Below, one piece after another: positions 1 to 41,918 of a stretch of 41,918 nucleotides of DNA. Numbering within the stretch: position 1 is the first letter of the stretch; every line of letters starts with the position of its first letter. The stretch comes from a virus, in IMG/VR virus record IMGVR_UViG_3300033153_004923, positions 1-41,918 of that record. One strand, given 5' to 3'. The notes below the pieces were generated by a model. The model searched no databases. It worked only from the letters and a program-made list of their open reading frames with translations, and was not told the DNA's origin. Made by a program: the position numbers and the translations under genes.

Positions 1-543
1 AGCGTCTTCAAACCAGACTGCTATGTCTTCACATTCCTCATTGGTCTCAGAGAAGATATCAAACTGCAAGATGTTATCATAGTCCATTTCGTAAATAGCT
101 ACGAGAAACTCCGGGTTAGTCTCGCTCTGTACTGCACGTTCCATGATTCTTGGTTTCTTCATTGTCCTGGGACCGAATGGTTTTTCGCCTAGACTGCCAG
201 GTTCTCTTCTAAAAACCTTCCAGGTGATAGTGGGTGCAAACGTGGGCACTCTATTCGTCCTGTCTGGTTCTTGATCTCCATGGTTGATTACGGACTCCGG
301 GTACGCATGCGTGAAGACTAATGCGGGTTTCAATACCTTAACGAGCTGATATACCCCATGTGCAAAATCCTTAACATCTCCACTACCACCTAATTGTAAG
401 CGAGGTGGGTTTGCTCTTGATGCTGGGATAATTCCATCCGAATCGGTAAGGACCGTATCCGAGTAAGACCCATCATCTTGTCTGACTCCAGTCGGCAGAA
501 TACTATTCTCATCGAGAGTAAATTCGTGCTGTGGGTCAGCCAT
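1..543 (-). CDS. Partial hypothetical protein, probable virion protein (cut by left edge)
   Basis: An open frame of 181 codons starts at an ATG at 541-543 and runs to base 1 without a stop, so the C-terminus lies outside the window. An AGGAG ribosome binding site lies 7 bases upstream and overlaps the end of the preceding gene. The visible part begins MADPQHEFTLDEN and is hydrophilic, with no signal peptide or membrane segment. I do not recognise a family. Its position, last in the visible series after capsid, Ig-like and connector-candidate genes, suggests a head-tail joining or tail protein, by inference only. Confidence 0.75.
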   Translation of the reverse strand, partial: MADPQHEFTLDENSILPTGVRQDDGSYSDTVLTDSDGIIPASRANPPRLQLGGSGDVKDFAHGVYQLVKVLKPALVFTHAYPESVINHGDQEPDRTNRVPTFAPTITWKVFRREPGSLGEKPFGPRTMKKPRIMERAVQSETNPEFLVAIYEMDYDNILQFDIFSETNEECEDIAVWFEDA

Positions 544-545
544 TC

Positions 546-1100
546 TTAGCTCCTAACGTTTTCTCTTCTACAGAGGCAAGCGTAAAATTCGATACGACCA
601 TTATCCCCCCTCATGGGAACCATGTCATTTATGTTGTACTTGCCTATATCTGGAAGAGTAAGATCTTCAACTCTGGGTTTGATCGAATGATCATCCCAGT
701 CTAATTCGTAAATTTCATCTTCAATTTTGGGCTTAACTGTGTGCTCCATATAGTAGATACGGTAATCTACGTGGATCATACCAGCTGGGAGCTCCATTTC
801 AAAGAACCGAGTTAAACTGCCCGCTGTTATCTGTGTATGTCGAACCAGGGTAATCTCATCGGAGAATTCCCATGATGGGCCCCCTGTTGATTCTCGGTAC
901 TCCTCGTCCCAATATTCAGATCTCCTGGTCTTATCGAAGCGCCTGTAGATAACCCAGTGCCCCTGCCCTGGAGTGGATCCATCTCCTCTGAGAATGGCAT
1001 CCATCTCAGTTCGCATATCGATATGGGTTCCCTCCCCCTGAATACTGGTGGCTTTGTCGTAGGGGGTCGCTGTCTGGAGGTAGTATTTGCCCCTCGCCAT
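546..1100 (-). CDS. Hypothetical structural protein, possible head-tail connector
   Basis: This 184-residue protein is encoded directly after the Ig-like protein; the stop of that gene and this ATG overlap by one base (TAATG), which indicates translational coupling. It is rich in charged and aromatic residues, has no membrane segment, and contains alternating beta-like stretches such as FFEMELPAGMIHVDYRIYYM. The C-terminal half has a Cys-x-Cys pair (ACLCRR). I do not recognise a domain. Size and position downstream of the major capsid gene fit a neck, tail-completion or baseplate-type protein, but that is positional inference. Confidence 0.75.
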   Translation of the reverse strand: MARGKYYLQTATPYDKATSIQGEGTHIDMRTEMDAILRGDGSTPGQGHWVIYRRFDKTRRSEYWDEEYRESTGGPSWEFSDEITLVRHTQITAGSLTRFFEMELPAGMIHVDYRIYYMEHTVKPKIEDEIYELDWDDHSIKPRVEDLTLPDIGKYNINDMVPMRGDNGRIEFYACLCRRENVRS

Positions 1101-2527
1101 TAGATGTTTCTCCTTCTCTTGAAGGGATAGGTGAGGTTTCTACCAGCTCTGATGGTAGTAGATGGCTTGTATTGCCCATCTGGTGCATCATCCTCCTGGT
1201 CCATTCGCATCCATGTATCAGGGAATCCTGGGTGTTCTCTCTGGTTGAGGTGAGGTACGGCATGCTTAGGCACAACCCCACTACCGCCAGTTTTGATCAG
1301 GGCCATAGCCTCCTTGACACACAGAAGTAGTCCTTCTCGGATTGGTCCAACCAGATCCTGCACTCCACCAGCATCCTTGGTGATAGACATATCACCTAGG
1401 GTTCGCCTTCCACTACCTAGCTTCCCAATGCCCAGATAGAGGGCATTGATCAGGTCCAGTTCTGTCTTACATGTAACGTACTGCCGCACATAGTTTTGGA
1501 CCGGGCTGGCTATAGTTCCTAGGGTCTGAGCATAGACGCTATTCCTGTGAATGAGCAGTGCTATTGTGTTGTCTGGAACGCTGTCGATGAAGCTACCAAG
1601 GTCCATCCTGATAATCTGGATGGAGGTATACATGGGGTCGAGAATCGTGGTGAAGAAGAACGAGTAATCTGGGGTCAGGTTGGATGTATTCAAGCCCTTG
1701 ATTCTATCCTTGGTGACCGTGATGATATAGTCGGTCATCGGCTCCCAGACTCCAGAGGTGGATGTGCCTTGAACGAAGTTACCACCGCTGTATGTTGATC
1801 CAACATGTCCTGTTCCATTTGGAGTCAACAGGGCAATGTTGGTATCCAGATCATAGGTGAGGCCAAACTGAGGAGTATTGGGAGTGAAGCCAGCCCAGGC
1901 TGTTCCTAAAGCTGCCTCAGCTTCGATAGACACAGTGGCAGTCAACCATCCAGTTGGGTCCGATATGGCTCCAGCAGCCATCCCTGTGACGCTGGGAGCC
2001 GTTGGGTTCTCTATCCACAGATCATCATTGAAATACAGACTGACGCCCTGTGTTTGTACAACCAAGGCAGCCACATCAGCGGGCACTGTTTCAATGATAC
2101 TCAAACTGGTGGTTTCAGCACCGTATATTCCTGTGGCTGGTAAAGAACCACTGGTAGCTATGAGATCACTTCCTGCTCCGGTTGGTTCTATGGTGATAGA
2201 TGAAGCAGTGAAGGTCCAAGAGGGATTGGAGATTAGAGCCTCTCCAAAGGCATTCTTGATGGAGCCACCAATGAGGGTGGCTCTATATTCAATTCCTGAA
2301 TTTAGAAGTGCTAGCGGAGTAAATCTAGCCTTACGTTCACCATGCAGATAATCAACATTACCCACCAATACATCAGTAATGCTGTTCTCTACATTCACAA
2401 TGAATGTCAAATCCGTAATGGTGGAAGAATCCATTGCTTGATCAAACGTCGCAGTTATGATCGTATTGGCCGGAACACCACTAGCTAAGTTATCAGGATT
2501 GGTAACCAGAAGTAACGGGTTAGCCAT
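1100..2527 (-). CDS. Virion structural protein with bacterial Ig-like (Big_5/SbsA-type) domains
   Basis: This is a 475-residue protein. Its first 110 residues match the pattern of SbsA/Big_5 Ig-like domains: NPDNLASGVP near the start, then ITATFDQAMDSSTI, a stretch like GNVDYLHGERKARFTP, and GIEYRATLIGGSIKNAFG. A second, weaker copy follows at about residues 135-300, ending in YIITVTKDRIKGLN. The remainder is mixed alpha/beta, with a basic C-terminus (YPFKRRRNI). Such domains in phages usually sit on surface-exposed capsid, tail or fibre proteins and give weak adhesion. It lies between the capsid module and the connector candidates. The exact location in the particle is unknown. Confidence 0.8.
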   Translation of the reverse strand: MANPLLLVTNPDNLASGVPANTIITATFDQAMDSSTITDLTFIVNVENSITDVLVGNVDYLHGERKARFTPLALLNSGIEYRATLIGGSIKNAFGEALISNPSWTFTASSITIEPTGAGSDLIATSGSLPATGIYGAETTSLSIIETVPADVAALVVQTQGVSLYFNDDLWIENPTAPSVTGMAAGAISDPTGWLTATVSIEAEAALGTAWAGFTPNTPQFGLTYDLDTNIALLTPNGTGHVGSTYSGGNFVQGTSTSGVWEPMTDYIITVTKDRIKGLNTSNLTPDYSFFFTTILDPMYTSIQIIRMDLGSFIDSVPDNTIALLIHRNSVYAQTLGTIASPVQNYVRQYVTCKTELDLINALYLGIGKLGSGRRTLGDMSITKDAGGVQDLVGPIREGLLLCVKEAMALIKTGGSGVVPKHAVPHLNQREHPGFPDTWMRMDQEDDAPDGQYKPSTTIRAGRNLTYPFKRRRNI

Positions 2528-2538
2528 GGTGTGGTTTC

Positions 2539-3180
2539 CTATCTTCTATTAGAGTGAGAAGCTCGCTTAGTTTTGGATTTAGCTTCCTTTTGTTCTTCAA
2601 TGAGTTCGTTGGCCAAGTCGGTGTCCTTTGGTTCATTCTTCAAAGGTCTCTTGTCTTTCTTAATTCTCTTTCGTTGCCAGTTCGTATCCATTCCTTCCTT
2701 GCCTCCACTTAAAACTCCGATTGCCAACTCTGAGGCGTATTCCTTGATCGCCCCGGATAAGTACTTAACTAGAGTCTTTCTTGGCTTTTCTGATGAGACT
2801 TCTATGGAAAGAAGAGATTCAATTTCTGTGTTTTGAAACTTACCCTCTTCGACCATCTTCTTGATGACCGAGATCGGGTTGTTCAAATAAGAGGATATAT
2901 CAACATCCTTCTTATTGAAATCCAAACCTGGAAGCTTGGGTTTCCTTGCTGAAAGCTTTAGACGCCCGAGCCTTACAGCCTCTTCTACTATATGAAGAAA
3001 ACCAGTGCATCTCCTGTCGCACTCGATATGGTTTTCTGGCCCTTCTGGGATTTGAGCAATCATTCCTTTCGGAGTGAAAGCATCCAGTGCGATTCCTGTA
3101 TGATCTAGATCCTTCCAGTAAATGGCTTTCTTCGGATTTAGTACTACCCAATAACCAGGTTTTACTTCTAGCGGTGTCAT
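2539..3180 (-). CDS. Hypothetical protein, capsid-module neighbour
   Basis: The frame opens at 3186, but GGAG lies only 1 base before that ATG and 7 bases before a second ATG at 3178-3180, so I chose the second (213 residues). The N-terminal 80 residues resemble a small compact domain (KPGYWVVLNPKKAIYW, then two Cys in ECDRRC). The C-terminal third is strongly basic and lysine-rich (RKRIKKDKRPLKN, then KSKTKRASHSNRR), which suggests nucleic-acid or capsid-interior contact. It is the first gene after the major capsid gene and follows a terminator-like hairpin. No family recognised. Confidence 0.75.
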   Translation of the reverse strand: MTPLEVKPGYWVVLNPKKAIYWKDLDHTGIALDAFTPKGMIAQIPEGPENHIECDRRCTGFLHIVEEAVRLGRLKLSARKPKLPGLDFNKKDVDISSYLNNPISVIKKMVEEGKFQNTEIESLLSIEVSSEKPRKTLVKYLSGAIKEYASELAIGVLSGGKEGMDTNWQRKRIKKDKRPLKNEPKDTDLANELIEEQKEAKSKTKRASHSNRR

Positions 3181-3203
3181 TTGCATACTCCTTAAGAACT
3201 AAA

Positions 3204-3231
3204 GGGGATGAGGGCTTGAACCCCCATCCCC
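3204..3231 (-). terminator. Terminator-like hairpin downstream of the major capsid gene
   Basis: Bases 3204-3214 pair with 3221-3231 around a 6-base loop, giving 11 pairs. In the leftward transcript the one imperfect pair is a G-U wobble, whereas in the rightward transcript it would be A-C. The structure therefore favours the minus strand. It is followed by TTTAGTTCTT, only a broken T run, so termination would be partial. It lies in the only sizeable gap (about 80 bases) of the head module. Confidence 0.55.
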
Positions 3232-3266
3232 TCAGTTCACTCATTCGATATGTAACTAACTCGTGA

Positions 3267-4601
3267 TTACCAGGCGTGGCCAGTAGGCTGGCTAGTGCTC
3301 TGAGAAATCTCAGCGATGGTCTGACTGTTGACATTATCGAAGACGTAGTTGCGCTCAACCACGACGTTCTTGGCAACAGCAACAGAGCGTCCCTGCTCTA
3401 CGACGTTTAGGCCGTAGCGTTCACGAATCTTCAGGTTACGAATATCGCGTGCTGGGTCATCGAACTCTTCCGTGCTGACTGGGTCTCTGGTAACCAGGAT
3501 ACCACAATTACCACTATCGCACATGATAATTGAGGTGGATGGCTTACCGATTCCAGCAACCGATGGGGTAAATGGAACATGTGGCGACACGAGAACTGTC
3601 ATTGGTGTTGGCAGGAATCGTGGCGGCAAATTGAATGTCGCATTCATTGGGTTCAGGGTGGCGACCCAAGGGCTGGCCGCTGGTAGAGGCTGTCCACCAA
3701 GAGCTGCTGCTCCTGCTGTTCCGCTTTCTCCAGTTGCCTTAGTCCTTAGACCAAATCCACCAAAACCAGTTCCCCAACCGTTGAAAGGATTACCAGCAGG
3801 AATCTTACGTGTTGCCACGGTAGCTCCCTGAAGAACGATCTCCCTTATCTCGGGGTCGGTCATAAACACCTTCCATGCCAAAGGATGCATGAGAAGGGTA
3901 TCTGGTGTGAATCCACGTAGAACGAGCCAGGTGTACATGTCAAAGATATCGTGCAATGTCATGCTTCCGTTGGCTGCTCCTGTGAGGTCACGTCCGGTTA
4001 GAGCTCCAATCTCGCCGCCATCGGTTCCACTCTGGTCATTGTTGAACACAGTGTATCCCATGGAGTTGAAGAGTTGAAGTGCTTTCTTTTCCTTGTGGCG
4101 TGCTAGGGCTCGACCTGCCGCCCTCAACCACAAGTTCAATACATCCCACTGGGAGTCTGCGATGAGCTCGTCGGTGACAGAAATGCGAAGTCCGTGCTTG
4201 GAGACTGTGACTGCAACCATGTCTCCTCCGTCGAGGTCAGGAGACCTCTCCGGGTACTCGGCTCCCTCTGGGATCTCGGCTGCATAGATTGCTCCAATAG
4301 CTCCGATCTCAATCATCCGACCTGCACCCATGCGAACTTCCTCAAACAGATTCGGCACGATCAGAAGATTAGGCTCGATAGCCTCTCTGACGATATACTG
4401 AACAACTCTGGGAATGAAGCGCGTTGCATCGCCTGTCATCAGGGTGTCCTGAATGTTCAAACGAGCAGGCTCTTCGTCTGATGCAGAAATGCACCATCCG
4501 TTGTTGGTCATTACGTCATAGAGTCTATGGATACCATTGATCTCTTCTGGCTTGAATCCGTCTTCGGGGACGAAGAGGTCGAAATAGTCCATCTTGTTCA
4601 T
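3267..4601 (-). CDS. Major capsid protein (HK97-fold)
   Basis: This 444-residue protein has the layout of an HK97-type major capsid protein. A helical N-terminal region is followed by the long E-loop/P-domain signature (GRMIEIGAIGAIYAAEIPEG, then VTVSKHGLRISVTDELI), a long spine helix (RAAGRALARHKEKKALQLFNSM), and an A-domain with LLMHPLAWKVFMTDPEIREI. The C-terminal part is hydrophobic and beta-rich with VLVSPHVPF. The start has GGAGGAGAGGACCA upstream. It follows the protease-scaffold gene and a probable capsid-associated gene, the standard order protease - decoration - capsid. A Gly/Ala-rich insertion lies near residues 270-300. The fold is assigned from sequence pattern and gene order. 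Confidence 0.88.
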   Translation of the reverse strand: MNKMDYFDLFVPEDGFKPEEINGIHRLYDVMTNNGWCISASDEEPARLNIQDTLMTGDATRFIPRVVQYIVREAIEPNLLIVPNLFEEVRMGAGRMIEIGAIGAIYAAEIPEGAEYPERSPDLDGGDMVAVTVSKHGLRISVTDELIADSQWDVLNLWLRAAGRALARHKEKKALQLFNSMGYTVFNNDQSGTDGGEIGALTGRDLTGAANGSMTLHDIFDMYTWLVLRGFTPDTLLMHPLAWKVFMTDPEIREIVLQGATVATRKIPAGNPFNGWGTGFGGFGLRTKATGESGTAGAAALGGQPLPAASPWVATLNPMNATFNLPPRFLPTPMTVLVSPHVPFTPSVAGIGKPSTSIIMCDSGNCGILVTRDPVSTEEFDDPARDIRNLKIRERYGLNVVEQGRSVAVAKNVVVERNYVFDNVNSQTIAEISQSTSQPTGHAW

Positions 4602-4616
4602 TGGTCCTCTCCTCCG

Positions 4617-5852
4617 TTAAGCCAGCAGAAGCTGGATGCGAGCCACTCCGAAGCTACCCCTCTGTACTGAATCGAGGATGTTCTTCCGACTGGGTGCGGT
4701 GTTAAATGCAGACTGAATCATCACATCTCTTACAAACGTAAACAGAGGAGATGGGAGACCAGCGGTTTCTGTTCCAGGCATCATGCTGCCAGGATATGTG
4801 GTGACTGTTTCAAGGTCGGCCTTGGGGAATCTACTATCCGTAACTACCAACCTACCTACGGTCTGTGCTGTAATCAAAGCACCATCAGGTGCTGCTGATG
4901 TTCCTAGTGTTCCAAGAGGGAACGCTGTAGCTGCATCTGCGCTTGTTGGCGAAGGAGCAGCCCACTGAGGAACTAGCTTACCGTAGAGATCAGACATAAG
5001 CAACGAACCAGGAATCAAGAGATTTGCATCTCCGGTGTGGTTGTATACAAATGCATGAGTTCTACCAACGGTCTGGTACCAGTCAGATGTGCCAGCTACG
5101 ACCAAAGGAGCAATTTCGCTAGATCCAGTCCCGTTTTCCAGGGCTAGGGCTAGAGCATTATGCTTATTTAGACCAGCAGCATCCGCATTGTAGAGATCAA
5201 CGAACGGAAGTTCGATGTATCCACGGGACACAATACCACTAATGTTGAAGAGTTGATAGTTGAGGTTAGCACCACGAATGTCCTGATAGACATCGGCGGT
5301 GACTAGACCAATTGGGTAGTTTCCAGCTCTGGTGTATGGAAGGTCAACATTGGCTCCACCCGCTGCGATATTCACGAGGGTTCCATCTGTCTGAATTGTT
5401 CTTCCAGTATCCAGAGTGGTGTATTGATCCATAGACCCTGACCCAGAGATTACATTGTAACCTCCATTGGCAGGCATAAGCAGAGCAGCTACTGCATCGG
5501 TGTAGCCCCAGAAATCTAGGTCGATGTTGGCAGTGATAGCACCACCAGTGTAATCGACACCAACATAAATGGAACTAGCGTCAGCTACTTCACCAAAACC
5601 GTGCGGGTTTGTCTTGGTAGTAAGGCCAGCAACAACTGTGCCCTTAGCAATAACAACACCATCTTCTGTGGTGCTGTCTACCATCATAACCGGCAGGTAC
5701 TTAAATGGATAGAAGGCTTCGGGAGGTCTAGAGCCATTACCTGGCTCTGAATGCTCGATAATTCCGCGAAGCTTGCTCTGAATAAAACCACTCAATGGAG
5801 ATCGTGTTTGCTGACGACGAGTCGTGTAGTTATTGAAATTCAACTGTGCCAT
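4617..5852 (-). CDS. Capsid-associated / decoration-like structural protein
   Basis: This 411-residue protein is encoded between the protease-scaffold and the major capsid gene. An AGGAGG site lies 9 bases before the ATG. It is rich in Gly, Ala, Thr and Val with regular beta-like stretches (KYLPVMMVDSTTEDGVVIAKGTVVAG, of which the first part resembles decoration-protein beta barrels). It has no membrane segment and one FWGYTDAVAALLMPANGGYN stretch. No catalytic motif is visible. Position and composition fit a capsid decoration, stabilising or second capsid protein. At over 400 residues it is much longer than lambda gpD-type proteins, so it may be a distinct capsid component. Confidence 0.7.
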   Translation of the reverse strand: MAQLNFNNYTTRRQQTRSPLSGFIQSKLRGIIEHSEPGNGSRPPEAFYPFKYLPVMMVDSTTEDGVVIAKGTVVAGLTTKTNPHGFGEVADASSIYVGVDYTGGAITANIDLDFWGYTDAVAALLMPANGGYNVISGSGSMDQYTTLDTGRTIQTDGTLVNIAAGGANVDLPYTRAGNYPIGLVTADVYQDIRGANLNYQLFNISGIVSRGYIELPFVDLYNADAAGLNKHNALALALENGTGSSEIAPLVVAGTSDWYQTVGRTHAFVYNHTGDANLLIPGSLLMSDLYGKLVPQWAAPSPTSADAATAFPLGTLGTSAAPDGALITAQTVGRLVVTDSRFPKADLETVTTYPGSMMPGTETAGLPSPLFTFVRDVMIQSAFNTAPSRKNILDSVQRGSFGVARIQLLLA

Positions 5853-5894
5853 CGTACTCGATCCTCCTTACAGGTTCTTTTCAAGTTTACAGAG

Positions 5895-7577
5895 TTACTT
5901 TTTTCCACCAAATAGAGTGTCTTTGACATTATTCTGCTTGGACTCTCTAGAATTCCTACGTGGGCGACTCTGTCTTTCTTTGGTTTCTACTCCCTGAGAC
6001 TCGATTGTCCCAGTTGGAGTTTTCTTTTGTCCTATTTCTAGAACCAAATCACTTATACTATCTTCCAGAGATTTGATGTCCCTGGAACTATGCTCTTTGA
6101 TCATCTCATCCCGGAGGGTCTTACGTTCCTCTGGGTCTGTCTTGCTAAGAATTTCAGCTGCTCCTGGCTTACCGAGACGGATCTTAAGATCAACGGCCTT
6201 CTCAGCAAGGTCCTCGTGCCTCTTAGTTTTGAGTGCAGATACATCCTCTACCAACTTCTCATTCTCATCCTTCAGAGTCAAATTCTCGGACTCAAGGGCA
6301 CTATTTTTGTCATTCAGCTCCCTGTTGTCCGAAGATAGCGTATTGATTGTATCCTTGAGCGACTGTGTGTTCTTCTTAGCTTTAGTTGTCTGATCATTGA
6401 GCTCGGATGTCTGTACTTCTTGATCCTTGATCTTGTCCTGCAGTTCTGTGACGTAACTAAGGTCCGAAACCCATGCTGTCATGAGATCGGATATCGTTAC
6501 CTCGTCTTTTGAACTCTTGCCCTTAGCAGAACACCCAAGAGAACTAGCTTTCTTGGAAACGCAGGCAAGAATCTTAGACTTGGTACTGTCAGAAACCTTA
6601 GCTCTCCCAATCAAACGCCTGGCTGCTGTAACATGTGCACAGTCAGGAACAGGGAATGATCTCTTCGGTCCACAGAAAGTGCCACCTGATAGCTTCTTTC
6701 TCTGTGCCGTTGAGAGCTTAGCGTCTTCTAATACCTCATCTAGTTGAGGATCCAAGACATCTACGAACTCAGTAATCTCCTCATCAGTGAACTCGTGCTC
6801 ATCGATGAGTGCCTTAATCTGGTCCATGAGGGTCATGGTGTCCTCTCCTTCAGTGTTTGAATCGGTTGTGTCTTCTGTTTCGTCATTAAGCAACGAATCT
6901 TCAAACCCAAGTACGTCTACATCATGAGAATCCTGTACTACGCTGATACCTTCAACCTTGGCAAATTCATCGGCTGGGGTATTTACAAACGAAAGCTCCG
7001 TATAGTTGATATCTGATATCTTCCAGTAACAGAGCTTGTCATTGTAGTCTTTGCCCTTCTTGTGCTCACAGAGACCGTTCTTGGCTAGGTTAGAATCACA
7101 GATGGAGCACCTTACGTTCTTGGACTGCATCCCTACAGAAACACTCAGGTACCTCTCATCGAGGATCTTCTGAATTGCATCTGAATCTGTGATCTTAACT
7201 AGAAGTTCAATGTAACCCGATGGGGTTTCCATGTCATCCAAGCCTTCAACGCCCAACTCTAAATACTCAGCGTTCTTGACTCGACCAATAGCGTCTTTCT
7301 TCTTCTCGTGATGCGTGAGGACTGGTTTCTCATGAGGATCTATCCAACTAGCTGCTGCCCTTCGCATTGCGTCCGGAATGTACATTGCAATGTTTTTGTT
7401 AAGCATGCCAGCATGGGTAGCCGATACCTTGACCATAAGAGCTTTGGGTTTGGTCTCAGTCTTGCTTGTTTTGGCATCCTCTACGAGAATGCTCTTGAGC
7501 ATAGACCTGTTTTCATCGCTGAGACTGCCTGAATCAATGACGAATTGATCGACTATTCTCAATGAATCCCTTTTCAC
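5895..7577 (-). CDS. Prohead protease with C-terminal scaffold-like coiled coil
   Basis: This 560-residue protein starts at a GTG with GGAGG 8 bases upstream. Residues 1-210 look like a phage prohead serine protease: His89-90 in PVLTHHEKKKDAIGRV, Ser145/147 in RYLSVSVGMQ, and the typical TELSFVNTPADEF. A Cys-rich insert (CSIC at 157-160, LCEH at 169-172) could hold zinc. Residues 290-350 carry the FCGPKRSFPVPDCAHV block often found in such phage proteins. Residues 380-455 form a long coiled coil (heptads like LKDTINTLSSDNRELN), typical of internal scaffold. It would mature the head while the tail part acts as scaffold. The gene precedes decoration and capsid genes. Confidence 0.85.
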   Translation of the reverse strand: MKRDSLRIVDQFVIDSGSLSDENRSMLKSILVEDAKTSKTETKPKALMVKVSATHAGMLNKNIAMYIPDAMRRAAASWIDPHEKPVLTHHEKKKDAIGRVKNAEYLELGVEGLDDMETPSGYIELLVKITDSDAIQKILDERYLSVSVGMQSKNVRCSICDSNLAKNGLCEHKKGKDYNDKLCYWKISDINYTELSFVNTPADEFAKVEGISVVQDSHDVDVLGFEDSLLNDETEDTTDSNTEGEDTMTLMDQIKALIDEHEFTDEEITEFVDVLDPQLDEVLEDAKLSTAQRKKLSGGTFCGPKRSFPVPDCAHVTAARRLIGRAKVSDSTKSKILACVSKKASSLGCSAKGKSSKDEVTISDLMTAWVSDLSYVTELQDKIKDQEVQTSELNDQTTKAKKNTQSLKDTINTLSSDNRELNDKNSALESENLTLKDENEKLVEDVSALKTKRHEDLAEKAVDLKIRLGKPGAAEILSKTDPEERKTLRDEMIKEHSSRDIKSLEDSISDLVLEIGQKKTPTGTIESQGVETKERQSRPRRNSRESKQNNVKDTLFGGKK

Positions 7578-7636
7578 CGTTTTTTCCTCCTAGGCTGCAT
7601 TGCCTGTCAGATGGTAACATAACATATTCCTTAGTG

Positions 7637-9808
7637 TTAACTCAAACCTGGCGTGACTCTTAGTACCTCGCATGTACAATTTGGATGATATGGAGGTAGC
7701 AAGTTCAATGAAACACCACCACTTATGTCGAGCCTTTTAGTTCCTGGGCCGCACTTGTGCTTTTCATCACTTCCGCTCTTGATCTCTATCTCGTTATCTC
7801 CCAAGAACTTAGCAGTCTCAGCAGATCCAAAGTTGACTGCCTTCATGATTTGTGTTCTAGCCATGAAGTCTAGTCGATAAGAGATCGTGTCAACGAAGGC
7901 TCTGAACTGAACTGCTGGGTTATCTGCCTTCAAAGATTGAGTTATGAACTTCTGAATGTCGTTACCGAACCTGACGTAATCGTGTCGTGTTGAATCAACT
8001 AGCATAGAGGTACCAAACGAATCAATTGGTCCCTCGTATCCTAAGTCTCGTGCTCCAAACTCCAGGGCATTGCGAATATAGAAATCACTCACGCGCATCA
8101 TTGCATCGATCCCCATTGATACTGATCCCTCAAGGAGAATATCTCTTTGTTCTTCATCTTCCATGAACATTCGATTGGTGACATCAGCCTTTATGTCTTC
8201 CAATAAGCCCATGAGATTTCTCTTCATCTGAGCGTAACCTAAAGTATAGAGGAGATTTGCATGCTCGTCTTTTACCTTTTCAGTTATCTCGTCTACAACT
8301 TCTACAGCGTCCTTACTTGTCTTGGGCGCTCCTCTACTTCCATGTTGGTTTTTGGGGTTGTTTTTATTAGCAGATGCTTTGCTGGTCTTGACAGTACCAC
8401 CACCAAGAGTTGCTGCCCCTGTGTTATCACCTGTAGTGACAAACTTTTCATCCAGTGACTGAATGAGGGCCTTGGGCTCACCGATACGCTTCCAGTATGT
8501 ATCTTCCCACTCCTCATCAGTAAATGGGTCTCTACCCATTTCTCTTCTGGCCTCTGCGGATGTGATTGCGTTCTGTACCCACATTTCCACATTGTGATTC
8601 TCTTTGAGAATCTTGGTTTCTACATCAATCTCAGGGATGAACAACTCAACAAGCTTGGGCGTCATTGCCTTGTCCCACTCGTACTGTCCTTCTCTGAGGA
8701 TTTCTTCTATGAGTTCGTCAATAAAGATCTTGATGCGAACCTGGAAAACCTTTGCTGTGTCTTGGATTAGGGTATTGATGGTAGAGCCAGTAGAACGATT
8801 GGCTGTATCACCCTCTCCTACAGCGATAGAGCCCAGTCCAACACCAGACAAGACTCTTGTCTTGAAGTACTGGAGATAGGGCTCTGCATTGATAGACTCA
8901 CCCTGGGCTCCAAGTACTTGTACTGTATGCCTTTCGGGTGTGATCAGAACGCCACTGTTTGGCATCTCCTCAATTTCGGCCTCTAGAGCCTCGATTTCAC
9001 CGGGCTGGGCAGGCGCATCATCTGTACCAACTGTATAATGAAAGAGAGGTACGGCATGTTGGAACACAAGAATCTCAACATTCTGTTCCATGTTACGAAG
9101 GGCTCTGATGTCATCTAACGCTGGGGTAATGAATGGAGTACCAGTATCCAGACCTACCTGCCTCAAGTAGTGCAGATGGAGAATGTTCTGTGCTGGCCAC
9201 TCTGGTACTCGACCATGCCCAGGAACTCGCTGCTGGTATTTGCTCGGCTTGCCGTTGTCTTTTCTCTTGATGAGCATAGAGGTGGCATCTAGAACCTTAA
9301 GTCCAGCAATGGGGATATACTCCTTCCCATCAAAGCGCGTCCACGTACGACTACCAGAAGCGTTCTCATCTCTGATCTTCTCGACAAAGCAGTTGCTGAA
9401 CTGGATGAGCTGTCTTGCTACATCATGAAGTAGATCTTCGAAGGGCTGCTCCATGACCTCAGCCATCTGAGCGATTCTCGCTCTTACATACAAAACAGCA
9501 TCTTGGTCTTTACCAATGAAGCTCCACCCATTCTTCCAAACCTCACCAACAAAACGATCTACGGCTTTCCTGAAATAGATCTCTGTATCCACAGCCGCAG
9601 ATACATCGTTAAGGTTGTAGTCAGATTCCTTGAAGTCGGATTCTCTTCCTGAGACATTGTACACAGCACCCCTACTTCGAGCTATCTTGTTTACCCGAGC
9701 GGGTCTGTTGGCACCATCATCAATGTCGAGATCCTCATCCACTAGAGGCTGGGTATCTTCTCTACTCCCCAGGTTGATTTCAAATTTTCCTAACTTGAGT
9801 AATCTCAT
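7637..9808 (-). CDS. Portal protein with C-terminal MuF-like domain (fusion)
   Basis: The frame can open at a GTG at 9820, but an ATG at 9806-9808 has GGAG 6 bases upstream and overlaps the previous stop as ATGA, so I chose it (723 residues). The N-terminal 450 residues show portal features: RKAVDRFVGEVWKNGWSF, PAQNILHLHY, an ALRNMEQNVEIL helix, SGVGLGSIAVGEGDTANRST, and an INTLIQDTAKVFQ stem helix. After a low-complexity linker (residues about 480-510), a helical region ends in LLPPYHPNCTCEV. That ending is the Cys-rich ending of the Mu gpF minor-head family. The protein thus forms the packaging vertex and probably an attached minor head protein. Confidence 0.87.
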   Translation of the reverse strand: MRLLKLGKFEINLGSREDTQPLVDEDLDIDDGANRPARVNKIARSRGAVYNVSGRESDFKESDYNLNDVSAAVDTEIYFRKAVDRFVGEVWKNGWSFIGKDQDAVLYVRARIAQMAEVMEQPFEDLLHDVARQLIQFSNCFVEKIRDENASGSRTWTRFDGKEYIPIAGLKVLDATSMLIKRKDNGKPSKYQQRVPGHGRVPEWPAQNILHLHYLRQVGLDTGTPFITPALDDIRALRNMEQNVEILVFQHAVPLFHYTVGTDDAPAQPGEIEALEAEIEEMPNSGVLITPERHTVQVLGAQGESINAEPYLQYFKTRVLSGVGLGSIAVGEGDTANRSTGSTINTLIQDTAKVFQVRIKIFIDELIEEILREGQYEWDKAMTPKLVELFIPEIDVETKILKENHNVEMWVQNAITSAEARREMGRDPFTDEEWEDTYWKRIGEPKALIQSLDEKFVTTGDNTGAATLGGGTVKTSKASANKNNPKNQHGSRGAPKTSKDAVEVVDEITEKVKDEHANLLYTLGYAQMKRNLMGLLEDIKADVTNRMFMEDEEQRDILLEGSVSMGIDAMMRVSDFYIRNALEFGARDLGYEGPIDSFGTSMLVDSTRHDYVRFGNDIQKFITQSLKADNPAVQFRAFVDTISYRLDFMARTQIMKAVNFGSAETAKFLGDNEIEIKSGSDEKHKCGPGTKRLDISGGVSLNLLPPYHPNCTCEVLRVTPGLS

Positions 9809-11766
9809 AGTGATCTCCACTCCCGGAGAAGGCGTGTGATTTCTTCTACTGTTTCCTCACCGACCTGCCCGCAGTTCTCTAGTTGAGCCCTAACGGATGT
9901 TTCGTTGAGGACAAGGTCTTTGTCCAAAGGCTGTCCAGTCAATGGATCGCGTGCATACTTCTCAACGATGTACGCACGACTACGCTCAGAATCCTGGAAA
10001 TCATTGCTGAAATGATTACGAATGAATCCATCCACCTCTTCAATGGTGGGTGGCTGAGCAACCCCGAGGTCTTCTTTGGTAGCATCCTGTCGGCATAACT
10101 GCCCTGTCTCCAACGCGTTAATTATAGCATTTACAATACGATAAAACAGCTCAAGTCTTTGTTTTCTCTCTACGGCTATGGAAATCCTGTATCCCTTTTC
10201 CTCAGATAGCTTAAACTCTCCTCGGATAGACCAAATGAGTGCGCCGATATCCAGCTTCACATTTATGATCTCGCCCTTGAGCAGGCCCAGAAGCTCATCG
10301 AGAGGGCTACAAGCAACAGCGTTGGTGTTACTTAGTCCCTTGATCACCATGTCAAATGCACCATCAATTGCTCTATTGCTGATCACATCCAGGATACCCA
10401 AGAGCCTGGACATCAGGCCCAAAATGATAGCATCCAGGGTGGCATATCGGTCCTCCCAGACACCCTCTAGTTCCTTGGTTCCCTTGGTCATGATGTACCA
10501 AAGGATGAATTTGATGGTATAGAGGAATTTCAGATCCAACTTACCCACAAGACCCAGGCCCTTGATCAAACAGCAGATGAAATCAGGCCCTGTGAACCAC
10601 CACCTGAGGGTTCCGAGAGCATGATCTACCAGCCGGATATTGGTCTCTAGTCCATCCTGAATGAATGGAGTTGCTACATTCCCTCCAAATCCAGTTCCTG
10701 TGCCCACATCGAAGAAACCAGATGTACCTCCAGGCGTACTTCCAAGCGTACTGGCATTGAGCTTATCGATGAGTTCTTTTGAATTGGATCCAAACAGATT
10801 CGTCAGTTTGCTCAGAGCTGGACTATTAGCAGGCACTAAACTCTTCTGTCCGTTAGCGTTACCATATCCTGGCGTCCCAACCAGAGAGAAATGAGAGACC
10901 ATTCTCTTGGCAGATGCGGCTGTCGTCACAGAGGAATGGATGGCACTGTAGTAGAAAGAGGTAGGGTTGGCTCCTGGTGTGTCATGCTCCAGGGCTCTCC
11001 GGTGTACATACTCTGCGATCCTGTTACCACAAGCAAACTTGTTGATCTCGACCCCATCTCCTGCTGCAATTGCTTCACCCAGAATCCCATCTGTTGTTAG
11101 AGGCTCCTGAAGAGGTTGTTCGTTATCAGCGAGATCCTTTAGCTTCTCGATGGTATCATCAGCATTCATATCGTTGGTGGCTGAGTCTTTGAGCTTCTTA
11201 GCCCACTTGAGGAATGGCGCTCGTAGTGCCTTTAGAGGAAATGGGATTGCCTTCTTAGCAGCAAACTCCAGGGTACCACCAATGACAAACTTCATGGTCA
11301 TAGAAAAGACCTTGGCTGATTGTGCTAGAGCTGATGCAACTAGAGACTTCTCACCCTCTTCTCTGGTCTTGATCTCCTTGGGATCAAACCCCCACATGGG
11401 GGTGATAGGATCTTTCCAGTACTCGTGGGCTTTCTGGTATGTGACATAGTCAATGATATTCGGGTTCTCTCCACCAATACAAACAATGGCCTTAGCCAAG
11501 TCTGGTCTATCGTTTGGATCGATAGGAATACTCAGATTGAACTGCTGATCGTAGATAAGCTGATCCAGCTCATCTAGTTTTTGATCCAGGATCTCAAAAT
11601 CATCAATGTAGTCAACGACCCTATGAGACAAACCAGTAGCATCAGGCTCCGCATCCCTGTAAAGACCATCCTGAGCCTCGGCTAGGTTCTCAGGGCTCTT
11701 TCGGATATCAGGCCTGTGATCAAAGAAATCTCTCTCGTGTGGTCTGTCTACACCTTTACGATTCAT
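9805..11766 (-). CDS. Large hypothetical virion protein upstream of portal
   Basis: This 653-residue protein has an AGGAG site 6 bases upstream and an ATGA overlap with the portal gene, so the two are translationally coupled. The N-terminal 100 residues are acidic and helical (DDFEILDQKLDELDQLIYD). Residues 160-200 are basic and amphipathic, and residues 400-480 hold long hydrophobic stretches (FLYTIKFILWYIM, then LDAIILGLMSRLLGILDVI) that could insert into a membrane or bundle tightly. Several Cys are present (FICCLIKG). I do not recognise the family. Coupling to the portal suggests a portal partner, neck protein or ejected internal protein. Confidence 0.72.
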   Translation of the reverse strand: MNRKGVDRPHERDFFDHRPDIRKSPENLAEAQDGLYRDAEPDATGLSHRVVDYIDDFEILDQKLDELDQLIYDQQFNLSIPIDPNDRPDLAKAIVCIGGENPNIIDYVTYQKAHEYWKDPITPMWGFDPKEIKTREEGEKSLVASALAQSAKVFSMTMKFVIGGTLEFAAKKAIPFPLKALRAPFLKWAKKLKDSATNDMNADDTIEKLKDLADNEQPLQEPLTTDGILGEAIAAGDGVEINKFACGNRIAEYVHRRALEHDTPGANPTSFYYSAIHSSVTTAASAKRMVSHFSLVGTPGYGNANGQKSLVPANSPALSKLTNLFGSNSKELIDKLNASTLGSTPGGTSGFFDVGTGTGFGGNVATPFIQDGLETNIRLVDHALGTLRWWFTGPDFICCLIKGLGLVGKLDLKFLYTIKFILWYIMTKGTKELEGVWEDRYATLDAIILGLMSRLLGILDVISNRAIDGAFDMVIKGLSNTNAVACSPLDELLGLLKGEIINVKLDIGALIWSIRGEFKLSEEKGYRISIAVERKQRLELFYRIVNAIINALETGQLCRQDATKEDLGVAQPPTIEEVDGFIRNHFSNDFQDSERSRAYIVEKYARDPLTGQPLDKDLVLNETSVRAQLENCGQVGEETVEEITRLLREWRSL

Positions 11767-12142
11767 TCTTATCTCCTATGTCCATGAACTTGTAATTATC
11801 GATAGAGTAAATGACTGCATCAAAGTTGATCTCCTCTAGGTTGAGGCATTCAGGAAATGATCCACAAATGATCTCCAATCTAGAATCATGAGCGTGAGCT
11901 GGCTGTCGAGTCTTGAACAGAGAAATTACATCTGGTACTGACTCAACAACCACTATTTTCTTGATTGGGTGTTCCAAACACCAAACCACATCATTACCCA
12001 GACCAAGCCCCAGCATAAGAATATCTCCCGCTGGGTTAGGTAGCATTTTTGTTTTGAAGTACTCCACATCTTGTGACCAAGACACAGGGATCCCATGAAT
12101 ATGAAGATCTCCTTTTCTGTCAATTCTACAGCTGCTTCTCAT
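11756..12142 (-). CDS. Small Rossmann-fold protein, methyltransferase/spermidine-synthase-like
   Basis: This 128-residue protein contains a nucleotide-binding motif, DILMLGLGLGND at residues 41-52, followed by IKKIVVVESVPDVISLF, where the acidic residue after the second strand fits SAM ribose binding. A later IICGSFPE and NFDAVIYSID fit the next strands of a class I methyltransferase or spermidine-synthase fold. It is about half the usual length and lacks the C-terminal substrate part, so it could be a minimal or decayed enzyme or a binding protein. The gene overlaps the next one by 11 bases and sits among virion genes, which is unusual for such a fold. Confidence 0.7.
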   Translation of the reverse strand: MRSSCRIDRKGDLHIHGIPVSWSQDVEYFKTKMLPNPAGDILMLGLGLGNDVVWCLEHPIKKIVVVESVPDVISLFKTRQPAHAHDSRLEIICGSFPECLNLEEINFDAVIYSIDNYKFMDIGDKNES

Positions 12143-12150
12143 TTCGCTCC

Positions 12151-12402
12151 CTAGCTGGTTAGTTGATCAAAGATTGCTTGGGATATATCACCAGCATCCC
12201 TTGCTGCTCTAAGTTTGTCTATATCGACATATGAAGGGTCAACATCCACTGCTTTCATTGCTTGCCTTGCTGCCTTCTGGAACAAGAACTTAATCTCTCT
12301 CTTGCTCAGTTCATCTGGTATGTCTGTAAAGATACAGATCACCATTTTAGGGTCTTCATCCCTCCTATCCTGGAAGGTTATTGTTGTGTTGTCTACACTC
12401 AT
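12151..12402 (-). CDS. Small hypothetical protein after the giant fibre
   Basis: The frame is open from 12444, but that would overlap the fibre gene by 32 bases. An ATG at 12400-12402 has AAGGAG 8 bases upstream, giving 83 residues starting MSVDNTTITF. The protein is small and acidic with a helical C-terminal half (LFQKAARQAMKAV, then DIDKLRAARDAGDISQAIFDQL). No family recognised. Its place directly after a giant fibre gene suggests a fibre chaperone or a tip/assembly factor by analogy with many phages, but no sequence feature proves this. Confidence 0.65.
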   Translation of the reverse strand: MSVDNTTITFQDRRDEDPKMVICIFTDIPDELSKREIKFLFQKAARQAMKAVDVDPSYVDIDKLRAARDAGDISQAIFDQLTS

Positions 12403-12412
12403 CGTTTTCTCC

Positions 12413-15400
12413 TTAGTAGCTTTCCAAGTTCTTGTGCACACCAACCATTGCGGTCAGCCAAGGTCCGGTCCAGGCACCATCAGGTTGATAGATTCGTACC
12501 TGCAGATCGACTTGATATCTTGCACTTACGTTTGGTTCCCCTCCAAACTCAGTGAGAATCAGCCCGCCTTCTGACCACTGGGTAGTACCCCCATCCCAAG
12601 TGGCTGGTACCATACTCGGACCAGGGAACTGCTCAAATCTGACCTCTCCTGTACCAAAGTTCTTCCAGAAGAGTTGACCCCCCATAAACGTACAGGAAAT
12701 CCAAGGGTAGTCAGCTGAGAGTTCTATGTAGCCCACAAACCGTCTAGCATTGAAGAAACTCAAAGGAGTTCCTAGACTAGAGAAGTCATACCAAGGCCTG
12801 AATATAGTTGGTGAGTGAAGGGGGCCCAGTTCATCGGGTGTCCCGTCCCAAGTGCCGGTGAAGTTGTTGAACACAACACCCGTTTCGGTCACACCAACCA
12901 TCTCCCTGACAAAACCAGCCTCAGAGATACTTGTTACATCACTCTCCAATCTCAATTCGAGAAGGCTTCCTGTTTCAGTAGCGTGCTCCATAACAATCAC
13001 ATCATTGTCCAGGTCGAAGTATGTAGTGCCATCTGAAGATGTCACTACACCAGCAGTAATGTTGTTCGCATAAATCTCAGCAAATCGTCCCACATAGGCA
13101 TTGATCCGGTCCCTGTTGAGAACCCTGCTATCGTAGTAAGTGGTTGGTGCAGCTTCACCTGTTTCATAGCTGGTCCAAGCTCCAGAGCTACCAACAACCT
13201 CCTGCATCATCACTCCATCCCACATTACAGTCTCAGCTCCAACACCTTGATATAGATGGACATCAACCGTGACAGCATTAGGATCGTACTGATACTCAGT
13301 CTCGGTTGAACCATCAGGACCTATGACCCAACCATTCAGCGCCACATCCTGGTGAACTCTGTTGTATCCACCACCAAAAGCATTTACACCACTAGCTGAC
13401 ATAACGAGCTGCTCTGTCTGTGTCCCTGTTAGGTCTTTGAAGGTTAGAATCAGTCTTGGTACACTGGTGGGTACTGCTTCCAATGACTGAACATAGCTAG
13501 AGAACATATAATGTTTTCCAATCAGTGGTATACCCGGTTGACTTACCCAGTTGGTTGTATCCACTACAACACCAACCAATCCGTGAGCAGCATCACCTGT
13601 GGATTGTGGACTACCGTGGTCGTCCCAAGTATCAAACAAGTTGACGCCGAGTGGGTCTGGTCTTTCAAATGAAGAGTTGTCCAGCCAGTTAACGTGCGCG
13701 TCCCAAGCTGTTGGATTCACCTGACCGCTGGCACCAGCTGACAACACTGAAAGGTTATCAGCGTAGTCTCTACCCTTGAGCCAGTAGAAATAGAACTCAC
13801 TAGGGGCGGCATCACCATCAAGAAACTCTGTGCTACCTGCTGGTACGGTACCGATGATACTAGCACCCTCATTGGCTCTTGCCCTATAGATCTCAGTCTC
13901 TTTCAGTCCACTGGTATCATCCGTTGGTGATGTCCAGTTCAACTTGGCACCAGCACCGGGCGCACTAGCGAAACTAAGATTGACCGCTGATACATCAGGC
14001 GCAACAGTATCCAGTTTGATTAGATACTGTCCCTGCCTGCTCTCTCCAGTTGTGTGTTCTGTGTAAGCATTGAACATAATTCCAGAAGCAGGAGTGTCAT
14101 CATCAACATCCTCGAAGTTCTGACCAAGTTGCTGCCAGAACGCATCACCGTTGTAAGGGAAGTAGTTGACCCAATAGACATCAGAACCACCAGTCAGCAG
14201 TGGTGTTATCCATATAGTTGGGGCGGTGTTCAGCCATCCAAGTGAATTTGGAGCTGGCGTTGCAGTAATGTTAATACCACCAGCAATGGGCACTTCGTTG
14301 TTATCCCAAGTGACTTTGCAGAATGAGCCGAGTGCTGGTTCTGTTGTAGTATCTTCATTCCCTGCCCTATCTACAGCAGTGAAGAAGAACCAGTCAGTTT
14401 TATCAGCGCCAATTATTGCTGTGGTATCCACCAATGAGAAGCGTGATATCTCTCCTGGTACAGCATCGACTGTGCCAACGATGTACTTGTTTGCATCAGC
14501 CCAAGCACTTGCAATCTTTCCAGTTCCATAGACCTCGTTCCTCCAGATGTTGACCCTGACGAGGTCAGTATCTGATGGGTTGGTCCAACTGAAGTTGGCT
14601 ACGCTGTCAGGTGGTCTGACAATTGTCTCTGGGGTGTAAGCACTGATTGTATTACCATTCACTTTTACAACAGTTACAAACCCTGGTGGTGTGGTGTCAC
14701 CCGCAACAGTATATGCTGTCTCAAATCCCATAGGCATGTATGTCTTGTATGTGTGCGATGAGTCCAACGCAGAGACTCTTCCGTACTTCCAGGCTGCGTA
14801 TCCTTCAAATGACTCCCTAGCTTCGTCACTGAGTGGTATATCCCAGACAGCAACCTCATGCATGAAACCATGGAAATGCCTGAGGGCGATATTGTTATGA
14901 GCGCCCAGTCCGATTTGATTTGTTATTGCTCTTTGGACATCATTGGTGGTTTGGGTTCCTATGCTGGTTCCATCACGGAATGCTTCAATACCAACACCCG
15001 ACTCGATGGTGAAGATAGTGGTTTGAGGTCCTTCTTGAACATCACCCACCGTATGGAAAGATCCGTCGTAATAGTCATATCCATTTCCTGCGACATCCTG
15101 GGAAAGGGAGAAAACATCAGTCTGCACATCAAACCATTTTTCGTCTTCTATCAAATCGCCGGTTGGGCCTGGGTTGATAATAAAACCAAAAGTGTAATCA
15201 CTTGCTGGATGACTCAAAGCATCTAGATCGAAACCACCAAGTCGGGCTCTATCAAACTCAACACCAGGAAGACCATTCAGAATATCTGTACCGTATAGTG
15301 GCTGTTGGCTGGGTGTAGCCTCGACACCATCTGCTCCAATTGTAGCAGGCCACGTTGCTAGATTACTTCCGCTAGCAACAACCGGAATATCATCAGCTTT

Positions 15401-18400
15401 CAATAACTGGAAGAGAGCAGGAGAGTTTAGCTCTGGCTCCCATCGATTTGTTGTGCTCTCGTTGAAAGAAGTATCATAGGCCGTCACACCATAGACATAT
15501 CCTGAACCCGTCACAACTCCCACATCCCTGTAGGATGTGGCACCACTGGCTGAGACATCAGCTATGGTTTCCCAGATGTCTGTTCCAGGTATAGTCCTGT
15601 AGACTTTGTAACCAGCCACATCAATTTCTGGACTTGGGAACCAACTGATATCAACATAGCTCTTCCTACTAGTATCATCGATGGTATCAGTAACTAGAGC
15701 AACGCCGGTTGGTGCTGTTGGTGGTGTTGTGTCCGAACCACCTCTGAGTAAGTTCAGGTATACCCACTTAGGAGGATCAGCAGAGCTGAAGTTTCCAGAC
15801 TTGTCCTTAGTTCTGAAGAAGAAGCGATTTGGTCGTCCCGGTGTTCTTTCTATGAATGAAATAGTACCTGTGCTATCAGGAGTTACATCCAAAGTAAACC
15901 ACTCTACTGATTCAGCCCAGGAAGCAACAGGGTCATAAGCTGCATCCTTATCTACATACAAGACCACGTTCTTCAAATCAGAATCAGAAGGCATGAGCAT
16001 ATCAAAGTTCACAATCCAATCATTGATATTCCCACTGGTATCAAGAGTCATTGGTGTTCCGTTGATATCAACACTCACTATGTCGGCTGGGCCTGTTGTA
16101 TCACCTGCTGTGATTGGACCAACATCTCCGCTGCCAATCGGTGACCACAATCCACCAGTATCCTTAGCCCGCACACCATACCAGTAATCTTGACCCTCCT
16201 GTACTGCTCTATCTTTGAATTGTAATGCTCCACCAGATGGAGGAACACCAACAATACCCCAGTAGTCATCTTCACTAGTAGGAGGTGATGTTCCTATCGC
16301 TCTGAACACACCATATAGATCAACATCAGTTTCACTGTTAGCATCCCATGTGACATTTACATATGGTGCGTTGGTTTCATCTGCTTCGTTTGCTGTGGTT
16401 ACTACCACATTAGTTGGTGTGGCTGGGGGTGTATTCTCTCCTGCAACAAGAGAAGCAGGACTGGATGTTCCAAGGTCTGACCAGTTACCTGAATTATCCT
16501 TGGCTCTCATTCCATACCAATATGTCTCTCCTGGTTGTACCGCCATGTCGCGGAAGCTCAGGGCTCCGCTAGTGGGAATACCAACCACTGGCCAGTATTC
16601 ATCATCCGATGCGGGAGCACCAGTACCCTTCTTCTTGAAGACACCATATAGGTCTAGATCTGCCTCTGTATTAGCATCCCATGTCACATCCACATAGGGA
16701 GTATTGATTCCACCTGGCATCAAGGCTGTCGTAACTGCTATGTTTGTTGGTGTAGCAGGAGGAATAGTATCAATCAAACCAACGTTGTATGAAACAATCA
16801 AATTGGTTGGAGGATTGGTGACATCGTAATTTCCAGACTTGTCTCTGGTCCTAAAGAAGAATCGAACATTCTGCCCAGCAGTATTTTCAACATATTGGAA
16901 ATGCCCACTTCCATTAGGAACAACAGGAATGCTAGTGTATGGAAGTGCTATTCCCCAGTCAGTAGATGCACTGCCTGGAGAAGGATTCGTCACATAGATA
17001 TCCAAGAACCCCAAGTCACTATCGGACGGCATAATCACATCAAACTTGGCCGCTGGATAATCTATGGGTGTGTTGCTGAATCCTGTATTGACATCGTTGA
17101 GGTAGAGATCAACAGGGGCCGCTGGCCCCGTTACATCACCAATTACAATCGGACCAGGGTATCCACTACCAAGAGGCGACCAAAGACCTGCACGGTCCTG
17201 AGCCCTCATAGCATACCAGTAGGATTCACCTTCTAATACACCATAGTCTCTAGCCTGTTTTGTTCCTGAACTAGGAACTCCCATCAGTCCCCAGTAGTCA
17301 TCGTCATTCGCCGGAACTCCTGCTCCAGTCTTTCTGAACAGACCATAAAGAGCTATATCATTCTCTGGGTTTGGCCCCCATGTTATTTCAGCATACGGAA
17401 CATTGGTATTGTCTTGGTTGTTTGCACTGGTCACCACGATACCCGTAGGAGCTACCGGTGGCGTTGTATCAAAGAGAGGGTTGATTATGAAATCCATCTG
17501 AGCCCAAGGAGGAGTGCCAGAATTCTTGTTTCCAGACCAGTCATACCCTTCGAAGAAGAATACAGAGGATGAAGAATTTGCACCAGTAGATGCTGGGAGA
17601 TCAGTGTAGACCATTCCACCATATGTGCTTGGGTCATGGAATATGGGAGCAAACGGAACCCCACTAGTGAATACGTCGGCTATAGCACCATCACTGCTCG
17701 GTCCAGGATATCGATAGATCACTGTCTTTCTGTAATCTGCATCAGAGGGTGCCAGCACCTTGAACCAAGAAATATAATCAACGTTGTTCGCAGCAGAGAG
17801 AGTAATGGGTGCGTCATTCACCAACACATCAGTGATGTCAGCTGGCGATGTAGTATCACCAGCCACTATAGATGCTGGAGTAGAAGTTCCAAGAGAAGAC
17901 CAATTACCGGCTCTGTCTTGTGCTCTCATGCCATAGAAGTAAATAGTCCCCTCTTGAACTCCAAAATCTCTATGCTGGAGGGTACCTGAAGAAGGAACAC
18001 CAACTAGTGGCCAAAATTCATCTTCAGAAGGAGCACCCGCTCCGGTCTTACGGAAGATACCATACTGGGCCATGTCAGACTCTGAGTTAGCATCCCATGA
18101 GATTGCAACATATGGTGAGTTGTTTTCATCACTAGTGTTGGCTGTTGAGATCACTATGTTTGTTGGAGCAGCAGGCGGCGTACTATCATTAGGAGGATAT
18201 GCCAGGAAATCTACCTGAGCCCACGGTGGAGTACCACTGGCTGTATTTCCAGAGAGATCATATGACTCAAAGAAGAACACAGAAGAAGTGTTGAGACCAT
18301 CAAAAGCCCCTTTGTCTGAGTAGACAAAACCACCCCACCCAGAGTGTTCATCCTTCTGCACATCCTGTATCAAAGACCCACTTGCTAGAAGATCATCAAT

Positions 18401-21400
18401 TGCGCCATCGCTAGATGCGCCTGGGTATCGATAGACCTTAGTGTGCGTGTAATCAGCATCTGGGGGGTTCTTCATCTTGAACCAAGCAACATACTCTGAT
18501 GTGTTGGCAGCAGAGAGAGTAGCCCAGGCATCATTGATGGTCACACCAGTGATATCAGCAGGTGCTACGTTATCTCCAGCAAGAATGTAATCGGTCGGGA
18601 AAGCCATGGGACGGTAGGACTCATATGGATGTCCTGCCACAAGAGGGATATCCCACTTGTAGGATTCGTGACCTTCCCATTTTTGTATGTTTGGTACGCC
18701 AAGAGCAGCAGCACTGTCTGACACAAAAACAAACTCATGCATGAATCCGTCAAAATGCCTCAAAGCCTCTGAGTGGAGTTGACCTAGCCCAACAGCTGCC
18801 CCAGCACTACTAGTTGCGAGACCTGCCCAAGTACCACCACCTAAGAGCTCACCGTCTCTATAAACATCACCACCGTCTGTACTATCCAACCTCAAGACGA
18901 GCATTTGCGCTCCTGATTGAGTTACTCCTATATTATGGCTTGTTCCATCATAATAGCGATGCTCGCTCGGTTCAGTAAGCGTAAAGAACCATGCCCCATC
19001 TGCACTAGAAAACAAGTGAGTAGCCTCAGGCAGATCAGCACCTGTAGCATTTGGAGAAATAACAAAACCAAGAGTAAGTTCTGTATGACCACCACCAAGT
19101 CCACTCATCATGTCATTCAAACGCATACCAAAACCACTAGCGTTGATAAACTCAACACCGGGTTTTCCGTTTTGTATGTTCGTCCGATAGATGGGTTGTT
19201 TGTCTGAATCGGTCTGGTAAGCATCAATACCCAGACCTTCAACACTATTGGAATTAGGCCAGGTAGCTATATGCTCCCCATCAGCAACCCCCGGTATGAG
19301 ATCAGCCCTAAGATCTTCAACTACTGGCCAGTTGCCACTAAAGTTTTGATCTGCGAGTATCCATTCAGAGAAATCTTCATTGAAAGACTTATCGTAGGCA
19401 GTAACACCATACGCATAGCCAGAACCAGTAATGACATCATAGTCTCGATATGAGCGGTCTCCTGTTGCTGAGATGTCAGTGACGTATCGCCATTCCTTTG
19501 TGGTTCCTGCTATTGTCTTGTAGATTCGGTAACCAGCCAGATCAGTAGCTGTCACTATGGGCCACGAGATGTCCACATAGCTCTTCCTGCTGGTATCATG
19601 GATAGTATCACTGAAAAGACTGATGGTGTCTGGATGACTCGGTGCTGTCTTATCTCCTATGCCCTCTTGGAAAGTAACTCTCGCATAGACTGGTGGATTG
19701 TCAGTATCAAAGTTACCAGACTTGTCCTTTGATCTGAAGAAAAAGGTCTCTGTGACTCCTGGTCTTCTCTGTATAAAACTGAACGTTCCGGTTGAATCCG
19801 GGGTTACCGTCATTGTTCTATAGTGATTTGATTCAGCTCTAGCCCAAGCAGAAGGAACAGACCCTCCTTGATTATCAGTGTATATTTCCAGACTCTTCAA
19901 GTCGGAATCTGATGGCATCAATACTTGGAAAAAAGCCATTGGATCATCAATGGTTAGACTAAAATCAGTACCATAGTCGGCATCATTGATGTTGATATTC
20001 ACAGGAGGAGAAGGACCAACGATATCTCCTGCTACAATGGAACTAGGAACACCACTACCGAGTGGGGACCAGTGCCCTGCGCGATCTTGAGCACGCATAG
20101 CATACCAGTAGGTCTCACCTTGCTGTACACCAAAGTGTTGGTATATTAGAGCCCCTGAGCTAGGCACATTAACGAGACCCCAGTAGTCGTCTTCACTCGT
20201 AGGAACACCAGCACCTGTTTTTCTGAAAACACCATAGGTAGCAATATCATTCTCTGGGTTAGGTCCCCATGTCAACTGCACATATGGTAGGTGTGCTTCG
20301 TCGTCCACATTGGCAGTTGTGACTACAATACCCGTAGGTGCTACTGGTGGAGTAGTATCTTCTAGTGGATTCACTATGAAGTCGAGCTGTGCCCACGGTG
20401 GGGTACTGGCGTTCTTGTTACCAGAATAATCATAACCCTCGAAGAAGAAAACAGAAGAAGAGGATTGGTCTCCTTCATAAGCTGCCAGATCGGTGTATAC
20501 CAACCCACCGTAGGTGTCGGGAGCATGGAAGATAGGAGCGAACGGAACACCACTAGAGAACAGGTCAGCAATAGCACCATCAGTGGTAGGTCCTGGGTAT
20601 CTATAGACAATGGTCTTTCGATAGTCAGAGTCAGAAGGTGATTTGATTTTGAGCCAGGAAATATAATCGGTGTTGTTGGCTGCAGAAAGTGTAATGACTG
20701 AGTCATTCGATAACACTTCAGTGATATCTGCAGGAGCCACAACATCACCAGCTACAATAGAGGATGGGACACCACTAACCATGGGTGACCAATGTCCAGC
20801 TCTATCTTGTGCTCTTAGTCCGTACCAGTAGGTCTCTCCCTCTTGTACTCCGAAATCTCTAGCTTGGAGTGTTCCAGAACTAGGAGTAGTAAAGAGACCC
20901 CAATAGTCGTCTTCATTGTCCGGAACACTAGCGCCTGTTTTTCTAAACAACCCATAGAGTGCTATATCAATCTCTGGGTTTGGGCCCCAGGTTGCTTCAA
21001 CATACGGGGCGTTTGTTTCATCAACAAGATTGTTCGATGTTAATACCAGACCAGTGGGAGCTACAGGAGGAGTCACATCATTGGGTGGGTATGGTAGGAA
21101 ATCAAGCTGCGCCCAGGGAGGAGTACTTGCATTCTTGTTTCCAGATCTATCGTAGCCCTCGAAGAAGAATACCGAAGATGAGTTGAGTCCATCATATGCA
21201 TCCTTATCGGAATAAAGGAAACCACCATAACTGTCGGGATCTGTGTATATAGCAGGGAAAGGAACACCACTTGCGAACAGATCAGCAATAGCACCGTCTG
21301 TGCTGGGACCAGAGTACCTATAGAGAAGCATCTTCTCAAAATCACCATCAGCAGGAGCTAAGATCTTGAACCATCCCATGTACTCCGAGGTGTTGCTGGC

Positions 21401-23587
21401 TGATAGCGTCAGGTGTACATCATTGACGAGAACACCAGTAATGTCGGCTGGTGGTGTTACATCACCTGGAGCAATTGAGGTCGGAACACTGTATCCCAGA
21501 TCAGACCAATTACCGGCTCTGTCTTGCGCTCGAAGACCGTACCAATATGTTTCTCCTGACTGCAGTCCGACGTTTGTGAACTCTCGGGCTCCAGAAGAAG
21601 GAACACCAGCAATGCCCCAGTAATCATCAGGACTACTAGGAGCACCAGCTCCGGTTTTCCTGAAGATACCATAGAGTGTTATGTCTGCTTCTGGGCTGGG
21701 TCCCCATGTCAGATGCGCATATGGTAGGTTGGTATTGTCATTGATATTGCCCTCTGTTAGAACAATACCAGTAGGTGCGGCTGGTGGTGTTGTATCATTA
21801 CCAGGGAATGGCAAGAAGTCTATTTGTGCCCACGGAGGGGTGCCAGCGTTCTTGTTGCCTGACCTATCGTACCCCTCAAAGAAGAACACAGATGAAGAGT
21901 TGCTCCCATCATAGGCTTCTTTTTCAGAGTAGATCAGTCCAGCCCAAGTGCTGGGATCATGGAACAGAGGAGCAAATGCCACACCACTACTGAAGAGATC
22001 AGCAATAGCGCCATCTGTACTCGCACCAGCATAACGATACACCACTGTCTTGTAGTAGTCTGCATCGGCAGGAGATAGGATATTCATCCAGGCCATGTAT
22101 TCAGTAGTGTTGGTTGCAGAAAGTGTAAGGAATGAGTCATTTGCTAACACGCCGGTAATCTCAGCGGGTGCAGTAATGTCGCCAGCGACTATGTCTCCTG
22201 GAGTTCCAGAGCCGATGAGAGACCACTGTCCAATCGTATCCTGCGCTCGAACACCATACCAGTAGGTCTGTCCTTCTTGGACACCCATGTCTCGATACTG
22301 AAGATCACCAGATGGCGGAACTCCAACTACCGGCCAGTAGTCGTCATCATATGCTGGTGCTGTAGTTCCTGTTTTCTTGAAAACACCATACTGGGCAATA
22401 TCCGTCTCGGGGTTGTGTCCCCAGGCGATATCCACAAAAGAAGCGTTGGTTTCATCAGCCAGCAATCCGGTTGTTGTTGTAACTCCCGTAGGAGCAACTG
22501 GACGTACATTGTCCTGTGCAACAATAGGACCAGGGAGACCATATCCCATATCAGACCAGTTTCCTGCTCTATCTTGGGCTCTCAGGCCATACCAATATGA
22601 CTGCCCTTTCTGAACACCAAAGTCTCGATGCTGACGGATTCCTGATGAGGGGATACCAAGAAGACCCCAGTATTCATCATCATTTGCAGGAGGCGTTGCT
22701 CCTGTTTTTCTGAAGAGTCCATACTGTGACAAATCTGGCTCTGGGCTTGGACCCCAATTAACTTGAACGTAGATGCTGTCAGGCTGACCAGGAAGCGCAT
22801 CACTCGTGAGTGTGATGCCAGTAGGAGCAGCCGGTGGTGTCACATCCACAGTGACATTGGCTAGGAAATCAATCTCTCCCCAAGGTGGAGTACCAACAGG
22901 TACGTTACCCCAGATATCAACAGACTGGAAGAAGAAGACCGAGGTGTCGTTGTATCCCTGTGCTGCCTGCTGATCAGTGTAGACAAACCCACCCCATGTC
23001 GATGGAGCCATAAATATAGTCTGGACAGTAACACCACTGCTGTATAGATCAGCGATAGCGCCATCTGCTTGTGGACCAGCATATCTAAACACATTGACTT
23101 TCTGGAAATCTGTATCATCAGGAGCAAATATCTTGAACCAAGCAACATACTCGGAGTCGGTGTTTCCTGAGAAGGCCATTGGAGAATCATTGATGAGAAC
23201 ACCAGTAATCGCAGCAGGAGGGGCAGTGTTGGCCACTACAATGGGGAGACCGGTTGGTTCTGCCTTAGCAGAATGAGCAAGACCTATATCAAATGCATCA
23301 ACCGCATACCAATAGCTGGATGCAGGGATCATGTTGAGATCCTGGTAGTATGGAATAGGGTCAGCAGCCAAGGTGGCTATGGAGGTATACACACCACTCT
23401 GTGTTCCTCGATATACAGTGTATCCTCGAAGATCTGCTTCTTGGTTGGGACCCCACAGTAGCTCCACATAAGGAGTGAGACCATTGGCTATGCCAGTGGT
23501 GATCTCCACACCAGTTGGTGTTGCTGGGGCTATAGAGTTGCCAAACCCAGATGGACTAGCCCATCCAGGAAGTACTATTTCGGGCAT
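12413..23587 (-). CDS. Giant multidomain fibre/adhesin with fibronectin-III-like repeats and two LamG-like domains
   Basis: One uninterrupted frame codes 3724 residues, over a quarter of the window. AGGAG lies 11 bases before the ATG. About 12 fibronectin-III-like modules (type A; WGPNPE, then GETYWYGLRAQDRAG) alternate with about 10 related modules (type B; DGAIADLFSSG, then SSVFFFEGYD). Each is about 110-130 residues and is joined by TPPAAPTG-type linkers. Two concanavalin/LamG-like domains lie at about 1420-1665 and 2727-2960 (DLRADLIPG, FDGFMHE). Residues 3297-3484 resemble a carbohydrate-binding jelly roll (WLDNSSFERP). The C-terminus has RINAYVGRFAEIYANNITAG, as in host-specificity tail proteins. 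It is probably a receptor-binding or surface-adhesion fibre; whether on tail or head is unknown. Confidence 0.88.
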   Translation of the reverse strand: MPEIVLPGWASPSGFGNSIAPATPTGVEITTGIANGLTPYVELLWGPNQEADLRGYTVYRGTQSGVYTSIATLAADPIPYYQDLNMIPASSYWYAVDAFDIGLAHSAKAEPTGLPIVVANTAPPAAITGVLINDSPMAFSGNTDSEYVAWFKIFAPDDTDFQKVNVFRYAGPQADGAIADLYSSGVTVQTIFMAPSTWGGFVYTDQQAAQGYNDTSVFFFQSVDIWGNVPVGTPPWGEIDFLANVTVDVTPPAAPTGITLTSDALPGQPDSIYVQVNWGPSPEPDLSQYGLFRKTGATPPANDDEYWGLLGIPSSGIRQHRDFGVQKGQSYWYGLRAQDRAGNWSDMGYGLPGPIVAQDNVRPVAPTGVTTTTGLLADETNASFVDIAWGHNPETDIAQYGVFKKTGTTAPAYDDDYWPVVGVPPSGDLQYRDMGVQEGQTYWYGVRAQDTIGQWSLIGSGTPGDIVAGDITAPAEITGVLANDSFLTLSATNTTEYMAWMNILSPADADYYKTVVYRYAGASTDGAIADLFSSGVAFAPLFHDPSTWAGLIYSEKEAYDGSNSSSVFFFEGYDRSGNKNAGTPPWAQIDFLPFPGNDTTPPAAPTGIVLTEGNINDNTNLPYAHLTWGPSPEADITLYGIFRKTGAGAPSSPDDYWGIAGVPSSGAREFTNVGLQSGETYWYGLRAQDRAGNWSDLGYSVPTSIAPGDVTPPADITGVLVNDVHLTLSASNTSEYMGWFKILAPADGDFEKMLLYRYSGPSTDGAIADLFASGVPFPAIYTDPDSYGGFLYSDKDAYDGLNSSSVFFFEGYDRSGNKNASTPPWAQLDFLPYPPNDVTPPVAPTGLVLTSNNLVDETNAPYVEATWGPNPEIDIALYGLFRKTGASVPDNEDDYWGLFTTPSSGTLQARDFGVQEGETYWYGLRAQDRAGHWSPMVSGVPSSIVAGDVVAPADITEVLSNDSVITLSAANNTDYISWLKIKSPSDSDYRKTIVYRYPGPTTDGAIADLFSSGVPFAPIFHAPDTYGGLVYTDLAAYEGDQSSSSVFFFEGYDYSGNKNASTPPWAQLDFIVNPLEDTTPPVAPTGIVVTTANVDDEAHLPYVQLTWGPNPENDIATYGVFRKTGAGVPTSEDDYWGLVNVPSSGALIYQHFGVQQGETYWYAMRAQDRAGHWSPLGSGVPSSIVAGDIVGPSPPVNININDADYGTDFSLTIDDPMAFFQVLMPSDSDLKSLEIYTDNQGGSVPSAWARAESNHYRTMTVTPDSTGTFSFIQRRPGVTETFFFRSKDKSGNFDTDNPPVYARVTFQEGIGDKTAPSHPDTISLFSDTIHDTSRKSYVDISWPIVTATDLAGYRIYKTIAGTTKEWRYVTDISATGDRSYRDYDVITGSGYAYGVTAYDKSFNEDFSEWILADQNFSGNWPVVEDLRADLIPGVADGEHIATWPNSNSVEGLGIDAYQTDSDKQPIYRTNIQNGKPGVEFINASGFGMRLNDMMSGLGGGHTELTLGFVISPNATGADLPEATHLFSSADGAWFFTLTEPSEHRYYDGTSHNIGVTQSGAQMLVLRLDSTDGGDVYRDGELLGGGTWAGLATSSAGAAVGLGQLHSEALRHFDGFMHEFVFVSDSAAALGVPNIQKWEGHESYKWDIPLVAGHPYESYRPMAFPTDYILAGDNVAPADITGVTINDAWATLSAANTSEYVAWFKMKNPPDADYTHTKVYRYPGASSDGAIDDLLASGSLIQDVQKDEHSGWGGFVYSDKGAFDGLNTSSVFFFESYDLSGNTASGTPPWAQVDFLAYPPNDSTPPAAPTNIVISTANTSDENNSPYVAISWDANSESDMAQYGIFRKTGAGAPSEDEFWPLVGVPSSGTLQHRDFGVQEGTIYFYGMRAQDRAGNWSSLGTSTPASIVAGDTTSPADITDVLVNDAPITLSAANNVDYISWFKVLAPSDADYRKTVIYRYPGPSSDGAIADVFTSGVPFAPIFHDPSTYGGMVYTDLPASTGANSSSSVFFFEGYDWSGNKNSGTPPWAQMDFIINPLFDTTPPVAPTGIVVTSANNQDNTNVPYAEITWGPNPENDIALYGLFRKTGAGVPANDDDYWGLMGVPSSGTKQARDYGVLEGESYWYAMRAQDRAGLWSPLGSGYPGPIVIGDVTGPAAPVDLYLNDVNTGFSNTPIDYPAAKFDVIMPSDSDLGFLDIYVTNPSPGSASTDWGIALPYTSIPVVPNGSGHFQYVENTAGQNVRFFFRTRDKSGNYDVTNPPTNLIVSYNVGLIDTIPPATPTNIAVTTALMPGGINTPYVDVTWDANTEADLDLYGVFKKKGTGAPASDDEYWPVVGIPTSGALSFRDMAVQPGETYWYGMRAKDNSGNWSDLGTSSPASLVAGENTPPATPTNVVVTTANEADETNAPYVNVTWDANSETDVDLYGVFRAIGTSPPTSEDDYWGIVGVPPSGGALQFKDRAVQEGQDYWYGVRAKDTGGLWSPIGSGDVGPITAGDTTGPADIVSVDINGTPMTLDTSGNINDWIVNFDMLMPSDSDLKNVVLYVDKDAAYDPVASWAESVEWFTLDVTPDSTGTISFIERTPGRPNRFFFRTKDKSGNFSSADPPKWVYLNLLRGGSDTTPPTAPTGVALVTDTIDDTSRKSYVDISWFPSPEIDVAGYKVYRTIPGTDIWETIADVSASGATSYRDVGVVTGSGYVYGVTAYDTSFNESTTNRWEPELNSPALFQLLKADDIPVVASGSNLATWPATIGADGVEATPSQQPLYGTDILNGLPGVEFDRARLGGFDLDALSHPASDYTFGFIINPGPTGDLIEDEKWFDVQTDVFSLSQDVAGNGYDYYDGSFHTVGDVQEGPQTTIFTIESGVGIEAFRDGTSIGTQTTNDVQRAITNQIGLGAHNNIALRHFHGFMHEVAVWDIPLSDEARESFEGYAAWKYGRVSALDSSHTYKTYMPMGFETAYTVAGDTTPPGFVTVVKVNGNTISAYTPETIVRPPDSVANFSWTNPSDTDLVRVNIWRNEVYGTGKIASAWADANKYIVGTVDAVPGEISRFSLVDTTAIIGADKTDWFFFTAVDRAGNEDTTTEPALGSFCKVTWDNNEVPIAGGINITATPAPNSLGWLNTAPTIWITPLLTGGSDVYWVNYFPYNGDAFWQQLGQNFEDVDDDTPASGIMFNAYTEHTTGESRQGQYLIKLDTVAPDVSAVNLSFASAPGAGAKLNWTSPTDDTSGLKETEIYRARANEGASIIGTVPAGSTEFLDGDAAPSEFYFYWLKGRDYADNLSVLSAGASGQVNPTAWDAHVNWLDNSSFERPDPLGVNLFDTWDDHGSPQSTGDAAHGLVGVVVDTTNWVSQPGIPLIGKHYMFSSYVQSLEAVPTSVPRLILTFKDLTGTQTEQLVMSASGVNAFGGGYNRVHQDVALNGWVIGPDGSTETEYQYDPNAVTVDVHLYQGVGAETVMWDGVMMQEVVGSSGAWTSYETGEAAPTTYYDSRVLNRDRINAYVGRFAEIYANNITAGVVTSSDGTTYFDLDNDVIVMEHATETGSLLELRLESDVTSISEAGFVREMVGVTETGVVFNNFTGTWDGTPDELGPLHSPTIFRPWYDFSSLGTPLSFFNARRFVGYIELSADYPWISCTFMGGQLFWKNFGTGEVRFEQFPGPSMVPATWDGGTTQWSEGGLILTEFGGEPNVSARYQVDLQVRIYQPDGAWTGPWLTAMVGVHKNLESY
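14700..16425 (-). repeat. Second copy of a four-domain block (A-B'-A'-LamG) inside the fibre gene
   Basis: Residues about 2387-2962 of the fibre contain, in order, a type-A fibronectin-like module, a variant B' module (MPSDSDL, then FFFRTKDKSGNF), a variant A' module (DTSRKSYVDISW, GSGYVYGVTAYD) and a LamG-like domain (FRHG-free, FHGFMHE). The same order and signatures occur at 18590-20345. The copies are diverged, so this is an old duplication. Confidence 0.75.
18590..20345 (-). repeat. First copy of the four-domain block (A-B'-A'-LamG) inside the fibre gene
   Basis: Residues about 1082-1666 of the fibre show the order type A, B' (MPSDSDL, FFFRSKDKSGNF), A' (DTSRKSYVDISW, GSGYAYGVTAYD), LamG-like (HFDGFMHEFVF). 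It matches the block at 14700-16425. Between the two blocks lie further A and B modules, so the gene grew by both single-module and multi-domain duplication. Confidence 0.75.
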
Positions 23588-23590
23588 GCT

Positions 23591-23926
23591 TTAGTAAACT
23601 CCTATGAACCGGATGGTATCTCCAGGGTTAGTGCCAAGTGCATATATCTGAACCTTAGATTCAGATTGATTTGCTCCAAATACGATCCCTCCAATAGGCA
23701 GGGGGAAACCATTATCATTGGTGAGTGCAAGACCATTCACATCCGTATTCGAACCAATGTAAATCGTTCCTTGGTTCTGATCATTCGGAAATAAAGCTAT
23801 GGTTGAGCACTTCCTATCCGTTATGGCTGCGGGTGTTCCGGTTACTTGGAATGTACCATGAAACAAATCTTGTTCTGCTGGTTTAGCAGCTGCTTCAACC
23901 GGACGACCTCTGTTAATCTTTGCCAT
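23591..23926 (-). CDS. Small beta-rich structural protein
   Basis: This 111-residue protein is encoded between the large terminase and the giant fibre with only 2-3 bases on each side. The N-terminus is basic and flexible (MAKINRGRPVEAAAKP). The rest alternates short beta-like strands (FHGTFQVTG, TIYIGSNTDVNG, IGGIVFGANQ, VQIYALGTNPGDTIRFIGVY). That pattern is common in small phage capsid-decoration or fibre-base proteins. The GTIYIGSNTDVN section is typical of small jelly-roll proteins. No family can be named with confidence. It may anchor the fibre or decorate the head. Confidence 0.7.
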   Translation of the reverse strand: MAKINRGRPVEAAAKPAEQDLFHGTFQVTGTPAAITDRKCSTIALFPNDQNQGTIYIGSNTDVNGLALTNDNGFPLPIGGIVFGANQSESKVQIYALGTNPGDTIRFIGVY

Positions 23927-23928
23927 AT

Positions 23929-25716
23929 CTAAAAGTTCCCCCTAGAAGAAGATCTTCTAATGTTGATTCGCCTTGGCTTAGAGAGCCTTTTTATGGCTCT
24001 ACGTGCATCTTCACGACCACTGGGAAGGCTATCTGTTCTAGCACGAGGATCGTGAGAATAAGAGTATGGAAGTCCGCTCTTGGCAACTAGCTGCTGTAGA
24101 GCAGGTCCTCTCTTTGTGGTTCCTGGTAATGGTTTGTTTTCTTCTCCTGCGTAGGCAGGCTCCCTTACGGGATAATCTCTGTTTCCAGAGGCTCTACCAA
24201 TGCCAGTAACCTGAACCCGAGTAGTTGATAGTTCCGAGTACTCCATTACAAAAGCATGTAAACCCAAGTTTGCAGCAGTGAGACTGTCTTCATTCTCATC
24301 TGTGTACTTCTTACGTCCTGTTGTTCCAATTCTCTCCACGATGTATTCGCGGTACTGGCCAACCAAACCATATCTCTCGTCTTCGATTTCAGGGAAGACC
24401 AACATTCCGTTTTCAAAGAAACGAACAGAAGAACCAACCATGAATTCCTTGGCCCACTTCTCTGACTTCGTTCCGTCTGGTGCTCTAACTGGTATCTTGC
24501 TGTTGAAATCGATAGGCTTGTAAATCTCTCTCGCTTCTGCCATACCACCCTTGTCCTTGTAGTACTTCAAGATCAACTCATAGTTGGTATGACCATGTCC
24601 CTTATCGAGATAGACATGAGTACAATGGTACTTCTCTTTTAGCTCGATGACTCGTTTGACACTTTCGATGTTATGTTGAAATTCAATGTCTTTTTTGCGG
24701 AGGGAGTCCATAAGGTTCTCGTGATAGAAGACCCTGATCTTTCCTACAAAGCGAGGATCGGGGTGTTCATTAACCCACTCCCAAATGACGGCTCTCGTGC
24801 CTACGCCCTCTCCGTTCCAATCAACCCCCATAACATAAATGTTGTTTGGGTTGTACTGATGAATCGTTCCCTCGATGGTGTTACCCTTGTAGTCTTTACC
24901 TAGCCTGTATGTGTAATTGATAAGTGCTGCATCAATCAGAGCATGAGAGTAGACACCCTGGGCTTCATGGCCCCATTCAGCCATGTACTCTTGAAGATAA
25001 GTGTTTTGATCAGAACACTCTTCGCGGAGTGTTCTGGCTAATTCATCAGTCCAGTGGGGTAGAACATCAGACCCGTAGTGAAATTCACTGAAGCCCAATC
25101 TTTTGTTTGTGCACCAATGATAGAACTGCTCTCTGATACCTCGGGGAGTAGAAGAAGCCCAGATGTACACAGTTGGTCTTGAGACTCTGATAGCGTTGAT
25201 AGCAGAGATAGCCTTGCTACCCATGTAGTCTACCTCATCCAGGTAGATGTCAGTAGCGTCCTGACCACGAATACCTTCAGCCGACTGACCTGATCTAGTA
25301 CCAGCGGTGAAGCCCTTGATCTTTGATCCATTACCAAAGGTAATGAGATAGAAGGGAGACTTCCTGATCTTGATAGAAGACTGAATCTCAGGGACGTTAT
25401 TGATGATAGCCGCTACCTTCTCGAAGATCATGTCGATTTGAGACTGGTATGGTGTCACAACCAGAATATCACGATCACCAAATGTAACAGCCTTCCAGAT
25501 CATCTCGTAACACATAGCAACAGTCTTGCCTGTTCGACGACCCATACGAACTACCTTCCTCGGGTTCTTCTCATTCAGTAGATCCTTTTGGTACCACCTC
25601 AGACGAGCAGGCTCACGCCCCCTATCGGGATCTTTCAGATAATGCTCGACCCAAGCAACTGGGTCTTTCATCAACTTATACAATGCTTGTTCGTCTAGTT
25701 CTTTCTGCGTTGCCAT
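23929..25716 (-). CDS. terL: Terminase large subunit (ATPase and nuclease)
   Basis: This 595-residue DNA-packaging motor shows all key motifs. Walker A is GRRTGKT at residues 59-65; Walker B is IYLDEVD at 157-163, with the catalytic Glu after the Asp; the coupling motif is SSTPRG at 188-193. The RNase-H-like nuclease part begins with MGVDWNGEG (Asp299), continues with VYLDKGHG (Asp371), and has EDSLTAANLG (Asp near 477). The C-terminal 60 residues are basic and probably disordered (RRINIRRSSSRGNF). The start has AGGAC 9 bases upstream. It cuts and pumps genome DNA into the prohead through the portal. The gene order terminase - fibre - portal is unusual. Confidence 0.95.
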   Translation of the reverse strand: MATQKELDEQALYKLMKDPVAWVEHYLKDPDRGREPARLRWYQKDLLNEKNPRKVVRMGRRTGKTVAMCYEMIWKAVTFGDRDILVVTPYQSQIDMIFEKVAAIINNVPEIQSSIKIRKSPFYLITFGNGSKIKGFTAGTRSGQSAEGIRGQDATDIYLDEVDYMGSKAISAINAIRVSRPTVYIWASSTPRGIREQFYHWCTNKRLGFSEFHYGSDVLPHWTDELARTLREECSDQNTYLQEYMAEWGHEAQGVYSHALIDAALINYTYRLGKDYKGNTIEGTIHQYNPNNIYVMGVDWNGEGVGTRAVIWEWVNEHPDPRFVGKIRVFYHENLMDSLRKKDIEFQHNIESVKRVIELKEKYHCTHVYLDKGHGHTNYELILKYYKDKGGMAEAREIYKPIDFNSKIPVRAPDGTKSEKWAKEFMVGSSVRFFENGMLVFPEIEDERYGLVGQYREYIVERIGTTGRKKYTDENEDSLTAANLGLHAFVMEYSELSTTRVQVTGIGRASGNRDYPVREPAYAGEENKPLPGTTKRGPALQQLVAKSGLPYSYSHDPRARTDSLPSGREDARRAIKRLSKPRRINIRRSSSRGNF

Positions 25717-25729
25717 GCTTGCGTCCTGG

Positions 25730-26092
25730 TTAGTTGATATTGTATGGTTTGTCTATAATACCATCGCAGTTGCTAGTGAAGGTGATACCTGGCAATGATC
25801 CAGTCTGACCCGACTGATCCCAAGGAGGACTGATCGTAACATCGTTAGGCTGAACAATACCACCCGACTCCACGGTATTATCAAACTCAAACTTGAAAGC
25901 GTTAGGGTCAGGCATCAACTTCTGAAACAAAGACTTGAGAACATTATGATCCATCTTCCCAAGGAGTTCTGCCAGTTCTTCCATAGCATCTAGTTGGTTC
26001 TTCAAGAAAGCTATCGCTTCATCAACAGACACTTCTTTCTCTTTAGCTTCTCCGTTCAGAAGCACAGCGATCTTGATCTTCATGGTATCCAT
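25730..26092 (-). CDS. Small hypothetical protein between patatin and terminase
   Basis: This 120-residue protein has a strong AGGAGG site 5 bases before its ATG. Residues 1-75 are helical and charged (VDEAIAFLKNQLDAMEELAELLGKM), and the tail is Pro/Gly-rich and probably extended (PPWDQSGQTGSLPG). No DNA-binding motif is obvious. Its place directly before the large terminase would suit a small terminase or packaging accessory factor. The upstream Cys-motif protein at 30311-31018 is an alternative candidate. The function is not resolved. Confidence 0.7.
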   Translation of the reverse strand: MDTMKIKIAVLLNGEAKEKEVSVDEAIAFLKNQLDAMEELAELLGKMDHNVLKSLFQKLMPDPNAFKFEFDNTVESGGIVQPNDVTISPPWDQSGQTGSLPGITFTSNCDGIIDKPYNIN

Positions 26093-26093
26093 A

Positions 26094-27047
26094 CTACCCT
26101 CCTAGGTATGCTTTGAGTGATTCCAGACTCACTCCGTTAAATGCCGTCTCATAACCCTTGGCTATCCCTTCTCTGATTTTCTTGGGATCTACATCCAGGG
26201 TGCTAGTCTGTTGCTGATTGAGCCAAGCTCGGCTCGGCATGAGGACGTTGATATCTAGAAAGATATCATTTTCATCAGCGCAATTTCCATCTAAAACTGC
26301 CAAATTCCTGTTTAGGGCGACAGACAGATCATTATGGAAGATCTCGGTTTGCATGCTCCAGAGGGCACTCGTCCATACCTTGTAGACCCTGTCAATCTTG
26401 CCTGTTGAGTATCCACCCGATAATGGGTTGGTCAGGATGACATCGATCTGATCTGCTCCCTGTTCAATGGCTGCCTTCAATGGAGCGTTCTCCATGACTC
26501 CTCCATCTACATACAAAGGACCACTACCTTTGGTGTCTCCTTCTGGAGGGAAGATACCAGGAATGGCGGTGCTAGCATAGATCAGTTTCCTGAATGCATC
26601 GCGGGTCAGTCCTTCATCATTAGTGAAAAGATGGAATGTCTTCCCTCTCAGTTCTACCACTCCTACACCAACACGTAAGAGACCTCTACCATTGTAGACT
26701 CTATTGATCAGCTTCTTAAGTGGTTTGGTACCATAGAGATGGTCCTTGAATAGAAGGTTCAGGGGCCAGAAGAAACTCTTGGTGAAGAGGTCCTTGTAGC
26801 TCTTGATCTTCAACCACTCCTCTTCCAGGTGCAACACATCTGAAAATCTACCACCAGCCAGGGCACAAGCCTGGAGAGCCCCGGTTGATACCCCATAAGC
26901 AAAGTCCCAGGGCAAGACCCAATCATTGGGTGGTTGCTGTTTGATGCCATCATTTTGCTCTCTATATATCTTGGTAGCCAGCCCTTTGATTGCTCCTACT
27001 TGAAATGAACCCTTTGATCCTCCACCAGATAAGACTAACGCTCTCAT
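26094..27047 (-). CDS. Patatin-like phospholipase
   Basis: This 317-residue protein has the complete patatin signature. The oxyanion-hole loop is SGGGSKG at residues 7-13, the nucleophile elbow is GVSTG at 52-56 (Ser54), and the catalytic Asp lies in VDGGVMENAPL at 180-190 (Asp181). STAIPGIFPPE before it is typical. Patatins hydrolyse acyl chains from phospholipids with a Ser-Asp dyad. There is no signal peptide or clear transmembrane helix. A very strong site, AGGAGGAGAG, precedes the ATG. The gene is within 10 bases of its neighbours in the packaging operon, so it is probably made late with virion proteins. It could act on host membranes at entry or at lysis. Confidence 0.9.
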   Translation of the reverse strand: MRALVLSGGGSKGSFQVGAIKGLATKIYREQNDGIKQQPPNDWVLPWDFAYGVSTGALQACALAGGRFSDVLHLEEEWLKIKSYKDLFTKSFFWPLNLLFKDHLYGTKPLKKLINRVYNGRGLLRVGVGVVELRGKTFHLFTNDEGLTRDAFRKLIYASTAIPGIFPPEGDTKGSGPLYVDGGVMENAPLKAAIEQGADQIDVILTNPLSGGYSTGKIDRVYKVWTSALWSMQTEIFHNDLSVALNRNLAVLDGNCADENDIFLDINVLMPSRAWLNQQQTSTLDVDPKKIREGIAKGYETAFNGVSLESLKAYLGG

Positions 27048-27055
27048 CTCTCCTC

Positions 27056-27961
27056 CTAGTGCATCATGGCTGCTTCATTCCCAATGAAGCGCCTTGCGTT
27101 TAAGTTGTGGGCCTGAATGGCCTGTAGTGCTCTCTGTCTCTCGGTGCTAGCACCAGAAGACTGAGCTATTCTGAAATCTCCAGCTCCGAAGTCCAAGTAG
27201 TTGGTAGCTCCTAGTTTACTGGCTAGAGCATTGGCTCCCACCACTGCCCCATAGCCCACAGTAGCAGCCACATCAAAGACCAGTGCTGTAGTGAAGACAG
27301 TAGAGAGAGCACCCATGGTACGGAGCCCCATGTACTTGAGTACAGCTCCTGATGTTTTGCGCTGAGCCATAGCGGCTGTTCTCTTTTCAACAATGCTTCT
27401 ATCGACGGCTAGATCCATCCGTACGCCTGCTCCTCTAAGAGCCTCTCCTCTGTATCCACCCAACATCCATCTTCCACGCGTATACCTCAGGTTAGATTTT
27501 GTGGTCATTCCTGCTTCCTTGGCCATACCAGGAAGACCCTCATCCATGAGTTGAGTCACAGCCATTTTTCGGTTGCGATATCCCATTTTTGAGTTGAATT
27601 CTTGAATGCCACCCTTGGAGAACATATTGATCCCCTTCATGGCCTGTGATTCTGTCTTGCTCAAAACAGTCATACTACCACCACCGAAGAATCCACCAGC
27701 GCCCTGTAATCCTTTCTGTAACCACCTTCTGTCTGTCTTCTCAGCTAGGGTCTGGAACATTCCCTTAGAGACACCACCACCAACAAAGAAAGTACCGGGC
27801 CATCTCATTATGCCCGAACTAGCAGCGTTGAAGTACATACCTGGAGTGTACATCAACCTCCAAGTAGCTAGCTTAGCCTGCGAAGACGGAGTAGCTCCTA
27901 GTAGATCTGCTGCGGAGAGTCCGTGGAACTCAGCTGATTGGCTATCGTTACGATTGCGCAT
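27056..27961 (-). CDS. Basic Gly/Ala-rich protein with a hydrophobic segment, possible ejected virion protein
   Basis: This 301-residue protein is coupled to the previous gene by a TAATG overlap; its own ribosome binding site is weak. It is basic and Gly/Met-rich (GGFFGGGSM, MLGGYRGEALRGAGVRM). Near residues 215-245 it has a hydrophobic stretch (STVFTTALVFDVAATVGYGAVV) that could cross a membrane. The last 50 residues are polar with QRALQAIQAHNLNARRF. No family recognised. It stands with two other basic proteins immediately before the patatin. That grouping suggests internal virion proteins delivered with the DNA, but this is inference. Confidence 0.7.
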   Translation of the reverse strand: MRNRNDSQSAEFHGLSAADLLGATPSSQAKLATWRLMYTPGMYFNAASSGIMRWPGTFFVGGGVSKGMFQTLAEKTDRRWLQKGLQGAGGFFGGGSMTVLSKTESQAMKGINMFSKGGIQEFNSKMGYRNRKMAVTQLMDEGLPGMAKEAGMTTKSNLRYTRGRWMLGGYRGEALRGAGVRMDLAVDRSIVEKRTAAMAQRKTSGAVLKYMGLRTMGALSTVFTTALVFDVAATVGYGAVVGANALASKLGATNYLDFGAGDFRIAQSSGASTERQRALQAIQAHNLNARRFIGNEAAMMH

Positions 27962-28959
27962 TATTTTCGCCTGTTGTTATGGAGGGCTAGTGATAGACCC
28001 TCAGTGGATAGGTGATTACTAGGCATTGGGCGTCCAGGTCTCTTAGCCCACGATACATACCCCGTGCCAGCTGATGCTCTCATCTGTGCTGATTTGGGGC
28101 TCATGCTCTTGTCTCCTCGTTGTCCATATGGAGCCATACCGTGAATATCACCCATAGCTTTATGACCACCACGGACAGCACCAGCAGCAGCCGCACCAGT
28201 AAACAAACCACCACGAACGAGGTGACCACGCATACCACCAGAGAAGGCAGCATTCATGATTGCTCTACCGCCCTTGAAGGTACCAACTATAGCCGCCTCA
28301 GGGAGGTTGGCATACTTGAAGTTCATAGTGCGACCGGCTATGTTACGATCCCTGTATATACCGCTGCGCTCTACCATCTTGCTTAGATTGGAGCGCATAC
28401 CAGGGAGGCCACTGGGTGGGTGCCCCTTCATTACTCTCTTACTGATCTCATAGAGTGATTTCATAGACTCTGTTTGTCCCGCTGCTCTCATTCCAGCATG
28501 TACATCTTCTCCGGCAGTCCGAGCAGCACGGATGATTTTAGCAGCATCTGGTGCGCTCAACCCACCTAGATTCTCCATGGTGAGCGGAGCCACCCCTGGC
28601 GTATGGGTTTTTCTCATTCTCTCCATGTAGTTGACAGTACCCCGCACATATGACTGAGGAAGCAGCTTTTCCAATCCCATTGCTCCACCTGATCTGGTAC
28701 CGATGCGGTACATGGCCTGGTGGATTTTACTCATAGACTGAATACCAGGAGGCAGCTCGCCTGGTTTGATCTGTGTCATACTTGCCATCTTGTCGGCCAT
28801 TGATCGACCCGACATACCATGAGAAGTAGAGACTCTCTTGGCGGTGGCCTGTGCGTTCAATTTAGCGGATTTGATAAGAGAGGCACCGCCCGATGATAAC
28901 TTCCGACCAGCATAGGCGACAGCCATCCCTAGTTTGTTTCCAGCTCCTAAACCTATCAT
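27961..28959 (-). CDS. Basic Gly/Met-rich hypothetical protein, possible ejected virion protein
   Basis: This 332-residue protein starts with a GGAGG site 6 bases upstream and overlaps the previous gene by 4 bases. It is strongly basic with many Arg, Gly and Met residues (KAMGDIHGMAPYGQRGD, SGGMRGHLVRGGLF). A short alanine/glycine-rich hydrophobic patch, TGAAAAGAVRGG, lies near residue 255. Composition and lack of catalytic motifs suggest a structural, membrane-active or DNA-binding role. Its similarity in composition and size to both neighbours suggests the three act together. No known family can be named. Confidence 0.7.
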   Translation of the reverse strand: MIGLGAGNKLGMAVAYAGRKLSSGGASLIKSAKLNAQATAKRVSTSHGMSGRSMADKMASMTQIKPGELPPGIQSMSKIHQAMYRIGTRSGGAMGLEKLLPQSYVRGTVNYMERMRKTHTPGVAPLTMENLGGLSAPDAAKIIRAARTAGEDVHAGMRAAGQTESMKSLYEISKRVMKGHPPSGLPGMRSNLSKMVERSGIYRDRNIAGRTMNFKYANLPEAAIVGTFKGGRAIMNAAFSGGMRGHLVRGGLFTGAAAAGAVRGGHKAMGDIHGMAPYGQRGDKSMSPKSAQMRASAGTGYVSWAKRPGRPMPSNHLSTEGLSLALHNNRRK

Positions 28960-30311
28960 AGCAGACCTCCGAATAGGTGCCTGTTCTTGTCAGGCCCATT
29001 GTGGGCGTAGTGGTGTCTACTTCTATTGTTGAAAGCCATGATCGTGGGGTGCCCCTTGTATGCTAGGTTGTCCCCAGGCATGATCTGAAATGATTTGCCT
29101 GTGTTGCTAGCTGCTGATGGAATGGCTGATGTTGGCTTCGGCATGCTCAGCTCCAGAGCGTTTGGGCTTGTCATCTTGGTGGGTTTGTGAATCAAACCCC
29201 GTATATCGGAATCAATACTCCTTGGTGTCTTTTTAGGACCCCGGAGGAAAGTTGTATCTGTGATTCTTCTGGCATGACGGAACCCCTCAGATGCTTTCTC
29301 CAGAGGAACACCAGGCTTCATCAGGCTCTTGGTGCTCAAAGCCACGCGTGCTTTCTCAAAGATAGTATCCTTGACAGGCTTTGCACCGCTTAACATGCGG
29401 TGATTAAGAGCCGTAATCACCGCACCTTTGTAGGGAGAATGGAAATCCGTCCACTTCTCTCTTCTTGCCCTGGTCAGATCGCTCTTGGACAGCTTGTCAA
29501 TGCGACTCCAGGCGTGCTCTATGTCGTTAGGGGGAGTGTCATTAGGGGTGAAGGCCCTATTGACGATACCCACCAACCCAAGAGCAGCAGCTGTAGCACC
29601 CAGTAATTTCAACCACTTAGGGGCATTCCTGGCCTTGTTTGCTACTTTCGATGCGTTCTGCTTAGATAAAGTAGATGATACCCACATCTTAGCATCTTTT
29701 GTGTCTCTCTCCCTAACTATATTCGCAATTCTCTTGCCAGCATCGGAGGTAGCGAGTCGGTCTCTCTGCTTGGCCAACCAACCCATCTCTTCAGTGGTGC
29801 TAGCTTGAGAAGCAGCATGCTGGAGTGTTGATCTAGCCTGTCTCTTTGATAGGTCCTCTGTGGCCAGAATCTTAGCACTGGCTTCTTTTCGATAGAGGTC
29901 GTCCTTGAAGCGCTCCATTCTCTTGGCTGTGTCGCTATTGAGGGCCGATTGGATATCAATCTTGGCAGGAGCTGGCTGGTGCCTAGGGGCATACTTGGAC
30001 TTGGGCTTGTTTCTCTCTTGTCTGGCTTCGGTTTGTCTCTTCTTTTTGGCCTCACCCTGTAGACGCTTCAGCTCTTGCTCTGCTTGAACATTCTGACGAC
30101 GCTGGTACTTATCTGCTCTCTTTTGTGATCTCTGTCTTTGCCTGTTGTCATACTGCTCTTGGTGTCTCGTTTCTTTACGAGCACGCTTGGTTCCTGCAGC
30201 TCTTCCCTCTTCTGTGTACTTCAAGAAATCCTGATACCTCTGTCCAGCATTTCCACCACCAGGAGTAGTATAGTTGGGCCAGTGAGGGTTCCCCTCCTGG
30301 ATGATTTTCAT
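28956..30311 (-). CDS. Basic coiled-coil protein with one hydrophobic segment
   Basis: This 451-residue protein has an N-terminal third rich in Arg, Lys, Gln and Glu (RRQNVQAEQELKRLQGEAKKK), which should form charged helices. It is followed by a Pro-rich linker and a second helical part. Residues about 230-250 form a hydrophobic stretch (WLKLLGATAAALGLVGIV) that could be a membrane helix. The C-terminus is His/Asn-rich (NNRSRHHYAHNGPDKNRH). A PGDNLAYKGHP piece recalls LysM but lacks the rest of that fold. It overlaps its neighbours by 1 and 4 bases. It may be an internal, ejected or DNA-condensing virion protein. Confidence 0.7.
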   Translation of the reverse strand: MKIIQEGNPHWPNYTTPGGGNAGQRYQDFLKYTEEGRAAGTKRARKETRHQEQYDNRQRQRSQKRADKYQRRQNVQAEQELKRLQGEAKKKRQTEARQERNKPKSKYAPRHQPAPAKIDIQSALNSDTAKRMERFKDDLYRKEASAKILATEDLSKRQARSTLQHAASQASTTEEMGWLAKQRDRLATSDAGKRIANIVRERDTKDAKMWVSSTLSKQNASKVANKARNAPKWLKLLGATAAALGLVGIVNRAFTPNDTPPNDIEHAWSRIDKLSKSDLTRARREKWTDFHSPYKGAVITALNHRMLSGAKPVKDTIFEKARVALSTKSLMKPGVPLEKASEGFRHARRITDTTFLRGPKKTPRSIDSDIRGLIHKPTKMTSPNALELSMPKPTSAIPSAASNTGKSFQIMPGDNLAYKGHPTIMAFNNRSRHHYAHNGPDKNRHLFGGLL

Positions 30312-31018
30312 TAGTCGTCTCGATCTAGGTTAGGCTCCCAATCCGCTTCTATCGTCTCCCCTGTAGTCTCAATGACTTCAGTGTCTTCTGTTACATCGAG
30401 GGCAGGTCTATCTTCTACTGGAGGTAGCTTACCCTTGGCTGCCTCATTAGAGTCACGCAGGGCTGCAAGCATCTGACTGAAGTCCTTGGTATCCTTGAGC
30501 TTGTACTTAGCCTTGACCTCACGGGTAGACATGAACATCCTTCTGAGGTCGTCCTTTCTCTTCTTGAGCTTGGTCTTTACAACCATAGCAATCGCTTCTT
30601 CCTTGCGGAGCACTATGTTGCCACTCTTGTCTACACCTACTGCTTGTTCGTCGAAGAAACCCTGGAGGGAAAGGTCAGCGGAGGTTCTGCGGTCATACAC
30701 ATCGACCTCTACGAGGTCTGCGAGCATGGACATCTCTATGTAGTTCTGTGTGTCGATACCGAGGGATTGTGCGTACTGGAAGGTGAGATATTCAATGAGC
30801 GCCTTTTCTACGGGGCAAAGCTGACCCTTAGGTGCAATCTTCTCTTGCTGAAGAGGACATTGTTTGGCAAAGGGACAATCGCTAGCTTCGCACGCCATAG
30901 GAATGTAACTTCCCTGTTTCTCTATCATTTCAGTGAGAGAGTTAGCGATAGCTATCTTCTTCTCTTCTGGAACTTTCTCCAGGTGCTTCTCCATGTATCG
31001 GTGTATCAAATCTGACAT
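30311..31018 (-). CDS. Cys-motif protein, candidate small terminase or packaging factor
   Basis: This 235-residue protein is preceded by GAGGTAACCA. Near residues 43-69 it has four clustered Cys (CEASDCPFAKQCP, then GQLCPVEK) spaced C-x4-C-x5-C-x14-C, which could hold zinc or an iron-sulfur centre. The middle is helical (YLTFQYAQSLGID, MLADLVEVDVYDRR), the next part basic (KTKLKKRKDDLRRMFMSTREV), and the last 45 residues strongly acidic. It begins the virion/packaging part of the operon. A helical, DNA-contacting and acidic-tailed protein here fits a small terminase, but no helix-turn-helix is certain, so this is a suggestion only. Confidence 0.7.
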   Translation of the reverse strand: MSDLIHRYMEKHLEKVPEEKKIAIANSLTEMIEKQGSYIPMACEASDCPFAKQCPLQQEKIAPKGQLCPVEKALIEYLTFQYAQSLGIDTQNYIEMSMLADLVEVDVYDRRTSADLSLQGFFDEQAVGVDKSGNIVLRKEEAIAMVVKTKLKKRKDDLRRMFMSTREVKAKYKLKDTKDFSQMLAALRDSNEAAKGKLPPVEDRPALDVTEDTEVIETTGETIEADWEPNLDRDD

Positions 31019-31238
31019 TGGTTACCTCTGTGAAGTCTATCAGGGCTAGGGCCTCTTTGATGCTCTCTAACTCTTCCTTGTGTTCTTGTATAAACAAGTG
31101 CGCTGCTCGCTTACTGACATCACAGTTCAGAGGTAGTACTTTCGTGATCCTTGCCCAGAGTTCAAGGCTGTTATGTTCTTTACCTTCTAGCTTCTCAACT
31201 AAGTCCCTGATGCTGCCAGGGATGGAACAAGGATACAT
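30942..31238 (-). CDS. Small hypothetical protein overlapping its downstream gene
   Basis: This 98-residue protein has a good AGGAGAACCAG site before its ATG. The sequence is helical and charged (LELWARITKVLPLNCDVSKRA, then KEELESIKEALALI). It overlaps the next gene by 77 bases in another frame, and the overlap includes the ribosome binding site of that gene. The last 30 residues therefore may have low constraint. An overlap this long is unusual, so either the C-terminus is a translated leftover or both frames are used. No family recognised. Confidence 0.6.
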   Translation of the reverse strand: MYPCSIPGSIRDLVEKLEGKEHNSLELWARITKVLPLNCDVSKRAAHLFIQEHKEELESIKEALALIDFTEVTNVRFDTPIHGEAPGESSRREEDSYR

Positions 31239-31251
31239 CTGGTTCTCCTGA

Positions 31252-31458
31252 CTACTGTTCTTGATGAATCACTTTGCTGATTCGGTCTAGTAGTTCAATC
31301 TCCTTGGGGTTAAGCGATGTGGTATCTATCCCATTGGGATTCCCATTACCATCATCAGCCTTGCCTGTTACTTTAGTCATGGAGTCGTTCACTGCCTTTA
31401 CGAAGATCTCCTTGACGTCTTTTCTTTTATCGGAACCGTGAAGTTCGTCTGCTCGCAT
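31252..31458 (-). CDS. Small hypothetical acidic protein
   Basis: This 68-residue protein is preceded by GGAAGGAAACAAG. It starts charged (RADELHGSDKRKDV), has a Gly/Asn-rich centre (DDGNGNPNGID) and ends in a helix (PKEIELLDRISKVIHQ). Its first 61 bases overlap the end of the gene before it in a different frame. No known family. It belongs to the run of small genes read first from the leftward promoter. Confidence 0.6.
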   Translation of the reverse strand: MRADELHGSDKRKDVKEIFVKAVNDSMTKVTGKADDGNGNPNGIDTTSLNPKEIELLDRISKVIHQEQ

Positions 31459-31613
31459 CTTGTTTCCTTCCCTTCGTATCTCTCAACTGAGGTCACCCAC
31501 GGGAAGACCTCTTGACCAGGACCATGCTCATCACAGTAGTAATGGCGGTGGCTACCGACCATTACAACATATGTTGAAGTGTTTTCGCAACTAGCAATCA
31601 TCTTGAAGGACAT
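31398..31613 (-). CDS. Small hypothetical protein with Cys/His pattern
   Basis: This 71-residue protein follows a very strong AAGGAGGAAGTAGG site. Residues 9-30 hold Cys9, then HRHYYCDEH with Cys27 and His30, so a small metal site is possible. The C-terminal third is polar and lies in the overlap with the next gene, so it may be weakly constrained. No family recognised. It belongs to the early small-gene block. Confidence 0.6.
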   Translation of the reverse strand: MSFKMIASCENTSTYVVMVGSHRHYYCDEHGPGQEVFPWVTSVERYEGKETRCEQTNFTVPIKEKTSRRSS

Positions 31614-31625
31614 CCTACTTCCTCC

Positions 31626-31787
31626 TTATTCGACAACTGTCCAATTAGGAGGAGGTGGTCCGCTCTTCTTGTCTCCTATTCTGAACTTCCCTTTTTTCTG
31701 TTTGGCCATGTCCTTCTTCGTATCCACGATCTTCTCGGGACCATAACCCTCATTAGGAACGTGACCTGGTTTCTTTCGCTTAGGCAT
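31626..31787 (-). CDS. Short basic Pro-ended protein (53 residues)
   Basis: An ATG at 31785-31787 opens a 53-codon frame that ends at a TAA at 31626-31628. AGAGGG lies upstream, and the frame fills exactly the gap between two neighbouring genes (2 and 12 bases away). The product begins MPKRKKPGHVPNEGYG, is rich in Lys (DTKKDMAKQKKGKF) and ends PPPPNWTVVE. Gap-filling, a plausible ribosome binding site and non-random composition support it as real. Basic small proteins like this often bind nucleic acid or partner proteins; the function is unknown. Confidence 0.6.
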   Translation of the reverse strand: MPKRKKPGHVPNEGYGPEKIVDTKKDMAKQKKGKFRIGDKKSGPPPPNWTVVE

Positions 31788-31788
31788 A

Positions 31789-32199
31789 TTAGACCCTCTT
31801 GTACATGTTTCGGGTAGCAGTAACAGTATGTCTGGTACCCTTCATGGAGATTTCAGAAAGTGAATACTCATCGTCTTGAATAATAACGGAGATACCCACT
31901 GGTGGGCCGTACTCTGAAGCAAACTCAGTGATTTCCTTTGAAAGCTCTTCCCCGTCTATGCTGACACCATCCCAGTCTGATTCTCTGTAATGAACCGTAT
32001 CATCGGCGGTTTTCACTCCAGAGAACCACATAGGAACAAATGGAATATGACAGGTCCTCTTGACAGCATCAGGGCCAATACCCGATAGTATTTCAACCAC
32101 GCATATCACTTCCTTCTTGAAACAATAGGAACACTCTTTATCTTCACACTCTAGCAAAACCGGAACATCAGAATAACCAACGGGTTGGTTGTCTACCAT
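31789..32199 (-). CDS. Hypothetical protein with clustered Cys
   Basis: This 136-residue protein starts at a TAATG overlap with the preceding nuclease gene, with GGAGAG upstream. Residues 17-33 carry ECEDKECSYCFKKEVIC, four Cys in a zinc-finger-like spacing. The remainder is mixed alpha/beta with FVPMWFSGVKTADD and SIDGEELSKEITEFASEY, ending in a basic tail. The fold cannot be named. Coupling to the nuclease suggests a joint expression unit but not necessarily a joint function. Confidence 0.65.
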   Translation of the reverse strand: MVDNQPVGYSDVPVLLECEDKECSYCFKKEVICVVEILSGIGPDAVKRTCHIPFVPMWFSGVKTADDTVHYRESDWDGVSIDGEELSKEITEFASEYGPPVGISVIIQDDEYSLSEISMKGTRHTVTATRNMYKRV

Positions 32200-32717
32200 T
32201 AGAGTAACTCTCCTTTCAACTCTGGTACTCTCTCTTCGATCAGCTCCAGAATCTTAGTGTGTGTGAGTGGTTTGTCCTTGTAGGAAATCTCCACGAACGA
32301 CCACTCGCTATCATCAGCAAGTTTCTTCTTGTATCTCTGACGAACCATATAGCCTCGCCATTGATCTCTGTTCTTGAACAAAAACTTCCTGTACGCGTAA
32401 TGCTGTTCCCCTTGATACTCAATGATCAAATTCATCTCGGGTACAACGATATCGTAGGGAGTCATCACGCCCTTCTGGGTGATTCCCCATGTAAACATGA
32501 CCTCTTGATCGACTCTGTAGCCAATCTGCTCTAAGAGCCTGACGATAGAGCGCTGGGTCGGCCAGATCCCCTCCCACTTCCCATTCCGCTTGGACTGCCG
32601 AAGATATGCGTAATCCTTGTCCCAAACAACACCCTCGGTGTGTCTAGCACATAGCTCGACCTTACCCACCTTCCCTGTCGCGGTTCTCGCGCATATTAAG
32701 CATCTCTGCCTCGACAT
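32199..32717 (-). CDS. Vsr/PD-(D/E)XK-like endonuclease with N-terminal Cys/His finger
   Basis: The frame also opens at a TTG at 32723; I chose the ATG at 32715-32717 (172 residues). The N-terminus has CLIC...ELCARH, a likely zinc knuckle. The centre holds the nuclease signature: an Asp in TPYDIVVPEMN and then LIIEYQGEQHY, with Glu, Gln and His as in Vsr-related and I-Bth0305I-type enzymes. A basic helix follows (MVRQRYKKKLADD). Such proteins nick or cut DNA and in phages often act as homing or exclusion nucleases. The gene overlaps the preceding one by about 56 bases. Confidence 0.75.
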   Translation of the reverse strand: MSRQRCLICARTATGKVGKVELCARHTEGVVWDKDYAYLRQSKRNGKWEGIWPTQRSIVRLLEQIGYRVDQEVMFTWGITQKGVMTPYDIVVPEMNLIIEYQGEQHYAYRKFLFKNRDQWRGYMVRQRYKKKLADDSEWSFVEISYKDKPLTHTKILELIEERVPELKGELL

Positions 32718-32979
32718 CTTCAAGTTTCACCCCTGCTTCTCTAAAGACTTCTCTGATCTGTTCTTCTGCTCTCTCAATGTAGTGAGCAAGGAATTTCGTG
32801 AATCTCTCTTGATCCATTTCTCCATCTAGCCAGTTTCTCCAACCCGCTGTCGCCTGTATCTGCTCTGCTAGTTGTTCTGGAGTCTTGACACTGTAAAAGA
32901 TCTTGTAGATGACTTCATCTTCCTTACTCATGATTTCCTTCTCAATCCGACCCGTGATAGGATGATAGATCTCAATCAT
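32662..32979 (-). CDS. Small hypothetical helical protein
   Basis: This 105-residue protein begins at an ATGA overlap with the gene before it. It is charged and mostly helical (KTPEQLAEQIQATAGWRNWL, then FLAHYIERAEEQIREVFREAG), with no Cys motif or membrane segment. The last 20 residues (AEMLNMRENRDREGG) lie in the overlap with the nuclease gene. A role as a small regulator or host-takeover protein is possible but not shown by sequence. Confidence 0.65.
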   Translation of the reverse strand: MIEIYHPITGRIEKEIMSKEDEVIYKIFYSVKTPEQLAEQIQATAGWRNWLDGEMDQERFTKFLAHYIERAEEQIREVFREAGVKLEDVEAEMLNMRENRDREGG

Positions 32980-33143
32980 TGAAGCTCCGTGCCCAAAGGG
33001 CTGTCAAGTGCTACTTCTGGTGACTGCTTACCTACAGCAACTGCCTGGGTACCACCCGGCAGTGTTATGATGACCATTTTATCAGCAGGTAGGTATGCAC
33101 TCGGAATCATCTCCATACCCATGAACTTTCTTTTCTCATTCAT
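32976..33143 (-). CDS. Small protein ending in the LDxPLGTE motif
   Basis: I chose an ATG at 33141-33143 that overlaps the previous stop, giving 55 residues. A longer form from an ATG at 33236 has a strong AGGAGG site but would overlap the earlier gene by 101 bases. The product is beta-rich (DKMVIITLPGGTQAVAVGK) and ends with VALDSPLGTELQ. The same motif occurs in the next three genes upstream, so the C-terminus is probably the functional or recognition part. No family recognised. Confidence 0.6.
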   Translation of the reverse strand: MNEKRKFMGMEMIPSAYLPADKMVIITLPGGTQAVAVGKQSPEVALDSPLGTELQ

Positions 33144-33387
33144 CGTTTTCATGTTCAGTGCCGAATGGGCGGTCAAGAGAGACGAGTTCTCGGTTATGTC
33201 TTTCCAGCTTATCAACTTCTCTAACTCGCTTGGCATCTAAAGCCTCCTCTATGGTTAAAACTGACAATCCCCACTTCTCGGAGTCACACCCTAGCTCTTT
33301 ACACTCAGTACACTTCCAACACTCCTGACAGCCGTTTCCTATTCCATCATGGAAGAAAACCTTACTGTGACTATGCTCCGCTCCCAT
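33136..33387 (-). CDS. Small Cys-rich zinc-finger-like protein ending in the LDxPxGTE motif
   Basis: This 83-residue protein has four or five Cys in CQECWKCTECKELGCD (residues 20-35), a likely zinc-binding ribbon. A charged helix follows (IEEALDAKRVREVDKLERH), and the protein ends with VSLDRPFGTEHENDE. The tail motif matches those of three neighbouring genes. It may be a small adaptor that uses the zinc part to bind one partner and the tail another; this is inference. It ends 4 bases into the next gene. Confidence 0.65.
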   Translation of the reverse strand: MGAEHSHSKVFFHDGIGNGCQECWKCTECKELGCDSEKWGLSVLTIEEALDAKRVREVDKLERHNRELVSLDRPFGTEHENDE

Positions 33388-33389
33388 TG

Positions 33390-33632
33390 TTAGACCTCAT
33401 CCCATTTTGTTGTGAATGTCATCTCCTGAGCAGGAACATGTGCTGCATGTGTGATCTCAATATGGAGAATCGGACCTATGTTGGTCTGATTGCTACCAAG
33501 AGGAGTATCGAGGGCCACGGGGCTCTCGTCATGTTCAAAATGAGTACTCCAATTCACATCCACAGGGAGAGTATCTTTCAGATACTTTTCAATACCTTTC
33601 TTGAGTTCTTCCTCTGTGACCACGCTTGGCAT
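33390..33632 (-). CDS. Small hypothetical protein with central LDxPLG motif
   Basis: This 80-residue protein is coupled to its upstream neighbour by a TAATG overlap. A charged start (VVTEEELKKGIEKYLKD) leads to a beta-type part; the centre has SPVALDTPLGSNQTN. The C-terminal half (HIEITHAAHVPAQEMTF) resembles a strand-turn-strand unit. It belongs to the four-gene group that shares the LDxPLG motif. It has no other similarity I can name. Confidence 0.65.
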   Translation of the reverse strand: MPSVVTEEELKKGIEKYLKDTLPVDVNWSTHFEHDESPVALDTPLGSNQTNIGPILHIEITHAAHVPAQEMTFTTKWDEV

Positions 33633-34129
33633 TATCTAGTCCTTGGGCTGTTGTAGTTGTCGAATTTGAGGGTTGTCAGCTCACCAGATGAATGATCAAT
33701 ATACAGCGCTGGGTTGTTAATCACACCCTTGACATCAATATCTCCCCTTTTTTCATCAACAGGGACACTCATTGAAACACTCATGTTCTTACTCTCTTTG
33801 ATCTTCTTGAATGTCTCAGAGTCGGGATCAATCTTTATCTTCATCATTGGATGGGTAGTGACTGACCCCTCATGAAAGAAAGGACCACCCACCACTAAGG
33901 GTTCATCATCTGGAGTGATCTCTGTTCCGAGGGGCCTATCAAGAGCCACCTCTTCATCATTACTTGGCACAGACCAATCCATACTCAAGACCTCTCCTAT
34001 CTGCTCTCCATCAGGGCTCATAACCTTGGGTCTGTATCTAGGATCAGTCTGCATCATGACCTTCCTATCAAGGGATTGACCATGAATCAGGGCGGCAGGA
34101 TTGATATCTCTCGGATCACAAACGCTCAT
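33632..34129 (-). CDS. Hypothetical protein with LDxPLGTE motif
   Basis: This 165-residue protein overlaps the gene before it by 14 bases. It has an N-terminal ALIHGQSLDRKVMM, a central EVALDRPLGTEITPDDEP motif and a C-terminal beta-rich half (GELTTLKFDNYNSP; MSVSMSVPVDEKRGDIDVKG). The beta-rich part could be a small jelly-roll-like or sandwich domain. It is the longest member of the motif-sharing group and may be its origin. The function is unknown. Confidence 0.68.
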   Translation of the reverse strand: MSVCDPRDINPAALIHGQSLDRKVMMQTDPRYRPKVMSPDGEQIGEVLSMDWSVPSNDEEVALDRPLGTEITPDDEPLVVGGPFFHEGSVTTHPMMKIKIDPDSETFKKIKESKNMSVSMSVPVDEKRGDIDVKGVINNPALYIDHSSGELTTLKFDNYNSPRTR

Positions 34130-34412
34130 TGATTGTCTCCTCTAGTCCAAGTACCCCCATCTCAACAGGGGGGTTAGCTGCATCCCTAAACTCTGGGTTT
34201 TCCTCTAGTGCCTTCCAGTACTCCTCTTTCATCTTCCTGTGCTCATCAGGATGGTGATATGGGTTGATCTCTTCCCACTTGGCGGTATCAACATCAAGCC
34301 TCTGCCCATGAGTCAAGACCCTTTTCATTTTCTCTGCCTTTCTGGCATACTCAAGCTCTTCATGTATCCGAGCCAGCTCCTCAGAGTGTTCAAGATTCTC
34401 CTGGAGGGTCAT
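34116..34412 (-). CDS. Small helical hypothetical protein
   Basis: The frame opens at 34466, but an ATG at 34410-34412 within the last codons of the phosphoesterase gene is the better start, giving 98 residues. The protein is strongly helical and charged (NLEHSEELARIHEELEYARKAEKMKRV), with HGQRLDVDTAKW in the middle and a Pro/Glu-rich end. A similar HGQxLD string occurs in the next gene. It overlaps both neighbours. No family recognised. Confidence 0.65.
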   Translation of the reverse strand: MTLQENLEHSEELARIHEELEYARKAEKMKRVLTHGQRLDVDTAKWEEINPYHHPDEHRKMKEEYWKALEENPEFRDAANPPVEMGVLGLEETINERL

Positions 34413-35079
34413 AGATAACCTGTACCTTTCCTTTGTACATGTCCAGTTCCACGGGAGCATTAGCATACTCGTACTGTAGGTTCAGACTAGAGGCATTGAC
34501 AAAGCAAATACCTTCAACGTTACTCCAGCCAGCAGCCTCATGGATATGTCCAAAAACATGAAGGGCAGGTTTGACCCTACCCACTAGCTCATCTCGCAGG
34601 TCTTCGTCTCCGACTCCACTGCCAGTCCTGTTCGTGATGTCCTGGATCCCAGCAGGGGGACCATGGGTGACCACTATATCTGTATCTTCTGGGATTTGGG
34701 ACCACTTGGCCCTGAGGGGCTCGCCTCTAGCAACATTGAAAGCCCAGTCATGAAACATAGGCTGCCAGGGGCCTCCCCATATCTTCATGTCATTGAAATA
34801 GGTCATCTCTCCCTCCAAATAGGTGATTCCCTTGGTCTTCATTATCTGACGATAGATCAGCTTGTCAGTGCTAGCCTCCAGACCGAAGTCATGGTTACCT
34901 CCAATTAGCACCTTCTTCCCATGGGGCAGGTCAGCAAACCACTGGATGAAACCCAGCAACTCTTCCGGGCTGCCCATCATTGAGACATCCCCCGCATGAA
35001 TCAGGAGATCTCCAGGAGGGACCTCCATCAGCCCGTGCTTGTTATGGGTGTCTGAGATACAAACTACTCGTGTCGTCAT
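34390..35079 (-). CDS. Calcineurin-like metallophosphoesterase
   Basis: This 229-residue protein shows the metal-binding set of the family: SDTH at residues 9-12 (Asp10, His12), HAGDV with Asp31, GGNHDFG with Asn62 and His63, THGPP with His139, and GHIH at 177-180. These residues bind two metal ions that hydrolyse phosphate esters or diesters. The substrate cannot be told; phage members include phosphodiesterases and nucleases. There is no signal peptide, so it is probably cytoplasmic. It lies early in the leftward operon and could turn over host nucleotides, cyclic nucleotides or RNA ends. Confidence 0.9.
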   Translation of the reverse strand: MTTRVVCISDTHNKHGLMEVPPGDLLIHAGDVSMMGSPEELLGFIQWFADLPHGKKVLIGGNHDFGLEASTDKLIYRQIMKTKGITYLEGEMTYFNDMKIWGGPWQPMFHDWAFNVARGEPLRAKWSQIPEDTDIVVTHGPPAGIQDITNRTGSGVGDEDLRDELVGRVKPALHVFGHIHEAAGWSNVEGICFVNASSLNLQYEYANAPVELDMYKGKVQVIYDPPGES

Positions 35080-35096
35080 GAGAGAGGACTCCTAAT

Positions 35097-35369
35097 CTAG
35101 AGAATGATCCTGCAATAGTCACTGGTCTGGTCAAACTGGGGCACTGGCTCTCCCCAGGGTCTCCTATAGCCCATTATGAGCCATGGTCCTGTGCCAGAAG
35201 GGGCCTTGGCCAGCTCCCTCCTGCAATTCAGGCACCTCACCCTGAAATGAGTGATAATCTTCTTCTCAGGGGGGTCTCCGAGCTTCCGAGCCGTCATAGC
35301 CACAAATAGATGGCCCTGCGGGTCATTCGGTGGCTCTATGGGCCTCTGGAGGTATTCTTTGGCGTTCAT
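35097..35369 (-). CDS. Small hypothetical protein with Cys pairs
   Basis: This 90-residue protein begins MNAKEYLQRPIEPPND and has VRCLNCRREL with a C-x2-C pair near residue 46 and another Cys close to the end. The centre contains PSGTGPWLIMGYRRPWG, rich in aromatic residues and Pro. A C-x2-C pair with basic surroundings might be a small zinc knuckle, but a second pair is missing. No family recognised. Confidence 0.65.
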   Translation of the reverse strand: MNAKEYLQRPIEPPNDPQGHLFVAMTARKLGDPPEKKIITHFRVRCLNCRRELAKAPSGTGPWLIMGYRRPWGEPVPQFDQTSDYCRIIL

Positions 35370-35386
35370 GCTCGTTTTACCTTTAG

Positions 35387-35839
35387 TTACTCTGCTTCTG
35401 TCTCGGAAATGGTCTTTTCGAGGTCTTCTCGTCCCATTCTGGACATTTTACAGAGTCCCTCATAGATAGATCCAAGAGGGAACATCTCTGGGGTATGATC
35501 CTCTACCTTCTGTGGGAATTCCTTGGTAGGAGGAGCCGTACAATCCGAGACCAGCTCGATAGGTGGATAGATACAAGGCGGGCAGTAGCAGTGCTCGGGA
35601 GTACATATCCTCATGCAATCAGGAGGATCTTCCTCTCCTTCCTCATTATCAATCTCATCTTGTATACCATTCCCTAGAACATCATCGTCTAGATCTCCAG
35701 TTAGGAAGATGAAATACCTGTGCCCCGGAGGTGCTTGTTCCCAAGCTCTCATAAGCTCCTCATCTCCTGGCTCCATGATCAGAACAAGGGGGTGGTTCTT
35801 GTTGACCTTCATCAACTTGTTACCTATTTTGATTCTCAT
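35387..35839 (-). CDS. Hypothetical acidic protein with Cys-rich centre
   Basis: This 150-residue protein overlaps the previous gene by 4 bases (ATGA). Residues 1-50 are mixed alpha/beta (HPLVLIMEPGDEELMRAWEQ), then a highly acidic run (DEIDNEEGEEDPPD) leads into CMRICTPEHCYCPPC, with five Cys plus a His in 15 residues. The C-terminus is helical. The Cys cluster may bind metal; the acidic part suggests a DNA-mimic or protein-binding role, but this is inference. Confidence 0.65.
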   Translation of the reverse strand: MRIKIGNKLMKVNKNHPLVLIMEPGDEELMRAWEQAPPGHRYFIFLTGDLDDDVLGNGIQDEIDNEEGEEDPPDCMRICTPEHCYCPPCIYPPIELVSDCTAPPTKEFPQKVEDHTPEMFPLGSIYEGLCKMSRMGREDLEKTISETEAE

Positions 35840-36108
35840 GAGTTTTTCTCCTTGGTTTGTGTCTTCCTCTTGTAGACCCCTCTAGTACATTCAATCTCTA
35901 TCTCGTCAGGGATGACCTCAAGGGTCACCCTGCCAAATGAACCATCCACATCAGCCTTGAATGAGACCTTCTGGACATTCCTCATTTCTTTCCCGTGGTC
36001 ATCCAGTATATGGACATCAGAAGGACTGATAATCCCGTCCGGTCCTGCCTTGGCTACTATTTTCACTAGGGGCCTCCTTGTTAGTTCCTCTCTATCTAAT
36101 ATCGTCAT
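35836..36108 (-). CDS. First gene of the leftward operon, small beta-rich phage protein
   Basis: This 90-residue protein is the first gene of the leftward run; AAGGG lies close before its ATG. It is beta-rich (VKIVAKAGPDG, SDVHILDDHGKEMRNVQKVSF, GRVTLEVIPDEIEIEC). The pattern of a DG-type turn, then a strand with dispersed Val/Ile, resembles a small phage protein of unknown function that recurs in many tailed phages. Transcription probably starts from the candidate promoter near 36228-36256. It overlaps the next gene by 4 bases. Confidence 0.7.
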   Translation of the reverse strand: MTILDREELTRRPLVKIVAKAGPDGIISPSDVHILDDHGKEMRNVQKVSFKADVDGSFGRVTLEVIPDEIEIECTRGVYKRKTQTKEKNS

Positions 36109-36203
36109 AACCCTTACAATGATAACACTATATCCTGTGACATTACAAGGGGATGAAGGGGTCTAGAATATATGCAGCGGCTCCAGCACGGGCGAAGAGC
36201 CCC

Positions 36204-36224
36204 TTAGGTACTCAAACCACCTAA
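36204..36224. promoter_or_regulatory. Inverted repeat, possible operator
   Basis: TTAGGT at 36204-36209 and ACCTAA at 36219-36224 form a perfect 6-base inverted repeat with a 9-base spacer. It overlaps the predicted start of leftward transcription (about 36221). A repressor bound here could switch the whole leftward operon. No T run follows, so a terminator is less likely. Confidence 0.4.
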
Positions 36225-36227
36225 AAT

Positions 36228-36256
36228 ATTATATAGCAATAAGATACAGAGAACAA
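36228..36256 (-). promoter_or_regulatory. Candidate leftward promoter
   Basis: On the minus strand TTGTTC (36251-36256) is 17 bases from TATAAT (36228-36233), a perfect -10 box. This would start transcription near 36221, about 110 bases before the first leftward gene. It is a pattern match only. Confidence 0.45.
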
Positions 36257-36284
36257 AAAGGACTAGGGGTATTGAGATGGTGAA

Positions 36285-36312
36285 TTGTTTGAGGGGGTAC
36301 CTAGGGTATATA
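36285..36312 (+). promoter_or_regulatory. Candidate rightward promoter
   Basis: TTGTTT (36285-36290), 16 bases, then TATATA (36307-36312). Transcription would start near 36319, leaving a leader of about 85 bases before the first rightward gene. It is a pattern match only. Confidence 0.4.
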
Positions 36313-36404
36313 AGGGTTCAAACTAATGAAGTTCGGAGCCCACCCCGTTGTTCTCAGTGAAGTACATTGAGAAACAGGCTTCTCTAGTATGGAAGGATAG
36401 TAAG

Positions 36405-36713
36405 ATGTTGATTTATCTTGCTGGTCCGATGACAGGGATAGTTGAGATGAACTACCCTCGGTTCTTCCAGGTGGAGGAGCTGTTGGTAGGCATGGGTGTA
36501 GAGGTGATGAACCCTGCACGTAACGTGGGTCCTGAGTACAGTGATTTCATGGAGCAGGGGTTGATGCAGTTGGAAGAGTGTGAGTGTGTGGTGCTGTTGG
36601 AGGGGTGGGAGGCTAGTAGTGGTGCGTTGGTAGAGGTAGAGAGAGCGAGTGAGCTTGGTATCAGTGTGTTCACACTGGATGAGTTCATCATGATGATGGG
36701 TGGTGGTGAGTAG
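36405..36713 (+). CDS. DUF4406 / nucleoside 2-deoxyribosyltransferase-like protein
   Basis: The frame is also open from a TTG at 36348, but the ATG at 36405 has GGAAGGA 7-14 bases upstream and starts directly at the conserved strand, giving 102 residues. Motifs are those of the family: MLIYLAGPMTG, MNYPRFFQVEELL, VMNPARNV, LEECECVVLLEGWEASSGALVE. Family members resemble nucleoside 2-deoxyribosyltransferases, which exchange bases on deoxyribose or cut nucleotides, though phage versions are largely untested. The Glu in ALVEVERA may be the nucleophile. It is the first gene of the rightward arm. Confidence 0.88.
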   Translation: MLIYLAGPMTGIVEMNYPRFFQVEELLVGMGVEVMNPARNVGPEYSDFMEQGLMQLEECECVVLLEGWEASSGALVEVERASELGISVFTLDEFIMMMGGGE

Positions 36714-36746
36714 GTACTGATAGTGTGGTAGTACCAATGTGGTACT
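36713..36746 (+). promoter_or_regulatory. Three alternating GGTACT/AGTACC boxes
   Basis: GGTACT (36713-36718), AGTACC (36730-36735) and GGTACT (36741-36746) lie between two genes. The middle box can pair with either flanking one, giving two exclusive hairpins in RNA, or the boxes could be protein sites. There is no T run. Confidence 0.35.
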
Positions 36747-36779
36747 GCCTAGTAGGTAGATATACTCAAGGAGTAGACA

Positions 36780-37220
36780 ATGGTTAACTTCGCAAGACTG
36801 ATGATGCTGGTTGCATTGATGGTACTAGGTGGTGCTGTCATGCCTGCTGCCATCATGCACTATGAGATAGACAGTGGTGTGCTGTTCCTCATGGGTGTGT
36901 GTGTGGTTGGTCTCATCATGGGTAGTCTCCTGCACAGGTGGGAGAGGCAGTCTCAGGCACAGGCCAAGGTGAGGGAGCACATGAAGACAAGCTCTCTCTA
37001 TACCAGTGAGAAGGGAGAGGTGAATCCAGTAGTGGCATACCTGGTGTTCGCTGCATGTATGGTGGTATGGACCATCATGGTAGTGATCACTCAGAATGGA
37101 GGGTGTGACCTGCTGGGGTGGATAGTGGTAGTGGTAGCGTGTGTGGGTATCATAGTGGCTGTCACTGCAGTGGTACTGGGCTGTATGATGGCTGTACTGT
37201 GGATCACCGAACGCCTGTAA
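36780..37220 (+). CDS. Multi-spanning membrane protein
   Basis: This 146-residue protein follows AAGGAG. It has about four hydrophobic segments: residues 5-26 (ARLMMLVALMVLGGAVMPAA), 32-50 (GVLFLMGVCVVGLIMGSLL), 84-103 (VVAYLVFAACMVVWTIMVV) and 112-142 (GWIVVVVACVGIIVAVTAVV). A charged loop lies between the second and third segments. There is no catalytic motif. It could be a holin-like, superinfection-exclusion or host-membrane protein. Holins are usually shorter and lack this long central loop, so exclusion or unknown is more likely. Confidence 0.75.
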   Translation: MVNFARLMMLVALMVLGGAVMPAAIMHYEIDSGVLFLMGVCVVGLIMGSLLHRWERQSQAQAKVREHMKTSSLYTSEKGEVNPVVAYLVFAACMVVWTIMVVITQNGGCDLLGWIVVVVACVGIIVAVTAVVLGCMMAVLWITERL

Positions 37221-37253
37221 CTCTAGATGGGGGGGAGTAAGGAAGGTACTCCC

Positions 37254-37463
37254 ATGTTCAAGGATGATGAGTATGCTGTGTGGTTCGCTGATGGTGAGCT
37301 TGAGATCATCAAGGCGTACAACGCAGTGGATGCCATGATACATGCTCGCAAACTCCATGTGGAGAAGGGTATGACGTGGCTCATTCATTCAGTGTACTAC
37401 CTGCCCCTCATGCGGGGCGCACAGGCCCACTTCGATGGGTCTCCAATCAAAGGAAGGAAGTAA
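37254..37463 (+). CDS. Small hypothetical protein
   Basis: The frame is open from 37227, but AAGGAAGG lies 7 bases before an ATG at 37254, so I chose that (69 residues). The protein is mixed alpha/beta: KDDEYAVWFADGELEIIKAYNAVDAMIHARK resembles a short strand-strand-helix unit seen in small phage proteins, followed by GMTWLIHSVYYLPL. No family name is certain. It is the first gene in this arm with the AAGGAAGG-type binding site. Confidence 0.65.
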   Translation: MFKDDEYAVWFADGELEIIKAYNAVDAMIHARKLHVEKGMTWLIHSVYYLPLMRGAQAHFDGSPIKGRK

Positions 37464-37467
37464 GACA

Positions 37468-37821
37468 ATGCTGTGCATTATGGCAGTCATCAAGGCCCTC
37501 GACATCATCAACGAGGTCCTCTGGTCCCGGTGTTGCATGAAACTGGAATACCAGGGCCGCAACATGCAGTACAACGGACTCCACGAAACCTGGGAAGCAT
37601 CTCAGGGACTCTGGGGGGTTCATTGTGAGGTGGATGTGATTCAGACCAAGAATGGTGCTTGGATCAACATCTCTCTGGAGCCGTCTGGTAGAACAGGTGG
37701 TGAGTCCTGGAGTCTGGCTCTTGACAAGGACGAAGTGGATCGTGCCTTCAAGGGTGAGTTCTACAGAAAGGTTCTGGCTCTCCATGTGGAAGGCAAGGAG
37801 ATGGAGAAGTCCTGCAGCTAG
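37468..37821 (+). CDS. Hypothetical protein
   Basis: The ATG at 37468 has AAGGAAGGAAG upstream; the longer frame from 37435 would overlap the previous gene. The 117-residue product starts with a hydrophobic/amphipathic helix (MLCIMAVIKALDIINEVLW) and continues with beta-like strands (GVHCEVDVIQTKNGAWINISLE) and a charged helix. Several Cys are dispersed. No recognised domain. It is followed by a strong terminator-like hairpin, so it ends a transcription unit. Confidence 0.7.
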   Translation: MLCIMAVIKALDIINEVLWSRCCMKLEYQGRNMQYNGLHETWEASQGLWGVHCEVDVIQTKNGAWINISLEPSGRTGGESWSLALDKDEVDRAFKGEFYRKVLALHVEGKEMEKSCS

Positions 37822-37835
37822 TCTCTAACCAATGG

Positions 37836-37876
37836 GAGGGGATCACTCATCTGAGTGGTCCTCTCCTGTTTTTTTA
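37836..37876 (+). terminator. Rho-independent terminator 1 of the right arm
   Basis: A stem of about 14 pairs (GAGGGGATCACTCA with TGAGTGGTCCTCTC, two wobbles) and a tiny loop is followed by a G and seven T. This is a strong terminator. Related G-rich hairpins recur after several other genes of this arm. Confidence 0.8.
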
Positions 37877-37879
37877 TAT

Positions 37880-37900
37880 GGGCATAGGTGTGCTATGTCC
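37880..37900 (+). promoter_or_regulatory. Conserved dyad element, copy 1
   Basis: GGGCATAG (37880-37887), loop GTGTG, CTATGTCC (37893-37900). The stem of 8 pairs includes one G-U pair that is kept in all copies. It lies right after the T run of the terminator and just before the AAGGAAGG site of the next gene. Confidence 0.75.
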
Positions 37901-37921
37901 GTATCAAGGAAGGAAAGTACA

Positions 37922-38203
37922 ATGTTGATCATTATGATCATCGTCATCGTTCTGGTTGCTCTAGTCGCCATTCAGCCCACATGGGTATGGAAAAAGCTCA
38001 ACCGTGCGTCGACTGATCGTGGTCACTTCAGGGCATCAAGGTGCATCAACAAGATCTGGTGGGTGCACATTCAACTCAACTACAGAGTGAGAAAGGCGCT
38101 CTTCCTTCTGCACTTCGATATCTACGTTCCGTTGAGACACAAAGTGATGTTCTCGCGTAGAGTGTATCCTGTCTTGAGGAAGATCGGATACTTCAGGAAC
38201 TAA
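37922..38203 (+). CDS. Small basic membrane-anchored protein
   Basis: AAGGAAGGAAAG precedes the ATG at 37922; the product has 93 residues. Residues 1-19 are strongly hydrophobic (MLIIMIIVIVLVALVAIQP), a single membrane anchor, and the rest is highly basic and aromatic (VWKKLNRASTDRGHFRAS, then HKVMFSRRVYPVLRKIGYF). A short anchor followed by a positive cytoplasmic part suggests a protein at the inner side of the host membrane. No family recognised. The gene has its own terminator-dyad leader. Confidence 0.7.
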   Translation: MLIIMIIVIVLVALVAIQPTWVWKKLNRASTDRGHFRASRCINKIWWVHIQLNYRVRKALFLLHFDIYVPLRHKVMFSRRVYPVLRKIGYFRN

Positions 38204-38211
38204 CAACAAGG

Positions 38212-38239
38212 GAGGGGTCATCCACAAGGGTGGCCTCTC
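38212..38239 (+). terminator. Related hairpin without T run
   Basis: GAGGGGTCATCC (38212-38223), loop ACAA, GGGTGGCCTCTC (38228-38239): 12 pairs with three wobbles, same family as the right-arm terminators. No T run follows, so read-through is expected; it may instead protect the RNA end or space genes. Confidence 0.5.
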
Positions 38240-38264
38240 TCATTTCAAGGAAGGAAGTAAGACA

Positions 38265-38528
38265 ATGTCATCGAATGACGCTGGTACACTCTCAAAGGTG
38301 GAGACCGAGATCTCTCCTGACTACGCTCTTCTCAGAGTGATGGCGATTGATGGGAAGGTCAAGTACGCCAAGTCAGTAGACAGTCGGTTCACCATGGAAA
38401 TCACTCCCGAGGGCACTCACTTCTGGTTTGGGCCCTATCTCGTGACTGACTTCCATGAGATCACCATGCATGTGGATTTGCTGGATGAGATCCTCTGCAA
38501 GCAGGGGCCGCTCATCTGCACCAAGTAG
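38265..38528 (+). CDS. Small hypothetical protein
   Basis: AAGGAAGGAAG precedes the ATG with a short spacer. The 87-residue protein has a polar start (MSSNDAGTLSKVETE) and then beta-like strands (YALLRVMAIDGKVKYAKSVD, RFTMEITPEGTHFWFGPYLV). A helix follows (DFHEITMHVDLLDEIL). It resembles a small single-domain alpha/beta protein; no family recognised. A strong terminator lies 11 bases after the stop. Confidence 0.7.
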   Translation: MSSNDAGTLSKVETEISPDYALLRVMAIDGKVKYAKSVDSRFTMEITPEGTHFWFGPYLVTDFHEITMHVDLLDEILCKQGPLICTK

Positions 38529-38538
38529 CCAGTACATG

Positions 38539-38579
38539 GAGAGGGGTCACCAACAGTGGTGGCCTCTCTCTGTTTTTTT
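38539..38579 (+). terminator. Rho-independent terminator 2 of the right arm
   Basis: GAGAGGGGTCACCA (38539-38552) pairs with TGGTGGCCTCTCTC (38557-38570) over 14 positions with two wobbles, loop ACAG, followed by seven T (38573-38579). Confidence 0.82.
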
Positions 38580-38583
38580 ATAC

Positions 38584-38604
38584 GGGCATAGGCAAGCTAT
38601 GTCC
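38584..38604 (+). promoter_or_regulatory. Conserved dyad element, copy 2
   Basis: GGGCATAG (38584-38591), loop GCAAG, CTATGTCC (38597-38604), preceded by TTTTTTTATAC. Stem and flanks are identical to copy 3; only the loop differs. Confidence 0.78.
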
Positions 38605-38634
38605 GCATTTCAACTCAACAAGGAAGGAAGAATC

Positions 38635-39174
38635 ATGAGATTCACGACTGATGAATCCAATGTGTACAAGGCTCTCAAGGCTGCCATCCAGAATGGTGCC
38701 ACGGAGACTGTACAGCTGATCCACCAGGCTATCGTGGATGGGCTCGGACTCAAGGGTAAGAAGGCTGAGAAGGCTGCCCTGGCTGAGCGCATATTCGAAG
38801 TGGTTGGTGCGGTCAACGCTGAGAAACACAAGGAAGGTCGTCAGGCGGCAGATCACTTCGGTGACATGCTCTCCTCGAAGACCTCCATCATCATCGATGA
38901 AGAGACTGTGGCCATCAAGGTCGGCTCTCTTCGTGCGGTGGTTGTGTGGCATCAGACGCAATACCAGGCTCGGCATGGTGGGCGTACTGAGGCTCGGCGT
39001 GTTGCTGCTGCTGAGAAGATCGAGAAAGCTCGGGATCTCCTCACGGCAGACGACATCTCGGTCAAGAAGCAGCTGGCTGATCTGGGTAGAATCATCCGGG
39101 TCGACGCTGCTGTCACAATCGGTGGGTTTGTCCAGAATCGTCTGAACAAGCTCTCCAAGAAGCTGGACAAGTAG
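38635..39174 (+). CDS. Hypothetical Lys/Ala-rich helical protein
   Basis: AAGGAAGG lies 9 bases before the ATG at 38635, so the longer frame from 38455, which overlaps the previous gene, is rejected. The product has 179 residues. It is mostly helical with many Ala, Lys and Glu residues (VYKALKAAIQNGATETVQL, AARRVAAAEKIEKARDLL pattern). Residues 90-110 form a strand pair (SIIIDEETVAIKVGSLRAVVVW). It has no membrane segment. A DNA-binding or structural role is possible; no family recognised. Confidence 0.72.
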   Translation: MRFTTDESNVYKALKAAIQNGATETVQLIHQAIVDGLGLKGKKAEKAALAERIFEVVGAVNAEKHKEGRQAADHFGDMLSSKTSIIIDEETVAIKVGSLRAVVVWHQTQYQARHGGRTEARRVAAAEKIEKARDLLTADDISVKKQLADLGRIIRVDAAVTIGGFVQNRLNKLSKKLDK

Positions 39175-39190
39175 TCTAGTTGACAGTGAG

Positions 39191-39228
39191 GGAGGGGTGG
39201 ACTCTTGTCCACCTCTCCTTCTTTTTTT
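39191..39228 (+). terminator. Rho-independent terminator 3 of the right arm
   Basis: GGAGGGGTGGAC (39191-39202), loop TCTT, GTCCACCTCTCC (39207-39218): 12 pairs with one wobble, followed by a T run at 39222-39228. Confidence 0.82.
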
Positions 39229-39232
39229 ATAC

Positions 39233-39253
39233 GGGCATAGAGAGGCTATGTCC
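39233..39253 (+). promoter_or_regulatory. Conserved dyad element, copy 3
   Basis: GGGCATAG (39233-39240), loop AGAGG, CTATGTCC (39246-39253), again following T7-ATAC and followed by CGCTTT. The loop differs from the other copies while the stem is identical. Confidence 0.78.
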
Positions 39254-39281
39254 GCTTTACGTTAACCAAGGAAGGAACGTA

Positions 39282-40109
39282 ATGAGACACGGACGCTTGG
39301 TGCTTCCGTACACTGAAGAGATATGGATGCCATGCTTCATCTGTGGGGTGAGAACACCCTTCAGAGACGAGTTGACAAACTTTCCCTTCTGTGGACTGTT
39401 GCATCATGACAAGGCAGCTGAGCTGATGGATCCTGGTCCTGCCAGGTATGCAACGGCTAAGTTCTGTCCAGTCAAGGCCAACAACAAGGGCGTCATAAAC
39501 TCTTGCACGCACGATAAGGGTGATAACCTCACCTGTAAGGACTGTGCTAAGAAGTTTGTGCGCACTTGCGAATGGTACGACGATTGCCCGATGTCTCCCA
39601 TGAACCATCCCAAGGTTATGTTGATAGCCGGGATGAGTGGTTACTACTGGGGCTTCAGGCCTCATACTGACCACTACTCGGGGGATGATGATCGGGTGCT
39701 CGCAGAGAGTGACTATCTCTTGGACACCGCCTATGATATCGAACAGGATACCATAGAGGGTGTGCTTGATGAGGACACTCCTGATGGACTGCCTGAGTGT
39801 GAGGATGATGGTGATGATCATGTACCTATGGGTATACTGGGCATCATCGACAATCCGCACATGGTGGCTATTGTCAGTGGTGAGGAGTCTGACTTCTACA
39901 CTGAGAATGACACCATTGGTCGCATGGATCCTCATGTGATCACTCGGGTGCACTTCCGTAAGACAACTCCGGATATCCCGTTCCTCAAGGGTATGGGAAG
40001 GACGGAGAAACAGTGTGTCTGCTACTCTCGCACCGTCAAGGAGTGGGAGAAGGACGAAGAAGGACCACTGTTGACACCGGAGCAGATTCGCAAGATCCTC
40101 TGCTCCTAA
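39282..40109 (+). CDS. Cys-rich hypothetical protein with possible zinc clusters
   Basis: AAGGAAGG precedes the ATG at 39282; the product has 275 residues. The first 110 residues hold many Cys in pairs and near His: PCFICGVRTPF, FPFCGLLHHD, KFCPVK, NSCTHD, CKDCAKKFVRTC, DDCP. This suggests one or two zinc clusters or disulfide-free metal sites. The middle is acidic (DDDRVLAESDYLLDTAYD) and the end is helical with CVCYSR and PEQIRKILCS. No known family can be named. Such Cys-rich phage proteins may bind nucleic acid or host transcription factors; this is inference. Confidence 0.72.
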   Translation: MRHGRLVLPYTEEIWMPCFICGVRTPFRDELTNFPFCGLLHHDKAAELMDPGPARYATAKFCPVKANNKGVINSCTHDKGDNLTCKDCAKKFVRTCEWYDDCPMSPMNHPKVMLIAGMSGYYWGFRPHTDHYSGDDDRVLAESDYLLDTAYDIEQDTIEGVLDEDTPDGLPECEDDGDDHVPMGILGIIDNPHMVAIVSGEESDFYTENDTIGRMDPHVITRVHFRKTTPDIPFLKGMGRTEKQCVCYSRTVKEWEKDEEGPLLTPEQIRKILCS

Positions 40110-40114
40110 ACCCA

Positions 40115-40145
40115 GGGGGTAGGGCTCATAGTGGGCTCTGCCCCC
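40115..40145 (+). terminator. G-rich hairpin without T run
   Basis: GGGGGTAGGGCTC (40115-40127) pairs with GGGCTCTGCCCCC (40133-40145) over 13 positions with several wobbles. No T run follows. It is a member of the hairpin family between right-arm genes and probably does not terminate fully. Confidence 0.5.
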
Positions 40146-40166
40146 ACCTCAAGGAAGGACAAGACA

Positions 40167-40766
40167 ATGAGAGTCTTCGTGACAATCACTACTGGTCGCA
40201 ATGGACGGGATGACCTCCTGGACCTTGCTGCGAATAGTGTGTTGGGCCTCATCTTTGCTTCGGATACGGAGCTTGGACAGAGGCACCCGGAGATTGGCGC
40301 TGACTGGATTCTGTGCCTGGAACGCTGCCAGGATATCCAGGACAACTGGTCGGTTGCCAGCACGACGGTGGAAGTCCCCATGGATGATGAGGACTATCAC
40401 CTGACCAACAAGGGCCTGTACTCGTTCATGAGCGAGAAGGGCTATCACGGGGCTGAGTGCCAGGTCATGGTCACCGGACGCCGGGAGTCTGGGCCTGCCT
40501 ACGCTGTCTGCCTCATCACTGAGTGGTTCAGCAAGAAGGAAGGAGACAAGAACATGTCGGAAGCGACCAAGGAGACTACCCCCAAGGAGAATCTCCACAT
40601 GCTCGTCGATGGTGTCAAGGGCACTGTCGTGGGATCCGCTGGTCTGGGTGTGACGGCTACCAAGAAGGCTTGGGGTCTGCTCTCGGACATCGCTGGCATG
40701 AGCAAGGCTGCTGGAGCTGCCATGAAGGAGCACCGGGCTGAGCAGAAGGCCAAGGATCGCAAGTAG
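40167..40766 (+). CDS. Hypothetical two-part protein with in-frame internal start
   Basis: AAGGAAGG precedes the ATG at 40167; the product has 199 residues. Residues 1-129 form an alpha/beta part (MRVFVTITTGRNGRDDLLDL, ILCLERCQDIQDNW, CQVMVTGRRESGPAYAVCLI). From residue 130 a second part begins, MSEATKETTPKENLHML, followed by a hydrophobic/glycine stretch (GTVVGSAGLGVTATKKAW) and a Lys/Ala-rich end. The second part has its own AAGGAAGGAG site and ATG at 40554 in the same frame. It may be two genes fused in frame or one gene with two products. No family recognised. Confidence 0.7.
   Translation: MRVFVTITTGRNGRDDLLDLAANSVLGLIFASDTELGQRHPEIGADWILCLERCQDIQDNWSVASTTVEVPMDDEDYHLTNKGLYSFMSEKGYHGAECQVMVTGRRESGPAYAVCLITEWFSKKEGDKNMSEATKETTPKENLHMLVDGVKGTVVGSAGLGVTATKKAWGLLSDIAGMSKAAGAAMKEHRAEQKAKDRK
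40554..40766 (+). CDS. Possible separate 70-residue protein from an internal start
   Basis: AAGGAAGGAG (40535-40544) precedes an ATG at 40554 that is in frame with the larger gene. The product would be MSEATKETTPKENLH... with a Gly/Val-rich stretch and a basic end. The same binding-site sequence starts almost every gene of this arm, so independent translation is likely; no stop separates it from the larger frame. Confidence 0.5.
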   Translation: MSEATKETTPKENLHMLVDGVKGTVVGSAGLGVTATKKAWGLLSDIAGMSKAAGAAMKEHRAEQKAKDRK

Positions 40767-40780
40767 TCAAACCACAACCA

Positions 40781-40813
40781 CTCTCCTTTGTGGGATAACA
40801 CCCACCAGGAGAG
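40781..40813 (+). terminator. Hairpin before the last right-arm gene
   Basis: CTCTCCT with AGGAGAG and GTGGG with CCCAC form a stem of 12 pairs with a small internal loop and loop ATAACA. No T run. The 3' arm contains AGGAG, so folding may hide a possible ribosome binding site for the next gene; another, AGGGGG, lies just after it. Confidence 0.5.
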
Positions 40814-40828
40814 ATAGGGGGATATATC

Positions 40829-41065
40829 ATGGATCTCGGAGCTATCATCATCATGGGGATGTTTGCCATAGTCTTGGCAGCATTCATCTTCGTCGTCACT
40901 CGTGAGTGGGTGAAGGCACACCGTGAGAACAAGGAACACAAGGCCTGGGAGAAGGAGGATCTCAGACGCAGGCTCATGGAAGAGCACAAGGAGAGCGAGA
41001 AGATCATGACTGAAGGCTGGTTGAATGCCATCCTCCAGGACGCAGAAGAGAAGTGCAGACGATAG
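40829..41065 (+). CDS. Small membrane-anchored coiled-coil protein
   Basis: AGGGGG lies 7 bases before the ATG. The 78-residue protein begins with a membrane helix (LGAIIIMGMFAIVLAAFIFVV) and continues as a charged coiled coil (AHRENKEHKAWEKEDLRRRLMEEHKESEKI). This one-span-plus-coil layout resembles i-spanin-like or lysis-accessory proteins. A lysis role is possible, yet no holin or endolysin lies nearby. It is the last rightward gene in the window. Confidence 0.72.
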   Translation: MDLGAIIIMGMFAIVLAAFIFVVTREWVKAHRENKEHKAWEKEDLRRRLMEEHKESEKIMTEGWLNAILQDAEEKCRR

Positions 41066-41268
41066 CTAGAACCCCCCTTGGGGGAGGGGCCCACGTAGTG
41101 GGAGGGGGTACTATATGGACATAGTCCAATCTCAAATTCACATCAACCACACAAACAACAATCTTCCAATAGAAGACCCAACCACCCAGCATAGCCCCAC
41201 CAAGACACCAGGTAATAGTAATACTATGTGGCCAAGCCCACGAGCTCCACCATAGAGCTAGTATAACC
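41066..41268. other. Intergenic region with G/C hairpins between convergent genes
   Basis: This 203-base gap has no supported gene. Near 41070-41110 it holds CCCCCC/GGGGG and CCCAC/GTGGG inverted repeats that could end the rightward transcript. GGACATAG at 41116 matches one half of the right-arm dyad on the other strand. The remaining AC-rich sequence shows no further structure I can support. Confidence 0.6.
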
Positions 41269-41817
41269 CTACCATAGAAGAAGCAGGTAGTAGAGACCCA
41301 TTAGGGGTCTCCTACATTGGTTCTTTGTCTTAAAGACAGTAGGGGAATAACCAGCCGCCAGGCTCCTGGATCTCCACCACTCAAACATGCTCTTAGTACC
41401 CTTGGAGGAGTTGCACGAGCGACACAGGGTGCTGAGATTAGACCTAGTAGATAGCCCACCAGAGGTCACAGGAACTATGTGGTCATAGCACAGATGGTCA
41501 GTACTCCCACAGACTGGACACAGTGCCATCAGTGGTAGATCATCAGGGATAGCACCACAGGCTCTACGCTTATTCCTAAGGTTATGCCTTCTGGTATAAC
41601 GGAGACCCTGGGAAGTCTGGAGCCAGGCTTCACGCCAGATCCTATCACCTACCTTAATAGGTAGTAACTGAGAGGATATTGTTGACCATCTCATGCCAGC
41701 AGGCACAGTGGAAGGACGAAGGGGAAGGAGATCATTGCCCTTTCTCAACTGTTGGTAGTGGCCTGAACACAGGCCCTTGCATTTCAACTGTCGATCACAA
41801 TCTGGGAAGGTACACAT
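41269..41817 (-). CDS. HNH endonuclease with N-terminal zinc finger
   Basis: This 182-residue protein starts after AGGAG. The N-terminal 20 residues (CTFPDCDRQ, GLCSGHY) match a small zinc finger common in phage homing-type nucleases. The HNH fold has CPVCG (100-103), YDHIVPVTSGG with Asp112-His113, SNLSTLC with Asn127, and CRSCNSSKG with Cys132/135 and the final Asn136. It would nick or cut DNA. The gene stands alone on the opposite strand with its own promoter, which fits a free-standing homing endonuclease. The last 15 residues (MGLYYLLLLW) look atypical, perhaps a read-on tail. Confidence 0.9.
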   Translation of the reverse strand: MCTFPDCDRQLKCKGLCSGHYQQLRKGNDLLPLRPSTVPAGMRWSTISSQLLPIKVGDRIWREAWLQTSQGLRYTRRHNLRNKRRACGAIPDDLPLMALCPVCGSTDHLCYDHIVPVTSGGLSTRSNLSTLCRSCNSSKGTKSMFEWWRSRSLAAGYSPTVFKTKNQCRRPLMGLYYLLLLW

Positions 41818-41837
41818 GATGGTTCTCCTCTATGTGT

Positions 41838-41846
41838 ATTATACCA
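41838..41846 (-). promoter_or_regulatory. Extended -10 promoter of the HNH gene
   Basis: On the minus strand TGGTATAAT lies 20-30 bases before the start codon: a perfect TATAAT (41838-41843) with the TG of an extended -10 box. No good -35 is visible, as is usual for this type. AGGAG follows close to the start. Confidence 0.6.
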
Positions 41847-41918
41847 TATCGATTGGCTTGAGACCCTACAGAAACCACGCCTTTTAGTGCTCTACTGGCA
41901 CTACAAGCGAGCTGACAC

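Follow-up and report, generated by a model that had tools for sequence, protein, structure and literature searches.

We found that a block of small rightward genes (36.4–41.1 kb) in a 41.9-kb fragment of a large uncultured virus (a phage) contains a repeated putative control site of 33 letters, which lies directly behind a predicted transcription stop and before three small genes. The window, as used here, is the whole stretch of DNA that was analysed (41,918 nucleotides). Three intergenic gaps of this block share one order of parts, namely a 15-bp hairpin with a 4-base loop, TTTTTTT, ATA(C/T), GGGCATAG-N5-CTATGTCC, G, and then AAGGAAGG and ATG. The reading that we prefer, with a probability of roughly 45%, is that the cassette is a phage-specific control site of unit starts that would be read as double-stranded DNA, that is, as an operator or a promoter. 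That the ligand would be DNA rather than RNA, and that the site would control initiation, are steps that we infer.

In cassette 1, a terminator hairpin with a 15-bp stem and a 4-base loop (37834..37867, + strand) is followed by T7-ATAT (37869..37879, +) and by the dyad GGGCATAG-GTGTG-CTATGTCC (37880..37900, +), whose outer pair is T37879-G37901. The corresponding elements, also on the + strand, are found at 38538..38571 (hairpin), 38573..38583 (T7-ATAC) and 38584..38604 (dyad GGGCATAG-GCAAG-CTATGTCC, outer pair C38583-G38605) in cassette 2, and at 39188..39221, 39222..39232 (T7-ATAC) and 39233..39253 (dyad GGGCATAG-AGAGG-CTATGTCC, outer pair C39232-G39254) in cassette 3. These three dyads are the exact matches to GGGCATAG-N5-CTATGTCC in the window (n=3), and all lie in the sense-strand orientation, 5–15 nt upstream of AAGGAAGG. 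When three mismatches were allowed, six strand-matches were observed, compared to a mean of 0.28 and a maximum of 2 in 100 shuffles, and the T7 run was present only in the three cassettes when both strands of the window were considered. The repetition itself is real. The shared terminator, T7 and dyad order that the original prediction had described for three gaps was therefore borne out, with exact dyads and a count that the shuffles never reached. The gaps, which it had placed at 37836-37922, 38539-38635 and 39191-39282, do exist, with true limits of 37822-37921, 38529-38634 and 39175-39281; the loops, which it had taken to differ completely, are mostly variable, but their last base is G in 3/3 copies, so that the right arm becomes GCTATGTCCG. 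The dyad stem has a ninth pair, Y-G, which is C-G in two copies and U-G in one, and copy 1 reaches 12 pairs. As a separate observation, reading frames across the cassettes are open into the downstream gene (37832-38203, 38455-39174 and 39180-40109); the ATG within the right arm shares the frame of the downstream gene in copies 1 and 2 but is followed by a stop after five codons in copy 3, and no ribosome binding site precedes this ATG.

An intrinsic terminator consists of a GC-containing stem of sufficient length and a short loop, with a U-tract at once after it. The stems in the three gaps have 14–15 pairs by one count and 15–18 by another, of which 8–9 are G-C, with a 4-base loop and T7 directly after, and the gaps fold far better than their shuffles (z of −5.2 to −7.6). 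All three gaps thus carry a predicted intrinsic (Rho-independent) terminator.

In an alignment anchored on the dyad, the core was invariant at 28/29 positions in the three copies, compared to 7/52 in the flanks. Compensatory changes on both sides affect 8 of the 14 terminator pairs, indicating that the region has diverged enough for paired changes to show. In the dyad helix, by contrast, 8/9 pairs are invariant and none is changed on both sides, the ninth pair being C-G or U-G. The asymmetry of the half-sites (GGG versus GGA) is retained in all copies, the G-U position included, and the 5-base centre is free in sequence and fixed in length. Since the terminator stems diverged with compensation while the dyad arms stayed unchanged, it is the sequence of the dyad, and not just its folding, that appears to be selected, and we regard selection at the sequence level as almost certain. 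The earlier suggestion that the sequence is recognized, beyond the fold, is supported by the fixed arms and the fixed G-U pair next to terminator stems that compensate. Outside the dyads, the half-site GG(A/G)CATAG occurs three times, about the chance expectation. This pattern of conservation argues for a sequence-specific ligand and fits either DNA or RNA; the arms show no compensation, their half-sites are asymmetric, and the centre is free in sequence but fixed in length, all of which tilts toward a DNA ligand, the last two traits being as in dimer operators. That the three copies crowd into 1.4 kb of a single phage and are absent elsewhere could also reflect a recent duplication without function, to which we give hardly any credence: the terminator stems, loops and post-dyad stretches are near random while the arms are unchanged, and the downstream genes are not paralogous.

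The DNA-site reading has points against it, in that there are three copies in one phage and none in relatives, no sense promoter could be recognised, the window yielded no DNA-binding protein, the dyad also folds as RNA, and its position just upstream of the ribosome binding site suits an RNA element too. It is possible, if doubtful, that the element acts as a 9–12 bp hairpin at or near the mRNA 5' end, where a phage RNA-binding protein or nuclease would bind it and the hairpin would set the stability, processing or translation of the downstream gene. A stable hairpin forms in every copy (z about −4, −13 to −15 kcal/mol), the single stem change from C-G to U-G preserves pairing, the copies occur in sense orientation only and near the ribosome binding site, and the U-tract of copy 1 can pair with AAGGAA of the binding site. 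However, the dyad stem is without covariation and its imperfect G-U pair is never improved, a free loop of fixed length is unusual for RNA-binding sites, and a hairpin at the 5' end would presuppose a promoter located after the terminator and ahead of the dyad, where none was seen.

The relation between stop and dyad can be followed in a gap of the same block that lacks the dyad. This "empty" gap (38204-38264) contains a related hairpin (38210..38241, +) without T7, ATAY or dyad, which leads straight into ATTTC-AAGGAAGG. A 30-nt stretch of this hairpin is 87% identical to the hairpin of cassette 2 (covariance score 28.3 bits); after ...CCTCTCTC the empty gap continues directly as ATTTCAAGGAAGG, whereas cassette 2 reads ...CCTCTCTC-TGTTTTTTTATAC-dyad-GC-ATTTCAACTCAACAAGGAAGG. 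The other dyad-free gaps of the rightward block showed no T-tract either. T7-ATAY and the dyad are therefore together in 3/3 gaps and both missing in gap 38204-38264, so that U-tract, ATAY and dyad behave as a single module, and their joint presence or absence is consistent with a module that starts a further transcription unit behind each stop. This co-occurrence is the best argument linking the dyad to the opening of a unit after a stop. The same clean presence/absence contrast, together with conserved arms around a variable centre and the arrangement as terminator-gene units, could be expected of a module boundary or recombination site, either of moron-like swapped units or of tyrosine-recombinase sites recalling dif. 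We consider this very improbable: the variable centres would prevent a tyrosine recombinase from joining the sites to each other, the likeness to dif as judged by eye is limited to the inner GCATA/TATGT of the arms, no recombinase was recognised in the window, and no relative was found with changed gene content between dyads.

The ribosome binding site has to be kept apart from this module. AAGGAAGG is found at 37906..37913, 38620..38627 and 39268..39275 (all +) as the ribosome binding site of the genes 37922-38203, 38635-39174 and 39282-40109, respectively, 6–8 bases ahead of the ATG. The motif also stands before other genes of the block, 7 of the 10 rightward genes in all, four of them dyad-free, and no leftward gene has it. 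The strong ribosome binding site that had been counted as a part of the cassette is thus general to the rightward block, and because it is found with or without the dyad we treated it separately. At the 37254 gene, AAGGAAGG forms part of the loop of a hairpin with the arms GGGAGTA/TACTCCC (37232-37253), which extends to the start codon, and AAGGAAGG with an in-frame ATG at 40554 is present within the 40167-40766 gene (40536-40556), a possible internal start that would give a shorter product. The block also contains a gene resembling DUF4406 or nucleoside 2-deoxyribosyltransferase (36405-36713, +). On the leftward strand, a 3724-aa gene (12413-23587, −) lies between terminase and portal, and by eye its N-terminus is fibronectin-type-repeat-like rather than that of a tape measure; at 26094-27047 and 27056-27961 (−), a gene that starts MRALVLSGGGSKGSFQVGAIKG and carries a GVSTG motif appears patatin-phospholipase-like by eye, and its neighbour has GGGVSKG.

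A sigma70 promoter consists of TTGACA-like and TATAAT-like hexamers, 16–18 bp apart and upstream of the gene. No sense-strand −35/−10 pair of this kind was common to the gaps (best matches of 8, 6 and 9 of 12), which leaves the conserved element as the only candidate signal. On the opposite strand, a weak host-type (sigma70-like) site, CGGACA-17-TATAAA, a candidate only, overlaps the dyad at 37873..37901, 38577..38605 and 39226..39254 (−), and the dyad spans the antisense −35 up to the edge of the antisense −10. If this promoter fired leftward from each gap under the control of a repressor on the dyad, expression of the upstream gene would be lowered by the antisense transcript. Although the site has a 9/12 match and 17-bp spacing in 3/3 copies, TATAAA on the minus strand is confined to the three cassettes, and such a promoter would account for the conserved ATAY and the asymmetric right arm, we consider it quite improbable: it is a post hoc find, dinucleotide shuffling of the core equalled it 7–14 times in 500, its −10 is without the final T and its −35 matches at 4/6, the A-run follows of necessity from the U-tract of the terminator, and its direction is ill-suited to the punctuation of a rightward operon.

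It is unlikely, though conceivable, that T7-ATAY-GGGCATAG-N5-CTATGTCCG is itself a new kind of promoter fused to a terminator, without −35/−10 and read by a phage-specific polymerase or sigma factor; if so, each gene unit would have its own stop and start in ~75 bases. In favour of the DNA-site reading, too, a phage-specific start signal is possible, since the remote relatives MTATph1 and G005 have sigma-factor-like proteins and a 234-kb relative, G020 (L034, L056), encodes a protein resembling RNA polymerase beta in an open frame of 1239 aa. The window itself gave no match to a sigma factor or polymerase, and no gene for a DNA-binding protein or repressor was recognised in its 41.9 kb. The PF00940 profile (T7-type polymerase) gave no match in the window and 10 relatives, a result to be read with the control genomes, which also gave none, and with the incompleteness of the phage. 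The promoter of the N4-type virion RNA polymerase is a hairpin with a conserved 3-base loop in which purines are recognised (PMC4496689); the cassette does not match this kind, its loop having 5 variable bases. The idea first proposed, that a promoter sets transcription going again behind every terminator, agrees with the layout, but the copies share no sense −35/−10 and no relative was found with the element.

Relatives were picked by head protein and terminase and included contigs of 108–248 kb. One contig from another sample (L014; IMGVR_UViG_3300033144_004187) is the same phage at 99.6% identity and extends the genome beyond window position 1; the dyad is absent from it. Head-protein identity to the other relatives was 35–73%. 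The search of the whole window and its relatives that had been proposed for the dyad yielded the three window copies and none among 21 related phage contigs, weak evidence of absence given that many of these are fragments without an identifiable same block; the sole match with three mismatches among them (G009) pairs incompletely. With a covariance model of the cassette, 15 records gave only weak matches outside the window, to other sequences or dyad-free hairpins, and a terminator followed by a dyad was found at none of 14 loci. Exact and relaxed dyad patterns returned no convincing copy from IMG/VR, where the exact dyad occurs only within coding sequence (L004/L005) and at one intergenic place in an unrelated contig, L006. 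The L006 site, GTAGGGCATAG-CACAT-CTATGTCCTAC, has an 11-bp stem ~40 nt ahead of a start; it was rejected as a relative, since by a rough count chance alone should produce several matches to a 16-base pattern in a collection of this kind. L006 also has six copies of a TTTCATA-N3-TATGAAA dyad, a candidate for a control site in that phage. No dyad with T4ATAY was found in GTDB representatives, and a GTDB match with AAGGA lies within a dnaN-like gene and was set aside as chance. The 179-aa cassette gene had no protein relatives, and no Rfam family matched at the cassettes; a Xer/dif site and a riboswitch were also considered, and were rejected or unsupported.

Under the DNA-site reading, which we continue to prefer, an intrinsic terminator would close each upstream unit, with its U-tract abutting the control site, and a 21–23 bp imperfect operator-like dyad (half-sites GG(G/A)CATAG, free 5-bp centre) would open the next one. 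The units so opened would be 37922 with 38265, then 38635, and 39282 with 40167 and possibly 40829. A putative factor that the phage encodes or modifies, probably either a dimer or an alternative initiation factor, would bind the dyad and set when transcription of the unit begins. The coupling of dyad and terminator gives a clear prediction, namely a stop plus a restart, and if a new type of promoter or operator is indeed present, the cassette would be a compact insulated gene-start part.

Among known systems, the closest kind appears to be the ESAS/SAS elements of cluster K mycobacteriophages, in which a 13-bp GGGATAGGAGCCC at the ribosome binding site is accompanied by 17-bp imperfect inverted repeats with a variable spacer, and for which the authors named a promoter or an operator as options and favoured a DNA-binding protein (PMC3203893). 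In the gene 90-91 gap of Adephagia, a stem-loop, an inverted repeat with a promoter, a conserved RBS motif and a start follow one another, and the promoter there has sense SigA-like −35/−10 hexamers with a spacing of 17–18 bp (PMC11373665). As in ESAS/SAS, the cassette has a repeated imperfect inverted repeat with a variable spacer sequence just upstream of a conserved RBS motif, located between genes, before non-structural genes and in one orientation, and, as in Adephagia, the dyad lies behind a terminator-like stem-loop. Unlike ESAS/SAS, the cassette is unrelated in sequence, with AAGGAAGG in place of GGGATAGGAGCCC, its arms are 8–9 bp around a fixed 5-bp centre rather than 17 bp, no sense SigA-like hexamers are common to the copies, and there are three copies only (in the fragment), each behind a T7 terminator. 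In cluster EG Microbacterium phages, the available portion of the report describes 18-bp inverted repeats, GATCAACC-NN-GGTTGATC, 14–22 bp upstream of starts, which resemble the cassette as short intergenic inverted repeats conserved amid diverged surrounding DNA, but which are perfectly symmetric with a 2-bp centre and, in that portion, have no coupled terminator reported (PMC7302621). The 17-bp dyads of cluster O mycobacteriophages likewise have invariant arms and a variable centre, although they are symmetric with a 3-bp centre, number >30 copies, often lie within genes and occur in either orientation (PMC4351075). The SPBRE of Bacillus phage SPbeta was, like the cassette, a repeated intergenic phage element first seen in silico, and was later shown to be an operator bound by MrpR; according to the available part of its report, it differs as a 15-bp motif at promoters of a temperate prophage, with no link to a terminator mentioned in that part (PMC10516654). 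Overall, several actinobacteriophage clusters are reported to have short inverted repeats upstream of gene starts, and the cassette adds an independent case with a new sequence in an unrelated large phage, together with features mostly missing from earlier reports: each dyad is paired with a strong terminator, and one gap of the block naturally lacks both the U-tract and the dyad.
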